DNA from: Luteimonas huabeiensis HB2
GTDB taxonomy: Bacteria > Pseudomonadota > Gammaproteobacteria > Xanthomonadales > Xanthomonadaceae
DNA: 64,000 bases
Assembly (NCBI RefSeq): GCF_000559025.1
Contig: NZ_JAAN01000020.1
Location: forward strand, 1-64,000
Direction of reading: 5' to 3'
Of the stretch, positions 1 through 64,000 are shown piece by piece. The position numbers and the translations under genes were made by a program. The notes under the pieces are model-generated. The model was not told the DNA's origin, did no database searches, and saw only the letters and a list, made by a program, of their open reading frames with translations. How positions within the stretch are numbered: position 1 is the first letter of the stretch; each line of letters starts with the position of its first letter.

Positions 1-150
1 CCCGCAAGCGGGGGAAGGTGCCGAAGGCGGATGGGGGCACGCCGCAGGCGCCTAAAGCGGCCCTCATCCGGCGCGGGAGAAGGAACAACATGCGCCCGCT
101 TGCGGGAGAACGGCATGCTCCCGCAAGCGCGAGCGGGGACAGCTTCGGCG
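1..150. repeat. Palindromic intergenic repeats (CCCGC-TT-GCGGG family)
   Basis: Several imperfect copies of a short stem-forming element lie here: CCCGCAAGCGGGGGA at the left edge, CGCGGGAGAAGGA near 72, and CCCGCTTGCGGGAGAA at 95-110 followed by CTCCCGCAAGCG. The arms CCCGC and GCGGG pair around a two-base loop. The same vocabulary recurs in the arrays near 11.8 kb and 25.8 kb. No convincing gene lies in 1-208. The region is downstream of the stress-protein gene at 209, so a terminator or mRNA-end role is possible. Confidence 0.7.
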
Positions 151-208
151 CTGCAGATCGAATGGGGATACGCCCTGGGCAGCCGCCGTCGCGATGGGCC
201 GGTCGTCC

Positions 209-691
209 TCAGCGCAGGTCGAGGTCGGCGACCTTGTCCTCGGCGTCGCGCTTGGGGTCGATGCCCAGCAGCATCTTGACCCCGGCCAGCAGGCTGGATT
301 CGTTGAGCCAGACCTCGGCGCGCTCGGGGTCGAAGCGCAGCAGCACCAGCTTGGGATCGTCCTTGCCTTCGAACCAGGCGGCGATGAAGGGATTCCACAG
401 GCGGTCGATCACCGCGCGGTCGCGGGACAGGCTGAGGTTGCCCTGGATGCTGGCGAACAGGTCGTGGCCCTTGGAGCTGAAGGCGGCGATCGCGCGGCGG
501 CTTTCGGACAGGCCATCGACGATCGCGTTGGGCTTGCCGATGAAGAACCAGATCGGCCCCGACTCGCCTTCGACGAAGGCCGTCAGCGGCCGCGAGTGGC
601 CGTCCTCGACGCCGTCCACGCCGAGCATCACGGTGCGGTCGGACTTCAGCGCCTTCCAGAGCTTGGCTTCGAGTTCCTGCGGGGTGGGCAT
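209..691 (-). CDS. Pyridoxamine 5'-phosphate oxidase-like general stress protein
   Basis: A 160-residue soluble protein of the general stress protein 26 / PNPOx-like split-barrel family, which bind flavin or a related cofactor. It starts MPTPQELEAKLWKALKSDRT, shows the family pattern GPIWFFIGKP in the barrel, and has the FSSKGHDLFASIQGNLSLSRD stretch typical of the group, ending with an acidic/basic tail. Length matches the family (about 150-170). It has no signal peptide and acts in the cytoplasm. Substrate cannot be told from sequence. It stands alone, with a repeat region downstream and a DUF1275 gene upstream on the same strand. Confidence 0.85.
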   Translation of the reverse strand: MPTPQELEAKLWKALKSDRTVMLGVDGVEDGHSRPLTAFVEGESGPIWFFIGKPNAIVDGLSESRRAIAAFSSKGHDLFASIQGNLSLSRDRAVIDRLWNPFIAAWFEGKDDPKLVLLRFDPERAEVWLNESSLLAGVKMLLGIDPKRDAEDKVADLDLR

Positions 692-792
692 GGCGGACGT
701 TCCGTCGTGGCGTCGGCGACGCCGGGAGCCCCGTTCTAGGCGCTGCGCGGTGAACGCGACGTGCGCGGCGCGCGGTGCGCAGGCGTTCGCGC

Positions 793-1530
793 TCAGCCGG
801 TGCCGGTCCCGTCCTGTCCGGCGCCCGCGTGCGGTGCGCCGTGTTCACGCCCGAGCCAGCGCCGCTGCCGCCGCAGCGCCCAGTGCCGGTAGGCGACGTA
901 GCCGATGCCGGTCAGGCCGGTCAGTGCGGCCGGGATCAGCAGCGCGTAGTAGTGCATCGCGCGGAACAGCCAGGCGCCGAGGATGCCGCCGCCGAGGAAG
1001 CCGCTGATGATCAGGCCGCTGAGCGTGAGCCGCCGCAGCGGCAGCGGCATGCCGCGGATCAGGTGGCCGAGGCCGATGCCGAGGTCGGTGAACATGCCGC
1101 TCAGGTGCGTGGTGCGCACGGCGGCGCCGCTGTAGGTGGTGACCATCGCGTTCTGCAGGCCGCAGGCCATCGCCGCCAGCAGCGCGCCGTTGAGCTGCTG
1201 GTGGACGAACATCGGCACCGAGGCGGCCAGCAGCACGGCCTCCAGCGCCAGCGCCACGCCGTAGCGGCGGCCCAGGCGCAGGGTGCTGTCCTGGACGATC
1301 AGGCCGCTGAGCATGGCGCCCAGGCTGAAGGCGATCAGGATCGCCCACAGGTGGCGGACCGAGCGCCAGTCGCCTTCGACGAGCGCGGCGCCGAGCAGGC
1401 TGGTGGTGCCGGTGAGATGGCTGACGGCGAGATGCTCGAAGCCGAGGTAGCCGACCACGTTGACCATGCCGGCGATGCAGGCGAGGGTGATCGCGCCCAC
1501 CCAGACCCAGCGCGGCAGCCGCTCGGTCAT
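793..1530 (-). CDS. YoaK/DUF1275 family inner-membrane protein
   Basis: A 245-residue integral membrane protein with about six hydrophobic segments. The family fingerprint is visible: GMVNVVGYLGFEHLAVSHLTG near the N-terminus (the conserved HxTG motif), then GLQNAMVTTYSGAAVRTTHL and GMFTDLG in the middle. DUF1275 proteins are widespread, small and functionally uncharacterised, possibly transporters. The C-terminus after the last membrane helix is Arg-rich and cytosolic. The start ATG gives a short positively charged N-terminus before the first helix, as expected. It lies on the same strand as the small HTH gene upstream but 37 bp apart, so co-transcription is possible but unproven. Confidence 0.85.
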   Translation of the reverse strand: MTERLPRWVWVGAITLACIAGMVNVVGYLGFEHLAVSHLTGTTSLLGAALVEGDWRSVRHLWAILIAFSLGAMLSGLIVQDSTLRLGRRYGVALALEAVLLAASVPMFVHQQLNGALLAAMACGLQNAMVTTYSGAAVRTTHLSGMFTDLGIGLGHLIRGMPLPLRRLTLSGLIISGFLGGGILGAWLFRAMHYYALLIPAALTGLTGIGYVAYRHWALRRQRRWLGREHGAPHAGAGQDGTGTG

Positions 1531-1567
1531 GGCCGCGGACGCCGCTGCAGCCGACGGGCGGGACCGC

Positions 1568-1819
1568 TCACGCCGGCGCCTTCAGCCGCACGCCGCGGCC
1601 GCGGCCCTCGCTGGGCCGTTCGTTGCCGATCAGTTCGATGCCGGCGGCGTCGAGCGCCTCGACGATGCGGGTCAGCGTGCCGACCATGCCGCGCACGTCG
1701 CCGGGGCTGGATTCCATGCGCTGGATCGTGGGCAGGGAGACGCCGGCCATCTCGGCTAGGCGGCGCTGGTCGATGCCGAGGAGCGCGCGCGCGGCGCGCA
1801 GTTGGGCGGCGGAGATCAT
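1568..1819 (-). CDS. Small XRE-type helix-turn-helix regulator
   Basis: An 83-residue protein made almost entirely of a Cro/CI-type HTH: the first helices read LRAARALLGIDQRRLAEMAG, followed by the recognition-helix region VSLPTIQRMESS, then VGTLTRIVEALDAAGIELIG. This single-domain layout is common for small DNA-binding regulators; proteins of this exact pattern (ending with a conserved GIE(L/F)I strand) are frequent in Proteobacteria. It acts in the cytoplasm. Its target is unknown; autoregulation or control of the DUF1275 gene downstream are the simplest guesses. No partner toxin gene is visible next to it, which argues against a toxin-antitoxin role. Confidence 0.85.
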   Translation of the reverse strand: MISAAQLRAARALLGIDQRRLAEMAGVSLPTIQRMESSPGDVRGMVGTLTRIVEALDAAGIELIGNERPSEGRGRGVRLKAPA

Positions 1820-2026
1820 GCGATCGGGGCGGGCATGCGGGAACGCTCACCATACCGCCGCCATGCCGCGCCGGGCAAGCCTCAGGCGTGGAAGACGATG
1901 TTCAGGACATCACCCGTGTCTTCGCATCCATCGATGGCCGGGGCATGCCGCAGTTCCCGGCCGCCGGGTGGCCCGGGGCCTGCGGACGCGGCTGGGCGCG
2001 CGTGCCGCAGGGCCCCGGCCGGCCGC

Positions 2027-2635
2027 TCAGAGGTCGGCGATGCGGGTGATCCGCGAGCCTTCCAGCGACACGCCGGCCATCAATCCGGCGTTGTTGAGCA
2101 CGAAGCCGATCACCGACTGCTGCATGGTCTGGGTGTCGATGTTGCCGTTGGCGCCGACGTGGGCCACGGCGACCGTGGCATCGGCCCCGACGGTCCAGCC
2201 GTTGCTGTTGCGGAATTTGGCCAGCGCCTCGTCGGTCATGAACAGCAGGATGGTGGCGCTGGACTGCGCGCCGGCCTGCAGGCCCAGCGACCCGGCCGCG
2301 GTCCGGTAGTAGCCGGCCGTCTGGTTGCCCACGCGCAGCACGCCACGGCCGTATTCGCCGCCGACGACGAGGCCCGCGCGCACCACGGTCGGGAAGATCA
2401 GCACGCCCTTCGCGTCGCGGACGAGCTGCCGCGCATCGGGCGCGTTCTCGTAGAGCCGCTGCAGCGCGGCATCGGCGGCGCTGTCGATCTCCGCGCGCTG
2501 GGCCGAGGGCGAGGCGGCGGTGTGGCCGGCGGTGGTCGAACAGGCGGTCAGCCCGCCGCCGGTCAGGACCATGCCGGCGGCCAGCAGGGCGGCGGCGAGG
2601 CGGCGGGGACGCGGAAGCGAATGGAGAGTGTGCAT
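2027..2635 (-). CDS. YSC84-domain lipoprotein
   Basis: A 202-residue exported lipoprotein. A basic N-terminus and hydrophobic segment end in a lipobox (LTAC, Cys at about residue 32). The mature part is the YSC84/SYLF-like domain: AKGVLIFPTVVRAGLVVGGEYGRG, then GYYRTAAGSLGLQAGAQS and the glycine-rich tail VGANGNIDTQ...VIGFVLNNAGLMAGVSLEGS. In eukaryotes this fold binds phosphoinositides; bacterial versions are small envelope proteins of unclear role. The ATG is preceded by AGGA at a good distance. Length is typical. Expected location is the periplasmic face of the inner or outer membrane. Confidence 0.88.
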   Translation of the reverse strand: MHTLHSLPRPRRLAAALLAAGMVLTGGGLTACSTTAGHTAASPSAQRAEIDSAADAALQRLYENAPDARQLVRDAKGVLIFPTVVRAGLVVGGEYGRGVLRVGNQTAGYYRTAAGSLGLQAGAQSSATILLFMTDEALAKFRNSNGWTVGADATVAVAHVGANGNIDTQTMQQSVIGFVLNNAGLMAGVSLEGSRITRIADL

Positions 2636-2982
2636 CGCGCATGTCCTTATTTCGGAAGGGGCGCTTACTGTAGTCCCGGCCCTGTCGAAAACGGTTCACG
2701 CCTCGTCGACGTTGCGCGGCGCGTCCCGCCACCGGGATCGGGGGCGGGCACGCCGTGCGCGCTGCCTCATGACGACAACGGAATCGGGCCAGTTCGTCGC
2801 GGGCCTGGGCGCATCGATCTCGCCGTGACCGCGGCTCGTGCCAGCGCCTCGGCCGCGCCCGGCACCGCCGCGCCGCGCGGCCGACGGATCGCTGGATCGG
2901 CCCGGCGCCCCGCGACGCGCTCAGAGATGTCCCATATGCTGGATCGCCGCCGGCCGCACGGCGACGAAGGAGGCATACCCGC
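2636..2982. other. Gene-less divergent intergenic region
   Basis: About 350 bp between the divergent YSC84 gene and the frameshifted gene at 2983. Both flanking genes would be driven from here. The right end holds a strong ribosome site (GAAGGAGG) nine bases before the ATG at 2983. I see no ORF with sensible composition, no clear hairpin terminator and no confident -35/-10 pair. Confidence 0.6.
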
Positions 2983-3650
2983 ATGTGGCTTCTTGCATGG
3001 AGCATGGCGATGGGCGCCCTGGCCGTACAGGGCGACACTGGACCGAGCCAGGCCCAGGCCGAGCGCGCCGCGCAGGCGTGGGTGGACTACCACCCTGGCG
3101 ACGACATCCAGTACGACTATCGCGCCGGCTTCGTGGAGGTGGCGGATCTCGACGGCGATGGCGTGCGCGAGATCGTGGCGATCGAGACGCGACGTGCGTG
3201 GGGGCCAACTTCGATTGCCACAACCAGGTCGTCGTGATGACGCCGCTGAAGCCGGACGATCCACGGCTGGTGCCCGCCCCATTGGCGGGCGCATGGGAAC
3301 TCGAGGCCAGGGCGCGCATGCGCGACGTCGGTCATGGGCCGGATGCGGCCCTGCACATCCCGGGGGAAGTCGCCCGGCTGGAAGTGCGCGGCGCGGAGAT
3401 CCTGGTCGAGTTCGAGGCCCGGGACGGTTCGCCCTACTGCAGGCGCAGCACCGCGGCGGATGCTCGGCGCGTGCCTTGCCCGGCGCCGGGCAGGCACCTG
3501 TGGACGCTGGTCTGGGACAAGGGGCGGCAAGCGCGCACCTTGCGCGAGTGCGACGATGCGAGCCCGCTCGATCCTCGGCGCAGCGCCGTTGCCGTCGCGC
3601 TCGACTGGGGCTGCCTGCGCAGGCTCGATCCGCCGCCCGCGACGCCTTGA
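2983..3650 (+). pseudogene. Frameshifted secreted protein with a DxDGDG-type repeat
   Basis: Two overlapping frames together make one protein of about 220 residues. The first frame, from an ATG with a strong GAAGGAGG site, gives a short signal-like segment and then FVEVADLDGDGVREIVAIE, an FG-GAP/dockerin-like calcium-type motif, before running out at 3237. The second frame picks up near 3186 with CVGANFDCHNQVVVMTPLKP and continues sensibly to a stop at 3650, with paired cysteines and a WTLVWDKG stretch. One missing base at about 3184-3195 would join them. The composition resembles small Xanthomonadaceae envelope proteins that inhibit lysozyme-like enzymes (PliI-like XAC2610 type), but I cannot establish homology. 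Either real decay or a sequencing error. Confidence 0.6.
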
Positions 3651-3720
3651 GACCCGCACCGTTCGCGCGCGGCCGCGCGATCGCCGCGAAGGCGGCTGCC
3701 CTCGCGGCGGGAGGATCGGT

Positions 3721-5085
3721 TCACGGGCTCTGGTAGTAGACGTTGTCGATGTGGAACTCGACGTCGGCGGCTGGCGGGTCGGCGACCAGCATGAACATCT
3801 GCTTCACCGCGTGCAGGTCGAGGTCGTAGAAGGCGCTGAAGGGGATCGTCACCTCGTGCCAATTGCCGTCGCGCACCAGACCGTAACCCGGGCCGCCGGC
3901 GACGAAGTCGACCCAGCTGTCGCCGAAGGAGGTGTTGATGCCGATCTTGAAGCTGGCCTGGGTGGTGGTGCGCATGTGGAACTTCAGCGCGCCGCCGGCG
4001 TAGTTGGACATGTTGCGATAGTCGGTGACGATGCCCATCCCGAACCACTGGCCCGCGCTGGCGCGGAAGGCCATGACCTCGCCGCCCTCGAACGGCGCGG
4101 CCGGCATCGGGGTCAGGTTGTGCCACAGGAACAGGTCGGCGTCGGCGCCGAAGTCGAGCGCGCCGCTCAGCCCCGACTGCTCGCTGTAGACGCCGAAGCG
4201 GCCGGGCGGCGCAGCGGCGGTGCTGCCGATGTAGAGCTCGCTGCCCGGCGCGTCCTGGTAGAGGCGAATGTAGTCCACCTCCATGCGGCCGGGCAGCGGC
4301 GCGGTGACGCCTTCGGGCGCGAGGATGCCGGTGTAGGTGCCGCCCACGGCCAGGTTGAGCAGCAGGAAGTGCTGCTGGTGGAACTCGTGCAGCGAGGCGC
4401 CCTCGATGTCGGAGATGGCGAACTCGAAGTACTGCTGGCCGTCGATGGACACGCGGATGAACTGCGGGTCCCAGGTCATGCGGTAGACGTGGAAGTCGGT
4501 GTGCAGGTCGGTCGGGCTGTCGTAGTCCTGCCCGTAGTCGGCTTGGGAGCCGTTGTAGTCCCAGTGCACGGCGGCGCCGATGCGGCGGTTGGCCGCGCCG
4601 TCGGCGATCGCCGCGGCCGAGCCGGCTTCCATGATGTCGATCTCGCCGCGCGCAGGCCACACGCCGATGGCGCCGAGCATCCAGTAGGCCGGCCACAGCC
4701 CGTTGCCGACCTGCGGGGTCTTGATCCGCGCCTCGAGCGTGCCGTAGCGGAAGTGCATGCGGCCCTCGGTCTTCAGCCGCGCCGAGGTGAACGGGCTGCC
4801 CTGGAAGGTCTCGCGCCGCGCCTCGATGATCAGCCGGCCGTCCTCGATGCGGGCGTTCTCCGGGCGGCTGGTGTAGTACTGCAGCTCGCCGTTGCCCCAG
4901 CCGCAGATGCCGAGCTGGCAGCCGGTGCCGACGTCGTAGATCCACTTGCTGCCGTCGATGCCGGGGCCGTCGAAGTTCTCCTCCCAGACCAGGGCCTGGG
5001 CGTGCGCGTCGGGCGGCGAGAGCGTCGCCGCGCCGAGCAGGGCGGCCAGCGGCAGGGCGAGCGCGCGTAAGCGTTCCGTATCCAT
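3721..5085 (-). CDS. Secreted glycoside hydrolase family 16 beta-glucanase
   Basis: A 454-residue protein with a Sec signal peptide (ALALPLAALLGAATLSPPDAHA), so periplasmic or extracellular. The GH16 domain spans roughly residues 30-285: WGNGELQYYTSR, RYGTLEARIKTP, LWPAYWMLG, and the catalytic signature GEIDIMEAG in which the two Glu flank Asp in the E-x-D-x-x-E pattern of laminarinase-type enzymes, then WDYNG and LNLAVGG. These enzymes cleave beta-1,3 or mixed-linkage glucans. The last 160 residues form a second beta-rich domain with aromatic residues, ending DVEFHIDNVYYQ, likely carbohydrate-binding (ExoP/CBM-like). The ATG follows AAGGAG. The TonB receptor upstream is on the same strand but 227 bp away with a hairpin between. 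Confidence 0.92.
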   Translation of the reverse strand: MDTERLRALALPLAALLGAATLSPPDAHAQALVWEENFDGPGIDGSKWIYDVGTGCQLGICGWGNGELQYYTSRPENARIEDGRLIIEARRETFQGSPFTSARLKTEGRMHFRYGTLEARIKTPQVGNGLWPAYWMLGAIGVWPARGEIDIMEAGSAAAIADGAANRRIGAAVHWDYNGSQADYGQDYDSPTDLHTDFHVYRMTWDPQFIRVSIDGQQYFEFAISDIEGASLHEFHQQHFLLLNLAVGGTYTGILAPEGVTAPLPGRMEVDYIRLYQDAPGSELYIGSTAAAPPGRFGVYSEQSGLSGALDFGADADLFLWHNLTPMPAAPFEGGEVMAFRASAGQWFGMGIVTDYRNMSNYAGGALKFHMRTTTQASFKIGINTSFGDSWVDFVAGGPGYGLVRDGNWHEVTIPFSAFYDLDLHAVKQMFMLVADPPAADVEFHIDNVYYQSP

Positions 5086-5217
5086 GGGGAGCTCCTTGGA
5101 GAGTGTGGTCGGCGCCGGAATGGCAGCCGGCGGCCAGACTTTTCCCCGGATGACAGCGTTGTCAACGGCCTCCGCCGGCAGCGCGCGGATCGTCGATGTC
5201 AGTCACGGAAAAGTGTT

Positions 5218-5240
5218 CAGGCGCGGTGAAACCGCGCCTG
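5218..5240 (-). terminator. Hairpin downstream of the TonB-dependent receptor gene
   Basis: A perfect 10-bp stem CAGGCGCGGT / ACCGCGCCTG around the loop GAA. Read on the minus strand it is followed by AACACTTTTCC, so it could end transcripts of the receptor gene. Confidence 0.55.
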
Positions 5241-5312
5241 CGCGCACGAGCCCCATGCTGCGCGACAGCACGGATCCGCGACGGCGCGCGGCGCACGGCC
5301 GCGCGCCACGGG

Positions 5313-7490
5313 TCAGAGATCGACCGAGACCGAGACCGTGATCGTGCGCGGCGCGCCCAGCACCAGGTAGTTGGCGCCCGAAGCGCCGCCGGTGGAGGCC
5401 CAATAGCCGCGGTCGAACAGGTTGTCCACGCGCGCGCGCAAGGTCCAGGGCCGGCCGCCGGCCTGGAAGGCGTAGCGCGCGCCGAGGTCGAACCGGGTCC
5501 AGGACGGCAGTTCCAGCGTGTTGGCGTCGTTGGCGAACTGACGGCCGGTGTGCACCGCGCGCGCATCCAGGCTGAGCCCGTCCGCGCCCGGCACGTCCCA
5601 GTCCACGCCGGCGTTGAGCTGCACCTCGGGCACGCCCAGCACCGTGTTGCCCTCGTTCGCGCCGCCCTCGGTCTTCTGCAGGGTGGCGTCGAGCAGGGTG
5701 AAGCCGCCGAGGATCCGCAAGCCCTCGACCGGCTGGCCGTAGGCGCTGAACTCGAGGCCCTGGTTGCGCTGCTCGCCGTTGTCGCGCACGACGTAGTCCT
5801 CCTCGATCGCGTTCGGCTTGGCGATGCGGAACAGCGCCGCGGTCGCGCCCCAGCCGCCGGCGTCGAACTTGGCGCCGGCCTCGTACTGCTTCGAGCGGAA
5901 CGGCGACAGGATCTCGCCGGCGTTGACGATCGGCGTGCCGTCGGCGCTGGTCTGCTTGACCGTCTCGCCCGGCAGCAGGGCGTCGGCGTAGTTGGCGTAC
6001 AGCGAGACCTGGCGGCCGAGCTTGAACACCAGCGCGGCCACCGGCGTCGTCACGCTGTCGTCGTAGCGGTTGGACAGCACGCCGGTCGTGTAGTCGTAGC
6101 TCGACTGGCGCAGGGTCTGCCGGCGCGCGCCCAGCGTCAGCAGTACGCGATCGTCCGCCAGGCTCAGGGTGTCGGCGATCGCGTAGCTGGCAGTCTGGGT
6201 CCTGCTGGTGGTCAGCGGATCGGACATGTCGCCGACCGGGGGATTGATGGGCGGAGGCGCGATCGCGATCGGCGCATACAGGCTGCCGATGGCGTTGCGC
6301 GCGCCGGTCGCGAAGGCGTTCTGCGAGTCGAGGTCGAAGAACGAGGCGCTGACGCTGATGCGGTGACCGACCGCGCCGGTCTCGAACTCGGTGCGCAGGC
6401 CGACCTCGCCGGTCCGCAGCAGATCCTCGCGCACGTTGTCGAACTGGGAGGCGGTCAGGTTGCCGGCGGCGTCGGCTCTCGGGTTGGCGAGCACGTTGTG
6501 TTCCTTGCCGTCGCGTACGCCGAGCGCCGCCCAGGCCATCGTGGATTCGCTGAGGTCGTACTCGCCGCGGATCACGCCGAACAGGTCCTCCTCGTCGGTG
6601 AAGGTCCACGGCTGGGCGAAGTTGACGTCGGCGTCGGGCGCGATGGGGATGCCGCCGACGGGGGTGACGCTGGGGCGCGGCGCCTCGATGCGGTGGTCCT
6701 GCCAGCCGAGGTCGGCGGAAAAGCGCGCGCGCTCGCCGCGATAGTCCACGCCCAGCGCCAGCACGCCCAGCTCGCGCGCCTCGCCGAGGGCGGTATCGCC
6801 GTCGCGGCGCACCGCGTTGGCGCGCACGCCCCAGGCGCGGTCGGCGCCGAAGCGGCGCGAGACGTCGGCGGCGGCGTACCCCTGGCCGTCGTTCTCGTAG
6901 CCCAGCGTCAGGCGGGTCAGGTCGTCGTCGCCGGCGCGCTTGGGCACCAGGTTGAAGGCGCCGCCCACGCCGCTGCCGCTGGGCGCGGCGCCGTTGAGGA
7001 AGCTGTTGGCGCCGCGGAAGACCTCCACCCGTTCCAGGAACTCCGCCGCCACGTACTGGCGCGGCAGCAGGCCGTACAGGCCGTTGTAGCTCATGTCGTC
7101 GGAGTACACGGCGAAACCGCGCACCACGTACAGCTCCTGGAAGTTGCCGAAGCCGCGCGCCACGCGCACCGCCGGGTCGTTCTGCACCACGTCGGCGACG
7201 CTGCGGGCCTGCTGGTCGCGCATCAGGTCGGCGGTGAAGTTGAGGCTGTTGAACGGGGTGTCCATGACGTCGAGGTTGCCGAACAGGCCCACGCGGCCGC
7301 CGGTGGCGACCTGGCCGCCGGCGTAGGCGGGCGGCAGCTCGACCTGCGAGCCGTCGGCGGTCACCACCACGGTGTCGAGGGTCTTGGCGTCGGGGGAGGC
7401 AGCGCGGTCCTGCGCCTGCGCGGACAGGGGAGCCAGGCAGGCGAGCAGGGCGAGAGACAGGGCGCGGGGGCGCGGGAAATCGATGGACAT
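5313..7490 (-). CDS. TonB-dependent siderophore receptor
   Basis: An outer-membrane receptor of 725 residues. I placed the start at the ATG at 7490, not the in-frame one at 7565, because it leads directly into a signal peptide (LSLALLACLAPLSAQAQ). The mature N-terminus has a TonB-box-like TLDTVVVTA, then the plug domain (RDQQARSVADVVQNDPAVRV, NFQELYVVRGFAVYSDDMSY, ERVEVFRGANSFLNG) and the 22-strand barrel ending NYLVLGAPRTITVSVSVDL, with a C-terminal hydrophobic residue. Plug features are those of ferric-siderophore receptors of the FhuE/FoxA type. No Fur box, sigma/anti-sigma pair or ABC transporter is adjacent, so the ligand is unknown. It is probably iron-regulated. Confidence 0.9.
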   Translation of the reverse strand: MSIDFPRPRALSLALLACLAPLSAQAQDRAASPDAKTLDTVVVTADGSQVELPPAYAGGQVATGGRVGLFGNLDVMDTPFNSLNFTADLMRDQQARSVADVVQNDPAVRVARGFGNFQELYVVRGFAVYSDDMSYNGLYGLLPRQYVAAEFLERVEVFRGANSFLNGAAPSGSGVGGAFNLVPKRAGDDDLTRLTLGYENDGQGYAAADVSRRFGADRAWGVRANAVRRDGDTALGEARELGVLALGVDYRGERARFSADLGWQDHRIEAPRPSVTPVGGIPIAPDADVNFAQPWTFTDEEDLFGVIRGEYDLSESTMAWAALGVRDGKEHNVLANPRADAAGNLTASQFDNVREDLLRTGEVGLRTEFETGAVGHRISVSASFFDLDSQNAFATGARNAIGSLYAPIAIAPPPINPPVGDMSDPLTTSRTQTASYAIADTLSLADDRVLLTLGARRQTLRQSSYDYTTGVLSNRYDDSVTTPVAALVFKLGRQVSLYANYADALLPGETVKQTSADGTPIVNAGEILSPFRSKQYEAGAKFDAGGWGATAALFRIAKPNAIEEDYVVRDNGEQRNQGLEFSAYGQPVEGLRILGGFTLLDATLQKTEGGANEGNTVLGVPEVQLNAGVDWDVPGADGLSLDARAVHTGRQFANDANTLELPSWTRFDLGARYAFQAGGRPWTLRARVDNLFDRGYWASTGGASGANYLVLGAPRTITVSVSVDL

Positions 7491-7685
7491 GGTCAGCCTA
7501 GGCAACGCGGAAACGACTGGCTTGGGAACACGGGGCTCCCTGGCTGACGAGCGGAGGGCGCCCATGCGGGGCGCCCTCCAGCGGCCATTATCGCATCAAG
7601 CGCGGCGCGGCCGACATCCGCGACGCATCCGCGGCCCTGCGCCCCGTTGCGCGCGGCGTTCGCCGGAAGCCCCGCCTCGACGCGG

Positions 7686-8189
7686 TCAGGCGGTGTGCTG
7701 CTCGATACGCACCAGTTGCCAGCAGGGGCGCCGGGCGAAGTGGAAGAACCGCTGTTCGCGGGCTTCCGGCGTGCGGATCAGCACCGTCGTGCCGCCGTCG
7801 ATTTCGTCGGAGATCAGCATTTCCCGGCCTTGCGCCTGCAGGCTGGCGGGATCGGGCATGACCGGCCACTCGACCTCGCTCAGGGGAATGCGGCTTTCGA
7901 GGTGGCGCATCGCCGGGTCCGCGTCGACGACGTAGACGCTGCTGGCGAGCGGATCGGCGACGGCGCGCTGCTGGAACGCGATCTCGCGGCCGAAGCGGGC
8001 CAGGAAGTCCCCGAAGTCCGGTTCCGGGCAGGCCGGTCCGTGGCCGATCGGTGCGGGCGCTGGCGCCGCCTCGGCGGCCGGCGGCGCGGAAGGGGCGTTG
8101 GGCCGGCAGGCGGTCGGCGCGATGCCGAGCACGGCGGCCAGCAGGACGGGGGCGAATCGATACGACAAGGTGGTCTCCGGTCGGTGCAT
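7686..8189 (-). CDS. Lipoprotein of unknown function (candidate immunity/periplasmic protein)
   Basis: A 167-residue protein from an ATG at 8189: a signal segment FAPVLLAAVLGIAPTAC ends in a lipobox-like PTAC, followed by an Ala/Pro-rich linker and a globular part (about residues 50-167) with paired cysteines. I do not recognise the domain. Its C-terminal part contains ISDEIDGGTTVLIRTPEARE and FFHFARRPCWQLVRIEQ. It is the last gene of the minus-strand cluster that pairs peptidoglycan-hydrolase-like proteins with lipoproteins, and lies 62 bp downstream of the gene at 8252. By analogy with effector/immunity pairs it may protect the producing cell, but this is inference. Confidence 0.7.
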   Translation of the reverse strand: MHRPETTLSYRFAPVLLAAVLGIAPTACRPNAPSAPPAAEAAPAPAPIGHGPACPEPDFGDFLARFGREIAFQQRAVADPLASSVYVVDADPAMRHLESRIPLSEVEWPVMPDPASLQAQGREMLISDEIDGGTTVLIRTPEAREQRFFHFARRPCWQLVRIEQHTA

Positions 8190-8251
8190 GAGGTGGCCGC
8201 GGTGCTCGCTGGGGCGGCCCGGGCCGCATCGGTCGGGGCGCCCGCGAAGGC

Positions 8252-8971
8252 TCAGCGCGCCGGGTCGCCGCGCAGGCCGGCGTCCTGCCGGGGCGCGTCC
8301 GGCGCCACGGCATCGATCGGTTCCGGCGCGGGCGCGGCGGTGGCGGCCCAGGCCAGCGCGAGCGGCGAACCCGCCAGATTGGCCAGCGCCGCCAGCAGCG
8401 CCATCGCATCGCCGCGGCGAGCGGCGTCCATCAGGGCGCCGAGGCCAGCACCTTCGCTTCCGGGTTGCGGCGGCGCTTCGACCGGGGCTTGCGCCCCCAG
8501 GGCCGCGGCACCGGCCCCCTGCGCGTGGCCCGTCGCACGGCTCGCCTCCTCGAACAGGCGCAGCGCCTGTTCGAGGCTGCCGGCGAGCGGACCGTCGAGC
8601 TGCAGCCCGTCCGGCAGGGCGCCGGCCTGGCCGGGATGCTGCAGGCCGGCCTGCAACCGCTTCAGCAGGTCCGCCAGCACCTGCGGCGCGGGCCATGCCG
8701 CCTGCGCAGTGGGCAGGCCCTGGAATGCCTGCGCGGTGCCGGGACCGGCGCCGCGACCGCCGGCCGCGGCCATCAGCTCGGACAGCTGCTTCAGCGTGCG
8801 CTCGCGCTGCACGCTGTCGCGAAAGGCGTCCGGCGTCCCGCCCGGCGCCCCCAGGCCGCCCTGCTGCATGCGGCGGACGAAGTCCAGCGGATCCCGGACG
8901 AGGTCCGGTGCGGTCGCCGGCGATTCCACGGGATCGGTGGCGGGGGGCGATTCGGGACGTCGGTTTTTCAC
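8252..8971 (-). CDS. Unknown protein with the island's C-terminal module
   Basis: I chose the GTG at 8971, not longer upstream frames, because an AGGAG site sits seven bases before it. It makes a 239-residue protein with no signal peptide: an N-terminal low-complexity stretch, a helical part (PLDFVRRMQQGGLG, RERTLKQLSELMAAAGG), and a helix around EQALRLFEEASRATG. The C-terminal part LGALMDAARRGDAMALLAAL...AGSPLALAW (about 176-212) matches, in degenerate form, the tail shared by the two peptidoglycan-hydrolase-like proteins at 9195 and 12862. No enzymatic motif is visible. It may be a third secreted member with a different toxic domain, or an accessory protein or decayed paralogue. Position inside the cluster supports a linked role. 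Confidence 0.7.
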   Translation of the reverse strand: MKNRRPESPPATDPVESPATAPDLVRDPLDFVRRMQQGGLGAPGGTPDAFRDSVQRERTLKQLSELMAAAGGRGAGPGTAQAFQGLPTAQAAWPAPQVLADLLKRLQAGLQHPGQAGALPDGLQLDGPLAGSLEQALRLFEEASRATGHAQGAGAAALGAQAPVEAPPQPGSEGAGLGALMDAARRGDAMALLAALANLAGSPLALAWAATAAPAPEPIDAVAPDAPRQDAGLRGDPAR

Positions 8972-9194
8972 TGCTTCGCTCCTGCGGATGGGCGGTCGCA
9001 CCGCCAAGGCGTCATGGAAACGGTGCGCCGCGTCGGCGCCGCGAACGCGCGGGCCCGGCCGACCTGACCGACGCGCGCGCGGTCTGCGTTCGGCTCGCGC
9101 CGGCGCTTGGGTCGAACTGCGGATGCGGCAAGCCATGCCTGCGCGCCCGTGGTCGGTACTCGGCATCGCCCGGCACCCGGCAGCATGCTCTCGG

Positions 9195-10319
9195 TCACGA
9201 TCGCGCCATGCCCGCCTGCACTGGTTGCTGCGCATCGGGCTGGCGCGATGGCGGCGCCTGGCACGGGGTCTCGCCCTGCTGCAGCCACTCGCGTCCCTGC
9301 GGGGAGGCGGCGAAGTCGGTCATCGCCGCGCGCATGGCGGCCACGTCGCCGCGCTTGGCGGCCTCCATCAGGGCGTCCAGGCCGTTGCGCCCGGCGTCGG
9401 CGCCGGTCTGGCGGGTGCCGGCATCCTGCTGGCGATCTTCCTGCTGCGCCCGTTCCAGGGCCTTGCGCGTCTCCGGGCCGACGATGCCGTCGACGTCGAG
9501 CCCCTGCGCCTGCTGGAAGGCGCGCACGGCATGATCGGTGTTGCGGCCGAAGTCGCCATCGATCGCCAGTGGCCTGCCGTCGGCGCCGTCGAAGCCGAGC
9601 TGGCGGAGATCGCTCTGCAGGCTCCTCACCGCTTCGCCGCGATCCTCCATCCGCAACGTGCCGCCCGACTGCGGGTCGCGATCGGACCTGCCCGCGCCTT
9701 GGCGCGGGAGCCGGCCTTCGGCCAGCTCGATCAGGTCGGCTTTCTCCGCCAGCGCGCGTTCGCGCAGCGCGTCCCACAGCTGCGGCGAGCTCCTGAAAAG
9801 CCGCTGGGTGTTTTCGTGCTTGTAGTCCTGCACCGCCTCCACGATCTGCCGATCGGACAGGCTGGCCAGATCGTACGACTCGCCGAACTTGTCCCGGAGG
9901 CCGTTGCGGAAGATGCCGGGCGTCAGGTCGCGATACTGGACGGCGGTGCTCCACAGCGCGTCCTGCACCGCCGGGCCGCGATCGCCGAGGTCCAGGCCAC
10001 CCTGGCTCAGGGCCCGGACCTGCACGTCGTAATGGGTGCTCTTGATGAAATCGTGCTGCGCCTGCGCGAACTGCGGGTCGGTGCGGGCCAGCTCGCGCCA
10101 CCTGGCGTCGAACGCGTCGCTGGTCGGGGTCAGGCCCTGGAAGCGGGCGCCGTAAGGGGATTGATCCAGGAATTCCTGCAGGGTCCCCATCCGCGACGAC
10201 AACTGGTAGGTGCCGTAGGACGCGCCGCCGTGGTCGCCTCTGCCGCTCGAGATCGTGCCCGCACCGCGCCCGCCGGTCTCGTAGCGCGCGGAGGTCATGC
10301 CGAGGTGCCATCCGTCCAT
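9195..10319 (-). CDS. Lysozyme-like peptidoglycan hydrolase with peptidoglycan-binding domain and shared C-terminal module
   Basis: A 374-residue protein starting at the ATG at 10319, preceded by AGGAG. No signal peptide. Residues 1-200 resemble the lysozyme/chitosanase-like domain found in phage endolysin-type and VgrG-associated proteins: SARYETGGRGAGTISSG, then GGASYGTYQLSSRMGTLQEF, QAQHDFIKSTHYD, and RGPAVQDALWSTAVQY. Residues about 224-290 are a PG_binding_1 domain (RGEAVRSLQSDLRQLGF, IDGDFGRNTDHAVRAFQQAQ, GIVGPETRKALERAQ). Residues 313-350 are the shared module LDALMEAAKRGDVAAMRAAM, then SPQGREWLQQGE, and a Gln/Pro-rich tail. The lack of a Sec signal plus a common tail suggests export by a contact-dependent or phage-like route. 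The adjacent upstream gene encodes an LprI-type lipoprotein, a plausible immunity partner. Confidence 0.8.
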   Translation of the reverse strand: MDGWHLGMTSARYETGGRGAGTISSGRGDHGGASYGTYQLSSRMGTLQEFLDQSPYGARFQGLTPTSDAFDARWRELARTDPQFAQAQHDFIKSTHYDVQVRALSQGGLDLGDRGPAVQDALWSTAVQYRDLTPGIFRNGLRDKFGESYDLASLSDRQIVEAVQDYKHENTQRLFRSSPQLWDALRERALAEKADLIELAEGRLPRQGAGRSDRDPQSGGTLRMEDRGEAVRSLQSDLRQLGFDGADGRPLAIDGDFGRNTDHAVRAFQQAQGLDVDGIVGPETRKALERAQQEDRQQDAGTRQTGADAGRNGLDALMEAAKRGDVAAMRAAMTDFAASPQGREWLQQGETPCQAPPSRQPDAQQPVQAGMARS

Positions 10320-10373
10320 TTCGTGATCTCCTGTTTCGATGTGTGGGTCGCCGTGCATCCGGCGCGAAGAACC

Positions 10374-11051
10374 TCAGCGTCGTTCGAGCACCGCCGCGCG
10401 GTTGGCGGTTGCGTTCACTTCGCAGTTGCCGGCATCGAGAATCTGTCCCTGGCCGGGCCGCTCGCCAGGGCTGCAGGCGGCATCGCGCTGTTCGATCCAG
10501 CGCCGCTGCTCGTCGCGCAGCGCGTCGCGCCCGGAGCCCGGCGTACGTTCCATGAGCGCCCTGTAGGCGGCATTGAGGCGGTCGTCCTGGAAGCCGTACT
10601 CCTCGTCGATGCAGTCCTGCATCGCGGGCGTGACGCCGCCGGATGCGTCGAGGCAGGTCTGGAAGGAGGGGCGGAGATCGGCCGGGGCGATATCGACCAG
10701 GTCGGAAGAGGCGGGGGCGACGGGGACTTCTTCGGGCAGCGCCTGCGCCCCCCGGAGATCGGCTGCGGCCGCCGCGGCGTCCTCATGAAGGGTCGCTTCG
10801 GCCGCTGCGGGCGCATCGCCGGTTCCGGCGGTCCCGCGGCTTTCCGTCGATTCCCCGGCAGGCGTGGAGCCGTCCGTCGAAGCGGGGGGCTGGCAACCGC
10901 CGAGCGCGCCTGCGAGCAGCACCGCCGGCAACGCGCCGAGGAGCGCGCCGGCAGGCCGGCGGCCCGGGCCGATCGCCCTGCGGCGAGCAGCCTCGCCGTT
11001 TCCGCGGTCAGATTCGCCGCGATGGATCGGATCCGCCAGGGGTTCGCTCAT
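10374..11051 (-). CDS. LprI-type (DUF1311) lysozyme-inhibitor-like lipoprotein
   Basis: A 225-residue lipoprotein whose ATG at 11051 follows AAGGAGG at five bases. The signal segment LLGALPAVLLAGALGGC ends in a lipobox (LGGC). After a low-complexity linker, residues about 125-200 show the DUF1311 pattern: CLDASGGVTPAMQDCIDEEY, LNAAYRALMER, DEQRRWIEQRDAAC. In Mycobacterium tuberculosis LprI this fold inhibits lysozyme. Its place directly upstream of the lysozyme-like gene at 9195 on the same strand (54 bp) fits a periplasmic immunity protein guarding against the neighbour's activity. That pairing is my inference; the domain assignment is firm. Confidence 0.85.
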   Translation of the reverse strand: MSEPLADPIHRGESDRGNGEAARRRAIGPGRRPAGALLGALPAVLLAGALGGCQPPASTDGSTPAGESTESRGTAGTGDAPAAAEATLHEDAAAAAADLRGAQALPEEVPVAPASSDLVDIAPADLRPSFQTCLDASGGVTPAMQDCIDEEYGFQDDRLNAAYRALMERTPGSGRDALRDEQRRWIEQRDAACSPGERPGQGQILDAGNCEVNATANRAAVLERR

Positions 11052-11068
11052 GATTGCCTCCTTCCAAG

Positions 11069-11657
11069 TCAGGGTTGATTGCGTTCCGCGGGTTGCACGT
11101 CCCACCAGGGCACCCGCAGCCGCGAGGCGTCGCCCGACACCTCGGCGTCCTCGATCGTTCCGTAGGTGTTGATCGTCAAGGTCTGCCGGCCGTCGCGGCT
11201 GGCGAAGCGGAGCAGGCAGTGACCGTCGCCGCTGCAGATCTCCAGTTCGGGCCGTCGATCGCACATCTCGCAGCGATTGGGTGTGTGCGCGCAGATGCGC
11301 TCGAAATCCCCGCCAACGACGTTGCGCTTGCAGTCGGGCTGCGACGTCGGCTGCCAGCCTTGCGCGATGATGGCGCGACGCAGGTCGGCGTAGGCCATGC
11401 CTTCGCGCAGGCCGTCGGTCGTGGGGGCGTCCGGAGCGCTCGCGGCATCGCCGGTGGCACCGGTCTCGCCGGGCGACGGGCGGCGCCTGGGCAGGTGCGG
11501 GCGGCGTCGTGGCGTCGGTCGCCGCTGCCTGGGCGTCCGCAGGCGCCGCCGCGGTAGGCTGGCAGGCCGCCAGCGTCCAGCCGACCGCCAGCGCGGCCGA
11601 GAGGCGGACCGGCAGCGCAGGTACGGTCCTGCGGGGGACGGGGAGCGCTTCTTTCAT
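11069..11657 (-). pseudogene. Frameshifted lipoprotein
   Basis: The ATG at 11657 opens a clear lipoprotein signal (LSAALAVGWTLAAC, lipobox LAAC) and a Pro/Ala linker (TTPPAPAQAPP). The coherent downstream sequence is in another frame: SPGETGATGDAASAPDAPTT, then GMAYADLRRAIIAQGWQP and a globular part with six cysteines (RICAHTPNRCEMCDR, LEICSGDGHC) ending at 11069. The frames meet at about 11477, so a one-base change splits the gene. The 109-residue piece from 11398 could still be made, but would lack a signal peptide. The globular part resembles small secreted 'GMxYxxxRxxLxxxGW' proteins of unknown function. It sits in the effector/immunity-like island, 17 bp upstream of the LprI-type gene. 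Confidence 0.65.
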
Positions 11658-11747
11658 GCCGCCGGCCGATGGCTGCGGCGCATGCCGGGTGGACGTTCCG
11701 GTTGCCGGGACGACCGCCGCGCCTCGTCCCTCTTCATCGAGCGCGCG

Positions 11748-11890
11748 CATGCCGTTCCTGTTCCCGCGAGCGGGCGCATGTCGTTCCTTGCTTGCGGGGG
11801 AAGGAAAAAGAGAATGCCCCCCGCTTGCGCGGGAAGGGAAAAAACAGACTGCCCCCCGCGTGCGGGGGAAGGGAAAGACAGCGTGCCCCC
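11748..11890. repeat. Tandem/palindromic repeat array
   Basis: Two direct units of about 34-35 bp (11817-11851 and 11852-11885) share CCCCCCGC-TGCG-GGGAAGGGAAA-ACAG--TG. Degenerate copies lie before (CCCGCGAGCGGG at 11763) and after. Each unit contains a CCCGC...GCGGG inverted pair. The array lies between two minus-strand lipoprotein genes in a 271-bp gap that holds no other gene. Confidence 0.75.
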
Positions 11891-11928
11891 CAGAGGGGCC
11901 TCTTTCGTGCGCCGCACGTCGATACAGG

Positions 11929-12795
11929 CTAGGGCGTCCATGGATACGCCCCCTGCACCGGGTCGAAGGCCACCGTGCGGCTGTCGAGCAGCGTGTCGCC
12001 GCGTCGGCGCGTCACCGTCAGCGGGTACATGCCCGCCACCACCGCGCGGTTGCGGTCCACTCCGAGGATGTTGACCTCGCCGGGTGCGTCCTCGCTGGCG
12101 CGCGGGATGCGCGAGACGTTGCGGAACGCGCCGTCGATCGGGACCTGCAGCGCGTACAGGCTCGACTCGACGCCCTGCCAGACGCCGCCGGCGACCGAGA
12201 GCCAGCCATGGCGGTCGGGGCCGACCTGGATCAATTCGCTGTCCCGGCAACCGCAGTCGCCGTTCTGTCCCATGTCGATGGCGGGGCTGGAGGCCAGCGG
12301 CGTCCACGTGCCGTCGGCGCCGGCCTGGGCCGCGAACACGCCCTGCAGCCCGGGATCGACCCGCGAATAGAGCCCCGCGTCGGGATCGCTGTAGGTCAGT
12401 ACGTAGACCTGCGGACCCTGCTCGCCGGCGACCACCCTGGGCTCGGCGACGCGCATGCAGTACGCCTGCGGCTCCTCGCCGGTCTCGAAGGTGTGGCGCC
12501 AGCAGCCGCGCGAGGCGTCGAAGCTGTCGGCGCCGTAGGCCGAGCGCAGCAGGCCGTCGACGATGGACTGCACCTGCGCCGGCTCCAGGGCGGCGGGGGC
12601 GAGCGGCGGCGCCGTGGGCGCCCGCGTCGCGGCGGTGCCGGCGACGTCGGCCGGTGCGGGCCCGGCCGCGGAGGGCGAGGGCTGGCAGGCGGACAGCACC
12701 GCCAGGGCCAGCGCGCCGGCCAAGGGCGAACACCCGGTGGCGCGATGCCGGTGGGGCGGCCGTGCGGGCCGGGCGTCGTGGTGCGGACGAATCAC
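11929..12795 (-). CDS. Lipoprotein of unknown function, candidate immunity protein
   Basis: A 288-residue protein with signal segment LAGALALAVLSAC (lipobox LSAC at about residue 37). Start is a GTG with no clear ribosome site, so the N-terminus is uncertain. After an Ala/Pro linker the globular part includes IVDGLLRSAYGADSF, CWRHTFETGEEPQAYCMRV, QVYVLTYSDPDAG and CGCRDSELIQVG. It looks like an all-beta periplasmic protein. I recognise no named family. It lies 66 bp downstream of the large multidomain peptidoglycan hydrolase-like gene at 12862, the place where an immunity gene would be expected. Confidence 0.75.
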   Translation of the reverse strand: MIRPHHDARPARPPHRHRATGCSPLAGALALAVLSACQPSPSAAGPAPADVAGTAATRAPTAPPLAPAALEPAQVQSIVDGLLRSAYGADSFDASRGCWRHTFETGEEPQAYCMRVAEPRVVAGEQGPQVYVLTYSDPDAGLYSRVDPGLQGVFAAQAGADGTWTPLASSPAIDMGQNGDCGCRDSELIQVGPDRHGWLSVAGGVWQGVESSLYALQVPIDGAFRNVSRIPRASEDAPGEVNILGVDRNRAVVAGMYPLTVTRRRGDTLLDSRTVAFDPVQGAYPWTP

Positions 12796-12861
12796 GGTGT
12801 CGTTGCTCGCGCCGTGCGGGGGATCGATGGGGGCGGGTGCGGCGGATGCGGCCGCCGCGGT

Positions 12862-15231
12862 TCAGCGGACGAGATCTTCCTGCGGCGGGGGGCGGGATTC
12901 CGTGCGGGCTGCGTCGGCCTGGCGCTCGGGCTGCGGCGGGCAGCGGGCCTCGCCCTGCTGCAGCCATTCGCGTCCCTGCGGCGAGCCGGCGAAGTCGGTC
13001 ATCGCCGCGCGCAGTGCGGCCAGGTCGCCGCGCTTGGCCGCTTCCATCATCGCGTCCAGGCCGCTGCGCTCCGGCGCCTCGGCGGCGGGCCGCCGCGTGT
13101 CGGCGTCCTGCGCGCGGGCCTCCTGCTGGGCCCGTTCCAGCGCCTTGCGCGTGTCGGGGCCGACGATGCCGTCGACGTCCAGGCCGTTGGCGCGTTGGAA
13201 GGCTTCCACCGCCTGCGCGGTGCGCGGACCGAACCGGCCGTCGGTCTCCAGCGGCTTGCCCTCGGCATCGCGGACGCCGAGGCGGTTGAGGTCGTCCTGC
13301 AGGCTGCGCACCGCCTCGCCGCGGTCGCGTTCGCGCAGCAGGTCCGGCGTCGGCGAGCCCGTGGCGGCGTCGCGCGACGCCGGGCGCGCGCGCGCCTCGC
13401 CGCGGTCCTGCAGTAGCTCGCGCGCCTGCGCCAGCGGATCGGTGGCGTACAGCTCGGTGCCGCGCGCATGCTTGCGCTCCAGATAGCGCTCGAGCGGGAC
13501 CAGCTCGACGCCTTCGCCGCTGCGCGACTGGCTGATCTTGAGCGTGCCGTCGGTGGGGTCGCGAACCACCATCACGATGTGGTCGATGCCGCGGTAGCGC
13601 CCGGCATCCCAGCCCTTCCGGCCGTTGTCCTCGCCGATGATCATGCCTTCGCGCAGCACGTCGGCGGTGACGTCGCGGCCCTCGATCATCACCCCGGAGC
13701 GCCGCTCGACCTTCTCGACGATGCGGGCGGCATAGTCCTCCATCAGCGCGAGCCGATCCTGGCGTGGGATCACGGTCCGGCCCGCCTGGCCGTTGACCTC
13801 GTCGATGCTGGCGTTCACCAGGGTCACGACCCAGCCCGAGCAATCCACCTGGCCCTGTTCGGGATGGCGGCCGCCCATCTTGTAGGTGACGTGGTCGTAC
13901 TCGCGGGTCAGCGCGTAGGCGCGCTCCAGCGCGATGCCGGGCGTCGTCGCCGTCGCGTCCTGCGCGGGCTCGCGCACGGTTTGCGGCGTCGCGTCCCGGG
14001 CGGTCGTGCCGTCGGTCGTGGTCTGGATCGACACCTGCGGGCCCTGCGCCGGTGCGGCGCCCTGTGCCGGAGCGCCTTGCGCGCGCGCGGCCTCGGCCTC
14101 GCGCCGCGCCGCGTGTTCGGCAAGCAGGTCGTCGAGTTCCAGCCGCTCGAGCGTGGTGCGGTCGGCGATGCCGGTCGCCTCCAGTCCGGCGCCTTGCTGG
14201 AACCGGCGCAGCGCCTCCTGCGTGCCGCGGCCGAAGTCGCCGTCGATCTGCAGCTGCTGGCCCTGGTCGGCCAGCGCCTGCTGCAGGAGGCGCACGCTGT
14301 CGCCCATTTCGCCGCGCTGCAGGCGGCCGTCGTCGAGCGCGCGGTCGGGCATGGCGTGGATGTGGCGGCCCACGCCCAGCGCCTCGAGCATCGCGGCGTC
14401 GGCGACGCCGGTCTGCGGCAGGCCGTTGTCGCGCTGGTAGTCGCGCACGCGGGCCTGCGTGGTGGGGCCGAACTGGCCGTCGGGCGTGCCCACCGCGTAG
14501 CCGCGCGCCTGCAGCGATTCCTGCAACTGGCGCACGCCTTCGCCGCGCTCGTCCAGTTCCAGGCGGCCATCGGCCAGCGCGCCGCGGATCAGCACGCTGC
14601 GCTCGCGCGCCGGGTCCAGGCCCAGGCGGGCGTCGAGCCGGTCCTGGTTGATGGCGATGTCGTTGTAGTAGGCGGCGTTGCTGGTGCCGTTGGCGTCGGC
14701 CACCGAGCGACCCTGGACGACCTGCGCCGCGCCGCCGGGGCCGGCGATGTGGCGCGCCTTGAGGATGCCGGCGACGTGTTCCGGGCTGTCGCCCTCGTGC
14801 AGCACGCCGCTGCGCAGCGCCTGCCGGTAGGCCTCGTCGCTGACCCGCTTGAAGGCGGCGTCCTGCAGATCGGCGGATGCGACGTAGCGCTCCAGGCTCA
14901 GGCCGTCGTTCCAGTTCGCCGGATCCTGCAGGAAGCGGGTCATGCCGCCCGAGACCGCCCAGTTCCACTCCGAACTGTGGCCGGAGTCGCGCAGGGCCCG
15001 GTCGTAGCGCTCGCGGTCGATCAGCCCGGCATCGGCCAGCCAGCCGGCGCCGGCCTGGTAGCGGCCGACGTAGCCCTGCGCGTTGGTGATCGCCAGATCG
15101 CCGCCGTTGCTCTCGGTATAGACGGTCGAGGCGACCAGGCGCCGGGTCATGGCATCGTCGAGACCGGCGATCGCGCCCTGGTTCCATGCACGCGCGGTCG
15201 CGACCGCATTGTCGCTACGAATGTCGCTCAT
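12862..15231 (-). CDS. Large multidomain peptidoglycan-degrading effector-like protein
   Basis: A 789-residue protein from the ATG at 15231 (AAGGAA upstream), without a signal peptide. Domains in order: a lysozyme/transglycosylase-like N-terminus (1-200; candidate catalytic Glu40 in VYTESNGGDLAITNAQGYVG); PG_binding_1 at about 226-286 and 305-365; a linker; an NlpC/P60-like cysteine peptidase at about 430-600 with Cys464 in QVDCSGWVVT and His551 in GIDHIVMVVRD; a third PG_binding_1 at 636-700; and the shared tail module at 724-761 (LDAMMEAAKRGDLAALRAAM, SPQGREWLQQGE). It could cut both glycan strands and peptide stems. The last 140 residues closely match the end of the 374-residue protein at 9195, also at DNA level. 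Probably an antibacterial toxin; the export route is not shown by the sequence. Confidence 0.82.
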   Translation of the reverse strand: MSDIRSDNAVATARAWNQGAIAGLDDAMTRRLVASTVYTESNGGDLAITNAQGYVGRYQAGAGWLADAGLIDRERYDRALRDSGHSSEWNWAVSGGMTRFLQDPANWNDGLSLERYVASADLQDAAFKRVSDEAYRQALRSGVLHEGDSPEHVAGILKARHIAGPGGAAQVVQGRSVADANGTSNAAYYNDIAINQDRLDARLGLDPARERSVLIRGALADGRLELDERGEGVRQLQESLQARGYAVGTPDGQFGPTTQARVRDYQRDNGLPQTGVADAAMLEALGVGRHIHAMPDRALDDGRLQRGEMGDSVRLLQQALADQGQQLQIDGDFGRGTQEALRRFQQGAGLEATGIADRTTLERLELDDLLAEHAARREAEAARAQGAPAQGAAPAQGPQVSIQTTTDGTTARDATPQTVREPAQDATATTPGIALERAYALTREYDHVTYKMGGRHPEQGQVDCSGWVVTLVNASIDEVNGQAGRTVIPRQDRLALMEDYAARIVEKVERRSGVMIEGRDVTADVLREGMIIGEDNGRKGWDAGRYRGIDHIVMVVRDPTDGTLKISQSRSGEGVELVPLERYLERKHARGTELYATDPLAQARELLQDRGEARARPASRDAATGSPTPDLLRERDRGEAVRSLQDDLNRLGVRDAEGKPLETDGRFGPRTAQAVEAFQRANGLDVDGIVGPDTRKALERAQQEARAQDADTRRPAAEAPERSGLDAMMEAAKRGDLAALRAAMTDFAGSPQGREWLQQGEARCPPQPERQADAARTESRPPPQEDLVR

Positions 15232-15310
15232 CGCTTCGTTCCTTGGATGGTACCCGGCGGGTCCCGCCGGCAGGTGGAGAGCCCGCGGCCGCCGCTCGGC
15301 GGCCGGGCGG

Positions 15311-16150
15311 TCAGCGGTCGCAGTCGGGCAGCTGGATGTCGGTGCCGCCGCGGCGGAACTCGAAGTCGGTATAGCCCGGGCCATTGCGGCCGCCCGGATC
15401 GACCGAGGCGGACACGGCCAGCGTGCGCTCGCCGCCGTCCAGCGCCAGCCAGTACTCGGTCGGCGCATCGGCCGCGACCGGCGCGGCGTCGTCGCACACG
15501 CCGTCGCGCCGCACCAGCCGGTCGCGCGGCTGCAGCTGCGCCCGCAGCGTGCGCGCATAATCGGTACGGGGATGGAACTTGCGCACGATCAGGGTCCGCA
15601 CCGAATCCTCGGTGCCGGCGAAGGTGGCCATCGCCTCGCCCTCGTTGCCCTCGCGGGTGCCGGCCTCGGCGCCCACGCCGCCGTCGGGCAGCACGGCGGT
15701 ATCGAAGCCGGCCAGGGTCAGCCGCGCCGAGCGGCCGGTCGGATAGCGTCCGATGCCGTCCGCCGGTGCGAGCGGCGGCAGGCCGGGCACCGCCTGCAGC
15801 CGCTCCCAGGACGGCGGCTGCTCGCTGGCGAGCACGACCAGCGCCCCGCGCAGCGGGCCGGGCGCGGCCGGCGCGGCGGCGTCCGGTTCGACCGCGGCGT
15901 CGGCGACGGCGGCCGGCGCGTCGGCGGCGGGGGCCTCGACGGAGGCCGCGGGATCCGCCGCCGCGGATTCGGGCGACGGCTGGCATGCGGCCAGCAGGCT
16001 GGCCAGCGCGAGTGCGGCCAGCCGCGCCGCGCAACCGAGGAAAGGGCGTGCGCGCGCGTCGGCGCGTGGCGCAGCGGAACGGGAAAAGACGGTCGGAGAG
16101 CGGTCCGGGAACGCGGCCCGGGGGTAGCCTGTCTGCATCGCGGTGTCCAT
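15311..16150 (-). CDS. Lipoprotein of unknown function, candidate immunity protein
   Basis: A 279-residue protein with an unusually long, Arg-rich N-terminal region before the hydrophobic signal (LAALALASLLAAC, lipobox LAAC). An Ala/Pro/Asp-rich linker follows, then a globular part of about 160 residues with ERLQAVPGLPPLAP, MATFAGTEDSVRTLIVRKFH and TEYWLALDGGERTL, and two cysteines near the C-terminus. No named domain recognised. It lies 79 bp upstream of the 789-residue effector-like gene, on the same strand, and is one of five lipoproteins in this island. Confidence 0.75.
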   Translation of the reverse strand: MDTAMQTGYPRAAFPDRSPTVFSRSAAPRADARARPFLGCAARLAALALASLLAACQPSPESAAADPAASVEAPAADAPAAVADAAVEPDAAAPAAPGPLRGALVVLASEQPPSWERLQAVPGLPPLAPADGIGRYPTGRSARLTLAGFDTAVLPDGGVGAEAGTREGNEGEAMATFAGTEDSVRTLIVRKFHPRTDYARTLRAQLQPRDRLVRRDGVCDDAAPVAADAPTEYWLALDGGERTLAVSASVDPGGRNGPGYTDFEFRRGGTDIQLPDCDR

Positions 16151-16212
16151 GCGTGCGGGGCGACGGCTTGCGCCGTCGCCGGGAGGCCGACCCGAGCCAG
16201 TCCGTTGGCCCG

Positions 16213-17019
16213 CTACCGTGAGGTCGACCGGTAGGTGTTGTGGACGGGATCGTAGCGGTACTCGTACGCCTTGTCACCCCCCAGGCGGAGGTCGGGCAGG
16301 TCGCTGCCGTCGCGGGCCAGGAACGCCACCGCGCCGTCGCCTTCGGCGGCAGGCAGCGTCCCGAGGTGCGTCCACCTGCGCTCGTCCACGCCCAGTTCGT
16401 GCGGATTGAACACCAGAACCTCGACCGCGCGGCTGCGCGCGCCGGTGGCGTCCTGCGACCAGGTCGGCACGAGCAGCAACAGCCGGCCCGAGGGCGTGGC
16501 ATGCGTTTGCGGCACGCGCGAGGGATCGATCGGGTTGGCGCGCTCGGCGATCCCGAACTCGCCGATCCAGGGTTCGCTGCCGACCAGCGTCCATGGGCTG
16601 CGCGCGCCGGGGGCGCTCGCCTCGAACGTCGCCTGCGTCAGCGTCACGCGGGCCTCGGGATCGACCTCGCCGCGCGCGCGCGCATCGCCGTACTTCTCGG
16701 GTGTGATCCAGGCGAATCCGGTGTAGTAGCGCTTGCCGGCGGCTTCGAACTCCAGCCCGTACCAGTAGTGGATCCGGCTGCCGTTGGCGATCTCGTAGTC
16801 GGTGGCGCCGTCGCCGTCGATGCCGCTGATGAAGTACAGGACGCTGTCGGCGCGCGGGGCCGGCAACGCGGCGGCGGGTTCGTGGGTGTCGGCCACGTGA
16901 GGGGCTTCCTGGTTGGCGGGACTTGGGGTGGGCGTGCCCGGGGCGCCGGCGGTGTCCTGCGCGCCGCATGCGCACAGCAGCCACGGCAGCAGGGCCATCG
17001 AGCAGGTGCGCAATCGCAT
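16213..17019 (-). CDS. Lipoprotein of unknown function
   Basis: A 268-residue lipoprotein. The ATG at 17019 follows AAGGAGG, so I prefer it to the in-frame start at 17085. The short signal MALLPWLLCAC ends in a lipobox. The mature protein contains SVLYFISGIDGDGATDYEIA, RIHYWYGLEFEAAGKRYYTG, GRLLLLVPTWSQD and FNPHELGVDERRW. It looks like a beta-rich periplasmic protein. It is the first gene of the minus-strand lipoprotein/hydrolase island, so a promoter for the island may lie in 17020-17198. Function unknown. Confidence 0.75.
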   Translation of the reverse strand: MRLRTCSMALLPWLLCACGAQDTAGAPGTPTPSPANQEAPHVADTHEPAAALPAPRADSVLYFISGIDGDGATDYEIANGSRIHYWYGLEFEAAGKRYYTGFAWITPEKYGDARARGEVDPEARVTLTQATFEASAPGARSPWTLVGSEPWIGEFGIAERANPIDPSRVPQTHATPSGRLLLLVPTWSQDATGARSRAVEVLVFNPHELGVDERRWTHLGTLPAAEGDGAVAFLARDGSDLPDLRLGGDKAYEYRYDPVHNTYRSTSR

Positions 17020-17198
17020 GGAGCGCCTCCTTGGTCGTGAACGGGGGAGTCTAGCCGAGGGCGGGGCGCGGGACGGTACGCGCATCGGCCGGCACGCACC
17101 GCAGCGCGCCGGCGGTCACGGTTCGGATGCGAGCGCATGGTGGACGGACCGGGCGCGGCGCGCCGCGGCATCGCGGGCGCGCGCGTCGGCGATGGGGC

Positions 17199-18032
17199 TC
17201 AGGCGTCGCCGGGCGCGTCCTCGCTCACGACGAGGTCGATGTGGACGATCGGCGGCGGGCGCAGGCGCTGCCGCAGCCGCGCCCACCAGCCGTCGCGGCC
17301 GCGCTCGTAGAGCGCGGGCTGCGCACGGATGCAGGCCAGCGCCGCCGCGTTGCCGCCGAGCGCGCCCGCGTCGAGCAACTGCCGGCCGGGACCGAGCAGG
17401 GCCGGCGCCTCCGCGCGGATGCGCTCGACGTGCGGCGCCGGCGAGGCGGCATCCAGCACGACCAGCAGATCGGGCACCGGTGCGGCACCGACGCTCACGA
17501 GGGCGAGTCGTGCGCTGGCGATGTCGGCATGGGCGCGGCAGTAGTCGCGCAGCCAGTCGGCGAAAGGGCCGGGGTGGAAGGCGCGCACGGCGTCGGCATC
17601 GTGTCGCGCTGCCCGGGTCGATGCCGGCGTCGCCAGCGTCGAGATGCGAGCCAGCAGCAACAGGCGCTCGTCGTCGAGCAGGAGGACATCCTCCGCGCCG
17701 GGGCCGGTGCGCAGGGACAGATCGAAGCGCGCCTGCTGCGCGAACTCGAGGATCGTCGCGCCGGTCCCCTCGACCAGCGAATCCGCGTCGCCGGCGATGG
17801 CCTGGGCGGCGGCGGCGCGGTCGATGCCGGCGCGCAGGGTGGGGCGGCCGTCGATGTCGAGCAGGGCGATCCCGTGCCCGCGACCGGCCTTCGCGGTGCC
17901 GGCGAAGACCATCGGCTGGGCCGCGAAGGCCGCGACGAGGGCGAGGGCCTGCCTGCCGGCGTCGTCGCGGCCCTGCGCAGCGGCCGAAAGAACGGTCTCG
18001 GCGAGCCGGTGGAGCGGGTGGCGAGTGGCCAT
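17199..18032 (-). CDS. Conserved hypothetical protein
   Basis: A 277-residue soluble, acidic protein without signal or membrane segments, from the ATG at 18032. Features: LALVAAFAAQPMVFAGTA near the N-terminus, HGIALLDIDGRPTLRAGI, a middle part with DVLLLDDERLLLLARIS, and a C-terminal LLVVLDAASPAPHVERIR. The alternation of short strands and the C-terminal domain recall SseB-like (enhanced serine sensitivity) proteins, but I see no decisive motif and do not assign it. It is 35 bp downstream of the MmyB-type regulator gene on the same strand and could be co-transcribed with it. Confidence 0.6.
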   Translation of the reverse strand: MATRHPLHRLAETVLSAAAQGRDDAGRQALALVAAFAAQPMVFAGTAKAGRGHGIALLDIDGRPTLRAGIDRAAAAQAIAGDADSLVEGTGATILEFAQQARFDLSLRTGPGAEDVLLLDDERLLLLARISTLATPASTRAARHDADAVRAFHPGPFADWLRDYCRAHADIASARLALVSVGAAPVPDLLVVLDAASPAPHVERIRAEAPALLGPGRQLLDAGALGGNAAALACIRAQPALYERGRDGWWARLRQRLRPPPIVHIDLVVSEDAPGDA

Positions 18033-18067
18033 GGCGGTGGCTGAATGCGCGAAGGGCGGGGCGCAGT

Positions 18068-18886
18068 CTAGCCCTGCTGCGCGTTTTCGGGGGAATCCGC
18101 CGCCGCGCGCGCATAGACCACCAGCCGCAGATGGCGCTCCTCGTCGATCGTCAGCGTGGTGTGCTCGAAGGCGACCGCCGCGCCGTCCAGGCGCAGGCGG
18201 CGCACGCCGCTGCAGGGCGCGTGCACCTCGTGCCGGCGCCACCAGGCCTTGAAGTCCGGCGCGATGCGCTCGAGCTCCGCCACCAGCGCCTGGGTGTCGG
18301 CATCGTGGGTGGCGCGGGCGTAGTCGCGGCGGAAGCTCGACAACATCTCCGGCGCCTGGCGCTCCCAGTCGACGATGCGCTCGCGCATGCAGGGGTCGGC
18401 GAACAGCATCCACAGCAGGTTGCGCCGCGCCGGCGGCTGCGCGCCGAAGCCGAACGCCGCATCCGCCGGCGCGTTGTGCGCCAGCACGTCCCAGCGCAGG
18501 TTGAGGACGTAGGCCGGGTGCGGCGCCAGGTCGTGCATCAGCCGGCCGACCAGCGGGGGGATCTGGCACCAGGTTCGGCCGGGCTCGACCGGCGGACGGG
18601 CGTGGGCGAGCAGGTAGAGGTGCCGGCGCTCGGCGGCGTCGAGCCGCAGCACGCGCGCCAGATTGTCGAGGAAGGCGGAGGAGACGCCGATCTCGCGCCC
18701 CTGCTCGAGCCAGGTGTACCAGGTGAGCCCGACCCCGGCGAGCGCGGCCACCTCCTCGCGGCGCAGGCCCGGCGTGCGTCGGCGGCCGCCGCTGGGCAGG
18801 CCCAGGTCGGCCGGCGACAGGCGCTCGCGGCGGGTACGCAGGAATTCGGCCAGTTCGCCGCGGCGGCGTTGCAGCGAGCGCGCCAT
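18068..18886 (-). CDS. XRE/MmyB-family transcriptional regulator
   Basis: A 272-residue regulator from the ATG at 18886, with GGAGG just upstream. The N-terminal HTH reads LAEFLRTRRERLSPADLG, TPGLRREEVAALAGVGLTWY, TWLEQGREIGVS, the hallmark arrangement of this family (RTPGLRREEVA). The C-terminal half is the MmyB-like ligand-binding domain (VLNLRWDVLAHNAPADAAFG, NLLWMLFADP), a PAS-like fold thought to bind fatty-acid-type ligands. It is divergent from the MFS exporter at 18980 across a 93-bp gap, so it probably controls that gene and itself. Confidence 0.93.
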   Translation of the reverse strand: MARSLQRRRGELAEFLRTRRERLSPADLGLPSGGRRRTPGLRREEVAALAGVGLTWYTWLEQGREIGVSSAFLDNLARVLRLDAAERRHLYLLAHARPPVEPGRTWCQIPPLVGRLMHDLAPHPAYVLNLRWDVLAHNAPADAAFGFGAQPPARRNLLWMLFADPCMRERIVDWERQAPEMLSSFRRDYARATHDADTQALVAELERIAPDFKAWWRRHEVHAPCSGVRRLRLDGAAVAFEHTTLTIDEERHLRLVVYARAAADSPENAQQG

Positions 18887-18979
18887 CCGGTTGCCTCCAG
18901 TAACAGCATAAACGGACGGATTGTAACGGGATCGCGTGCTTCCCAGAATCGCCGCTCCCTCGATCCGCGAGCGCCCGCC

Positions 18980-20422
18980 GTGCCCCCAGACGCCTGTTCC
19001 GCCGTCTCCGCGCCGATCGTGCCCGCGCCGCCCTGGCGGGGCCTGTCGGTACTGCTGCTGGCCGGCTTCGTGACCATCTTCGACCTGTTCGTGGTCAACG
19101 TGGCGATCCCCAGCATGCAGGCCGGGCTCGGCGCCAGCTTCGCCCAGGTCGGCTTCATCGTCGCCGGCTACGAACTGGCCTTCGGCGTGTTGCTGATCAC
19201 CGGCGGCCGGCTCGGCGACCGTTACGGGCGGCGCCGGTTGTTCGTGGCGGGCATGGCGGGCTTCACCGCCGCCTCGGCGCTGTGCGGGCTGGCGCCCACG
19301 GCCGGGGTGCTGATCGCCGCGCGCGTGCTGCAGGGCCTGGCCGCGGCGCTGCTGTTCCCGCAGGTGTACGCCGCGATCCGCGTCGGCTTCGACGGTGCGG
19401 CGAGCCGGCGCGCGTTCGCCCTGCTGGGCATGACCCTGGGTCTGGCGGCCATCGCCGGGCAGGTGCTGGGCGGCTGGCTGGTGCATGCCGACCTGCTCGG
19501 GCTGGGCTGGCGCACGATCTTCCTGATCAACGTGCCGATCGGCCTGTTCGCGATCGCCGCCGCGCGCTGGATCCCGGAATCGCGCGCGCCGCAGCGCCCG
19601 GCGCTGGACGGGCCGGGCGTGGCATTGGTCAGCGCCGGGCTCGCGCTGCTGCTGGCGACGCTGATCGAGGCGCCCGCGCGCGGCTGGCCGGGCTGGAGCG
19701 GGTGGACGCTCGCGGCCGCGGCGCTGGCGCTCGTCGGCTTCTACGCCCGGCAGGAACGGCTGCGGCGCGCCGGGCGCATGCCGCTGGTGGACATGCGCCT
19801 GTTCGCCCAGCCCCGCTTCGCGCTGGGCGGCGCGCTGGTGCTGCTGGTCTACTCGACCTCCAGTTCCTTCTTCCTGTGCTTCGCGCTGCTCGCGCAGTCT
19901 GGTCTCGGGCTCGACCCGCTGGCGGCCGGGCTGCTGTTCGCGCCGTGCAGCGTGGGCTTCGTGGCCGCCTCGCTGCTGGCTCCGCGGCTGGTGGCGCGCT
20001 GGGGCACGCCGGCGATCGCCGCCGGCGCGTTCGCCTACGCGGTGTCGCTGGCGGTGCTGATCGCGCAGGTCGGCCTGGCCGGCGACGGGCTCGAACCGTC
20101 GCGGTGGCTGCCGGCGCTGGTCGCGGTGGGCGCGGCGCAGGGCCTGATCATGACGCCGCTGCTGAACCTGGTGCTGGGTTTCGTCGAGGAAGCGCGCGCC
20201 GGCATGGCCGCCGGTGTCGTCTCCACGCTGCAGCAGGTCGGCGCCGCGCTCGGCGTGGCGGTGGTCGGCCTGCTGTTCGGCCGGGTGCTGGCCGGCGGCG
20301 GGCCCGCGCGCGAGGCGCTGTACGCGGCCGCCTTCGTCGCCGGGATGGCCTGCAACCTGGGCGCCGCGCTCCTGGCCTGCGCGCTGCTGTGCCTGCTCGC
20401 GCGGGCGGCGCGCGGGCGGTAG
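18980..20422 (+). CDS. MFS drug-efflux transporter, DHA2 (EmrB/QacA) type
   Basis: A 480-residue inner-membrane transporter with about 14 hydrophobic segments. The first helix region is VLLLAGFVTIFDLFVVNVAIPSMQ, with the D-x-x-x-V-N-V-A-I-P signature of 14-TM drug:H+ antiporters; motif A follows as GGRLGDRYGRRRLF and motif C-like glycine-rich segments appear later. Start is taken as the GTG at 18980; a second in-frame GTG at 19007 is also possible, and neither has a strong ribosome site. It is divergent from an MmyB-type regulator, the common layout for regulator-controlled efflux genes. Substrate unknown. Confidence 0.9.
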   Translation: MPPDACSAVSAPIVPAPPWRGLSVLLLAGFVTIFDLFVVNVAIPSMQAGLGASFAQVGFIVAGYELAFGVLLITGGRLGDRYGRRRLFVAGMAGFTAASALCGLAPTAGVLIAARVLQGLAAALLFPQVYAAIRVGFDGAASRRAFALLGMTLGLAAIAGQVLGGWLVHADLLGLGWRTIFLINVPIGLFAIAAARWIPESRAPQRPALDGPGVALVSAGLALLLATLIEAPARGWPGWSGWTLAAAALALVGFYARQERLRRAGRMPLVDMRLFAQPRFALGGALVLLVYSTSSSFFLCFALLAQSGLGLDPLAAGLLFAPCSVGFVAASLLAPRLVARWGTPAIAAGAFAYAVSLAVLIAQVGLAGDGLEPSRWLPALVAVGAAQGLIMTPLLNLVLGFVEEARAGMAAGVVSTLQQVGAALGVAVVGLLFGRVLAGGGPAREALYAAAFVAGMACNLGAALLACALLCLLARAARGR

Positions 20423-20499
20423 CGCGGATGCCGCCCGGGTGACGACACGCGTCCGGCACCGAGGCTAAGATCGGCCTTCGCCCACTGGGGAGTGCGGGA

Positions 20500-22068
20500 A
20501 TGCCGATCCGAACGCACGCGGCCGCCGCCGCGCTGGTCGCGTGCCTGGCCGCGGCGGCGCCGCAAGCGCGGGAGCCGTCGCCGCGCCCCGAGTACGCCTT
20601 GACCACCCAGGCCGCGTTCGACGCCGGTTCGGTGCCGGCCTACGCCGGCGACCACGGCGAGGTCTACGCGCGCATCGACGCCGACCTCGACGCCCACGTC
20701 GCGCACCTGCAGCGCTGGGTGCGGCAGCGCTCGATCAGCGCCCAGGACGACGGCATCGACGCGATGGCGCAGCTGGTGGCCGACGATCTGCGCGCGCTGG
20801 GCTTCCAGGAGGTGCGGCTGGTCGAGACCCCGGGCCATCCCGGCGTCCTCGGCTACTACGATGCCGGCGCACCGCGCACGCTGGTGGTCTACATGATGTA
20901 CGACGTGCAGCCGGTGGAGCCGAACTGGCGCATCGACGATCCGTTCGCCGGCGAACTGGTCGAACACGCGCTGGGCACGGTGCTGATGGCGCGCGGCGCG
21001 ACCAACCAGAAGGGACCGCAGCGCGCTTTCCTCAACGCCGTCGACGCCATCATCGCCACCCACGGCACCCTGCCGGTGAACCTCTACGTCGTCGCCGAGG
21101 GCGAGGAGGAGCTGGGCTCGCCGAACTTCGGCGAGGTGCTGGCGCCCTGGGTGGACCGGCTGCGCGAGGCCGACGGCGCGTTCTTCCCGATGAACATCCA
21201 GGCGCCGACGGGCGACGTGGCGCTGAACCTGGGCGTCAAGGGCATCGTGTACTTCGAGCTGGAGGCGCGCGGCGGCGATTGGGGCGGGCCTGCGCGCTCG
21301 GAGATCCACGGCTCGCTGAAGGCGCTGGTGGATGCGCCGGCGCTGCGCCTGGTGCAGGCGATCGCCTCGCTGACCACGCCCGACGGCAACACCGTGCTCG
21401 TGCCCGGCTACTACGACGCGGTGCGCGCGCCCACGCCCGACGAGCAGCGGCTGATCAACGCGCTGGCCGAGACCGCCGACGACGGCGCCGCGCAGGCGGC
21501 GCTGGGCGTCTCGCGCTGGATCGACGGGCTGGCGGGGCGCGAGGCCATCGTGCGCAACCTGTACGACCCCACGCTCAACATTAACGGCATCTGGAGCGGC
21601 TACACCGGCGAGGGCATGAAGACCATCCTGCCGCACGTGGCCACCGCGAAGCTCGACTCGCGCCTGCCGCCGGGCCTGGAGCCGGAGGACGCCTACCGGA
21701 TGATCCGCGCCCATCTCGACGCGCAGGGCTTCGGCGAGATCGCGCTGCGCCCGCTGGCGGGCTATCCGGCCGCGGCCACCCCGGTCGACGCGCCGCTGGT
21801 GCAAGCGGCGCTGGGCGTCTTCAACAAGTACGGCGCGCAGCCGCGGGTGGCGCCCTGGCTGGGCGGCAGCGCGCCGTTCTACCAGTTCACCCGCACCCTG
21901 GGGCTGCCGTTCGTGTTCGGCGGCCTGGGCCACGGCTCCGGCGCGCACGGCCCGGACGAGTACATGCTGATCCGCCCGGCCGAGGGCGTGGCTGCGGCCG
22001 GCCTGGCGGAGATCGAGCGGTCCTACGTGGATCTGCTGCATGCCCTGGCTGCGGACGCGGCGCAGTAG
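20500..22068 (+). CDS. Exported M20-family hydrolase with altered zinc ligands
   Basis: A 522-residue protein with a signal peptide (AAAALVACLAAAAPQA), so periplasmic. It has the M20 dipeptidase/carnosinase layout: catalytic domain, dimerisation insert, catalytic domain. But two canonical zinc residues differ. The usual H-Y-D-V-Q-P is M-Y-D-V-Q-P (Met133 in YMMYDVQPVE), and the bridging Asp of G-R-G-x-x-D-x-K-G is Asn169 (ARGATNQKGP). The Glu pair (AEGEEELGSP, Glu202/203) and the last His (GSGAHGPDEY) remain. So metal binding may be changed or lost, or this is a distinct subfamily. It stops 11 bp before the GNAT gene and leads the borosin-type operon, so a role in product processing is possible but unproven. 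Confidence 0.82.
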   Translation: MPIRTHAAAAALVACLAAAAPQAREPSPRPEYALTTQAAFDAGSVPAYAGDHGEVYARIDADLDAHVAHLQRWVRQRSISAQDDGIDAMAQLVADDLRALGFQEVRLVETPGHPGVLGYYDAGAPRTLVVYMMYDVQPVEPNWRIDDPFAGELVEHALGTVLMARGATNQKGPQRAFLNAVDAIIATHGTLPVNLYVVAEGEEELGSPNFGEVLAPWVDRLREADGAFFPMNIQAPTGDVALNLGVKGIVYFELEARGGDWGGPARSEIHGSLKALVDAPALRLVQAIASLTTPDGNTVLVPGYYDAVRAPTPDEQRLINALAETADDGAAQAALGVSRWIDGLAGREAIVRNLYDPTLNINGIWSGYTGEGMKTILPHVATAKLDSRLPPGLEPEDAYRMIRAHLDAQGFGEIALRPLAGYPAAATPVDAPLVQAALGVFNKYGAQPRVAPWLGGSAPFYQFTRTLGLPFVFGGLGHGSGAHGPDEYMLIRPAEGVAAAGLAEIERSYVDLLHALAADAAQ

Positions 22069-22079
22069 GCGCGCGCGTC

Positions 22080-22634
22080 GTGGAGGATCCCGGCCCGCCC
22101 GGCAGCGGGTTCAAGACCCGCCGCCTGCGGTTGCACCCGCTGGGTGCCGGCGACCGCGCGCTCTACCTCCGGCTGTACGGCGATCCGGCCACCATGCGCG
22201 AGGTGGGGACCGCGCTGGCTCCGGCCGCGGCCGCGCGCGCCTTCGACGCGGTACTCGCGACGTTGGCTACCGATCCGCCGGGCGCCGCCTACTGGGTGTT
22301 GCGCGATGCCGCGGGCGAGGGCTTCGGCCTGATGGCGCTGGTATTCGATGCCGCGCGCGCCAGCGCGGAACTGGGCCTTCTGCTGCCGCCGTCCCGGCAG
22401 GATCGGGGCTACGCCAGCGAGGCGATCGGCGGCCTGCTGCCCAGGCTGCGGGCGTTTCCGGGGCTGGCTTCGGTCTGGACCCGCCACCGCGAGGGCCACC
22501 ATGGCGCAGCCGGGCTGATGCGCCGAACGGGGTTCGTCGCCGACGGGAACCGCGACGGCTACGCGCGCTGGCGCCTGGACCGGGCCGGGTGGCCGGCCCG
22601 CCCGGGCTTTGCATCGGTGCCGGAACGAGAATAG
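22080..22634 (+). CDS. GNAT-family N-acetyltransferase
   Basis: A 184-residue cytoplasmic protein of the RimJ/RimL-like GNAT family: TRRLRLHPLGAGDRALYLRL at the N-terminus, a strand with FGLMALVFD, the acetyl-CoA loop region SRQDRGYASEAIGGLLPRLR (the R/Q-x-x-G-x-A/G type pattern) and HHGAAGLMRRTGFVADG near the end. Start is a GTG 11 bp after the M20 gene; no ATG fits. It ends 28 bp before the borosin-type methyltransferase gene. It may acetylate the peptide product or an unrelated small molecule. Confidence 0.85.
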   Translation: MEDPGPPGSGFKTRRLRLHPLGAGDRALYLRLYGDPATMREVGTALAPAAAARAFDAVLATLATDPPGAAYWVLRDAAGEGFGLMALVFDAARASAELGLLLPPSRQDRGYASEAIGGLLPRLRAFPGLASVWTRHREGHHGAAGLMRRTGFVADGNRDGYARWRLDRAGWPARPGFASVPERE

Positions 22635-22662
22635 AGTCGCATTTCGGGAGCAGGGGAACGGC

Positions 22663-23481
22663 ATGGGCGGACGGGGGCGACTCGCCTGCGTGGGACTGGG
22701 CATGATGCTCGGGGCGCATCTGGCGCCGCGCGCGCGCAGCCATATCGAGCAGGCCGACGTGGTGTTCGTCGCGGTCTCCGATCCCCTGGTCGAACTGTGG
22801 GTGCAGCGCATGCACCCGGACGTGCGCAGCCTGCAACTTTTCTATGCCCCTGGCCGGTCGCGCCACGACAGCTACCGCGACATGGTCGAGGCGATGCTGG
22901 CGGAAGTGCGCGCGGGGCGCTCGGTCTGCGGCGCGTTCTACGGCCATCCCGGCGTGTTCGCCGCCGTCCCGCACCGCGCCGTCGCGCAGGCGAGGGAGGA
23001 GGGGTTCGACGCGCGCATGGAGCCCGGCATCTCGGCCGAGGACTGCCTCTACGCCGACCTCGGGATCGATCCCGGCCGGGTCGGCTGCCAGCACTACGAA
23101 GCCAGCCAGTTCATGTTCTACCGGCGCCGCGTCGATCCGTCCGCCTACCTGGTGCTGTGGCAGGTGGGGGTGGCCGGCGACCGCTCGGTCAGACGCGCCT
23201 CGACCGGTGCGGCGCACCGTCGGCTGCTGGTCGAGCGGCTGCGCGAGGACTATCCGGCCGGGCACCTCGTGTGGCTGTACGAAGCTGCTACGCTGCCGAT
23301 CGCCGCGCCCCGCACGGACGCCGTGCCGCTGTCGGCCCTGGCGGACGCGCCGACCGCGCAGCACACGACGCTCGTCGTGCCGCCGGCGGTGCCGCTGCAG
23401 CGCGACGAGGCGATGCTCGCGCGGATCGCGCGACTGGAATGCCAAGCGGACGTATGGGCCGGCGCGCCGGCCGGGAACTGA
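22663..23481 (+). CDS. Borosin-type peptide alpha-N-methyltransferase (split type)
   Basis: A 272-residue SAM-dependent enzyme of the tetrapyrrole-methylase fold. It matches the methyltransferase domain of fungal OphMA and bacterial split borosins. The catalytic region LFYAPGRSRHDSYRDMVEAM keeps Tyr61, Arg67 and Tyr71, which align with OphMA Tyr66, Arg72 and Tyr76. Next come GAFYGHPGVFAAVPHRA, AREEGF, PGISAEDCLYADLGIDP and LWQVG, near-diagnostic for the family; siroheme and cobalamin methylases lack this combination. Unlike OphMA, no core peptide is fused at the C-terminus; the candidate substrate is the next gene, 18 bp on. I chose the ATG at 22663 (GGGGA upstream) because the GLG motif lies close to the N-terminus, as in relatives. 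Predicted reaction: iterative methylation of backbone amides of the precursor. Confidence 0.88.
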   Translation: MGGRGRLACVGLGMMLGAHLAPRARSHIEQADVVFVAVSDPLVELWVQRMHPDVRSLQLFYAPGRSRHDSYRDMVEAMLAEVRAGRSVCGAFYGHPGVFAAVPHRAVAQAREEGFDARMEPGISAEDCLYADLGIDPGRVGCQHYEASQFMFYRRRVDPSAYLVLWQVGVAGDRSVRRASTGAAHRRLLVERLREDYPAGHLVWLYEAATLPIAAPRTDAVPLSALADAPTAQHTTLVVPPAVPLQRDEAMLARIARLECQADVWAGAPAGN

Positions 23482-23499
23482 GGGGAAGAGGGGACTGCG

Positions 23500-23802
23500 A
23501 TGTCGGATGCGATCGGCTTTCTGGACACGATGGGGCGGGGCGCCTTCGCGGCGGACCCGGGTGCCGCGTACGCGGCAGCGGTCGAGGCGCTACAGATCGA
23601 CGCAAGCCAGCGCGAGGCGCTGCGCGCGCGCGATGGCGCGGCGCTCGGGCGGCTGTTGCGGGCGCGGGCGCTCATGATGTGCATGGTCGCCACGCCCGAC
23701 CAGGGCGAAACCGAGGGCCCGCTCGATTCGCCCGATCGCGATGAGGAAGACGACCGGGACGATCGCGGTGACCGAGACGGCATCCGATTCGATCCCGACT
23801 GA
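23500..23802 (+). CDS. Candidate borosin precursor peptide
   Basis: A 100-residue protein 18 bp after the methyltransferase gene, with a purine-rich ribosome site. Residues 1-52 form a helical leader (GFLDTMGRGAFAADPGAAYA, LQIDASQREALRARDGAALG) like the small helical domain that split-borosin precursors use to bind the enzyme; the pattern 'ADPxAA...QREAL...DxxALxRLL' is typical of it. Residues 57-67, ALMMCMVATPD, are hydrophobic and are the likely methylated core. From 69 on, the tail is extremely Asp/Glu/Arg-rich (SPDRDEEDDRDDRGDRDG). No other function suggests itself. Precursor identity is inferred from position, size and layout; the exact core limits are not proven. Confidence 0.75.
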   Translation: MSDAIGFLDTMGRGAFAADPGAAYAAAVEALQIDASQREALRARDGAALGRLLRARALMMCMVATPDQGETEGPLDSPDRDEEDDRDDRGDRDGIRFDPD

Positions 23803-23831
23803 AGGGATGCGCTGCGCAGGAAGCACACGCC

Positions 23832-25652
23832 ATGAGATCGGTCCGGCACGGTGTCATGCTCGTCACGTTGCTCGCCTTGGCGCCCACCGCCGTGGCGAAT
23901 CCGTCCTTCGATACGTTGCTCGACGAGGCGGTGTCGGTCCGGACGTCGGACGTTGGCAGGTTCCGGGAATTGCTGGCCCGGCTGGATGAACTCGCGGCGT
24001 ACGCGACGCCGGCTCAGCGGACCCATCTTCGGTTGTTGCACGCCCATCGGTTGGTCATCGGTGGAGATCCCCAGGGCGCGATATCGCTGTTGGAGCCGAT
24101 CGTGTCCGGCGGTGCGTCCAGCGAGACCCGCTTCGAGGCGGGAGGACTGCTGGCCAACGTCTTCGCGATCACCCGGCAATTCGAGAAAGCCCTGGCGACA
24201 TTGGATCGGATCCTCCCGCTCCAGGACGAAGTCGCCCGCCGGGAGGTGCTGCATCGGGGGCAGCTCAGCGCGGGGATCGTCTACAACCAGGTCGGAGAAT
24301 TCGGGTTGGGGTTGCAGTTCGCTTCGAGAGTCCTGGCGGATCGGCCTGACGGACGCAGCCGCTGCATCGCGGAAAACCTGTCGCTCGAATCGCAACTGGG
24401 AAGAGGCGGCGGCTTCGATCGCGAGATGGCGGAGCGGGCGATTCGTCACTGCGATGCGCAGAAGGAGCCGATCCTGGCCGGGTTCTCGCGGACGTACCTG
24501 GCCCGTGCGCTGCATGCGCAGGGCAGCACGTCGGAGGCGATCGAGCTCCTTGCGGAGTATCTGCAGACGGTCGAGGACACGGGGTATCCGCTGCTGATCG
24601 CCCATTATCACGCCCTGCTGGCCGAATACCGCATGGCGACCGGGGACCGCGAGGCTGCCAGGATGCACGCGGAGCAGGCGGTATCGCAAACGCAGACGCT
24701 GGCACTGGTCAGCGCGGAACCGCTCGTGATCGCGTTTCGGACGCTGTACCGGCTGGCGGAAGAGCGCGCTGACCCGAAAGAGACGCTGGCCGCATATCGT
24801 GCGTTCGCCGAGGCCGACCGCGCGCACTTCAGCGACGTCAAGTCGCGCGAGATGGCCTACCAGATCGTGCGCCACCAGTCGCAGCAGCAGGCGCAGCAGA
24901 TCGAGCTGCTGAACCAGCGCAACGCGTTGCTCGAACTCGAGCGACGCGTCGCCCGCCAGCGCGCGCGGGCGTGGCTGGCGCTGGCGGTGCTGCTGGCCGG
25001 GTTGCTGGCGAGCATCGGCTACTGGGCGCTCAAGACCAAGCGCCTGCAGATGCGCCTGAAGCGCATGGCCGAGACCGACATGCTCACCGGCGTCGGCAAT
25101 CGCCATCACTTCACCCAGGAGGCCGAGCGGCTGCTGGCGCAATGCCGGCGCGAGGGCCGCGTCGCGGCGCTGCTGGCCTTCGACCTGGACCATTTCAAGC
25201 AGGTCAACGACCGCTTCGGCCATGCCGCGGGCGACTGGGCGCTGCAGCAGGTCGCCGCCGCCTGCCAGGCCCTGTGCGGCCCGGACGATCTCATCGCTCG
25301 CATCGGGGGCGAGGAATTCGCCATCTTGATGGTGGGCCGCGACGCCGCCGCGGGCCGGCGGGTCGCCGAGCAGGCGCTGGCGCGGCTGGCGGCGATCGAT
25401 GCGACATCCGCCGGCTACGACTTCCGGATCGGCGCCAGTTTCGGCGTCACCGACACCTGCCTCTCGGGCTACGGGCTGGAACGGATGCTGTCGCACGCCG
25501 ACCGCGCCATGTACGCGGCCAAACGCGCGGGGCGCAACCGTGTGCACCAAGCCGATGGCAGCGCCAGCGTGCTTGCCGTCGCCGGGTTCGCCGCCGGCGA
25601 TCCCGACGATCAGCCGAGGCCCACGCCGGCGCGCAGCGCGCTGGCGTCCTGA
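23832..25652 (+). CDS. Membrane-anchored diguanylate cyclase with TPR-like sensor region
   Basis: A 606-residue protein: signal peptide (VMLVTLLALAPTAVA), a long periplasmic helical-repeat region of about 350 residues resembling tetratricopeptide repeats, a coiled coil (HQSQQQAQQIELLNQRNALLE), one transmembrane helix (AWLALAVLLAGLLASIGYWA) and a C-terminal GGDEF domain. The active site is intact: TDMLTGVGNRHHF, FDLDHFKQVNDRFGH, RIGGEEFAIL. It should make cyclic di-GMP in response to a periplasmic signal. The ATG follows AGGAAG; the gene begins 29 bp after the precursor gene, with no terminator visible, so it may be co-transcribed with the borosin genes. The first kilobase looks less G+C-rich than the GGDEF part. 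Confidence 0.92.
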   Translation: MRSVRHGVMLVTLLALAPTAVANPSFDTLLDEAVSVRTSDVGRFRELLARLDELAAYATPAQRTHLRLLHAHRLVIGGDPQGAISLLEPIVSGGASSETRFEAGGLLANVFAITRQFEKALATLDRILPLQDEVARREVLHRGQLSAGIVYNQVGEFGLGLQFASRVLADRPDGRSRCIAENLSLESQLGRGGGFDREMAERAIRHCDAQKEPILAGFSRTYLARALHAQGSTSEAIELLAEYLQTVEDTGYPLLIAHYHALLAEYRMATGDREAARMHAEQAVSQTQTLALVSAEPLVIAFRTLYRLAEERADPKETLAAYRAFAEADRAHFSDVKSREMAYQIVRHQSQQQAQQIELLNQRNALLELERRVARQRARAWLALAVLLAGLLASIGYWALKTKRLQMRLKRMAETDMLTGVGNRHHFTQEAERLLAQCRREGRVAALLAFDLDHFKQVNDRFGHAAGDWALQQVAAACQALCGPDDLIARIGGEEFAILMVGRDAAAGRRVAEQALARLAAIDATSAGYDFRIGASFGVTDTCLSGYGLERMLSHADRAMYAAKRAGRNRVHQADGSASVLAVAGFAAGDPDDQPRPTPARSALAS

Positions 25653-25700
25653 GCGGCCTCTGGCCCGCATCGACATCCAGCGCGCGCCTCTCCACCGGCA

Positions 25701-25930
25701 AGCGGGGAGCGTTCTGTGTTTTCCTTCCCCCGCAGCGGGGAGCACTCTGTTTTCCCTTCCTCCGCGAGCGGGGGCACTCTGTTTTTCCCTTCCCGCGGGA
25801 GAAGGGACGGCATGCTTCCCGCTCGCGGGAGAAGGGACGGCATGCTTCCCGCTTGCGGGAGAAGGGACGGCATGCTTCCCGCTTGCAGGAGAAAGGACAG
25901 CATGCTTCCCCCTTGCGGGAGAAGGGGCAG
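25701..25930. repeat. Tandem array: four 30-bp units plus about three 33-bp units
   Basis: From 25801 to 25920 there are four head-to-tail 30-bp units, each built as GAAGGGACGGCATGCTTCCC then GC-TGCGGGA; a fifth partial copy follows at 25921. The first three differ by only a base or two, the fourth by a few. Upstream (about 25701-25797) are units of about 33 bp with CACTCTGTTTTCCCTTCC, like the array at 11.8 kb read from the other strand. Every unit carries the CCCGC/GCGGG inverted pair. The array fills the 323-bp gap between the convergent GGDEF and VOC genes; I see no gene in it. Confidence 0.88.
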
Positions 25931-25975
25931 TACGGCCTCGCAGGCAACGGACGGCTCCGGCGTTGCAGGTGCACC

Positions 25976-26404
25976 CTAGAACGTCACCCGGATCGATTCC
26001 GCGCTGCGCTGCGACGGGCCGTGGTAGACGGCCTCGATGTTGTTGCCGTCCGGATCGAGCACGAACGCGGCGTAGTAGCCGGGATGGTAGGCGCGCTCTG
26101 CCGGCGCGCCATTGCCGGTGCCGCCGGCGGCGATCGCGGCGCGGTGGAAGGCCTCCACCTTGGCGCGGTCGTGCGCCTGGAACGCGAGGTGATGGCGTCC
26201 CGTGAGCTGCCCCAGCGCGGCGGCGCTGTCGGCGCTCGTCACGAACAGCTCGTCGGCCCAGAACCAGCCGTCGCCGGTCCCGCCCATGGGCAGGCCCAGC
26301 GCGTCCAGTACCGCGGCGTAGAAGCGATGGCTGGCGTCGAGGTCGCGCACGACCAGCTGCAGGTGGTCGATCAGCCGGCCGCGGTGGATTTCGTCGGTGT
26401 CCAT
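25976..26404 (-). CDS. VOC (glyoxalase/bleomycin-resistance) family protein
   Basis: A 142-residue cytoplasmic protein with the two beta-alpha-beta-beta-beta units of the VOC superfamily. It shows DHLQLVVRDLDASHRFYAAV at the N-terminus (first His metal ligand), RHHLAFQAHDRAKVEAFHRA in the middle, and the terminal AAFVLDPDGNNIEAVYHGP with the Glu ligand. Members are lyases, isomerases, dioxygenases or antibiotic-binding proteins; the exact reaction is not predictable here. I use the ATG at 26404; another ATG two codons upstream is possible. It is convergent with the GGDEF gene across a repeat array. Confidence 0.9.
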   Translation of the reverse strand: MDTDEIHRGRLIDHLQLVVRDLDASHRFYAAVLDALGLPMGGTGDGWFWADELFVTSADSAAALGQLTGRHHLAFQAHDRAKVEAFHRAAIAAGGTGNGAPAERAYHPGYYAAFVLDPDGNNIEAVYHGPSQRSAESIRVTF

Positions 26405-26527
26405 GAGCACGCCTGAGGTCGGGGGGCGATCCGGTATAGCACCTCGGCGCTGCGAACGCGCGCGGCTGTCGGCGGCGCGTGGCGGACGCTATGCTGTCGC
26501 GCGACCGAAACCGCCTGGAGTGCCGCC

Positions 26528-28648
26528 TTGAAGAAGTCCCTGCTGTCCCTCGCCACCGCACTGGCGCTCGGCGCTGCCGCGCCGCTGGCCGCGCACGATC
26601 GCGATTGCCTGGACGAGGCCTGCACGCTGCAGGCGCTGTTCCCCGTCGAAGCCGGCACCGCAGGCGGCGCCGGCGGCGCCATCCAGGCCCAGCGCTTCGG
26701 CACCTGGGGCATCGACACCGCGGGCATGGACACCCGCAAGCGCCCGGGCGAGGACTTCTTCGGCTACGTCAACGGCACCTGGGCGGCGACGACCGAGATT
26801 CCCGCCGACAAGTCCAGCTACGGCGCCTTCATGATCCTGCGCGACCTCAGCGAGGCGCGGGTGCGCCAGCTGGTGGAGAGCTATCCGCTCGGCGATCCTG
26901 CCACCGGCGGCGATGCGCCGAAGATCGCGGCGCTGTACGCCGCGTTCATGGACGAGGCCGCGGTGGAGGCGCTGGGCGCGCGGCCGCTGGAGCCGCTGCT
27001 GGCCGACATCCGCGCCGCCGCCGACCACGAGGCGCTGGCGACGCTGATGGGCGGGCGCTACGGCGGCTTCGGCCGCAGCCTGTTCGGCCTGAGCGTGTCC
27101 GACGACCAGCGCCGTCCCGACGTCTACGCGCTGTACCTGAGCCAGTCGGGCCTGGGCCTGGGCGATCGCGAGATGTACCTGGACCCGAAGTTCGCGCCGC
27201 AGCGCGAGCGCTACCGGGCCTACGTCGCGCAACTGCTGGAACTGGCCGGCTGGCCGCAGCCGGCCGCGCAGGCCGAGGCGATCCTGGCGCTGGAGACCCG
27301 CATCGCCGAGGCGCACTGGACGCGCGCGCAGAGCCGCGACCGCAGCAAGACCTACAACCCGCTCGCGCTGTCGGCGTTCCCCGAGCGCGCGCCCGGCTTC
27401 CCGTGGGCGGCCTTCTTCGCCGCGGCCGGCGTCGACCGGGCGCAGGTCGCCGTGGTCCGGCAGGACACCGCGATCCCGAAGCTCGCCGAGATCTTCGCGC
27501 AGACCGACGTGCCCACGCTGCAGGCCTGGCAGGCCTTCCACGCCGCCGACAGCGCTGCGCCGCTGCTGTCGAGCGACTTCGTCGAGGCGCATTTCGAATT
27601 CCGCTCGAAGTTCCTGTCCGGCCAGCCCGAGCAGCGCGAGCGCTGGAAGCGCGCCGTGGCCTTCGCCGAGGAGGCGATGGGCGAGGCGATCGGGCGCGAC
27701 TACGTGGCGCTGTACTACCCGGCCGACGCCAAGGCCAAGATGGACGAGCTGGTCGCCAACGTGAAGGCGGCGATGCGCACCCGGCTGCAGGCGCTGGAGT
27801 GGATGGGGCCGGAAACCCGCGCGGAGGCGCTGGCCAAGCTCGAGAACTTCGGGCTCAAGATCGGCCATCCCGAGACCTGGCGCGACTACTCCGGCCTGGA
27901 GATCGTCAACGGCGACCTGTTCGGCAACGCCGAGCGCTCGCTGCGCTTCGACTGGGACTACCGGCGCCAGCGCATCGGCCGGCCGGTGGACAAGGGCGAA
28001 TGGGGCATGACCCCGCAGACGGTCAACGCCTACTACTCCTCGGTCAAGAACGAGATCGTGTTCCCGGCCGCGATCCTGCAGCCGCCGTTCTTCGACCCCG
28101 CGGCCGATCCGGCGGTCAACTACGGCGCCATCGGCGGCGTGATCGGCCACGAGATCGTGCACGGCTTCGACGACCAGGGCCGCAAGTCCGACGGCCACGG
28201 CGTGCTGCGCGACTGGTGGACGGCCGAGGACGCGGCCAAGTTCGAGGCCCAGGCCGCCAAGCTCGGCGCGCAGTACGAGGCCTACACCTTCCCGCAGTTG
28301 CCGGGCATGCACATCAACGCGCGTGTGGCGATGGGCGAGAACATCGGCGACCTGGGCGGGCTGACCATCGCGCTGGAGGCCTATCGTCGCTCGCTCGGCG
28401 GCGCGCAGGCGCCCGAGATCGACGGCTTCAGCGGCGAGCAGCGCCTGTTCATGGGCTGGGCGCAGGTGTGGCGCACGCTGTGGCGCGACGACGCGCTGCG
28501 CCAGCAACTGGTCAACGGCACCCACTCGCCGGGTCAGATCCGCGCCTTCGCGCCGCTGCGCAACATCGACGCCTGGTACGACGCCTTCGAGGTCACCGAG
28601 CGCGATCCGCTGTGGATCGCGCCGGAGGATCGCGTGCGCATCTGGTAG
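26528..28648 (+). CDS. M13-family zinc metallopeptidase (PepO/neprilysin-like)
   Basis: A 706-residue exported endopeptidase. The start is a TTG with GGAG upstream, leading into MKKSLLSLATALALGAAAPL, a clear signal peptide. The M13 fingerprint is complete: DTRKRPGEDFFGYVNGTWAA near the N-terminus, VNAYYSSVKNEIVFPAAILQ, the zinc site IGHEIVHGFDDQGRK (His541-Glu-x-x-His545), Glu604 in MGENIGDLGGL, and the end motif NIDAWYDAFEVTERDPLWI with C-terminal RVRIW. Length is typical (about 670-710). It acts in the periplasm or outside on short peptides. Stands alone; LysR follows 22 bp later on the same strand. Confidence 0.95.
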   Translation: MKKSLLSLATALALGAAAPLAAHDRDCLDEACTLQALFPVEAGTAGGAGGAIQAQRFGTWGIDTAGMDTRKRPGEDFFGYVNGTWAATTEIPADKSSYGAFMILRDLSEARVRQLVESYPLGDPATGGDAPKIAALYAAFMDEAAVEALGARPLEPLLADIRAAADHEALATLMGGRYGGFGRSLFGLSVSDDQRRPDVYALYLSQSGLGLGDREMYLDPKFAPQRERYRAYVAQLLELAGWPQPAAQAEAILALETRIAEAHWTRAQSRDRSKTYNPLALSAFPERAPGFPWAAFFAAAGVDRAQVAVVRQDTAIPKLAEIFAQTDVPTLQAWQAFHAADSAAPLLSSDFVEAHFEFRSKFLSGQPEQRERWKRAVAFAEEAMGEAIGRDYVALYYPADAKAKMDELVANVKAAMRTRLQALEWMGPETRAEALAKLENFGLKIGHPETWRDYSGLEIVNGDLFGNAERSLRFDWDYRRQRIGRPVDKGEWGMTPQTVNAYYSSVKNEIVFPAAILQPPFFDPAADPAVNYGAIGGVIGHEIVHGFDDQGRKSDGHGVLRDWWTAEDAAKFEAQAAKLGAQYEAYTFPQLPGMHINARVAMGENIGDLGGLTIALEAYRRSLGGAQAPEIDGFSGEQRLFMGWAQVWRTLWRDDALRQQLVNGTHSPGQIRAFAPLRNIDAWYDAFEVTERDPLWIAPEDRVRIW

Positions 28649-28670
28649 AGCCGACCCGTCGGCGCCGCTC

Positions 28671-29597
28671 GTGGAGCGCATCAGCCGCGACCTGCTCGCT
28701 CTCTCGCATCTGGATGCGCTGCGCGGGTTCGTCGCGGTCGCGCGGCGCTCGAGCGTGACGCGCGCGGCCGAGGACCTGTGCCTCACCCAGTCCGCGGTGA
28801 GCCGACAGGTCCGCACCCTCGAACGCGCGCTGGGCTGCGCGCTGCTGGAGCGGCGCCACCGCGGGATCGCGCTGACCGCGGCCGGCTCGGCGCTCTACGC
28901 CAGCGCCGATGCCGCGCTGCGGCAGATCGCGGTCGCGATGCAGGCGCTAGGCGAAGATCCTGGCGATCGCCGCGTGACCATCACCGCCAGCGCCGGCGTG
29001 GCCGGCGTCTGGCTGCTGCCGCTGCTCGGCCGGCTGGGCAGCGAAGTGCCTGAGGCGGATGTGCGCCTGGCCGCGCTCGATCGCGTGGTGGCGGATCTGC
29101 GCGGCGAGGAGATCGATCTCGCGATCCGCTACTGCGCCGCCGAGCGCGCGCCGGCGCACGCAGTGCGCCTGTTCGGGGAGGCGGTGGCGCCTGTCGCGCA
29201 CCCCGCGCTGGGCCTGCGCGCGTTCCCGGGCGCGGCCGCGCTGGCCGGGCACTGCCTGCTCGAGTTCGAGGATGCGCGGGCGCCCTGGCTTCGCTGGGGC
29301 CCGTGGTTGCGGCGTCGCGGCCTGGAGGCCGACGCCGCGGCGCGCGTGATCGGTTTCAACCGATACGACCAGTTGGTGCAGGCCGCGCTGGCCGGTCAGG
29401 GCATCGCGCTCGGGCGCCTGCCCCTGCTCGGCGCCGTGCTGGATGCGGGCGGACTGGTGCGGCTCACGCCCGAGGAAGTGCCGGTGGGGTGCGCGCACGG
29501 CTACTGGCTGTTCGATGCGGGCGGCGAAGTTCCGGCCGTCGTCGCGAGAGTGCGCGACTGGCTGCGCGCGCAGGCGCCTCCCGCGACGGCGGACTGA
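28671..29597 (+). CDS. LysR-family transcriptional regulator (GcvA-like)
   Basis: A 308-residue regulator. The winged HTH is LDALRGFVAVARRSSVTRAA, EDLCLTQSAVSRQVRTLERA, followed by the wing GCALLERRHRGIALTAAG. The effector domain includes RGEEIDLAIRYC and a C-terminal LVQAALAGQGIALGRLPLL, the pattern of GcvA-type LysRs. Start is a GTG with no strong ribosome site, 22 bp after the M13 gene. Target unknown; the peptidase upstream and the SDR and dehydrogenase genes downstream are candidates. Confidence 0.92.
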   Translation: MERISRDLLALSHLDALRGFVAVARRSSVTRAAEDLCLTQSAVSRQVRTLERALGCALLERRHRGIALTAAGSALYASADAALRQIAVAMQALGEDPGDRRVTITASAGVAGVWLLPLLGRLGSEVPEADVRLAALDRVVADLRGEEIDLAIRYCAAERAPAHAVRLFGEAVAPVAHPALGLRAFPGAAALAGHCLLEFEDARAPWLRWGPWLRRRGLEADAAARVIGFNRYDQLVQAALAGQGIALGRLPLLGAVLDAGGLVRLTPEEVPVGCAHGYWLFDAGGEVPAVVARVRDWLRAQAPPATAD

Positions 29598-29765
29598 GTG
29601 CGGGCGGTGGTGCCGGTCGCGATCCTCGCGGGGAGCGGGCGGTCGCGGTGCGGCGAAGGTGCCGGTTCGCATGCGCCGGGCGCATGCGATGCATGCCTGA
29701 AACTCGTTTGAAGGGCGCGCGCGGCTGCGCTCTACTGTCGGCATCCGGACAGTACGGGAGGACGC

Positions 29766-30518
29766 ATGGGCGCGAGGGCGGACACGAGACGCACGATGCT
29801 GGTGACCGGCGGCGCGCGCGGGATCGGCGCGGCGATCGTGCGCGGCGCGCTCGCGGCCGGGTACGACGTCGCCTATAGCTGGCGCCACGCCGAGGGCGAG
29901 GGGCTGGAAGCGGCGGCGAGCGACGCCGGGCGGCGTCTGTTCGCCTGGCGCGCCGACGCTGCCGATCCGAACGCCGCCGAGGAACTGGTGGAACGCGCCG
30001 AGCGCGCGCTCGGGCCGCTCGACGCGCTGGTCAACAACGCCGGTGTGACCGGCCCGCTGGGACCGTTCGAGGCGCGATCGCTGGACGAGGTGCGGTACGT
30101 CTTCGAGGTCAACGTGTTCGGCACCCTGGCCGCCACGCAGGCGGCACTGAAGCGCTGGCGCGAGCGCGGGCAGGGCGGTTGCGTGGTCAACCTGTCCTCG
30201 ATCGCCGCGACCCTGGGTGCCGCGCACGAGTACGTCCACTATGCGGCCTCGAAGGCGGCGGTGGAGGCGTTCACGGTCGGGCTGGCGAAGGAGGTGGCGG
30301 CATCCGGCATCCGGGTCAACGCGGTCGCCCCGGGCACCACCGCGACCGGAATCCATGCCGCCGCCGGCGATCCCGACCGTGCCGAGCGCGCGGCCGGGCG
30401 CATTCCGCTGGGGCGCGCCGCCCGCCCGGACGAGATCGCGCCGGCGGTGCTGTGGCTGTGTTCGCCCGAAGCCGCCTACGTGACCGGCGCCGTGCTGCGC
30501 GTTGGCGGCGGGCTGTAG
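29766..30518 (+). CDS. Short-chain dehydrogenase/reductase
   Basis: A 250-residue classical SDR. The ATG follows GGGAGGA. Cofactor motif MLVTGGARGIGAAI (TGxxxGIG), structural motif LVNNAGVTG, catalytic Ser in NLSSIAAT and the Tyr/Lys pair in YVHYAASKAAVEA, then RVNAVAPGTTATGI. The basic residue after the second strand (SWRHAEG) hints at NADP. Similar to FabG-like and sugar or alcohol dehydrogenases; substrate not predictable. The 3-hydroxyisobutyrate-type reductase gene follows 15 bp later and is probably co-transcribed. Confidence 0.92.
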   Translation: MGARADTRRTMLVTGGARGIGAAIVRGALAAGYDVAYSWRHAEGEGLEAAASDAGRRLFAWRADAADPNAAEELVERAERALGPLDALVNNAGVTGPLGPFEARSLDEVRYVFEVNVFGTLAATQAALKRWRERGQGGCVVNLSSIAATLGAAHEYVHYAASKAAVEAFTVGLAKEVAASGIRVNAVAPGTTATGIHAAAGDPDRAERAAGRIPLGRAARPDEIAPAVLWLCSPEAAYVTGAVLRVGGGL

Positions 30519-30533
30519 GCGCCGGGCCGAATC

Positions 30534-31454
30534 GTGTCCGTCGCCGCGAACGCAATGCCCGCGCAGCGGCTTGGCTTCCTCGGGCTCGGCCTGATGGGGC
30601 AGGCGATGGCGCTCAATCTGGCGCGCGCGGGCCAGCCGCTGGTGGTCTGGAACCGCAGTCGGGCTCGGACCCTGCCGCTGCGCGAGGCAGGCGCCGAGGT
30701 CGCGGACTCGCCGGCGGAGGTGTTCGCCGGGGCCGGTATCGTGCTGATGATGCTCGCCGACGAAAACGCCATCGATGCCGTGCTCGGGCGCCGCCGCGGC
30801 GTGGATTTCGCCGCGCGCGTCGGCGGGCGCACGCTGGTGCACATGGGCACCACGTCGGCGGCCTATTCGCGCGCGCTGGAGGCGGACGTGCGCGCCGCCG
30901 GCGGCGCCTACGTGGAAGCGCCGGTGTCCGGTTCGCGCGGTCCCGCCGAGGCCGGCCGGCTGGTGGCAATGCTGGCGGGCGAGGCGGCCGCGGTCGCGCG
31001 GGTGCGCCCGCTGCTGGCGCCGATGTGCCGCAGCGCGTTCGACTGCGGCGCGGTGCCTGCGGCCGCACTAATGAAGCTGGCGGTGAACCTGTACCTGGTC
31101 ACCCAGGTCGCCGGCTTGGCGGAGGCCGCCCATTTCGCCGAGCGACATGGGCTGGACCTCGGCGCGTTCCGCGCGATCCTCGATGCCGGGCCGATGGCCA
31201 GCGAGGTCTCCCGGGCCAAGCTCGATAAGCTGTTGCGGCGCGACTTCCAGGCCCAGGCCGCGATCGCGGACGTGCGCAAGAATACCCGCCTGATCGGGGA
31301 GCAGGCGCGTGCCGGGCAGGTGGCATCGCCACTGCTCGATGCCGCCGACGACCTGTTCGAGCAGGCGCTTGAGCTGGGCCTGGGACAGGCCGACATGGCC
31401 GCCGTGGTCCACGCGCTGGAGGCCGCGACGCAGCGCGTGCGTACGGCCTCCTGA
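30534..31454 (+). CDS. NAD(P)-dependent beta-hydroxyacid dehydrogenase (HIBADH family)
   Basis: A 306-residue oxidoreductase of the 3-hydroxyisobutyrate/6-phosphogluconate dehydrogenase family. It shows [20 protein letters not shown] (Rossmann GxGxMG), NRSRAR after the second strand, which suggests NADP, then [15 protein letters not shown] and the catalytic Lys in the [12 protein letters not shown] helix, followed by [14 protein letters not shown]. Members include glyoxylate/succinic-semialdehyde reductases. Start is given as the GTG at 30534; the ATG at 30555 is as likely because the Rossmann strand begins right after it. It forms a pair with the SDR gene upstream and is convergent with the DUF885 gene. 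Confidence 0.9.
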
Positions 31455-31461
31455 CCGCCGG

Positions 31462-33288
31462 TCAGCCGCTCGCCCGCGCCTGGTGGATGTAGGCGTCCAC
31501 CTCGCGCTCCAGCAGCTCCAGCGGCACGGTGCCGGTCAGCAGCACGCGGTTGTGGAACTCGCGCGGGTCGTAGGCATCGCCCAGGGCGTCGCGGGCCTTG
31601 TCGCGCAGGCGGATGATCTCCAGCTGGCCGATCTTGTACGAGGTGGCCTGGCCGGGCATCACCACGTAGCGGTCCACTTCCGAGGGCGGGATGCCGTAGT
31701 CGATCGCCTGCTGGCGGGTCCAGCGCATCGCGTGCAGGCCGGTGTCGGCGACCAGCCGCCGCGCGCGGAACAGCTCGGCGTCGAGCTGCCCCAGCAGGCC
31801 CTCGCGGTCGCCTTCGTACCAGCCTTCCTCGGCCGCCAGCCGCTCGGCGTAGAGCGCCCAGCCCTCGCTGAAGGCGGAGATGCCGCCGAAGGCGCGGGTC
31901 TGGCGGAACTTCGGCAGCGCCGGGTTCTCCACCGACAACGCGATCTGGAAATGGTGGCCGGGCACGGTCTCGTGGTAGACCAGGGTGCGCAGGCCGAAGC
32001 GGGTCAGGCGATCCTTGCGCAGCGGCATCTGGTACACGCCCGGCCGCGAGCCGTCCAGCGGCGGCGCGGTGTAGCTCGCCGCGGCGCTGGCCCAGCGGTA
32101 TTCCGGGTAGGGCCGGGCGATCACCGGCGTCTTCGGGCGGATGTCGAACAGCGCCTCGCTGCGTTTCTCGGCGTCGCGCATCAGGGTCTCGATGTCGGCC
32201 ATGATCGCCTGGCGGCCGGCGGCGTCGTCCGGGTAGGCCAGGTCCTCGCGCAGCCGCGCCAACCGCGCCTCGACGCTGCCCTCGCGGCGGCCCAGCGAGC
32301 GCAGGATGGCGTCCATCTCGGCCTCGATGCGCGCGACCTCGCGCAGCCCGATCTCGTGGATCTCCTCGGCGCTCAGCCCGGTGGAGGTGTAGCGGCGCAG
32401 CTGGAAGGCGTAGGCCTCGGCGCCGTCCTCGAAGCGCCACAGGCCGGCGTCGTCGGTGGCGTCCGGCAGCTGCGATTCCAGCTCCGCGATGGCGCGCTGC
32501 CACGCCGGGTAGACGCCGTCGCGCACCAGGCGCGCGGCGCTGGCCACCCGCGATTCGCGCGCGGCCGCGTCCAACCCGTCGATGCCCTCCAGGCGTTCGG
32601 CGAACGTGGTCACCAGCGGGTTGCGTTCCGGCGGCGCCGAGACGAACTGGCGCATCTGCGCGATCGTGGCCTCCAGGATGAAGCGCGGCGGCAGCACGCC
32701 GCGAGCGGCCAGTTCGTGCGCGCGCTCCACCGCCTCGCCCATGCGCGCCTCGAACAGGCCGAGGCGGGCCAGGTAGTGCTCGGCGTCCTGCGCGCTGTCG
32801 AGGGGATGCACCACGGTCAGCAGGTTCGGCAGGGCGACGTTGGCGCCGCCGAACTGGTTGAGCGGGAACGCGTAGTCGTCGTAGCGATCGCCCTCGACGA
32901 GCGTGCGCAGCTGCCATTCCATCAGCTCGGCGGAGACGCGCTCGGTGTCGCTCATGGCGGCGCGGTCGAAGCCGGCCAGCTCGGCCAGGCCGCGTTCGGC
33001 CAGGGCCACGGTCTCCTTGCGGAAGGCCGGGGTGAGCGGGGTGAGCTGGCGGTCCATCTCGGCCTGAAGCTCGCCGTCGAAGTAGCGGCTGGCGGTGGCG
33101 GCGGACGGCTGGCGCCGCATCCACTCGTCGGTGTAGGCCTGGAAGAACGCCGAGACCGGGGCCGGCGCGGGCGCCTGCGCCGCCGGCGCGGCGGGCTGCG
33201 CGCCCGGCGCGGGCGGCGAGCAGGCCGGGGCGGCCAGGGCGATGGCGAGGGCGAGGCCCAGCGGGGCGAGGCGGGCGCGAAGGGACAC
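31462..33288 (-). CDS. DUF885-family lipoprotein, probable metallopeptidase
   Basis: A 608-residue lipoprotein (signal LGLALAIALAAPAC, lipobox-like APAC at about residue 23) with a Pro/Ala linker and the DUF885 domain to the end. The zinc-peptidase signature is TLVYHETVPGHHFQIALS (HExxxGHH type), followed by GISAFSEGWALYAERLAAEE with the downstream Glu. The family is distantly related to gluzincins such as M2/M32; substrates are unknown. Length (about 600) is usual. It lies in the envelope facing the periplasm. Next upstream on the same strand, 61 bp away, is the AtoE-type transporter. Confidence 0.92.
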   Translation of the reverse strand: MSLRARLAPLGLALAIALAAPACSPPAPGAQPAAPAAQAPAPAPVSAFFQAYTDEWMRRQPSAATASRYFDGELQAEMDRQLTPLTPAFRKETVALAERGLAELAGFDRAAMSDTERVSAELMEWQLRTLVEGDRYDDYAFPLNQFGGANVALPNLLTVVHPLDSAQDAEHYLARLGLFEARMGEAVERAHELAARGVLPPRFILEATIAQMRQFVSAPPERNPLVTTFAERLEGIDGLDAAARESRVASAARLVRDGVYPAWQRAIAELESQLPDATDDAGLWRFEDGAEAYAFQLRRYTSTGLSAEEIHEIGLREVARIEAEMDAILRSLGRREGSVEARLARLREDLAYPDDAAGRQAIMADIETLMRDAEKRSEALFDIRPKTPVIARPYPEYRWASAAASYTAPPLDGSRPGVYQMPLRKDRLTRFGLRTLVYHETVPGHHFQIALSVENPALPKFRQTRAFGGISAFSEGWALYAERLAAEEGWYEGDREGLLGQLDAELFRARRLVADTGLHAMRWTRQQAIDYGIPPSEVDRYVVMPGQATSYKIGQLEIIRLRDKARDALGDAYDPREFHNRVLLTGTVPLELLEREVDAYIHQARASG

Positions 33289-33349
33289 GGAAACTCCTGG
33301 TGCGGAACGCGGGGGGCGCCGGCGATTCTACGCAAGCCTGCGGCGCGGC

Positions 33350-34654
33350 TCAGAAGAACAGCAGCACCGCGCCGATGATGAAGCCGGCGGCGATCAGCAG
33401 CATCAGGCAGTAGCCCATGATGTCCTTGATCTTGAGGCCGGCGATGGCCAGCAGCGGCAGCGCGAAGAACGGCTGCAGCATGCTGGTCCACGCATCGCCC
33501 CAGGCCACCGCCATCGCCACCCGCGCGAGGTCGGCATCGAGCGCCTGCGCAGCGGGGATCATCACCGGCGCCTGCACCGCCCACTGGCCGCCGCCGGAGG
33601 GCACGAACATGTTGATCAGGCCCGCCGAGAGGAACGTCCACAGCGGCAGCGTCGAGGCGCTGGCGAAGGAGACGAACCACTCCGACAGCGTCGTCGCCAG
33701 CCCCGAGCCGACCAGGATCGCCATGATCCCGGCATAGAAGGGAAACTGGACCACGATGCCGGCGCCGCCCTTGATCGCCTCCTGCAGCGCGGCCAGCAGG
33801 CGCGCGGGCGTGCGGTGCAGCACGATGCCCAGCATCAGGAAGCCGTAGTTGACAATGTTGAGGTTGAGGCCGCCGCCGCCGGCGAAGTGATCGACCAGGT
33901 AGACCAGGCCGGCCGCGCCGATGGCCACCGACAGGAGCCAGCCGTGCTCCAGCCGCACCGCGGGCGTGGCGTCGCGATCGAGCGTCGGCGGCGCCGGATC
34001 CTCCGGCGGCGTGAACACCACCGCGTCGCGGTCTGGCGGGGTCATCGCGCGGTTGATGAGCGGCACCGCGATCGCCAGCAGGGCGAGGATGAGCAGGTTG
34101 AACGGCGCGAAGATCGTTTCGCTGGTCGGGATCAGCCCCATCGCGTCCTGCAGGAAGTGGCCTTCGGTGGCGATCGTCAGCGGGATCGAGCCCGACAGCC
34201 CGCCATGCCAGACCAGGAAGCCCGAGTAGGCGCTGGCCACCAGCAGGCGGTAGTCCACCCGCACGTGGCGCGCGACCTCGCGCGCGAACAGCGCGCCGAT
34301 CACCAGGCCGAAGCCCCAGTTGATCCAGTTGGCGAGCATCGCCACCAGGGTGACCACGACGATGGCGTTGCGCGGCGTGCGGCAGCGCGAGGCCATCGCG
34401 GCGAGCATGCGCGCGACCGGCGGCGTGCGCGCGAGGATGAAGCCGGTCACCAGCACCAGCAGCATCTGCATCGAGAAGCCCAGCAGTTCCCAGAAGCCGT
34501 TGCCCCAGTAGCGGACGAGCTCCAGCGGCGGCGTGCGCTCGACCGCGAGCGCCGCCGCGGCGGCCAGGGCGGTGAAGATCAGCACGAAGACGTAGGCATC
34601 GGGCAGGTAGCGCTCGACCAGGCGAACGGACAGGCGGGTGGCGCGTTGGAACAT
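33350..34654 (-). CDS. Short-chain fatty acid transporter, AtoE family
   Basis: A 434-residue inner-membrane protein with about ten hydrophobic helices. I start it at the ATG at 34654 (GGAG upstream) and not 21 bases further. Family motifs: RLVERYLPDAYVFVLIFTAL at the start, YWGNGFWELLGFSMQMLLVL, NWINWGFGLVIGALFAREVA, YSGFLVWHGGLSGSIPLTIA and INMFVPSGGGQWAVQAPVMI. E. coli AtoE imports short-chain fatty acids such as acetoacetate and butyrate. No ato catabolic genes are adjacent here, so the precise substrate is open. Confidence 0.9.
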   Translation of the reverse strand: MFQRATRLSVRLVERYLPDAYVFVLIFTALAAAAALAVERTPPLELVRYWGNGFWELLGFSMQMLLVLVTGFILARTPPVARMLAAMASRCRTPRNAIVVVTLVAMLANWINWGFGLVIGALFAREVARHVRVDYRLLVASAYSGFLVWHGGLSGSIPLTIATEGHFLQDAMGLIPTSETIFAPFNLLILALLAIAVPLINRAMTPPDRDAVVFTPPEDPAPPTLDRDATPAVRLEHGWLLSVAIGAAGLVYLVDHFAGGGGLNLNIVNYGFLMLGIVLHRTPARLLAALQEAIKGGAGIVVQFPFYAGIMAILVGSGLATTLSEWFVSFASASTLPLWTFLSAGLINMFVPSGGGQWAVQAPVMIPAAQALDADLARVAMAVAWGDAWTSMLQPFFALPLLAIAGLKIKDIMGYCLMLLIAAGFIIGAVLLFF

Positions 34655-34804
34655 TGCGGTCTCCGGGGCCGGCAAAAGCCTGGCACCATACCGCCGTACG
34701 GCGGCGACGGCTGCTGGACCATGGTCGAGGTCCGCGCCGCCGCGTTCGCCGGCGATTCACCCCGGGCTCGCGAGCATCGGGCCAGTCCGCCAATGGAGAT
34801 CGCG

Positions 34805-35242
34805 ATGCGCACCCACCTCGTGGCCCTGTCCCTGGCATTGCTGCTCGCCGCTTGCGGCGAGGCCCCGCGCCCCCCGCAAGACGACGCGCCGGCGCCGCCC
34901 GCGGCCGTGGAAGACGGTGTCCCCGCGGAGATCGTCGTCTCCACCAACGAGCCGTTCTTCCAGGCCCGCGTGGAGGGCGACACGCTGGTGCTGGCCGGCG
35001 TGGACATCGAGGAGCGGCGCCTGCCGGTGGCGCGCTCGGAAATCGTCGGCGGGGTGCGCGAGGTGAGCGCTCGCGATGCGGCCGGCAGCGTCGATGTGCG
35101 CGTGCGCGCCGCCGCCTGCGAGGACGACATGTCGGGCGCGCGGTTCCCGCTGTCCGGCGAACTGGTCGTCGACGGGCGCGGCCCGTACCGCGGTTGCGCG
35201 CGGCCGGCCTCGATGCCGCAGCCCGGCGAGCCCGGGGTCTAG
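34805..35242 (+). CDS. Small lipoprotein, COG3650-like
   Basis: A 145-residue lipoprotein. The ATG at 34805 has TGGAGAT at the right distance, so I prefer it to the ATG at 34793. The signal MRTHLVALSLALLLAAC ends in a lipobox. The mature part is one beta-rich domain: STNEPFFQARVEGDTLVLAG and the C-terminal ACEDDMSGARFPLSGELVVD...YRGCARP, with two cysteines. This resembles the META/COG3650 type of small periplasmic proteins ('NEPFW...C.D.MSG..FP...GC'). Function unknown. It is divergent from the AtoE gene. Confidence 0.8.
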   Translation: MRTHLVALSLALLLAACGEAPRPPQDDAPAPPAAVEDGVPAEIVVSTNEPFFQARVEGDTLVLAGVDIEERRLPVARSEIVGGVREVSARDAAGSVDVRVRAAACEDDMSGARFPLSGELVVDGRGPYRGCARPASMPQPGEPGV

Positions 35243-35351
35243 CCGGGCGTCCGGCGCCTCGTAAGCGCGTGCGTGGCCTCCACGCAGGGCCTCGAGAGAA
35301 CAGGCGCGACGCCGCTGCCAGTCTCCGCGCGGCGGGGTCGCGTGCGCCTGC

Positions 35352-36014
35352 CTATCGCGTCGCGGCGACGTCGTCGGCGAAGCGGTGGTGCTCGACGCGC
35401 AAGGGCAGCGTCGCCGGGACCGTCGGTGCCGCCGCCATCGGCTCGTCCGGGGCCCGGTCCAGGTAGTGCAGGACCGCGTCGTAGCGCGTGCCGTCGATGG
35501 CGCCGTCGGCCTCCACGCGCTGCAAGCGGACCCGGTCGCCGACGAAGCGCGAGTCGGCGTGCCGCGCTCGCCCATCCGGGCCGACGTGGAACAGCGCCAC
35601 GTAGCGCCAGTTGCCGCTGCCGCCGCGGATCACCGACAGACCGGCGAACAGGTCGCGTCCGTCAGTGGTCTCGACGCTGCCGAGCACGCCTTCCAGCGCC
35701 GCCTGTCCGCGCTCGTCGCCGATCGCGTAGTCGCCACGGCCCTCGCGCAGCGTCAGCGGCACGTCGGGCTGGCCGTCGCCGGGCACCCGGATCTCGGCGC
35801 CCGCCAGCAGCGCCAAGTCGTCGTCGGCGGCTCGCGCGGACGCGGGCGCGACGGCCGGCGGCGCAGCGGACTCGGCCGGCGCTGCATCCGGGCCGGGCGG
35901 GACGGGCGTGCGCTCGCAGCCCGCGATCAGCAAGGCGAGCAGCGCGAGGCCGGCGCCACGGACGCGGGCTGCGCGCGCCGCGGCGGGAGCGGGCACGGGA
36001 TCGTGGGGAAACAT
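35352..36014 (-). CDS. Lipoprotein of unknown function
   Basis: A 220-residue lipoprotein from the ATG at 36014 (GGAG upstream; longer frames start without support). The hydrophobic segment GAGLALLALLIAGC ends in a lipobox, followed by a Pro/Ala linker and a globular part containing LREGRGDYAIGDERGQAALE, DLFAGLSVIRGGSGNWRYVALF and RVRLQRVEADGAIDGTRYD. The pattern of an aromatic 'NWRYVALF' strand and 'GDRVRL..V..DG' repeats in many Xanthomonadaceae lipoproteins. I recognise no named family. Confidence 0.75.
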   Translation of the reverse strand: MFPHDPVPAPAAARAARVRGAGLALLALLIAGCERTPVPPGPDAAPAESAAPPAVAPASARAADDDLALLAGAEIRVPGDGQPDVPLTLREGRGDYAIGDERGQAALEGVLGSVETTDGRDLFAGLSVIRGGSGNWRYVALFHVGPDGRARHADSRFVGDRVRLQRVEADGAIDGTRYDAVLHYLDRAPDEPMAAAPTVPATLPLRVEHHRFADDVAATR

Positions 36015-36100
36015 GGCGGCTCCGCAGGCTGGACTGCCGGCAGCCTGCGCGTGTACGGGTGGCGCGATGGTGAATCCGCCGGCCGCAACCCGCACGGCGG

Positions 36101-37042
36101 TCATTCGACGGGCACGCCGTAGGTCTCCGACAGCATCCGGCGGTAGTCGGCCATCGGCGGCAGGCCGACCGCGCGCCGCCGCGCGTCGAGCCCGGCCGCG
36201 TCCTCGACCGGACGCAGCCGCATCGTGCCGTCCTCGCCGGTTTCGAACTGGCTGCCGTAGCGCTGCGGGCGGCCCTCGGCCAGCAGGACGCGGTCGGTCA
36301 GCATCGCCAGACTGGCGGGATCGGGGCGGTCGGCGGGCGCGGCGCGCTCCATCGCCGAGAGCGCCTCGCGCTGGAAGCCGGGATCCGCGTCAGCGTGCTG
36401 CACGATCAGCCAGGCGGCGCGGAGGCCGTCCGGGCCGACGCGGGCGGCGCCCGGCCAGCCGTCTTCGGCCAGGATTCCGCGCAGCCAGGCGGTGTTGTCG
36501 CGGTCGATCGCGGCCATCGCGTCCAGCGCGGCGCGGCGGTCGGGCTCGTCCTGAGCCTGCACGACCGCCTGGCGCGCCGCCTGGTCGCGCTGCGCGCGTT
36601 CCCGCAGCGCGGCGCGCAACGGCGCGTCGAGCCGCGCTTCCAGCGCCTGCGCCGCGTCCTGCGCGCGCGCGTCCAGCGCCGGCCAGCCGGCATGCGCGCG
36701 CAGCGCCGCGAGCCCGGCGCTGTCGCGCTCGCGCAACTGGTCGATGTCGATGCGGCCGGAGGCGAGGTGGCGATCGATCAGCGCCATCGCCTCGTCGAGG
36801 CGGCCCGCCGCGGCCAGGCAGTCCGCGCCCATCAGTTCGCCGTTCGGCGGCAGGGGCTCGTCGCGCTCTTCCGCGTCCAGCACGAGGCGGCCGCAAGCGT
36901 CCATGTCGCCGCGCTCGCGCGCGCCGATCGCGGCCGCAAACCCCGCGTCCTGCGCGGCGGCGGTGCCGGCGCACGCCGCGAGCGCGCCGAGCGCGAACGC
37001 CGCCGCGCGCCGCCGGATGTCGCGTTCAGACCGCCAGCGCAT
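36101..37042 (-). CDS. DUF6624-like protein with signal segment
   Basis: A 313-residue protein with a hydrophobic N-terminal segment after an Arg-rich start ([16 protein letters not shown]), probably exported. The middle is helical ([23 protein letters not shown]-like heptads); the C-terminal half matches the DUF6624 pattern: [58 protein letters not shown] and a short conserved end. Function unknown. Its start overlaps the end of phhB by 17 bp on the same strand, which suggests co-transcription. Confidence 0.78.
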
Positions 37043-37367
37043 CCGCCCGTGCGGCGCAGATGAAGTCGTTCTCGGACAGGCCGCCGACGTCGTGGGTGGA
37101 GTAGCGGACCACGCAGCGGTCGTAGTGCACGCCGAGGTCCGGGTGGTGGTCCTCGCGGTGGGCCATGAAGGCCAGCGCGTTCACGAACGCCATCGTGCGG
37201 TAGTAGTCGGGAAAGCGGAACGTGCGCACCAGCGCATGGCCGTTTTCCGCCAGTTCCCAGGCGGGGACGTCGGGCAGGAGTTCGCGGATGCGGGCTTCGG
37301 TGAGCCGGTGCTCGCTGCCCTTGCGCGGGACGCAATGGGCCTGGGAGAGCGGGACGAGATCGGTCAT
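37026..37367 (-). CDS. phhB: Pterin-4a-carbinolamine dehydratase
   Basis: A 113-residue enzyme of the PCD/DCoH family, from the ATG at 37367 (an upstream in-frame start adds ten unlikely residues). The active-site signature is present: [20 protein letters not shown], then [20 protein letters not shown] and [14 protein letters not shown]. It dehydrates 4a-hydroxytetrahydrobiopterin, regenerating the cofactor of phenylalanine hydroxylase, and acts in the cytoplasm. No phhA lies in the window. It is divergent from nfuA. Confidence 0.95.
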
Positions 37368-37459
37368 GGCGGCATTCGACTCCGAACAGAGGGACAACGG
37401 CGGCCCGGGCGGGGCCCGCCGCGGCCCGATGGCGTGATCCAGGGGGCTAGAATACGACG

Positions 37460-38053
37460 ATGATCCAGATCTCAGAGCGCGCGCAGGCGCATTTCCGCAA
37501 GCTGATCGAGCGCGAGGCGCTGCCGGGCCTCGGCGTGCGCCTGTCGGCCGTGCACCCCGGAACCACGCGCGCGGACGTGCGCCTGGAGTTCGCCGAGCCG
37601 GGCGACCTGCGCGGCGACGAATGGGCGGTGGACTGCGAGGGCTTCACCCTGTGGCTGGAGGCCGACAGCGTGCGCTGGCTCGACGGCGCGGAGATCGACT
37701 ACGCCACCCAGGCGACCGGCGGCCAGCTGCAGATCCGCGCGCCGCGCATCAAGGGCGAGGCGCCGGCGGAGTCGGCTTCTCTGGTGGAGCGGGTGCGCTG
37801 GCTGGTGGAGCACGAGATCAATCCGCAGCTCGCCCGCCACGGCGGCCACGTTTCGGTGGTGGAGGTCAGCGGCGAGGGCGTGGTGGTGCTGCGCTTCGGC
37901 GGCGGCTGCCATGGTTGCGGCATGGCCGACGTGACCCTCAAGCAGGGCATCGAGAAGACGTTGCTGGAGAAGGTGCCCGGCGTGACCGCGGTGCGCGACG
38001 CCACCGACCACGACACCGGCGCGGCGCCCTACGTCCCACGCGACGTCGCCTGA
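37460..38053 (+). CDS. nfuA: Fe-S biogenesis protein NfuA
   Basis: A 197-residue cytoplasmic protein with the two NfuA domains: an N-terminal degenerate A-type carrier domain ([39 protein letters not shown]) and a C-terminal Nfu domain with the CxxC cluster-binding motif ([20 protein letters not shown]). It carries [4Fe-4S] clusters to client enzymes, especially under stress. Length matches E. coli NfuA (191). The tail GAAPYVPRD is conserved in the family. The next gene starts 16 bp later on the same strand. Confidence 0.97.
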
Positions 38054-38069
38054 GCGGACCGCGGCGCGA

Positions 38070-39680
38070 GTGTTCACCTCCGCCGAACTGATCGCCGCGC
38101 TCCACAGGCGCCACCCTCGCTCGATCCGCCCGCAGGCGCCGGTAGGCGCTTTCCCGCCCGGCTGGCAGGCCTGGTTCGATGCGCTGCCGGCACGGCCGGG
38201 CCGCGTGGTCGGCGCGCCCGCCGCCGAGATCGTCGCGCGGCTGGCCGCGCGCGAGCCGGCGCCGCCGCCGCCGGGCGAGGTACCCGCCGACCGCTGGCGC
38301 GCGTTCGCGTCGCTGTGGCGACAGCAGTGGGAACCGGCTCGTCGCGACGAGCGCAGCCTGCGCGCCGTGTCCTCGGTGGGTTCCGGCGCGCTGCACCTGC
38401 TGTTCCTGCTGGCCCTGGCCTGGCTGATGGTGGTGCCGCCGTACCGCGCGCCGACGCAGGCCGGCCCGGACGCCGCAGTGGAGGTGACCTGGATCGGCGA
38501 GGGCACGCCCGAGGATGCCGGCGGCGGCGCGCCCTCCGGCGAGGCCGCCGCGGAGCCGGAGGCCGAGCCCGCGCCGGCCACGCCGCCGCCGGCCGTGCCG
38601 CCGGCACCGGCACCGGCGACGGTGTCGCAGCCGCCCGAGCCGGAGCCTGTCGCCGCGCCCGAGCCGGTCGCGCCCGTGCAGCCGGAGCAGCCGCTGGCGG
38701 TCACCGAGACCCCGGTGCCCGACGGCCCGTTCGTGGTGCCGCCGCCGGAGATCCCGCTGGCGGCGCCGGCGCCCGAGACGCGCGAGGTGCGGCCGCGCTT
38801 GCGGGAGATCGCCGAGCGGCCGCCGCCGGTGCTGGTGCGGCCGGCATCGCCGAGCCTGCAGCCGCGCCCGGTCGCGCCGGTCGTGCCGCAACCGGCGGTG
38901 GAACTGGCCGAACGCGAGATCGTCTCGCCGCCGCGCGAGGTGACCCTGCCCGAAGTGAGCGTGCCCGTGCCGCGGGCGCCGGTGGTGCAGCGCGATGCGC
39001 CGCCGGCGCGCGTGCGCGAGATCCCGGTGCGCCAGCCCGAACGCGATGCGGGCGCCGCGCCCGCGGCCGTCGCCGACGCGGGCGCGCCCGCGTCCTCGAC
39101 GGTGGAGCCCGGGGCGGCCGCACCGGCACCGGCCGCTGCCGAAGGCGCCGGCCCCGCGGCCACGGCCGCCGGTGCCGGCCCCGCGCCGGCGGCACCGCCC
39201 GGTGCCGCGCCGACGCCGCGCGCGGCCGACGACTGGGGCGAGGCGGCGCGGAACCGGCCGGGCGGCCAGGCCGGCCGCTCGGCCCTGTTCAATCGCGACG
39301 GCCGCCCGCAGTTGCCGCCGGAAGCCGGCGCGCGCGTCGGCGGCGGCCTGCCGCCGGGCACGATCACCGAGGACTACGAGAAGATCGATCGCATGGGCAC
39401 CTGGCTCAAGCGACCGCCGTCCGACTACGAGCCCACCAGCCTCGACCCGTTCTGGGTGCCGCACGAGAGCCTGTTGGAGGAATGGGCGCGCCGCAGCATC
39501 CGCACCGTGCTGATCCCGATCCCCGGCACCAGCAAGTCGATCCGCTGCGACGTCATGATGCTGGCATTCGCCGGCGGTTGCGTGATCACCGATCCGAACA
39601 AGCAGGACGTGGAGGCCGAAGCCCGGCCGCCGCCGGACGTGCCCTGGAAGCCGGAGCTGCAGGAGGACGACGGCGACTGA
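38070..39680 (+). CDS. Transmembrane repetitive protein (Pro/Ala-rich envelope protein)
   Basis: A 536-residue protein with GTG start, one transmembrane helix at about residues 110-125 (ALHLLFLLALAWLMVV), an N-terminal cytosolic part, and then about 300 residues of Pro/Ala/Glu low-complexity sequence in the periplasm, reminiscent of TonB or TolA stalks. A folded C-terminal domain of about 120 residues includes GTITEDYEKIDRMGTWLKRP, FWVPHESLLEEWARRSIRTV and two cysteines. Xanthomonads carry a protein of this design next to nfuA, annotated as transmembrane repetitive protein. Function unknown; the layout suggests an energy-transducing or scaffold role across the periplasm. Confidence 0.75.
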   Translation: MFTSAELIAALHRRHPRSIRPQAPVGAFPPGWQAWFDALPARPGRVVGAPAAEIVARLAAREPAPPPPGEVPADRWRAFASLWRQQWEPARRDERSLRAVSSVGSGALHLLFLLALAWLMVVPPYRAPTQAGPDAAVEVTWIGEGTPEDAGGGAPSGEAAAEPEAEPAPATPPPAVPPAPAPATVSQPPEPEPVAAPEPVAPVQPEQPLAVTETPVPDGPFVVPPPEIPLAAPAPETREVRPRLREIAERPPPVLVRPASPSLQPRPVAPVVPQPAVELAEREIVSPPREVTLPEVSVPVPRAPVVQRDAPPARVREIPVRQPERDAGAAPAAVADAGAPASSTVEPGAAAPAPAAAEGAGPAATAAGAGPAPAAPPGAAPTPRAADDWGEAARNRPGGQAGRSALFNRDGRPQLPPEAGARVGGGLPPGTITEDYEKIDRMGTWLKRPPSDYEPTSLDPFWVPHESLLEEWARRSIRTVLIPIPGTSKSIRCDVMMLAFAGGCVITDPNKQDVEAEARPPPDVPWKPELQEDDGD

Positions 39681-39793
39681 GCGGGCGGCCCGCGCGGGCC
39701 GATGCGAGGAGGCGAACCGCGCGATCGCGCCGCCGCCTGCATCGCCCTCCGGCGCTGCGGACCGAAGGCATGCGGATTCGCCGCGCCCAATGC

Positions 39794-39851
39794 GGAACGG
39801 AGCCTGGCGGCTCCGTTCCTTCAGGGCGTTTTCTCCGGGCATCGCCCGGAG
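39794..39851. terminator. Two hairpins between convergent genes
   Basis: First stem: GGAACGGAGCC / GGCTCCGTTCC, 11 bp perfect, loop TGGC, at 39794-39819. Second: CTCCGGGC / GCCCGGAG, loop ATC, at 39833-39851. A GTTTTC stretch lies between them. They sit between the plus-strand repetitive-protein gene and the minus-strand cytochrome genes, so they can act in both directions. Confidence 0.75.
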
Positions 39852-39858
39852 CGGGTGG

Positions 39859-40290
39859 TCAGCGCGCGTGCGCGCCCTGCAGGTCGACGATCAGCGCCGG
39901 CCGCGAGCCGAAGTAGGCGGCCAGGTCGGCGATCTCCTGGTCGGTCAGGTCCGTCGCCTGGTTGGCCATCAGCGCGTTCTCGCGCTTGCCGGCGCGATAC
40001 TGCTGCAGCGCGTGGGCGAGGTAGTCGGCGTACTGCCCGCCGAGCTTCGGATAGGTGTCGTCGAGCGGGTCGTTGCCGTCCGGGCCGTGGCAGTCGATGC
40101 AGGACTGGCCGGTGGCCTGGCCCTTCACGTTGGCGCGCTGCTCGCCCTCCACGACGCGGCCCTTCGGCAGCCCGGCGGACGAGGAGCGGTTCTCGGCGAC
40201 CTGCTCGCCTTCGGCGCCGCCGGAGCAGGCGGCCAGGAACGCGCAGGACAGGACGAAGCTGGACAGGACGAGGCGACGGGTATCGATCAT
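39859..40290 (-). CDS. Class I cytochrome c lipoprotein
   Basis: A 143-residue lipoprotein: signal LVLSSFVLSCAFLAAC with lipobox LAAC, linker, then one heme c domain with CIDCH and the distal pattern PKLGGQYADYLAHALQQYRA, ending DLTDQEIADLAAYFGSR, typical of cytochrome c553/c4-half proteins. It is periplasmic and lipid-anchored. I start at the ATG at 40290; a GTG at 40302 overlaps the previous stop. It follows the other cytochrome gene by 8 bp, so the two are one operon and probably partners in electron transfer. Confidence 0.92.
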   Translation of the reverse strand: MIDTRRLVLSSFVLSCAFLAACSGGAEGEQVAENRSSSAGLPKGRVVEGEQRANVKGQATGQSCIDCHGPDGNDPLDDTYPKLGGQYADYLAHALQQYRAGKRENALMANQATDLTDQEIADLAAYFGSRPALIVDLQGAHAR

Positions 40291-40298
40291 GGCGCGGC

Positions 40299-40649
40299 TC
40301 ACTTCTGCAGGCTGGACAGGAACGCCGCGATGTCGGCGATGTCCTGGTCGGAGAAGCTGCGGGCCTGCGCTTCCATGGTCGGGTGCTGGCGGGTGCCGTT
40401 GCGGTACTCGGTGAGCGCGTTGACCAGATACGCCGCGGACTGTCCGCCGATCTTCGGGACCCGGTAGTTCGGATACGCGTTCTTGTAGTTGGCGATGCCG
40501 TGGCAGCCCTGACAGGTGTAGGTCAGCATGCGGCCGTTCTCGAGGTCGGCGCTGCCGGCGTCGGGCGCGGAAGCGGGTTGCTGCGCGAACGCGGCGGACG
40601 GGGCCGCGGCGAAGGCGAGACAGGCGGCGAGTTGCAGCGGTCGCATCAT
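40299..40649 (-). CDS. Small periplasmic class I cytochrome c
   Basis: A 116-residue protein with a signal peptide (LAACLAFAAAPSAAFAQQ) and one heme-binding motif CQGCH; the pattern YRVPKIGGQSAAYLVNALTE and SFSDQDIADIAAFLSSLQK is the cytochrome c553-like fold. Two ATGs stand side by side at the start; either may be used. Soluble in the periplasm. Together with the lipoprotein cytochrome 8 bp downstream it makes a two-gene operon. Divergent from the RND efflux operon over a 285-bp gap. Confidence 0.92.
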   Translation of the reverse strand: MMRPLQLAACLAFAAAPSAAFAQQPASAPDAGSADLENGRMLTYTCQGCHGIANYKNAYPNYRVPKIGGQSAAYLVNALTEYRNGTRQHPTMEAQARSFSDQDIADIAAFLSSLQK

Positions 40650-40934
40650 GTTGTTCCGCAGTCCTGTTGGCTGATGTCGCTTGGCGATGACTGGCCGCGC
40701 GTGGCTTCCGAGGTGGCGCCGACGCGCAATCGAGGCAGTATAGCCTGCGTTCGACGCGCTTCCCAAGGCGCCTGGCGGGGTGCCCGATCGGGCGCGGGCG
40801 CGCCGGGTGCGCGCGCCCTGCGCGGCGTCTGTCGGAGCGCCACCGGTCACCATGACCTTCGGCGGATGGCGCCCTCGCGGCCTGGTGATATACCTAACTA
40901 CCACACCAATAACACCGACCGGAGACGCTGGGGC

Positions 40935-41975
40935 ATGCCGTCGTATCGAGACAAGGGCTGGGGGCGGCGCGCGCTGCCCGTGTTGGGCGCGGCGATCGTG
41001 CTGGCGATGACGGCCGGGTGCGGCCGGGGGGCCGCGGGCGACGCCGCGCCGGCGGCCGACGCCGCCGCGGCCGCGGTGCCGGTGGAAACGGCCGAGGCGA
41101 CGCGCCGCGCCATCGCCGCCAGCTATACGGGCACCGCGCCGCTGGAAGCGCAGGCCGAGTCGCAGGTCGTCGCCAAGACCTCCGGGGTGGCGCTGGAGGT
41201 GCTGGTGGAGGAAGGCGACGTGGTGCGCGCCGGGCAGACCCTGGTGCGGCTGGATCCGGACCGCGCACGGCTCAATCTGGCCCAGATCGAGGCGCAGATG
41301 CGCAAGCTGGAGAACAACTTCAACCGTTCCGACCGGCTGGCCGCGCAGCAACTGATCAGCGCCGGCGACCACGACCAGCTCCGCTACGATCTGGAGAACG
41401 CCCGCGCCGCCTACCGCCTGGCGCAGCTCGAACTCTCCTACACCAACGTGACCGCGCCGATTTCGGGCGTGATCGCCTCGCGTTCGATCAAGACCGGCAA
41501 CTTCGTCCAGATCAACACCCCGATCCTGCGCATCGTCGACAACTCGCGCCTGGAGGCCACCCTCAACGTGCCCGAGCGCGAGCTGGCCACGCTGCGGCAG
41601 GGCCAGCCGGTGCGGTTGCAGGTGGACGCGCTGCCCGGGCGCGAGTTCAACGGCGTGGTCGATCGGGTCGCGCCGGTGGTGGATGCCGGCAGCGGCACCT
41701 TCCGGGTCATCTGCGCCTTCGCCGGCGAGGCCCTGCAGCCGGGCATGTTCGGCCGCATCCGCATCGACTACGACCAGCGCGCCGACGCGCTGACGATCCC
41801 GCGCCTGGCGCTGCTCGACGACGAGGGCGCGCCGGCGGTGTACGTGGTGCGCGAGGGCAAGGCGGTGCGCACGCCGGTGGAGCTGGGCTACGTGGACGGC
41901 AACCTGGTCGAGGTGCGCGACGGCCTGGCGCGCGCCCGCCGCCGGCGCCGCCGACGGCAGCAGCGGCGCGCCGCG
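40935..41975 (+). CDS. RND efflux membrane-fusion protein, C-terminus lost and fused to the pump frame
   Basis: A periplasmic adaptor, 347 residues before the pump's own ATG. Lipoprotein signal VLGAAIVLAMTAGC; lipoyl half-motifs EAQAESQVVAKTSGVALEVL and VEEGDVVRAGQTLVRLDPDR, a helical hairpin, SYTNVTAPISGVIASRSIKT, then barrel domains up to GYVDGNLVEVRDGLA. Here the usual 'GDxVVxxGxxxLxxGxxVxV' end is missing. The frame instead runs through Arg-rich codons straight into the pump ATG at 41976 with no stop. In another frame the last bases read APAAGAADGSSGAPR then TGA, overlapping the pump ATG as ATGA, which looks like the original end. So a frame-changing deletion near 41927-41945 is likely, giving a potential 1508-residue fusion. 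Confidence 0.85.
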
Positions 41976-45457
<3,482 letters not shown>

Positions 45458-45461
<4 letters not shown>

Positions 45462-48400
45462 GCATCGCCGAACTCAGCCTGCGGCGGCCGGTCACCACGG
45501 TGATGCTGTTCGTGTCGCTGTTCGCGATCGGGCTGATCGCCTCGTTCCGGCTGCCGCTGGAGGCGCTGCCGGACGTGTCGGCGCCGTTCCTGTACGTGCA
45601 GATGCCCTACACCGGCTCGACGCCCGAGGAAGTCGAGCGCAACGTGCTGCGGCCGGCCGAGGAGGCGCTGGCCACCATGACCGGCATCAAGCGGATGCGG
45701 GCGCGGGCGACCTCGGAGGGCGCCGACATCTTCATGGAGTTCTCCGACTGGGACCGCGACATCGCGATCACCGCCTCGGAGGCGCGCGAGCGCATCGACG
45801 CCATCCGCGACGAACTGCCGGACGACTTCCGCCGCTACTTCGTCCACAAGTGGTCCACCGCCGACGAGCCGGTGCTGCGCGTGCGCCTGGCCGGCGACAC
45901 CGACCTGACCGGCGCCTACGACCTGATCGACCGCCAGCTCAAGCGGCGGGTGGAACGCGTGCCCGGGGTGGCGCGGGTGGAGGTCAGCGGCGCGCCGCCC
46001 AACGAGGTCGAGATCGCGATCGATCCCGACCGGCTCACCGCGCACGGGCTGGCGCTCAACGCGCTCGGCCAGCGCCTGCAGGCGGCGAACTTCTCGGTCT
46101 CCGCCGGCCTCATCGAGGACGGCGGCCGCCGCCTGCGCGTGCAGCCGGTGGGCGAGATCGTCGACCTGGAGGAACTGCGGCAGCTGCCGGTCGACGAGCG
46201 CGGCCTGCGCCTGGGCGACGTGGCCGAAGTGCGGCTGCGCCCGGCGCGGATGGACTACGGGCGCCGCCTCGATGGACGCACCGCCGTGGGCCTGGACATC
46301 TACAAGGAGCGCGACGCCAACCTGGTCGAGGTCTCGCGCGAGGCGCTGGCCGAGATCGACCGCGCGCGCAGCGAGCCGGGACTGGAGGGGATCGACGTCA
46401 AGATCATCCAGAACATGGGCGAGGAGGTCACCGGTTCGCTGCTGGAACTGGCCGAGGCCGGCGCCATCGGGCTGGTGCTGTCGATCGTGGTGCTGTTTTT
46501 CTTCCTGCGCCACTGGCCGTCCACGCTGATGGTGACCCTCGCGATCCCGATCTGCTTCGTGATGACGCTGGGCTTCATGCACTTCTTCGGCGTGACCCTC
46601 AACGTGCTGAGCCTGATGGGCTTGCTGCTGGCGGTCGGCATGCTGGTGGACAACGCGGTGGTGGTGGTCGAGAGCATCTACCAGGAGCGCGAGCGCCACC
46701 CGGACCGGCCGGCCTACGCCTCGATCGTGGGCACCCGCAACGTCGCCATCGCGCTGTCGGCCGGCACGCTGTGCCACTGCATCGTGTTCCTGCCCAACCT
46801 GCTGGGCGAGACCAACGACATCAGCATCTTCATGGCCCAGATCGCGGTCACGATCTCGGTCTCGCTGCTGGCCTCCTGGCTGGTCGCGGTGAGCCTGATC
46901 CCGATGCTGTCGGCGCGGATGAGGACGCCGGCGGCGGTGGCGCGGCCGGACGGGCTGATCCCGCGGATGCAGCGCCGCTACGCGCGGCTGCTGCGCTGGA
47001 CGCTGGAACACCGCGGCTGGGCCGTCGCCGGCATCCTGGCGGTGATCGCCGCCAGCCTGGTGCCGATGAAGCTCGCCAAGTTCGACATGTTCGGCGGCGG
47101 CGACGGCGGCAACGAGATCACCGTCTACTACCAGTGGAAGGGCAGCTACAACAACGAGCAGCGCTCGCAGGAAGTGGCGCGGGTGGAGCGCTATCTCGAC
47201 GAGAACCGCGAACGGCTGGGCATCACCCAGATCTATTCGTGGTTCGGCGAACAGGGCGACTCCGGCACCGTGGCCACCTTCGGCGACGGCAAGGTCGACC
47301 TGCGCGAGAAGAGCGACCTGATCAGCCGCGAGCTGCCGAAGTCGGCCCGCGCCGAAATCGGCGTGCGCGGCAGCGGCGGCGACCAGGGCGGCGGCATGGG
47401 CGGGCAGAACGTGCAGGTGCTGCTGGTCGGCGATTCGGCGCAGATGCTGCGCGAGCTGGCCGCGGACATCGTGCCCGTGCTGGAGAGCCGCCCGGAGTTG
47501 CGCGACGTGCGGGTGGACGCCGGCGACACCAACCAGGAGCTGACCGTGCGCGTGGACCGCGAGCGCGCCGCCGCCTACGGCTTCAGCGCCGAGCAGGTGT
47601 CCACCTTCGTCGGCATGGCCTTGCGCGGCACCCAGCTGCGCGACTTCCGCCGCGGCGAGACCGAGGTGCCGGTCTGGGTCCGCTTCGCCGGCGCCGAGCG
47701 CTACACCGAGGCCGACATCGCCACCTTCATGGTGCGCGCCGACGACGGCCGCACGGTGCCGCTGCTGAGCATGGTGGACGTGTCGGTGGTGCCCAGCGCC
47801 AACCGGATCAGCCGGACCGACCGCCAGACCACGCTGACCATCCAGGCCAACCTGGAGGGCGCCACCACCATGCCCGAGGCCCGCGAGGCGATGGAGCAGG
47901 CCCTGCAGGCGATGGCCTTCCCGCCGGGCTACGGCTTCAGCTTCTCCGGCAGCGGCTTCGAGCAGGACCAGCAGGCCAGCCAGCAGATGATGTTCAACCT
48001 GCTGATCGCGCTGCTGATGATCTACGTGGTGATGGCCGCGGTGTTCGAATCGCTGCTGTTCCCGGCCGCGATCATGAGCTGCGTGCTGTTCTCGATCTTC
48101 GGCGTGTTCTGGCTGTTCTGGCTCACCGGCACCTCGATCACGGTGATGGCCTTCATCGGCGTGCTGGTGCTGATGGGCGTGGTGGTCAACAACGGCATCG
48201 TGATGGTGGAGCACATCAACAACCTGCGCCGGCGCGGCATGAGCCGGACCGATGCGCTGGTGGAGGGCAGCCGCGAGCGCCTGCGGCCGATCCTGATGAC
48301 CATGGGCACCGCGATCCTGGCGATGATCCCGATCTCGCTCAGCGACACGGTGGTGCTGGGCGGGCTGGCGTACTCGCCGATGGCGCGCGCGGTGGCCGGC

Positions 48401-48544
48401 GGGCTGGCGTTCTCGACGGTGGTCAGCCTGCTGTTCCTGCCCACCATCTACGCGCTGCTCGACGACCTGGCCAACGGCAGCAAGCGACTGCTGCGGCGCG
48501 CGCGCCGGCGCCGCGGCGAGCCGCTGCCGGCGGCGGCGCCTTGA
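45458..48544 (+). CDS. RND-family efflux pump permease 2
   Basis: A second permease of 1028 residues, started at an ATG that overlaps the previous stop. Same architecture: AELSLRRPVTTVMLFVSLFA, LPDVSAPFLYVQMPYTGSTP, TM4 LLLAVGMLVDNAVVVVESIY, and in the second half LMGVVVNNGIVMVEHINNLR and RERLRPILMTMGTAILAMIP. Two different permeases after one adaptor suggests a heteromultimeric pump like MdtABC/MuxABC, where both permeases act together. No outer-membrane factor gene follows; a TolC-like channel must come from elsewhere. It is convergent with the TraB-family gene, 36 bp away. Confidence 0.92.
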
Positions 48545-48580
48545 GCGCCGCCGCCCGGCGGGCCGCGGCGAGGGCGGGGT

Positions 48581-49789
48581 CTACGACAGCAGGGTCCGGA
48601 AGATGCGCAGCCCGGCGATCCACACGCCGGCGCTGGAACCGAGATTGGTCAGCATGAAGTTGAGGATCGCGCGCGAGACGCGGTTGCGGTACCAGCCCTT
48701 GAGCGTCTGTACGTCGTCGCGCAGGGCCAGGAAGTCGCCGTAAGCGGGCTTGCGCAGCTGGACTTCGACCAGCGCGCTGAACAGCCCCGGCGAGACCCCG
48801 GGAGGCCGGAACGGCTTCAGCGGCGCGGCGATCGCCGAGACCAGCACGCTCAGCGGATGGCCCGCCGCGGCGATGGTGCCGATCGCGGCCAGCACGGCGG
48901 TGATGACGACCCAGTCCAGCAGCATCTGCGTCCCCAGCGCGGCGCCGCCCTGCCAGAAGCCCCAGGCGATCATGCCCAGGATCAACGCCATGAGGATCGT
49001 GGTGAACCAGGGGAAGCGGCGCCTGGCCGCGACCGCCTCCAGCTCGGCGCGGATCTCGGCCGGCGCCGGCGCGTCCTCGGCGAGATGGCGCGCCAGCCCG
49101 GCCAGATGTCCGGCGCCGACCACCGCCAGCACCTCCTTCGCGCCGGCCGGGACCTCGCGCAGGCGCGCGGCCATGTAGCGGTCGCGCTCGGCGATGACGG
49201 TTTCGTACAGCGCCGGGCTCGTCTGCGCGAACTCGCCGAAGCTCGATTCCAGCATGTCGCCTTCCTTGAGCTTCTCGATCTCGTCCTCGCCCATTTCCTC
49301 GCTGGTCAGCAGCCCGCCGAGCAGGCTCCAGCCCAGCTTGAGCCGGCCGAAGAAGCCCAGGCGCTGCGATGCGCGGCGGAAGGTCAGCCCGACCTCGCGA
49401 TCGATCAGTTCCAGCCCCAGCCCGCGCTCCTTCGCCACCGCGACCGCGCGCTTGAGCTCGGCGCCGGGCTCGATGCCCAGCTGCTCGGCGAGCCGGCGCT
49501 GGTAGGCGGCCAGGGCGAGGTTGGCGGCGAACATGGCCACGCGGCCCTTGCGGATCACGTCCACCAGGTTCAGCTGCGCCAGCGCGTCCGGGTCGGTCAG
49601 CGCCTGCAACCGGCCGGCGTCGAGCTCCACCGCCACGGTGTCGAAGCCGCCGCTGTCGATGGCGTCCTCCACCGCGTCCACGCTGGCCTTGGAGACGTGG
49701 GCGGTGCCCAGCAGGGTGTAGCGGACGCCGTCGCGCTCGACGATGGCATGCGGCTGGCTCTGCCAGAGCGGGCTGGGCGTTTCGGTCAT
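48581..49789 (-). CDS. TraB/PrgY-family membrane protein
   Basis: A 402-residue protein from the ATG at 49789. The N-terminal TraB domain shows RYTLLGTAHVSKASVDAVED (GTAHxS), DTVAVELDAGRLQAL, the central LGIEPGAELKRAVAVAKERG, and AERDRYMAARLREVPAGAKE then VLAVVGAGHLAGLARHL (GxGH). These conserved Gly/His/Glu residues suggest a protease-like (Tiki/EreA-type) active site. The C-terminal part has about three transmembrane helices (TILMALILGMIAWGFWQGGA). In enterococci PrgY limits pheromone activity; in proteobacteria the role is unknown. Confidence 0.9.
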   Translation of the reverse strand: MTETPSPLWQSQPHAIVERDGVRYTLLGTAHVSKASVDAVEDAIDSGGFDTVAVELDAGRLQALTDPDALAQLNLVDVIRKGRVAMFAANLALAAYQRRLAEQLGIEPGAELKRAVAVAKERGLGLELIDREVGLTFRRASQRLGFFGRLKLGWSLLGGLLTSEEMGEDEIEKLKEGDMLESSFGEFAQTSPALYETVIAERDRYMAARLREVPAGAKEVLAVVGAGHLAGLARHLAEDAPAPAEIRAELEAVAARRRFPWFTTILMALILGMIAWGFWQGGAALGTQMLLDWVVITAVLAAIGTIAAAGHPLSVLVSAIAAPLKPFRPPGVSPGLFSALVEVQLRKPAYGDFLALRDDVQTLKGWYRNRVSRAILNFMLTNLGSSAGVWIAGLRIFRTLLS

Positions 49790-49805
49790 GGGCGGTGCCG
49801 GGCGG

Positions 49806-50690
49806 TCAGTCGATGTAGCGCTTGAGCAGGTCGCCGTAGGCATCGATGCGGCGGTCGCGCAGGAACGGCCAGATCCGGCGCACGTCCTCGCTGCGCGCCA
49901 GGTCCAGCTCCGCCAGCAGGAGCTCGGGCTCGCCGCCGGCCTCGGCCAGGAACTCGCCCTGCGGGCCGAGCACGTGGCTGTTGCCCCAGAAGCGGATCCC
50001 GGAGGCGCCGAGCGGCGACGGCTCGTGGCCGACCCGGTTGCACGACAGCACCGGCAGGCCGTTGGCGACCGCGTGGCCGCGATGGCTGAGGACCCAGGCG
50101 TCGCGCTGGCGCGCGCGCTCGTCCTCGGCGTCGTCCGGGTCCCAGCCGATCGCGGTGGGGTAGAGCAGCAGCTCCGCGCCCGCCAGCGCCATCAGCCGCG
50201 CGGCCTCCGGGTACCACTGGTCCCAGCACACCAGCACGCCCAGGCGACCGACCGAGGTGTCGATCGGGCCGAAGCCCAGATCGCCCGGGGTGAAATAGAA
50301 CTTCTCGTAGAAGCCGGGGTCGTCGGGGATGTGCATCTTGCGGTACTTGCCGGCCAGGCGGCCGTCGGCGTCCAGGACCACCGCGGTGTTGTGGTACAGG
50401 CCGGCGGCGCGGCGCTCGAACAGCGAGCCGACCAGCACCACCCGGTGGCGCGCGGCCAGCGCCGACAGGCGCTCGGTGCTGGGCCCGGGGATGGGCTCGG
50501 CGAGGTCGAACTCGGCCACCGACTCGTGCTGGCAGAAGTAGGCGCCGTTGTGCAGCTCCTGCAGCAGCACCAGGCGCGCGCCGGCGGCCGCGGCCTCGGC
50601 CACGCGGGCCTCGATGACCTCCAGGTTGGCGGCGGCGTCGCCGTGGTTGCGCTCCTGGACGAGGGCGACGGGCAGGGTCTTGGTCTTCAT
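49806..50690 (-). CDS. aguB: N-carbamoylputrescine amidase
   Basis: A 294-residue cytoplasmic nitrilase-superfamily enzyme. The catalytic triad is visible: Glu45 (LVLLQELHNGAYF), Lys118 (GKYRKMHIPDDPGFYEKFYF) and Cys155 (LGVLVCWDQWYPEAAR). The YFTPGDLGF stretch and the downstream LLYPTAIGWDPDD are typical of AguB. It converts N-carbamoylputrescine to putrescine, CO2 and ammonia, the second step of the agmatine route. The deiminase gene lies 77 bp upstream on the same strand; together they complete putrescine synthesis from agmatine. Confidence 0.96.
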   Translation of the reverse strand: MKTKTLPVALVQERNHGDAAANLEVIEARVAEAAAAGARLVLLQELHNGAYFCQHESVAEFDLAEPIPGPSTERLSALAARHRVVLVGSLFERRAAGLYHNTAVVLDADGRLAGKYRKMHIPDDPGFYEKFYFTPGDLGFGPIDTSVGRLGVLVCWDQWYPEAARLMALAGAELLLYPTAIGWDPDDAEDERARQRDAWVLSHRGHAVANGLPVLSCNRVGHEPSPLGASGIRFWGNSHVLGPQGEFLAEAGGEPELLLAELDLARSEDVRRIWPFLRDRRIDAYGDLLKRYID

Positions 50691-50767
50691 GCGGGCAGTC
50701 TAATCCTTGGAGGCTGTACGCCACGGAGCGCGGCGATGGGCCGCGGGTACCGGCTGCGCCGGCGGCG

Positions 50768-51811
50768 TCAGCCGAGCACGCCGCGCGGCAACTGCATGGT
50801 CAGGCAGTGCAGGCTGCCGTTCTGCCAGATCAGCGGCCGGCAATCGATCTGCACCACCTCGCGATCCGGAAACGCCTGCGCGACGACGTCGCGCGCCGCG
50901 GCGTCGGCCGGGTCGCCGTAGCCGGGCATCAGCACCGCGCCGTCCACGATCAGGAAGTTCGCGTAGGAGGCCGCCAGCCGGCGCTCGCCGTCGTGGATCG
51001 GGCGCGGCCACGGCAGCGGGAACAGGCGGTACGGCGCGCCATCGGCGGTGCGCAGGGCGGCCAGCTCGTCGGCCATCGCGCGCAGCTCGGCGTAGTGCGC
51101 CGCGTCGCCGGGATCGTCGCAGGCCTGGAACACGATCGCGTCGGGCGCGGCGAAGCGCGCCAGGGTGTCGATGTGGGCGTCGGTGTCGTCGCCCTCCAGG
51201 TAGCCGTGCTCCAGCCACAGCACGCGCTCCTGCGCCAGCCAGCCGGCGAGCTGGGCCTCGAGCACGCTGCGGTCGAGACCGGGGTGGCGTTCGTGCAGGC
51301 ACTTCCAGGTGGTCAGCAGGGTCCCCGCGCCGTCGGTCTCGATCGCGCCGCCTTCCAGCGCGAAGTCGATCGCGATGCGCTCGCTGCGGGCGAACACGCC
51401 CATCTCGTCGAGGCGCGACACCAGCGCGTCGTCGCGCTCGGCGGCGAACTTGCCGCCCCAGCCGGTGAAGCGGAAGTCCAGCAGGCGGAAGCCGTCCCCT
51501 TCGCGCAAGGTGATCGGGCCGGAGTCGCGCAGCCAGGTATCGTCGTAGGGCACGGTCAGGAAGCGCACCTGCGCCATGTCGATGCGCGAGGACGACAGCC
51601 GCGCGCGCGCGTAGGCCTCGACGTCGTCGTCGGCCACGCACAGCAGCACCGGACGGAAGCGCGCGATCGCCCCGACCAGCGCGATGTAGGTCTCCTCGAC
51701 CTCGCCCAGGCGTTCGGCCCAGTCGGTGTCGGCGTGGGGCCAGGCCAGCAGGATCGCGGCCTGGGGCTCCCATTCGGCGGGGAAGCGGCGGGCGGGGAGG
51801 TCGTGGGTCAT
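50768..51811 (-). CDS. aguA: Agmatine deiminase
   Basis: A 347-residue enzyme of the guanidino-group-modifying fold, from the ATG at 51811. Motifs: FPAEWEPQAAILLAWPHADT, VPYDDTWLRDSGPITL, LDFRFTGWGGKF, ALEGGAIETDGAGTLLTTWK, EGDDTDAHIDTLARF and the catalytic Cys336 in QNGSLHCLTMQLPRG. It hydrolyses agmatine to N-carbamoylputrescine and ammonia in the cytoplasm. Length fits the family (about 345-370). Partner of the aguB product encoded downstream. Confidence 0.96.
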   Translation of the reverse strand: MTHDLPARRFPAEWEPQAAILLAWPHADTDWAERLGEVEETYIALVGAIARFRPVLLCVADDDVEAYARARLSSSRIDMAQVRFLTVPYDDTWLRDSGPITLREGDGFRLLDFRFTGWGGKFAAERDDALVSRLDEMGVFARSERIAIDFALEGGAIETDGAGTLLTTWKCLHERHPGLDRSVLEAQLAGWLAQERVLWLEHGYLEGDDTDAHIDTLARFAAPDAIVFQACDDPGDAAHYAELRAMADELAALRTADGAPYRLFPLPWPRPIHDGERRLAASYANFLIVDGAVLMPGYGDPADAAARDVVAQAFPDREVVQIDCRPLIWQNGSLHCLTMQLPRGVLG

Positions 51812-51899
51812 GGGTCGCGGGCGTTCCTGGACGAGGGCGCCGGCCGCGCGGGCCGGCACCTGGAAGAAGGCGGGACGGGCAGTGCGCCGACGGCGCGGA

Positions 51900-52229
51900 T
51901 CAGCGGATCGCGGGGCGGGGCCCGATCTCGTTGGGCGCGGCCTGGTTGAGCACCGCGCTCACCACCCGGTCGCGCTCGAAGTACACGGTGAAGTCCGGAT
52001 ACACCCAGCGGTGGATGGTCGGCCAGTCGCGCTTCTGGCCGCCGCGCGAGTCGAGCCGCTCGGCCGGCGCGCCGAAACGCGCCTCGACCTCGGCCATCCG
52101 CATGCCCTGGGGCGGCAGCGCGACCCGGGCCCCGGCCTGGACGCGCTCGACCAGCAGGACGTCGGCGGAAGCGGAGCCGCCGGCGAGGGCCAGCGCGCAC
52201 AACGCGGCAACGGCGATACGACGGGGCAT
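51900..52229 (-). CDS. Small exported protein, SmpA/OmlA-like layout
   Basis: A 109-residue protein from the ATG at 52229 (AGGAG upstream). Signal peptide IAVAALCALALAGGSASA; mature part LLVERVQAGARVALPPQGMR, MAEVEARFGAPAERLDSRGG, then RWVYPDFTVYFERDRVVSAV. The 'GMxMxxVExxFGxPxxR...YPxFTVYFE..RV' pattern resembles the SmpA/OmlA/BLIP-like fold (as in BamE) and is a conserved hypothetical in xanthomonads. Likely periplasmic. Function unknown. Confidence 0.78.
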   Translation of the reverse strand: MPRRIAVAALCALALAGGSASADVLLVERVQAGARVALPPQGMRMAEVEARFGAPAERLDSRGGQKRDWPTIHRWVYPDFTVYFERDRVVSAVLNQAAPNEIGPRPAIR

Positions 52230-52381
52230 GGCAGGCTCCTGGCGGTCGGAAGCGCAGATTCTAAACAACGCCAGGCCGATCGCGCCGCTGCGCCCGTGGA
52301 GGGCGGCGCGCCCCAACGCGAAAGGGCCGCTCGCGCGGCCCTCTCGACGCAACCGGCCGGCGCCGCGGCGCCGGGGCGGTC

Positions 52382-52507
52382 TCAGCGCTGGCGCGCCTTG
52401 AACCGCGGGTTGGACTTGCAGATCACGAAGACCTTGCCGCGACGACGAACGACCTTGCAGTCGCGGTGGCGGGCCTTCGCCGACTTCAGGGAGGACAGGA
52501 CCTTCAT
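52382..52507 (-). CDS. rpmJ: Ribosomal protein L36, zinc-independent (C-minus) type
   Basis: A 41-residue protein: [20 protein letters not shown], then [20 protein letters not shown] and a final Arg. It resembles E. coli YkgO, the alternative bL36 lacking the full Cys3-His zinc site (only Cys17 and Cys30 remain), rather than canonical L36. Such copies are Zur-repressed in enterobacteria; xanthomonads commonly carry this form. I see no Zur site here. The gene stands alone, upstream of and on the same strand as the small exported protein. Confidence 0.95.
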
Positions 52508-52773
52508 GATGGAACCTCGGCTTGCGTAAAGGGTGACGGGATGACGGCAGGAAACCGGCGATTCTAGCGGACTTTCGCCAGCCGGATCAACTGCTTGCCT
52601 CGCGCGGGCGCGTGCCGGGCCGCATCGGCCTGTGCCGGGGCACGGCCTCGGACGCGTCGCCGCTCCGGGCGAGGCGACGCCGCCCTCGCAGCCGCGATGC
52701 GTCCCGAGATGCGGCCCGCCCGCCGGAGCGGCGGAGAACCTAGAATGTGCCGTCCCCGCATCGAGCCCCCGGC

Positions 52774-53448
52774 ATGCCCGAATCCGCCGTCCCCGTCCTC
52801 ACCATCGATGGTCCCTCCGGCTCGGGCAAGGGCACCATCAGCCGCGCGGTGGCGGGCGAGCTGGGCTGGCATTACCTGGATTCCGGCGCCCTGTACCGGG
52901 CGGTCGGGGTCGCCGCGGGCTGGAGCGACATCGACTTGGCCGACCCGGCCGCGCTGGTGCGCTGCGCCTTCGACGTCGAGGTGGCGTTTCGCGACGCGCC
53001 GTCGGGGGAGCCGCGGGTGCTGATCAACGGCGTCGATGCCACCGACGAGCTGCGCACCGAGACCGCCGGCGCGGCGGCGTCGGCGATCGCCGCGATCCCC
53101 GAGGTGCGGGCCGCGCTCAAGGACCGGCAGCGCGCATTCAGGCAGCCGCCGGGCCTGGTCGCCGACGGTCGCGACATGGGTACGGTGATCTTTCCGGATG
53201 CCGATTGGAAGGTGTTTCTGACCGCCAGTGCCGAGGAACGCGCCGAAAGGCGCTATAAGCAGTTGAGCGGCAAGGGGGTTTCCGTTACATTGAGCGGTCT
53301 GCTGCGAGAGATTCTCGCCCGCGACGCCCGCGACGCCAGCCGCGCGGTGGCGCCGCTGCGGCCGGCCGAAGACGCCGTCCGCATCGACACCACCGGCCTG
53401 GGGATCGACGAGGTGGTCGCGCGCGTGCTCGCGCTGGTGCGGGACTGA
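52774..53448 (+). CDS. cmk: Cytidylate kinase
   Basis: A 224-residue cytoplasmic enzyme phosphorylating CMP and dCMP with ATP. P-loop GPSGSGKG at residues 13-20, then [19 protein letters not shown], the CMP-binding [20 protein letters not shown], the LID-type [15 protein letters not shown], and the end [18 protein letters not shown] use the ATG at 52774; an upstream in-frame ATG at 52747 adds nine residues without family support. It precedes rpsA, the classical order in proteobacteria. Confidence 0.97.
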
Positions 53449-53458
53449 CGCCTTCGGG

Positions 53459-53522
53459 CGCCGGGCCCGCCCGGCGCGTCCGGCTCGCGGCGGACAGGCC
53501 CTTCCGGGCGCTCGCGCCCGGA
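53459..53522 (+). promoter_or_regulatory. Hairpins in the cmk-rpsA gap (terminator or rpsA leader)
   Basis: Stem CGCCGGGC / GCCCGGCG at 53459-53476 directly after cmk, and a second, TCCGGGCG / CGCCCGGA with loop CTCG, at 53503-53522. The 200-bp leader before rpsA has no classical Shine-Dalgarno before the ATG (preceded by GTAACCATCACA), as is common for rpsA, whose translation is controlled by S1 itself. These stems may therefore belong to an autoregulated leader. Confidence 0.5.
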
Positions 53523-53650
53523 GGAAATCCACTTCGCACGCAACGGCCATACGCAATCCCGCGCAGGCCGACCTACGGGTGGACCGCGGCATCCGGGCGG
53601 AAGTTCCCGCCGCACCGCGCGTCCGTGTCATCAACCGAGTAACCATCACA

Positions 53651-55339
53651 ATGACCGAATCATTCGCAGAACTGTTCGAGCAGAGCCAGGCCAACCTCGC
53701 CAAGCTCAAGCCGGGCGCCATCGTCAGCGGCACGGTGGTCGACGTACGCACCGACGTCGTCGTCATCAACGCCGGCCTGAAGTCCGAGGGCATCGTGCCC
53801 ATCGAACAGTTCCGTAACGACGACGGCGAGATCGACGTCGCCGTCGGCGACACCGTCAAGGTGGCGCTGGACTCGCTCGAAAACGGCTTCGGCGAGACCG
53901 TGCTGTCGCGCGAGAAGGCCAAGCGCGCGATGGTGTGGGACGAGCTGGAAGAAGCGCTGGAGAAGAACGAGACCGTCACCGGCCGCATCAGCGGCAAGGT
54001 CAAGGGCGGCTTCACCGTCGACATCAAGGACGTCCGCGCGTTCCTGCCGGGTTCGCTGGTCGACGTGCGCCCGGTGCGCGATCCGGTCTACCTCGAGGGC
54101 AAGGAGCTCGAGTTCAAGCTGATCAAGCTGGACCGCAAGCGCAACAACGTCGTCGTCTCCCGCCGCGCGGTGGTCGAGAGCGAGCACTCCGAGGAGCGCG
54201 AGGCGCTGATGGAGAAGCTGGTCGAGGGCGCCAAGCTCAAGGGCGTGGTGAAGAACCTCACCGACTACGGCGCGTTCGTGGACCTGGGCGGCATCGACGG
54301 CCTGCTGCACATCACCGACATGGCGTGGAAGCGCGTGCGCCACCCGTCCGAGGTGGTCGAGGTCGGCCAGGAACTGGAAGTGCGCGTGCTCAAGTACGAC
54401 CGCGAGCGCAACCGCGTCAGCCTGGGCCTGAAGCAGCTGGGCGAGGATCCGTGGGACAACATCTCGCGCCGCTACCCGGCCAACACCCGCGTGTTCGGCA
54501 AGGTCTCCAACGTCACCGACTACGGCGCGTTCGTCGAGATCGAGCCGGGCGTCGAGGGCCTGGTGCACGTGTCGGAGATGGACTGGACCAACAAGAACGT
54601 CAACCCGCAGAAGGTTGTGCAGGTCGGCGACGAGGTCCAGGTCATGGTGCTGGACGTGGACGAGGAGCGCCGCCGCATCTCGCTGGGCATGAAGCAGGTC
54701 ACCTCGAACCCGTGGGAGACCTTCGCCGCGATCCACAAGAAGGGCGACAAGGTCGAGGGCCAGATCAAGTCGATCACCGACTTCGGCGTGTTCATCGGCC
54801 TGGACGGCGGCATCGACGGCCTGATCCACCTGTCCGACATGAGCTGGAACACCGGCGGCGAGGACCTGGCGCGCAACCTGAAGAAGGGCGACACCCTGCA
54901 GGCGGTGGTGCTGGCGGTCGATCCGGAGCGCGAGCGCATCAGCCTGGGCGTCAAGCAGCTCGAGCAGGATCCGTTCGGCCAGTTCATGGCCTCGCACCCC
55001 AAGGGCTCGAAGGTCACCGGCACGGTCCGCGAAGTCGACGCCAAGGGCGCGATCATCGACCTGGCCGAGGGCGTGGAGGGCTACGTGGCCGCGCGCGACA
55101 TCAACGACCAGCGCGTCGACGACGCCAGCCAGTTCCTGAAGGTCGGCGATACGATCGAGGCCAAGTTCGTCGGCATGGACCGCAAGGGCCGCACCCTGCA
55201 GCTGTCGATCAAGGCGAAGGACGAGGCGGAGACCGCCGAGTCCCTGGCCGAGTACAACCGCGCGGCGGCCGAGGCCTCGAGCGGCACCACCAAGCTGGGC
55301 GCGCTGCTGCGCGAGCAGCTGGAAGGCAAGAGCGAGTAA
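53651..55339 (+). CDS. rpsA: 30S ribosomal protein S1
   Basis: A 562-residue RNA-binding protein of the small ribosomal subunit, needed to recruit most mRNAs. Six S1 (OB-fold) repeats are visible, beginning with [20 protein letters not shown]; repeats 3-6 show the canonical [60 protein letters not shown] and [20 protein letters not shown]. Length close to E. coli (557). The start at 53651 gives [13 protein letters not shown], as in relatives. A strong hairpin follows, then ihfB. Confidence 0.98.
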
Positions 55340-55355
55340 CACCAGCGAGTCGGCG

Positions 55356-55382
55356 ACGGCGGCCCGGGTTCCGGGCCGCCGT
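55356..55382 (+). terminator. Strong hairpin after rpsA
   Basis: A perfect 12-bp stem ACGGCGGCCCGG / CCGGGCCGCCGT with loop GTT, followed by TTGCATTC. It can end or attenuate rpsA transcription before ihfB. Confidence 0.85.
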
Positions 55383-55427
55383 TTGCATTCTCGGCGCCCT
55401 GTGCGCCACCAGCGTCAGACCGGGGAC

Positions 55428-55730
55428 ATGACCAAGTCGGAACTCATCGAGATCCTTGCCGCGCGGCAGGCGCACCTGAAGGCCGACGACGTCGATCTCG
55501 CGGTGAAGTCGTTGCTGGAGATGATGGGCGCTTCCCTGGCCCAGGGCGAGCGCATCGAGATCCGCGGCTTCGGCAGCTTCTCGCTGCATTACCGTCCGCC
55601 CCGCACCGGGCGCAACCCGAAGACCGGCGACGCGGTCGCCCTGCCGGGCAAGCACGTGCCGCACTTCAAGCCCGGCAAGGAGCTGCGCGAGCGCGTCAGC
55701 GGCGTGGATCCGCTGCCGTCGGAGGACTGA
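55428..55730 (+). CDS. ihfB: Integration host factor subunit beta
   Basis: A 100-residue DNA-bending protein of the HU/IHF family. [20 protein letters not shown] starts the helical part; [20 protein letters not shown] leads to the DNA-inserting arm with NPKTGDAV, and the C-terminal [13 protein letters not shown] closes the fold. With IhfA it forms the heterodimer used in recombination, replication and promoter bending. Placement directly after rpsA is conserved in gammaproteobacteria. Confidence 0.97.
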
Positions 55731-55903
55731 CGCCCCAGGGCGCTGGGCCGAAGCATGGCCGCATTTCCCGCCGGTCGGTGCGTGGCCGCGCCGGGTTTCG
55801 GTGATACTGCCCCGGTCCCGCCGCCGGCCTGCCGCACGCTGCGCGCGTGCCGGCGCCAGGCGCGGGCGCGCGGCCGGGCCCGCATTGAACGAGGAGTCGA
55901 TCG

Positions 55904-57088
55904 ATGGCCTTCATCAGCGAGTGGTTCTGGTTCTTCCTGCTGCTGCCGCTGGCCGCGCTGAGCGGCTGGATCATCGGGCGCAGGGGCGGCGAACGCCACA
56001 GCGACACCCAGGTCAGCCGTCTGTCGACGACCTATTTCCGCGGCCTCAACTACCTGCTCAACGAACAGCCCGACAAGGCGATCGAGCTGTTCCTGCACAT
56101 CGCCGAGCTGGACAAGGACACGTTCGAGACCCAGGTCGCGCTGGGCCACCTGTTCCGCCGGCGCGGCGAGGTGGATCGCGCGATCCGCCTCCACCAGGGC
56201 CTGGTGGAGCGCTCCGACCTCAGCGACCAGCAGCGCGTGCAGGCGCTGCTGGCGCTGGGCGAGGACTACATGCGTTCCGGGCTGCTCGATCGCGCCGAGA
56301 CGGTGTTCACCGAGCTGGCCGCGCTCGACGACCGCGCGCCGCAGGCGCTCAAGCACCTGATCTCCATCTACCAGTCCGAGCGCGACTGGCCGAAGGCGAT
56401 CGACAACGCCACCCGCTACGAGGCGGTCACCGGCGAGCCGATGGGGCGCCTGATCGCGCACTTCGAGTGCGAGCTGGCCGAACGACTGCGCGCCTCCGGC
56501 GACTTCGACGGCGCGCGCGCCGCGGTGGCGCGCGCCTACGCGGCGGATTCCAACTCCGTGCGCGCCGGCATCCTGTCCGGGCGGCTGGAGTTCGACGCCG
56601 GCAACGACGTCGCCGCGATCCGCGCCTTCGAGCGCGCCGCCCGCCACGACACCGATTTCCTCCCGGAAATCATGCCCCAGCTGCTGGCCGCCTACGAGCG
56701 CAACGGCGACGCCACCGGGGCGCGTTCGTTCCTGGCCGAGATGACCGAGCACTACCGCGGCATCGCGCCGGTGCTGGCGCTGACCCGGCTGGTCGAAGCC
56801 GAGCGCGGCGTGGCCGCCGCGCGCGAGTATCTCGCCGCGCAGCTCAAGGACCGTCCTTCGGTGCGCGGCGAGGCCGCGCTGATCGATCTCACCCTGGCCG
56901 CGGGCGAGGGCGCGGACCCGGTCCGCACCCTGCACGACCTCAAGCACATCACCGACCAGTTGCTGGTGCGCAATCCCAGCTACCGCTGCAACCGCTGCGG
57001 CTTCGGCGCGCGCAGCCACCACTGGCAATGCCCCAGCTGCAAGGAATGGGGCACGATCAAGCCGTTGCTCAACTACGCCGTGGTTTAG
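55904..57088 (+). CDS. lapB: LPS assembly regulator LapB (YciM)
   Basis: A 394-residue inner-membrane-anchored protein: one N-terminal transmembrane helix (WFWFFLLLPLAALSGWIIG), then cytosolic TPR repeats (RGLNYLLNEQPDKAIELFLH, VALGHLFRRRGEVDRAIRLH, AERTVFTEL-like), and a C-terminal rubredoxin-type metal site with two CxxC pairs (YRCNRCGFGARS, WQCPSCKEWG). In E. coli LapB works with FtsH to control LpxC and so lipid A synthesis. E. coli has lapA just upstream; here the 173-bp gap after ihfB holds no LapA-like gene. Followed 15 bp later by the glycosyl-1-phosphate transferase. Confidence 0.95.
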   Translation: MAFISEWFWFFLLLPLAALSGWIIGRRGGERHSDTQVSRLSTTYFRGLNYLLNEQPDKAIELFLHIAELDKDTFETQVALGHLFRRRGEVDRAIRLHQGLVERSDLSDQQRVQALLALGEDYMRSGLLDRAETVFTELAALDDRAPQALKHLISIYQSERDWPKAIDNATRYEAVTGEPMGRLIAHFECELAERLRASGDFDGARAAVARAYAADSNSVRAGILSGRLEFDAGNDVAAIRAFERAARHDTDFLPEIMPQLLAAYERNGDATGARSFLAEMTEHYRGIAPVLALTRLVEAERGVAAAREYLAAQLKDRPSVRGEAALIDLTLAAGEGADPVRTLHDLKHITDQLLVRNPSYRCNRCGFGARSHHWQCPSCKEWGTIKPLLNYAVV

Positions 57089-57103
57089 GCCCTGTCGGAT
57101 CCG

Positions 57104-58141
57104 ATGCCGAACACGCTCGCGATCTGCGCCGCCGTCGCCCTGGCGACCGCGGCGCTGACGTGGCTGGCGCGCCGCTACGCGCTGTGGCGGCGCCTGCTCG
57201 ACGAACCGGGCGAGCGCCGCAGCCATGCGGTGGCGACGCCGCGCGGCGGCGGCATCGCGATCGTGCTGTCGCTGTCGCCGTTGCTGGGCTGGCTGGCGGT
57301 CGCGCCCTCCGCACCCGCGCCGCGCGGGTACTGGCTGGCGGTCTGCGCCGGCACTGCGCTGGTGGCCTTCATCGGCTGGTGGGACGACCATCGGCCGCTG
57401 TCGGCGCGCCGCCGGTTCGCCGTGCATCTGGTGGCCGGGGCGCTGCTGGGCGCGGCGGTGGCCGGGGCGGGCGGACACTGGCTCGCCGCGAGCGCGGCGT
57501 TCGTGCTGGCCGTCGGGCTGCTCAACGTCTGGAATTTCATGGACGGCATCAACGGGCTCGCGGCGAGCCAGGCGGCGATCGCGGCCGCGGTCTGCGGCAG
57601 CCTGGCCGCGGATCCCGATCTGCGCCTGGCGGCCTGGGCGCTGGCCGCGGCCTGCTGCGGCTTCCTGCCGTTCAATTTCCCTCGCGCGCGCATCTTCCTG
57701 GGCGACGTGGGGAGCGGCGCGCTGGGCTACCTGCTGGCGGCGCTGGTCGCCCGCGGCCTGTTCGATCGCCACGCGAACGCGACGGAGCCCCAGTCCGCGC
57801 TGCTCTGGCTGGCCTTGCTGTCGGTACCGCTGGGCGCGTTCGGTCTTGATGCCTCCCTCACGTTGCTCAGGCGCATGCTCCGCGGCGAGGCGTGGTGGCG
57901 GCCGCACGTGCAGCACGCCTATCAGGCCTGGGCACGGCGCGTGGGGCACGCACGCACCACGCTCGCCTATGCGGCATGGAGCGGGGCGGGGGGCCTGGCG
58001 GCGATCGCATCGTACAGGTCGGATCTCCCATTTGGGTTTATGATGGTCGCGATAGTCGTGTGGCAGGTCGCAGGGGGCCTGCTTTGGTTCGTGCTGCAGG
58101 ATGCTGATCGCCGGATGACATCGAAAGGTTCGCCCCTGTGA
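57104..58141 (+). CDS. WecA/WbpL-type undecaprenyl-phosphate sugar-1-phosphate transferase
   Basis: A 345-residue inner-membrane enzyme with about ten helices, MraY/WecA superfamily (GT4). It begins with RLLDEPGERRSHAVATPRGG (the conserved DxPxxRxxHxxxxPxxGG), then GWWDDHRPLSARRRF (active-site DD), NVWNFMDGINGLAASQA (NxxNxxDGIxGL), FLGDVGSGALGYLL and the loop RPHVQHAYQA with the conserved His. It links a UDP-sugar phosphate to undecaprenyl phosphate, starting O-antigen or another surface glycan. The stop overlaps the dehydratase start (GTGA), so the three sugar genes form a translationally coupled operon. Confidence 0.93.
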   Translation: MPNTLAICAAVALATAALTWLARRYALWRRLLDEPGERRSHAVATPRGGGIAIVLSLSPLLGWLAVAPSAPAPRGYWLAVCAGTALVAFIGWWDDHRPLSARRRFAVHLVAGALLGAAVAGAGGHWLAASAAFVLAVGLLNVWNFMDGINGLAASQAAIAAAVCGSLAADPDLRLAAWALAAACCGFLPFNFPRARIFLGDVGSGALGYLLAALVARGLFDRHANATEPQSALLWLALLSVPLGAFGLDASLTLLRRMLRGEAWWRPHVQHAYQAWARRVGHARTTLAYAAWSGAGGLAAIASYRSDLPFGFMMVAIVVWQVAGGLLWFVLQDADRRMTSKGSPL

Positions 58142-60042
58142 AGAACTGGTCCGAACGCGCAGCCGCGCTGGTGCCCCGCGCGGGCATCGTGCTGCACGAC
58201 CTGGCCATGGTCTGGCTGTGCTGGGTGGCCCTGCACCAGTTCCGGCTGTCCATGCAGCCGATCCCTCCCGAAGTGCCGCTGTGGTCGACCTCGACGCTGC
58301 TGGTCCTGCTGGCCCAGGGCCTGGTGCTGTGGCGGGTCGGCCTGTACCGCGGCGTCTGGCGCTTCGCCAGCGTGCCGGATCTGCTCAACATCCTGAAGGC
58401 CAGCCTGTTCGGGCTGGTCGCCATCCTGCTGTCGCTGTTCCTCTACAACCGCCTCGATCAGGTCCCGCGCACGGTGCTGATCCTCTACCCGGTGGTGCTG
58501 ACCGCGCTGCTGGGCATGCCGCGACTGCTGTACCGCAGCTGGAAGGACTACAGCCTGGCGCAGACCGACCACACCGCGGTGCGGGTGCTGATCCTGGGCG
58601 CCGGCCAGGCGGGCGAGGCGCTGCTGCGCGACCTTCGGCGCACCGGCGCCTACCAGGCGGTGGGTTTCCTGGACGACGCGCCCAAGCTGCACGGCAGCTA
58701 CCTGCAGGGCGTGCCGGTGCTGGGGCGCGTCGAGGACGTGGCCAAGATCGCCCCCGAGACCGCGGCCCGGTTGCTGATCATCGCCATGCCCTCGCTGGAC
58801 GCGGTGGCCATGCGCAAGGTCGTGTCGCTGTGCGAGGAGACCGGCCTGCCGTTCCGCACCGTGCCCAGGATCGACGACCTGCTGGAAGGCCGCTCGCTGC
58901 CGGGCGAGCTCAAGGAAGTGGCGATCGAGGATCTGCTGGGCCGCCAGCCGGTGGTGCCGGACTGGAAGTCGATCCGCAGCTGGCTCGGCGGGCGCAGCGT
59001 GCTGGTGACCGGCGGCGGCGGATCGATCGGCGCCGAGCTGTGCCGGCAGTGCGCGCGCAACGGCGCCCGCCAGGTCACCGTGCTCGACATGGACGAGCTG
59101 GCGCTGACCACCATCGAGTCGATGATGCGGCGCGACTTCCCGCAGGTCGAGTGCGTGCCGGTGCTGGGCGATTGCGGCGATCCCGCGGTGATCCGCCATG
59201 CGCTGTCCACGTCCGCGCCCGAGGCCGTGTTCCACGCCGCCGCCTACAAGCAGGTGCCGGTGCTGGAGGGCCAGTTGCGCGAGGCGGTGCGCAACAACGT
59301 GCTCGCCACCGAGACCGTGGCCCGCGAGGCGGTGGCCGCCGGCGTGGCCTCGTTCGTGCTGATCTCCACCGACAAGGCGGTCGATCCGGTCAACGTGCTC
59401 GGCGCGACCAAGCGCCTGGCCGAGATGGTCTGCCAGGCGCTGGCGGAATCGGCGACGACCCGCTTCGTCACCGTGCGCTTCGGCAACGTGCTGGATTCGG
59501 CCGGCAGCGTGGTGCCGCTGTTCCGCGAACAGATCCGCGCCGGCGGGCCGGTGACCGTGACCCATCCCGAGGTCACCCGCTACTTCATGACCATCCCCGA
59601 GGCCTGCCTGCTGATCCTGCAGGCGGCCGCGCTGGGCTCGCGGCATGCGATCTACACCCTCGACATGGGCGAGCCGGTCTCGATCCGATTGCTGGCCGAA
59701 CAGATGATCCGGCTGGCCGGCAAGCACCCCGAGCGCGACGTGGCGATCGTGTACACCGGCCTGCGCCCGGGCGAGAAGCTGCACGAGACGCTGTTCCACG
59801 CGGAGGAACGCTACCGGCCCACTTCGCATCCCAAGATCCTGCAGGCCGAGGCGCGGGCGATCCTCGCCGAGCGCGTGCTGAGCGCGGCTGCACACCTTCG
59901 CGACGCCTCGCAACGTTACGATCTGGACGCCCTGGCGCAGTCGCTGCGCGAGTCGGTGCCCGAGTTCAACCCGCTCGAGCCGGCCGAGCCGCAGGCTGCG
60001 ACCGTGGTCGCCTTTCCCGCCCGACTCGCAAGAAAGACATGA
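58138..60042 (+). CDS. WbpM/CapD-type nucleotide-sugar 4,6-dehydratase
   Basis: A 634-residue protein from a GTG overlapping the previous stop. The N-terminal quarter has four transmembrane helices; residues about 140-270 are a nucleotide-binding 'CoA-binding-like' domain (RVLILGAGQAGEALLRDLRR); residues 280-600 are the extended SDR dehydratase (VLVTGGGGSIGAELCRQCAR, VFHAAAYKQVPVLEG, STDKAVDPVNVLGATKRLAE). It likely converts UDP-GlcNAc to the 4-keto-6-deoxy sugar for O-antigen or pilin glycans. In place of the usual Met of the Ser-Met-Lys site (NVMGxxK) there is Leu (NVLGATK). Confidence 0.92.
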   Translation: MKNWSERAAALVPRAGIVLHDLAMVWLCWVALHQFRLSMQPIPPEVPLWSTSTLLVLLAQGLVLWRVGLYRGVWRFASVPDLLNILKASLFGLVAILLSLFLYNRLDQVPRTVLILYPVVLTALLGMPRLLYRSWKDYSLAQTDHTAVRVLILGAGQAGEALLRDLRRTGAYQAVGFLDDAPKLHGSYLQGVPVLGRVEDVAKIAPETAARLLIIAMPSLDAVAMRKVVSLCEETGLPFRTVPRIDDLLEGRSLPGELKEVAIEDLLGRQPVVPDWKSIRSWLGGRSVLVTGGGGSIGAELCRQCARNGARQVTVLDMDELALTTIESMMRRDFPQVECVPVLGDCGDPAVIRHALSTSAPEAVFHAAAYKQVPVLEGQLREAVRNNVLATETVAREAVAAGVASFVLISTDKAVDPVNVLGATKRLAEMVCQALAESATTRFVTVRFGNVLDSAGSVVPLFREQIRAGGPVTVTHPEVTRYFMTIPEACLLILQAAALGSRHAIYTLDMGEPVSIRLLAEQMIRLAGKHPERDVAIVYTGLRPGEKLHETLFHAEERYRPTSHPKILQAEARAILAERVLSAAAHLRDASQRYDLDALAQSLRESVPEFNPLEPAEPQAATVVAFPARLARKT

Positions 60043-60941
60043 CTCGACGCATCCGCAAGGCCGTGTTCCCCGTCGCCGGGCTCGGCACCCGATTCCTTCC
60101 CGCCACCAAGACCGTCCCCAAGGAAATGCTGCCGGTCATCGACCGGCCCCTGATCCAGTACGCCGTGGACGAGGCGATCGACGCCGGCTGCGACACCCTG
60201 GTCTTCATCACCAACCGCTACAAGCACGCGGTCGCGGACTATTTCGACAAGGCCTACGAGCTCGAGGACAAGCTGGAGCGCGCGGGCAAGCACGAGCAGC
60301 TCGAAATGGTGCGCAACCCGCTGCCCGCGCACGTGCGCGCGATCTTCGTCACCCAGCCCGAGGCGCTGGGGCTGGGGCACGCGGTGCTGTGCGCCAAGGA
60401 GGTCGTCGGCGACGAGCCGTTCGCGGTGCTGCTGCCCGACGACCTGATCTGGAACCGCGGCGGCGCCTCCGCGCTCAAGCAGATGGCCGACCATGCCGAA
60501 GCCTCCGGCGCCGGCGTGATCGCGGTGCAGAACGTGCCGCGCGACAAGACCTCCAGCTACGGCATCGTCGATATCGAGGGCTTCTCGGACCGCCACGGCG
60601 CGATCCGCAACATGGTGGAGAAGCCCAGGCCGGAGGACGCGCCCAGCACGCTGGCGGTGGTCGGCCGCTACGTGCTGCCGCCCGAGATCTTCGCCTCGCT
60701 GGAGAACACCGGGCGCGGCAGCGGCGGCGAGATCCAGCTGACCGACGCCATCGCCGACCTGATCGCGCGGGGGGGGCGGTTCGATGCCTATCGTTTCCAG
60801 GGCACGCGCTTCGACTGCGGCGCCCACATCGGCCTGATCGAGGCCACGATCCGCTTCGCGCTCGACCACGAGACCCTGAGCGAGGCCGCGCGCGAGAGCA
60901 TGCAGCGCGCGCTCGACGAGCTGGGCGTCGCCGAGAACTGA
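60039..60941 (+). CDS. galU: UTP-glucose-1-phosphate uridylyltransferase
   Basis: A 300-residue cytoplasmic enzyme making UDP-glucose from UTP and glucose-1-phosphate, precursor for LPS, capsule and xanthan-like polymers. Start ATG overlaps the previous stop (ATGA). Motifs: KAVFPVAGLGTRFLPATKTV, PKEMLPVIDRPLIQYAVDEA, FVTQPEALGLGHAVLCAKEV, FAVLLPDDLIWN, VEKPRPEDAPSTLAVVGRYV and GRFDAYRFQGTRFDCGAHIG. Length matches GalU (about 300). Ends the polysaccharide operon before a bidirectional hairpin. Confidence 0.97.
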   Translation: MTRRIRKAVFPVAGLGTRFLPATKTVPKEMLPVIDRPLIQYAVDEAIDAGCDTLVFITNRYKHAVADYFDKAYELEDKLERAGKHEQLEMVRNPLPAHVRAIFVTQPEALGLGHAVLCAKEVVGDEPFAVLLPDDLIWNRGGASALKQMADHAEASGAGVIAVQNVPRDKTSSYGIVDIEGFSDRHGAIRNMVEKPRPEDAPSTLAVVGRYVLPPEIFASLENTGRGSGGEIQLTDAIADLIARGGRFDAYRFQGTRFDCGAHIGLIEATIRFALDHETLSEAARESMQRALDELGVAEN

Positions 60942-60951
60942 GCGAACGCGA

Positions 60952-60983
60952 CGCGATGGGCCCGGCGGGAAGGGCCCATCGCG
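60952..60983. terminator. Bidirectional terminator between galU and the thiolase gene
   Basis: A perfect 12-bp stem CGCGATGGGCCC / GGGCCCATCGCG with loop GGCGGGAA, between convergent stops (galU ends 60941, thiolase ends 60996). Confidence 0.85.
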
Positions 60984-60995
60984 TGCGCTGCAGCG

Positions 60996-62201
60996 CTACA
61001 CCGACTCGAAGATCCCGGCCGCGCCCATGCCGGTGCCGATGCACATCGTCACCATGCCGTACTTCTGCTTGCGCCGGCGCAGGCCGTGCACGATGGTCGC
61101 GGTGCGCACCGCGCCGGTGGCGCCCAGCGGGTGGCCCAGGGCGATCGCGCCGCCCAGCGGGTTGACCTTGTCCGGATCCAGCTCGCTGTCGCGGATCACC
61201 GCCAGCGCCTGGGCGGCGAAGGCCTCGTTGAGCTCGATCCAGTCGAGCCGGTCCTTGGACAGCCCGGCCTGGCGCAGCGCCTTGGGGATCGCCGCGATCG
61301 GCCCGATGCCCATCACCTCCGGCCGCACGCCGGCCACCGCGAAGCTGACGAAGCGGGCCAGCGGGGTCAGGCCGTAGTCCTTGATCGCCTGCTCGGAGGC
61401 CAGCAGCACCGCGCCGGCGCCGTCGCTCATCTGCGAGCTGTTGCCGGCGGTCACGGTGCCGCCGAACTGGCCGTTGCGGAACACCGGCCGCAGCTTGGCC
61501 AGCCCTTCGGCGCTCGAATCCGGGCGCGGGCCTTCGTCGTGTTCCACCCGCAGCTTCTTCAGCCGGATCGCGTTGCCGGCGAGGTCGGGCTGGCGCGAGA
61601 CGACCTCGTAGGGGGTGATCTCGTCGGCGAACTCGCCGGCCTGGATCGCGGCGATCGCCTTGCGGTGGGAGGCCAGCGCGAACGCGTCCTGGTCCTCGCG
61701 CGAGACCTTCCATTCCTCGGCGACCTTCTCGGCGGTGATGCCCATGCCGTAGGCGATGGCGACGTGGTCGTCGGCGAACACCGAGGGCGACAGCGCGACC
61801 TTGTTGCCCATCATCGGCACCATGCTCATGCTCTCGGTGCCGCCGGCCAGCATCAGGTCGGCGTTGCCCAGCCGGATCTGGTCGGCCGCCAGCGCGACGG
61901 CCTGCAGGCCGGAGGAGCAGAAGCGGTTGACGGTCTGCGCGGCCACGGTGTCGGGCAGGCCGGCCAGCAGCACGCCGATGCGGGCCACGTTCATGCCTTG
62001 CTCGGCCTCGGGCATGGCGCAACCGATGATGGCGTCGTCGATGCGGCCGAGGTCGATGCCCGGCGCCTGCGCGACCACGGCCTTGAGCACGTGGGCCAGC
62101 ATGTCGTCCGGGCGGGTGTTGCGGAACACGCCCTTGGGCGCCTTGCCGACCGGGGTGCGGGTGGCGGCGACGATGTAGGCGTCTTGGATCTGTCTGGTCA
62201 T
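60996..62201 (-). CDS. Acetyl-CoA C-acyltransferase (beta-oxidation thiolase)
   Basis: A 401-residue cytoplasmic thiolase. Nucleophile Cys95 in QTVNRFCSSGLQAVALAA; GGTESMSMVPM; the substrate Asn/His pattern ELNEAFAAQALAVIRD; NPLGGAIALGHPLGATGAVR with the base His; and the second Cys in VTMCIGTGMGAAGIFE. These are FadA/FadI-type degradative thiolase features. It cleaves 3-ketoacyl-CoA with CoA. It lies 103 bp downstream of the hydroxyacyl-CoA dehydrogenase gene on the same strand, the usual fatty-acid oxidation pair. Confidence 0.95.
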   Translation of the reverse strand: MTRQIQDAYIVAATRTPVGKAPKGVFRNTRPDDMLAHVLKAVVAQAPGIDLGRIDDAIIGCAMPEAEQGMNVARIGVLLAGLPDTVAAQTVNRFCSSGLQAVALAADQIRLGNADLMLAGGTESMSMVPMMGNKVALSPSVFADDHVAIAYGMGITAEKVAEEWKVSREDQDAFALASHRKAIAAIQAGEFADEITPYEVVSRQPDLAGNAIRLKKLRVEHDEGPRPDSSAEGLAKLRPVFRNGQFGGTVTAGNSSQMSDGAGAVLLASEQAIKDYGLTPLARFVSFAVAGVRPEVMGIGPIAAIPKALRQAGLSKDRLDWIELNEAFAAQALAVIRDSELDPDKVNPLGGAIALGHPLGATGAVRTATIVHGLRRRKQKYGMVTMCIGTGMGAAGIFESV

Positions 62202-62304
62202 TGGGTGGGTTCCTGAATGAGGGGCCGGGGGCCAGGAGAACGTCGCGGAAGCGATGGGAGCGGGGCGGGCGGGGCCTGTCTTCGGCCCCGGGCCTCCGGC
62301 CCCC

Positions 62305-64000
62305 CTAGTTCCTCAGCGGCTTGCCGGTCTTGAGCATGTGCGCGATGCGGGCCTGGGTCTTCTCCTGCTGCGCCAGTTCGACGAAGTGACGGCGCTCGAG
62401 ATCGAGCAGCCAGTCCTCGTCGACCACGGCGCCGCGGTCGACCTCGCCTCCGCACAGCACGGTGGCGATGCGGGTGGCGATCTCGTCGTCGTACTCGCTG
62501 ATGAAGCGGCCTTCGAGCATGTTGACCAGCAGCATGCGGAAGGTCGCGATGCCGACGTCGCCGGCGACGCGGATGCGGCGCGCGGGCAGCGGCGGCCGGT
62601 AGCCGCCCTCGGCCAGCGCGCGCGCCTCGGCCTTGGCGATGTGCAGGGCCTCGTAGGCGTTGAAGACGACCTTGTCGGCGGGGCGCAGCAGGCCCAGCGC
62701 CTTGGCGTCGAGCGCCGAGGTCGAGACCTTGGCCATCGCCACCGTCTCGAACACCTTCTTCAGCTCGGCGAAGACGTCGCCGCCGGGGCCGGCGGCCTGC
62801 GACGCGCGCAGGGCCAGCTCCTTCAGCCCGCCGCCGGCCGGCAGCAGGCCCACGCCGGCCTCGACCAGGCCGATGTAGCTCTCCAGCCCGGCGACGGTGC
62901 GGGCGCTGTGCATCTGGAACTCGCAGCCGCCGCCCAGCGCCAGGCCGCGCACCGCGGCCACCACCGGCACCAGCGCGTACTTGATGCGCTGGCTGGTGCG
63001 CTGGAAGTTGGCGACCATCGCCTCGAAGGCGTCGATCCGGCCCGCCTGCAGCAGGCCGAGCGCGCCGGCGAGATCGGCGCCGGCCGAGAACGGCTCCTTC
63101 TGCTGCCACAGCACCAGCCCGGCGAAGCGCCGTTCGGCGATGCCGATCGCCTCCTGCAGGCCGTCGAGCACCTGATCGGACACGGTGTTCATCTTGGTCT
63201 TGAAGCCGACCACGCCGATGTCGTCGTCGTCGGTCCACAGGCGCACGCCGTCGTTCTCGTAGACCGTCTCGCCCTGCGGGAAGCGCTCGCCCAGCAGCGG
63301 ATCGGGGAAGCGCTGGCGCCGGTACACCGGCAGCGAGGAGCGCGGCACCGCCGCGTCCCGCGACGGGCTGTAGCTGCCGTCGGCGCCATGCACGCCGTCG
63401 CGCCCGTCGAGCACCCAGGCGGGCAGGGGGGCGTCGCTCATCGCCTTGCCGGCGGCGATGTCGTCGGCGATCCACTGCGCCACCTGCTTCCAGCCGGCTG
63501 CCTGCCAGGTCTCGAACGGGCCGAGCGACCAGCCGTAGCCCCAGCGGATGGCCAGGTCCACGTCGCGCGCGGTCTCGGCGATGTCGGCCAGGTGGTAGGC
63601 GCTGTAGTGGAACAGGTCGCGGAACACCGCCCACAGGAACCGGGCCTGGGGGTGCTGGCTCTCGCGCAGCCGGGCGAACTTCTGCGCCGGGTCCTTCGTC
63701 TTGAGGATCTCCACGATCTCATCGGCGGCCTTGCGGTCGGCAGGGCGGTAGTCCTGCTTCTCCACGTCGAGCACCAGGATGTCCTTGTCGACCTTGCGGA
63801 ACACGCCGGCGCCGGTCTTCTGGCCCAGCGCCCCCTTGGCGATCAGCGCGTCCAGCCACGCCGGGGCCTTGAAGTAGCGGTGCCAGGGGTCGTCGGGCAG
63901 GGTGTCGGCCATGGTCTTGATGACGTGGGCCATGGTGTCCAGGCCGACCACGTCGGACGTGCGGTAGGTCGCCGACTTCGGGCGGCCGATCAACGGGCCG
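62305..64000 (-). CDS. 3-hydroxyacyl-CoA dehydrogenase/enoyl-CoA hydratase, cut by window edge
   Basis: The C-terminal 565 or so residues of a multifunctional beta-oxidation enzyme; the N-terminal NAD-binding part lies beyond the right edge. Visible: the end of the hydroxyacyl-CoA dehydrogenase domain (IGRPKSATYRTSDVVGLDTM, GQKTGAGVFRKVDKD), a second helical HCDH-type region (HLADIAETARDVDLAIRWGY), and then a C-terminal enoyl-CoA hydratase/isomerase domain (FSAGADLAGALGLLQ, VRGLALGGGCEFQMHSARTV, ESYIGLVEAGVGLLPAGGGL). Dehydrogenase first, hydratase last is the FadN/YusL-like order, not that of FadB. Its downstream neighbour is the thiolase. Confidence 0.93.
   Translation of the reverse strand, partial: GPLIGRPKSATYRTSDVVGLDTMAHVIKTMADTLPDDPWHRYFKAPAWLDALIAKGALGQKTGAGVFRKVDKDILVLDVEKQDYRPADRKAADEIVEILKTKDPAQKFARLRESQHPQARFLWAVFRDLFHYSAYHLADIAETARDVDLAIRWGYGWSLGPFETWQAAGWKQVAQWIADDIAAGKAMSDAPLPAWVLDGRDGVHGADGSYSPSRDAAVPRSSLPVYRRQRFPDPLLGERFPQGETVYENDGVRLWTDDDDIGVVGFKTKMNTVSDQVLDGLQEAIGIAERRFAGLVLWQQKEPFSAGADLAGALGLLQAGRIDAFEAMVANFQRTSQRIKYALVPVVAAVRGLALGGGCEFQMHSARTVAGLESYIGLVEAGVGLLPAGGGLKELALRASQAAGPGGDVFAELKKVFETVAMAKVSTSALDAKALGLLRPADKVVFNAYEALHIAKAEARALAEGGYRPPLPARRIRVAGDVGIATFRMLLVNMLEGRFISEYDDEIATRIATVLCGGEVDRGAVVDEDWLLDLERRHFVELAQQEKTQARIAHMLKTGKPLRN

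What the first reader, a model, noticed from the sequence alone, without database searches (positions are those of the whole stretch)
22663..23802. Candidate split-borosin RiPP cluster: amide N-methyltransferase plus separate precursor
The 272-residue enzyme keeps the three catalytic residues (Tyr61, Arg67, Tyr71, aligned to OphMA Tyr66, Arg72, Tyr76) and the motifs GAFYGHPGVF and PGISAEDCLYADL that mark borosin methyltransferases. Eighteen bases later comes a 100-residue small protein with a helical leader and a hydrophobic stretch (ALMMCMVATPD) that looks like a core peptide. Borosins are backbone N-methylated peptides, first found fused to their enzyme in fungi; split versions such as SonM/SonA of Shewanella are known. 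I know of no characterised product of this kind from a Lysobacter-type organism, and the core here looks unlike SonA's.
Basis: partly seen in the sequence, partly recalled or inferred. Interest (0 to 1): 0.95.

Follow-up and report, generated by a model that had tools for sequence, protein, structure and literature searches.

The report
Split borosin with linked receptor gene
This bacterium carries a gene for a borosin-type peptide N-methyltransferase, a separate gene for a small leader-and-core precursor, and right behind it a predicted membrane diguanylate cyclase with a TPR-like domain; in several pairs of related bacteria the peptide core and that domain are replaced together while the rest stays alike, so the methylated peptide is likely a signal read by that receptor, which would give bacterial borosins a function.

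Summary
Enzyme 22663-23481 is a SonM-like borosin methyltransferase (E 5.6e-74, Y/R/Y/Y kept); 23500-23802 is a precursor whose leader resembles SonA's in sequence and predicted fold. No methylation was measured.

Directly downstream (23832-25652) lies a predicted periplasmic TPR - membrane helix - GGDEF diguanylate cyclase. In 108 loci, 98 of 115 such sensors have a precursor as nearest mapped upstream feature. So do all 20 SonM-type Shewanella clusters read (of 66), one with a precursor matching SonA.

In several close pairs, enzyme, leader and GGDEF domain stay 84-99% identical while core and TPR domain drop together to 33-55%, with breakpoints near the core start and the TPR end: the window against Luteimonas Y-2-2-4F (23668 to about 24780), and SonA clusters. 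In one Shewanella pair the core-TPR segment is instead more alike than its flanks. Pheromone-receptor cassettes such as ComX-ComP look like this. Many other pairs show no swap.

Best reading: the borosin is a polymorphic peptide signal for a TPR receptor that sets c-di-GMP. Membership as split borosin is well supported; the signalling role is inferred and untested. Export and maturation are unknown.

The parts
22080..22634 (+). GNAT acetyltransferase, PF13302; possible tailoring enzyme (role inferred). A GNAT stands before or after the methyltransferase in many relatives
   Evidence: PF13302 1e-14; tblastn hit within the locus in 53 of 76 loci; before the enzyme in 20 of 20 second-type Shewanella clusters read
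22663..23481 (+). Split-borosin alpha-N-methyltransferase, SonM-like, 272 aa
   Evidence: SonM E 5.6e-74; 47% identity to SonM over 251 aligned residues; Y/R/Y/Y kept
23500..23802 (+). Precursor peptide, 100 aa
23500..23667 (+). Leader / borosin-binding domain, residues 1-56, four predicted helices
23668..23700 (+). Predicted core ALMMCMVATPD, residues 57-67; by ungapped count from the leader, SonA L63/I65 fall on M62/A64 (predicted, untested)
   Evidence: Cys column of the core: Cys in 62 of 83 relatives; SonA methylated residues from PMC8429565 section 8
23701..23799 (+). Acidic follower tail, residues 68-100, 45% Asp+Glu
23832..25652 (+). Predicted receptor: TPR - membrane helix - GGDEF diguanylate cyclase, 606 aa
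   Evidence: tblastn match within the locus in 74 of 76 loci
23832..23906 (+). N-terminal hydrophobic segment (signal peptide or anchor, predicted)
   Evidence: 46 of 61 sensors above a crude hydropathy threshold, the window among them
23907..24764 (+). TPR-like helical solenoid, residues 26-311, predicted periplasmic, with two cysteines (178, 207) invariant in 61 of 61
24966..25031 (+). Predicted membrane helix, residues 379-400
   Evidence: membrane-like stretch before GGDEF in 60 of 61
25068..25541 (+). GGDEF domain with GGEEF at 25305-25319; the inhibitory RxxD site reads GPDD here, RxxD in 47 of 61
23668..24780 (+). Specificity cassette (proposed): from the core to the end of the TPR domain, DNA identity to Luteimonas Y-2-2-4F falls to 0.43-0.72 per 60 bp between flanking steps of 0.80-1.00
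   Evidence: the first 60-bp step, 23401-23460, reads 0.60 at the unequal edge of the two slices

Best explanation
By homology the locus encodes a split-borosin methyltransferase and its separate precursor, followed by a predicted TPR-GGDEF membrane protein that is likely the receptor of the presumably N-methylated peptide. Proposed course: (1) the enzyme would bind the helical leader and methylate backbone amides in the hydrophobic core (inferred from SonM/SonA; not measured here). (2) A peptidase would cut the core free; in some relatives a pepsin-like peptidase gene stands beside the enzyme, here none was found. (3) The peptide would reach the periplasm or a neighbouring cell by an unknown route; backbone methylation could itself help it cross membranes (speculation). 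(4) The predicted periplasmic TPR solenoid would bind the core, and (5) the cytoplasmic GGDEF domain, whose GGEEF motif is intact, would change c-di-GMP. What the sequences show directly: precursor and sensor genes form the steadiest pair; the same TPR input is joined to a GGDEF domain, to a hybrid histidine kinase, or to GGDEF plus the methyltransferase in one frame; and in several close pairs core and TPR domain are replaced together, as in pheromone-receptor cassettes.
Confidence: 0.75

Rival explanations
1. An ordinary split borosin whose product is a metabolite with another role (for example metal or redox related, or antagonistic), and the TPR-GGDEF protein senses something else and merely controls production.
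For: Known fungal borosin products are metabolites such as omphalotin (review passages); five of ten class-level enzyme genomes lack the sensor, so the enzyme family does not need it everywhere.
Against: The precursor keeps its place before the sensor while the enzyme's place varies, the pair occurs without a nearby enzyme (L133), and core and TPR are swapped together. A sensor of an unrelated cue should not track the core.
Confidence: 0.13
2. The co-variation is hitchhiking: core and TPR lie side by side in a recombination hot spot or under separate diversifying pressures (for example phage or predator recognition of the TPR domain), with no contact between them.
For: The two segments are adjacent, so one exchange moves both; Mantel specificity is weak.
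Against: Breakpoints fall near the leader-core border and near the TPR end in independent cases (window/L001; L150/L149 and, less sharply at the TPR end, L154/L153), and like core types go with like TPR types across species (L149/L153). The precursor directly precedes TPR proteins with another output.
Confidence: 0.08
3. The precursor acts inside the cell as an unprocessed protein (for example its leader or acidic tail touches the enzyme or the cyclase), and no mature peptide signal exists.
For: No export signal or exporter noticed; in nine of 59 enzyme-bearing family genomes the enzyme is fused to the cyclase, which would place it at the membrane beside the receptor.
Against: In the window pair the part that varies with the receptor is the core and tail, not the leader (leader 0.90, core+tail 0.53 DNA identity); in L036/L037, however, the leader changes too.
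Confidence: 0.04

Closest known systems
SonM/SonA type IV split borosin of Shewanella oneidensis (PMC8429565; abstract, sections 6, 8, 9 and found passages read)
   Same: Separate methyltransferase and precursor in the same order; same catalytic residues; related leader; SonM-type clusters are also followed by a TPR-GGDEF gene in 20 of 20 read.
   Different: The window enzyme is 47% identical; the precursor has a cysteine core and an acidic tail of 33 residues that SonA (71 aa, core 62-71) lacks; a GNAT gene precedes.
Borosin architectures with a GGDEF domain (PMC11395268; abstract, introduction, figure legends and passages read; figure not seen)
   Same: The legend of its Figure 1 explains a GGDEF domain in a borosin architecture, so a link between borosin genes and GGDEF is already in print; it may be the fused form seen here in nine genomes.
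   Different: In what was read, no TPR receptor, precursor-sensor pairing or cassette exchange is described. Imani 2022, Cho 2022 and Lee 2024 were not held and could not be read.
ComQXPA pheromone system of Bacillus (PMC4008528; passages read)
   Same: Modifying enzyme, peptide with variable signal end and more conserved pro-part, receptor with variable input domain and conserved cytoplasmic part; strain types.
   Different: Isoprenylation instead of N-methylation, multi-pass membrane input domain, histidine kinase output, Gram-positive host.
Rap-Phr and related TPR peptide receptors
   Different: Those are cytoplasmic with other outputs (recalled); other TPR proteins align as well, and a shared fold shows no function.

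Membership tests
Split borosin (type IV-like) | Methyltransferase homologous to SonM/OphMA, apart from tetrapyrrole methylases | tested here: met
   252 bits to SonM, 162-180 to fungal borosins, 21 to a precorrin-2 methyltransferase. No tree with other methylase families was built.
Split borosin (type IV-like) | Core-binding residues (SonM Y58, R67, Y71, Y93) | tested here: met
   all four in the window; 101 of 104 sequences each.
Split borosin (type IV-like) | Precursor encoded separately, with borosin-binding leader | tested here: met
Split borosin (type IV-like) | Backbone N-methylation of the core | not testable with these tools
   Needs mass spectrometry.
Split borosin (type IV-like) | Which numbered type (IV to X) it belongs to | not tested
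   The defining papers were not held.
Diguanylate cyclase | GGDEF domain with GG[DE]EF | tested here: met
   PF00990 2.5e-37; 61 of 61 intact; window GGEEF. Activity not measured.
Pheromone-receptor system with strain types (ComQXPA-like) | Signal part and receptor input domain vary together while enzyme and output are conserved | tested here: met
   in some pairs; the Mantel tests are not specific and many pairs show no swap.
Pheromone-receptor system with strain types (ComQXPA-like) | Secreted mature peptide activates its cognate receptor | not testable with these tools
   No binding or activity data.
Siroheme/cobalamin (tetrapyrrole) methylase | Match to a curated family of this kind above its cut-off | tested here: not met
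   all six NCBIfam hits far below their cut-offs (best 33.7 against 525 bits); the parent Pfam family PF00590 is met.

The most novel reading that the evidence does not exclude
Split borosins of this clade, SonA included, are the pheromones of a widespread Gram-negative language: a backbone-N-methylated peptide is read by a periplasmic TPR receptor that sets c-di-GMP (or a phosphorelay), with interchangeable core-plus-TPR cassettes that split close relatives into non-communicating types and jump between species.
Probability: 0.6. Interest if true: 0.95.

Novelty: new variant of a known kind. Interest (0 to 1): 0.87.

Why it matters
What bacterial split borosins do for the cell is not stated in the passages read here, although SonM/SonA has crystal structures. 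If core and TPR domain are ligand and receptor, the product gains a function that a deletion or a peptide-addition test in S. oneidensis MR-1 could settle quickly. It would also add a ribosomal, N-methylated peptide to the few kinds of peptide signal, give one class of diguanylate cyclases a ligand, and supply natural sets of matched and mismatched pairs.

Tried and rejected
Pepsin-like peptidase (shewasin A as a borosin peptidase is recalled, from no call): PF00026 in the own genome found nothing but rang in no control; the neighbour of L002 (PF00026 4.6e-12) as query found none in this genome at E 1e-8 and 10 of 150 family genomes, all ten with the methyltransferase (Fisher 5.4e-5). So the maturation enzyme here is unknown.

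A double-glycine cleavage site before the core was considered (LLGG in several relatives) and dropped: the window reads LLRAR, and a Gly at the first of the two positions is seen in 35 of 83.

The partial Mantel tests were not specific for TPR and are not used as proof. The first I-site count (0 of 61) was an indexing error over gap columns; one search gives 47 of 61.

Foldseek with the whole sensor shows diguanylate cyclase chains in the 50 rows printed; the TPR matches come from VIA-align on Foldseek's own list. The solenoid was not folded and searched alone.

Other neighbours: ORF clustering over 86 loci gave, besides the genes described, mostly antisense frames over the enzyme and sensor and neighbours limited to one group; of the window's other flanking genes, relatives of the M13 peptidase lie in 6, of the M20 peptidase in 8 and of the LysR gene in 1 of those loci, the window included. 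The one addition shared by several groups that I recognised was the pepsin-like peptidase in 12 loci. No exporter stood out among the 22 components printed.

Rows dropped: one search covers 108 of 117 fetched loci; nine were left out as re-fetches of the same contig (L100, L101, L103, L104, L117, L135) or near-identical second copies (L014, L053, L062). Precursor profiles were built from the same loci that they then scored. Shewanella: 20 of 66 SonM-type and 20 of 25 second-type copies were read (counted's table). The comparison of the two GGDEF domains within one Rheinheimera locus was lost to a script error and not repeated.

Full report
WHAT IS THERE. Four genes on one strand with gaps of 28, 18 and 29 bases: a GNAT acetyltransferase (22080-22634), a 272-residue methyltransferase (22663-23481), a 100-residue protein (23500-23802) and a 606-residue GGDEF protein (23832-25652). 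The genome, 4.3 Mb in 86 contigs and unnamed, holds one copy of the enzyme; the nearest named relative in the locus search is Luteimonas sp. Y-2-2-4F, 90% identical in the enzyme.

THE ENZYME IS A BOROSIN METHYLTRANSFERASE. Against PDB sequences it matches SonM at E 5.6e-74 and the fungal borosins at about 1e-46 to 1e-51; the best tetrapyrrole methylase is at 0.0022. Pfam places it in the parent family PF00590; no NCBIfam tetrapyrrole model comes near its cut-off. SonM residues Y58, R67, Y71, Y93, shown by mutation to matter (PMC8429565, section 9), are Y61, R67, Y71, Y93 here and are kept in 101 of 104 aligned sequences. The database search gives 5759 proteins at E 1e-20 or better among the 7997 candidates scored, so the enzyme is far from rare.

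THE THIRD GENE IS PART OF IT. The GGDEF protein has an N-terminal hydrophobic segment, a helical solenoid (residues 26-311), one long helix with the membrane stretch (315-414) and an intact GGEEF domain (mean pLDDT 92). Weak Pfam TPR hits, below cut-off, agree. Two cysteines of the solenoid are invariant in 61 of 61 relatives, which would fit a periplasmic disulfide (inferred). The own genome has 12 GGDEF matches, one with this solenoid. A homologue lies within the locus in 74 of 76. In 150 family genomes, enzyme and sensor occur together in 51, enzyme alone in 8, sensor alone in 1, neither in 90 (genomes are related, so the Fisher p of 2.7e-30 overstates). Five of the 8 have the sensor fused to the enzyme and diverged below the first threshold; G020, G036 and G116 show none in the stretch fetched. 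At class level 5 of 10 enzyme genomes other than our own have it, against 1 of 366 without the enzyme.

PRECURSOR AND SENSOR ARE THE STEADIEST PAIR. Orders seen: GNAT-MT-P-S, MT-GNAT-P-S, MT-P-S, MT-GNAT-P-S-P-S, P-[S-MT fused] and P-S(kinase)-MT-S. Over 108 loci the nearest mapped upstream feature of a sensor is a precursor in 98 of 115 cases; of the other 17, five follow another sensor, five follow the enzyme and seven have none within 3 kb. Of 106 precursors 98 are followed by a sensor, five by another precursor, one by the enzyme (L108), two by nothing mapped (L024, whose contig ends there, and L109). Most loci were picked because they hold the enzyme or the sensor. L133 carries a pair with no enzyme within the 11 kb fetched. 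In L125 and L126 the same solenoid, straight after a precursor, ends in a hybrid histidine kinase (PF00512, PF02518, PF00072). Nine family genomes and L075 fuse solenoid, GGDEF and methyltransferase in one frame, with a precursor match before it.

SHEWANELLA. 67 of 77 genomes of the genus have a match to a SonM-type enzyme at E 1e-40. All 20 SonM-type loci read (of 66) are MT-P-TPR-GGDEF, and all 20 loci read of a second type (of 25) are GNAT-MT-P-TPR-GGDEF, as in the window. L150's precursor equals the printed SonA leader over 58 residues, is 71 long and has L63 and I65; its contig length (4,969,811) is that of S. oneidensis MR-1 as I recall it. So the characterised cluster very probably carries the same third gene.

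CORE AND TPR DOMAIN ARE EXCHANGED TOGETHER IN SEVERAL PAIRS. Window against L001: DNA identity GNAT 0.84, MT 0.89, leader 0.90, core+tail 0.53, TPR 0.62, membrane linker 0.92, GGDEF 0.87. In 60-base steps identity falls around the core start (23668) and recovers in the step from 24781, residue 316, just past the solenoid (the first step, 23401, reads 0.60 at the unequal edge of the slices). Synonymous change also jumps: dS 0.31-0.37 in MT, GNAT and GGDEF, 1.01 in TPR, 1.52 in core+tail, which points to replacement by an older allele rather than only fast protein evolution. L150/L149 shows the same edges and L154/L153 similar ones with a slower recovery; L149/L153 shows the reverse, an alike cassette (0.85-0.95 in 18 of 20 steps) between less alike flanks (0.60-0.87). 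L148/L149: MT 0.99, leader 0.96, GGDEF 0.98, core 0.33, TPR 0.48. Among the seven loci L148-L154 the core type YQ(A/T)F(L/I)LVNHGNN goes with one TPR type (L149, L153: 0.91 alike) and YQSYL(V/I)IS with another (L148, L150, L151, L152, L154: 0.65-0.96 in the pairs listed), 0.45-0.54 between types (core types sorted by eye). Rheinheimera L036/L037 swap the first pair only, leader included. Over 41 disjoint pairs TPR diverges more than GGDEF in 37. Excess precursor and excess TPR divergence correlate (rho 0.61, 0.69, 0.64 in 19, 29, 37 disjoint pairs). Against: over the 41 pairs the core is not more divergent than the leader (19 of 41), the partial Mantel tests do not single out TPR, and of the 19 closest pairs I count five clear swaps.

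LITERATURE. Of the papers held, one holds both 'borosin' and 'GGDEF': PMC11395268, whose Figure 1 legend explains a GGDEF domain in a borosin architecture; the figure was not seen. No held paper has 'borosin' with 'cyclic-di-GMP'. Three split-borosin surveys, Imani 2022, Lee 2024 (DOI confirmed) and Cho 2022, were not held, so priority for the GGDEF neighbourhood is open; the claim of novelty rests on the pairing and the cassette exchange.

Noticed in passing
window 25610-25979: Short repeated units right after the sensor gene, giving frames with repeated GRRDGMLPA or KHAVPSPASG on either strand.
   Followed up: no
L111, L112, L118, L137-L142, L075: Single frames of about 830-880 residues fuse TPR, GGDEF and borosin methyltransferase, with a precursor match just upstream, SonA-like where its letters were read.
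   Followed up: partly
L002:2892-4169 and 11 further loci: Pepsin-like aspartic peptidase gene near the borosin genes in Lysobacteraceae, Shewanella and Alteromonadales loci; not found in the window genome at E 1e-8.
   Followed up: partly
L017:5846-6682: Three different precursors in a row before one sensor.
   Followed up: no
L099 (G142): A TPR-GGDEF sensor in a genome with no methyltransferase match at E 1e-20 and no precursor mapped beside it.
   Followed up: no
window 25278-25319: The GGDEF inhibitory site RxxD reads GPDD here and GPHD in L001, while 47 of 61 relatives keep RxxD.
   Followed up: no
L136:4815-6836: A TPR protein with an adenylate/guanylate cyclase domain as output, partly matching the sensor profile, without borosin genes mapped nearby.
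   Followed up: no
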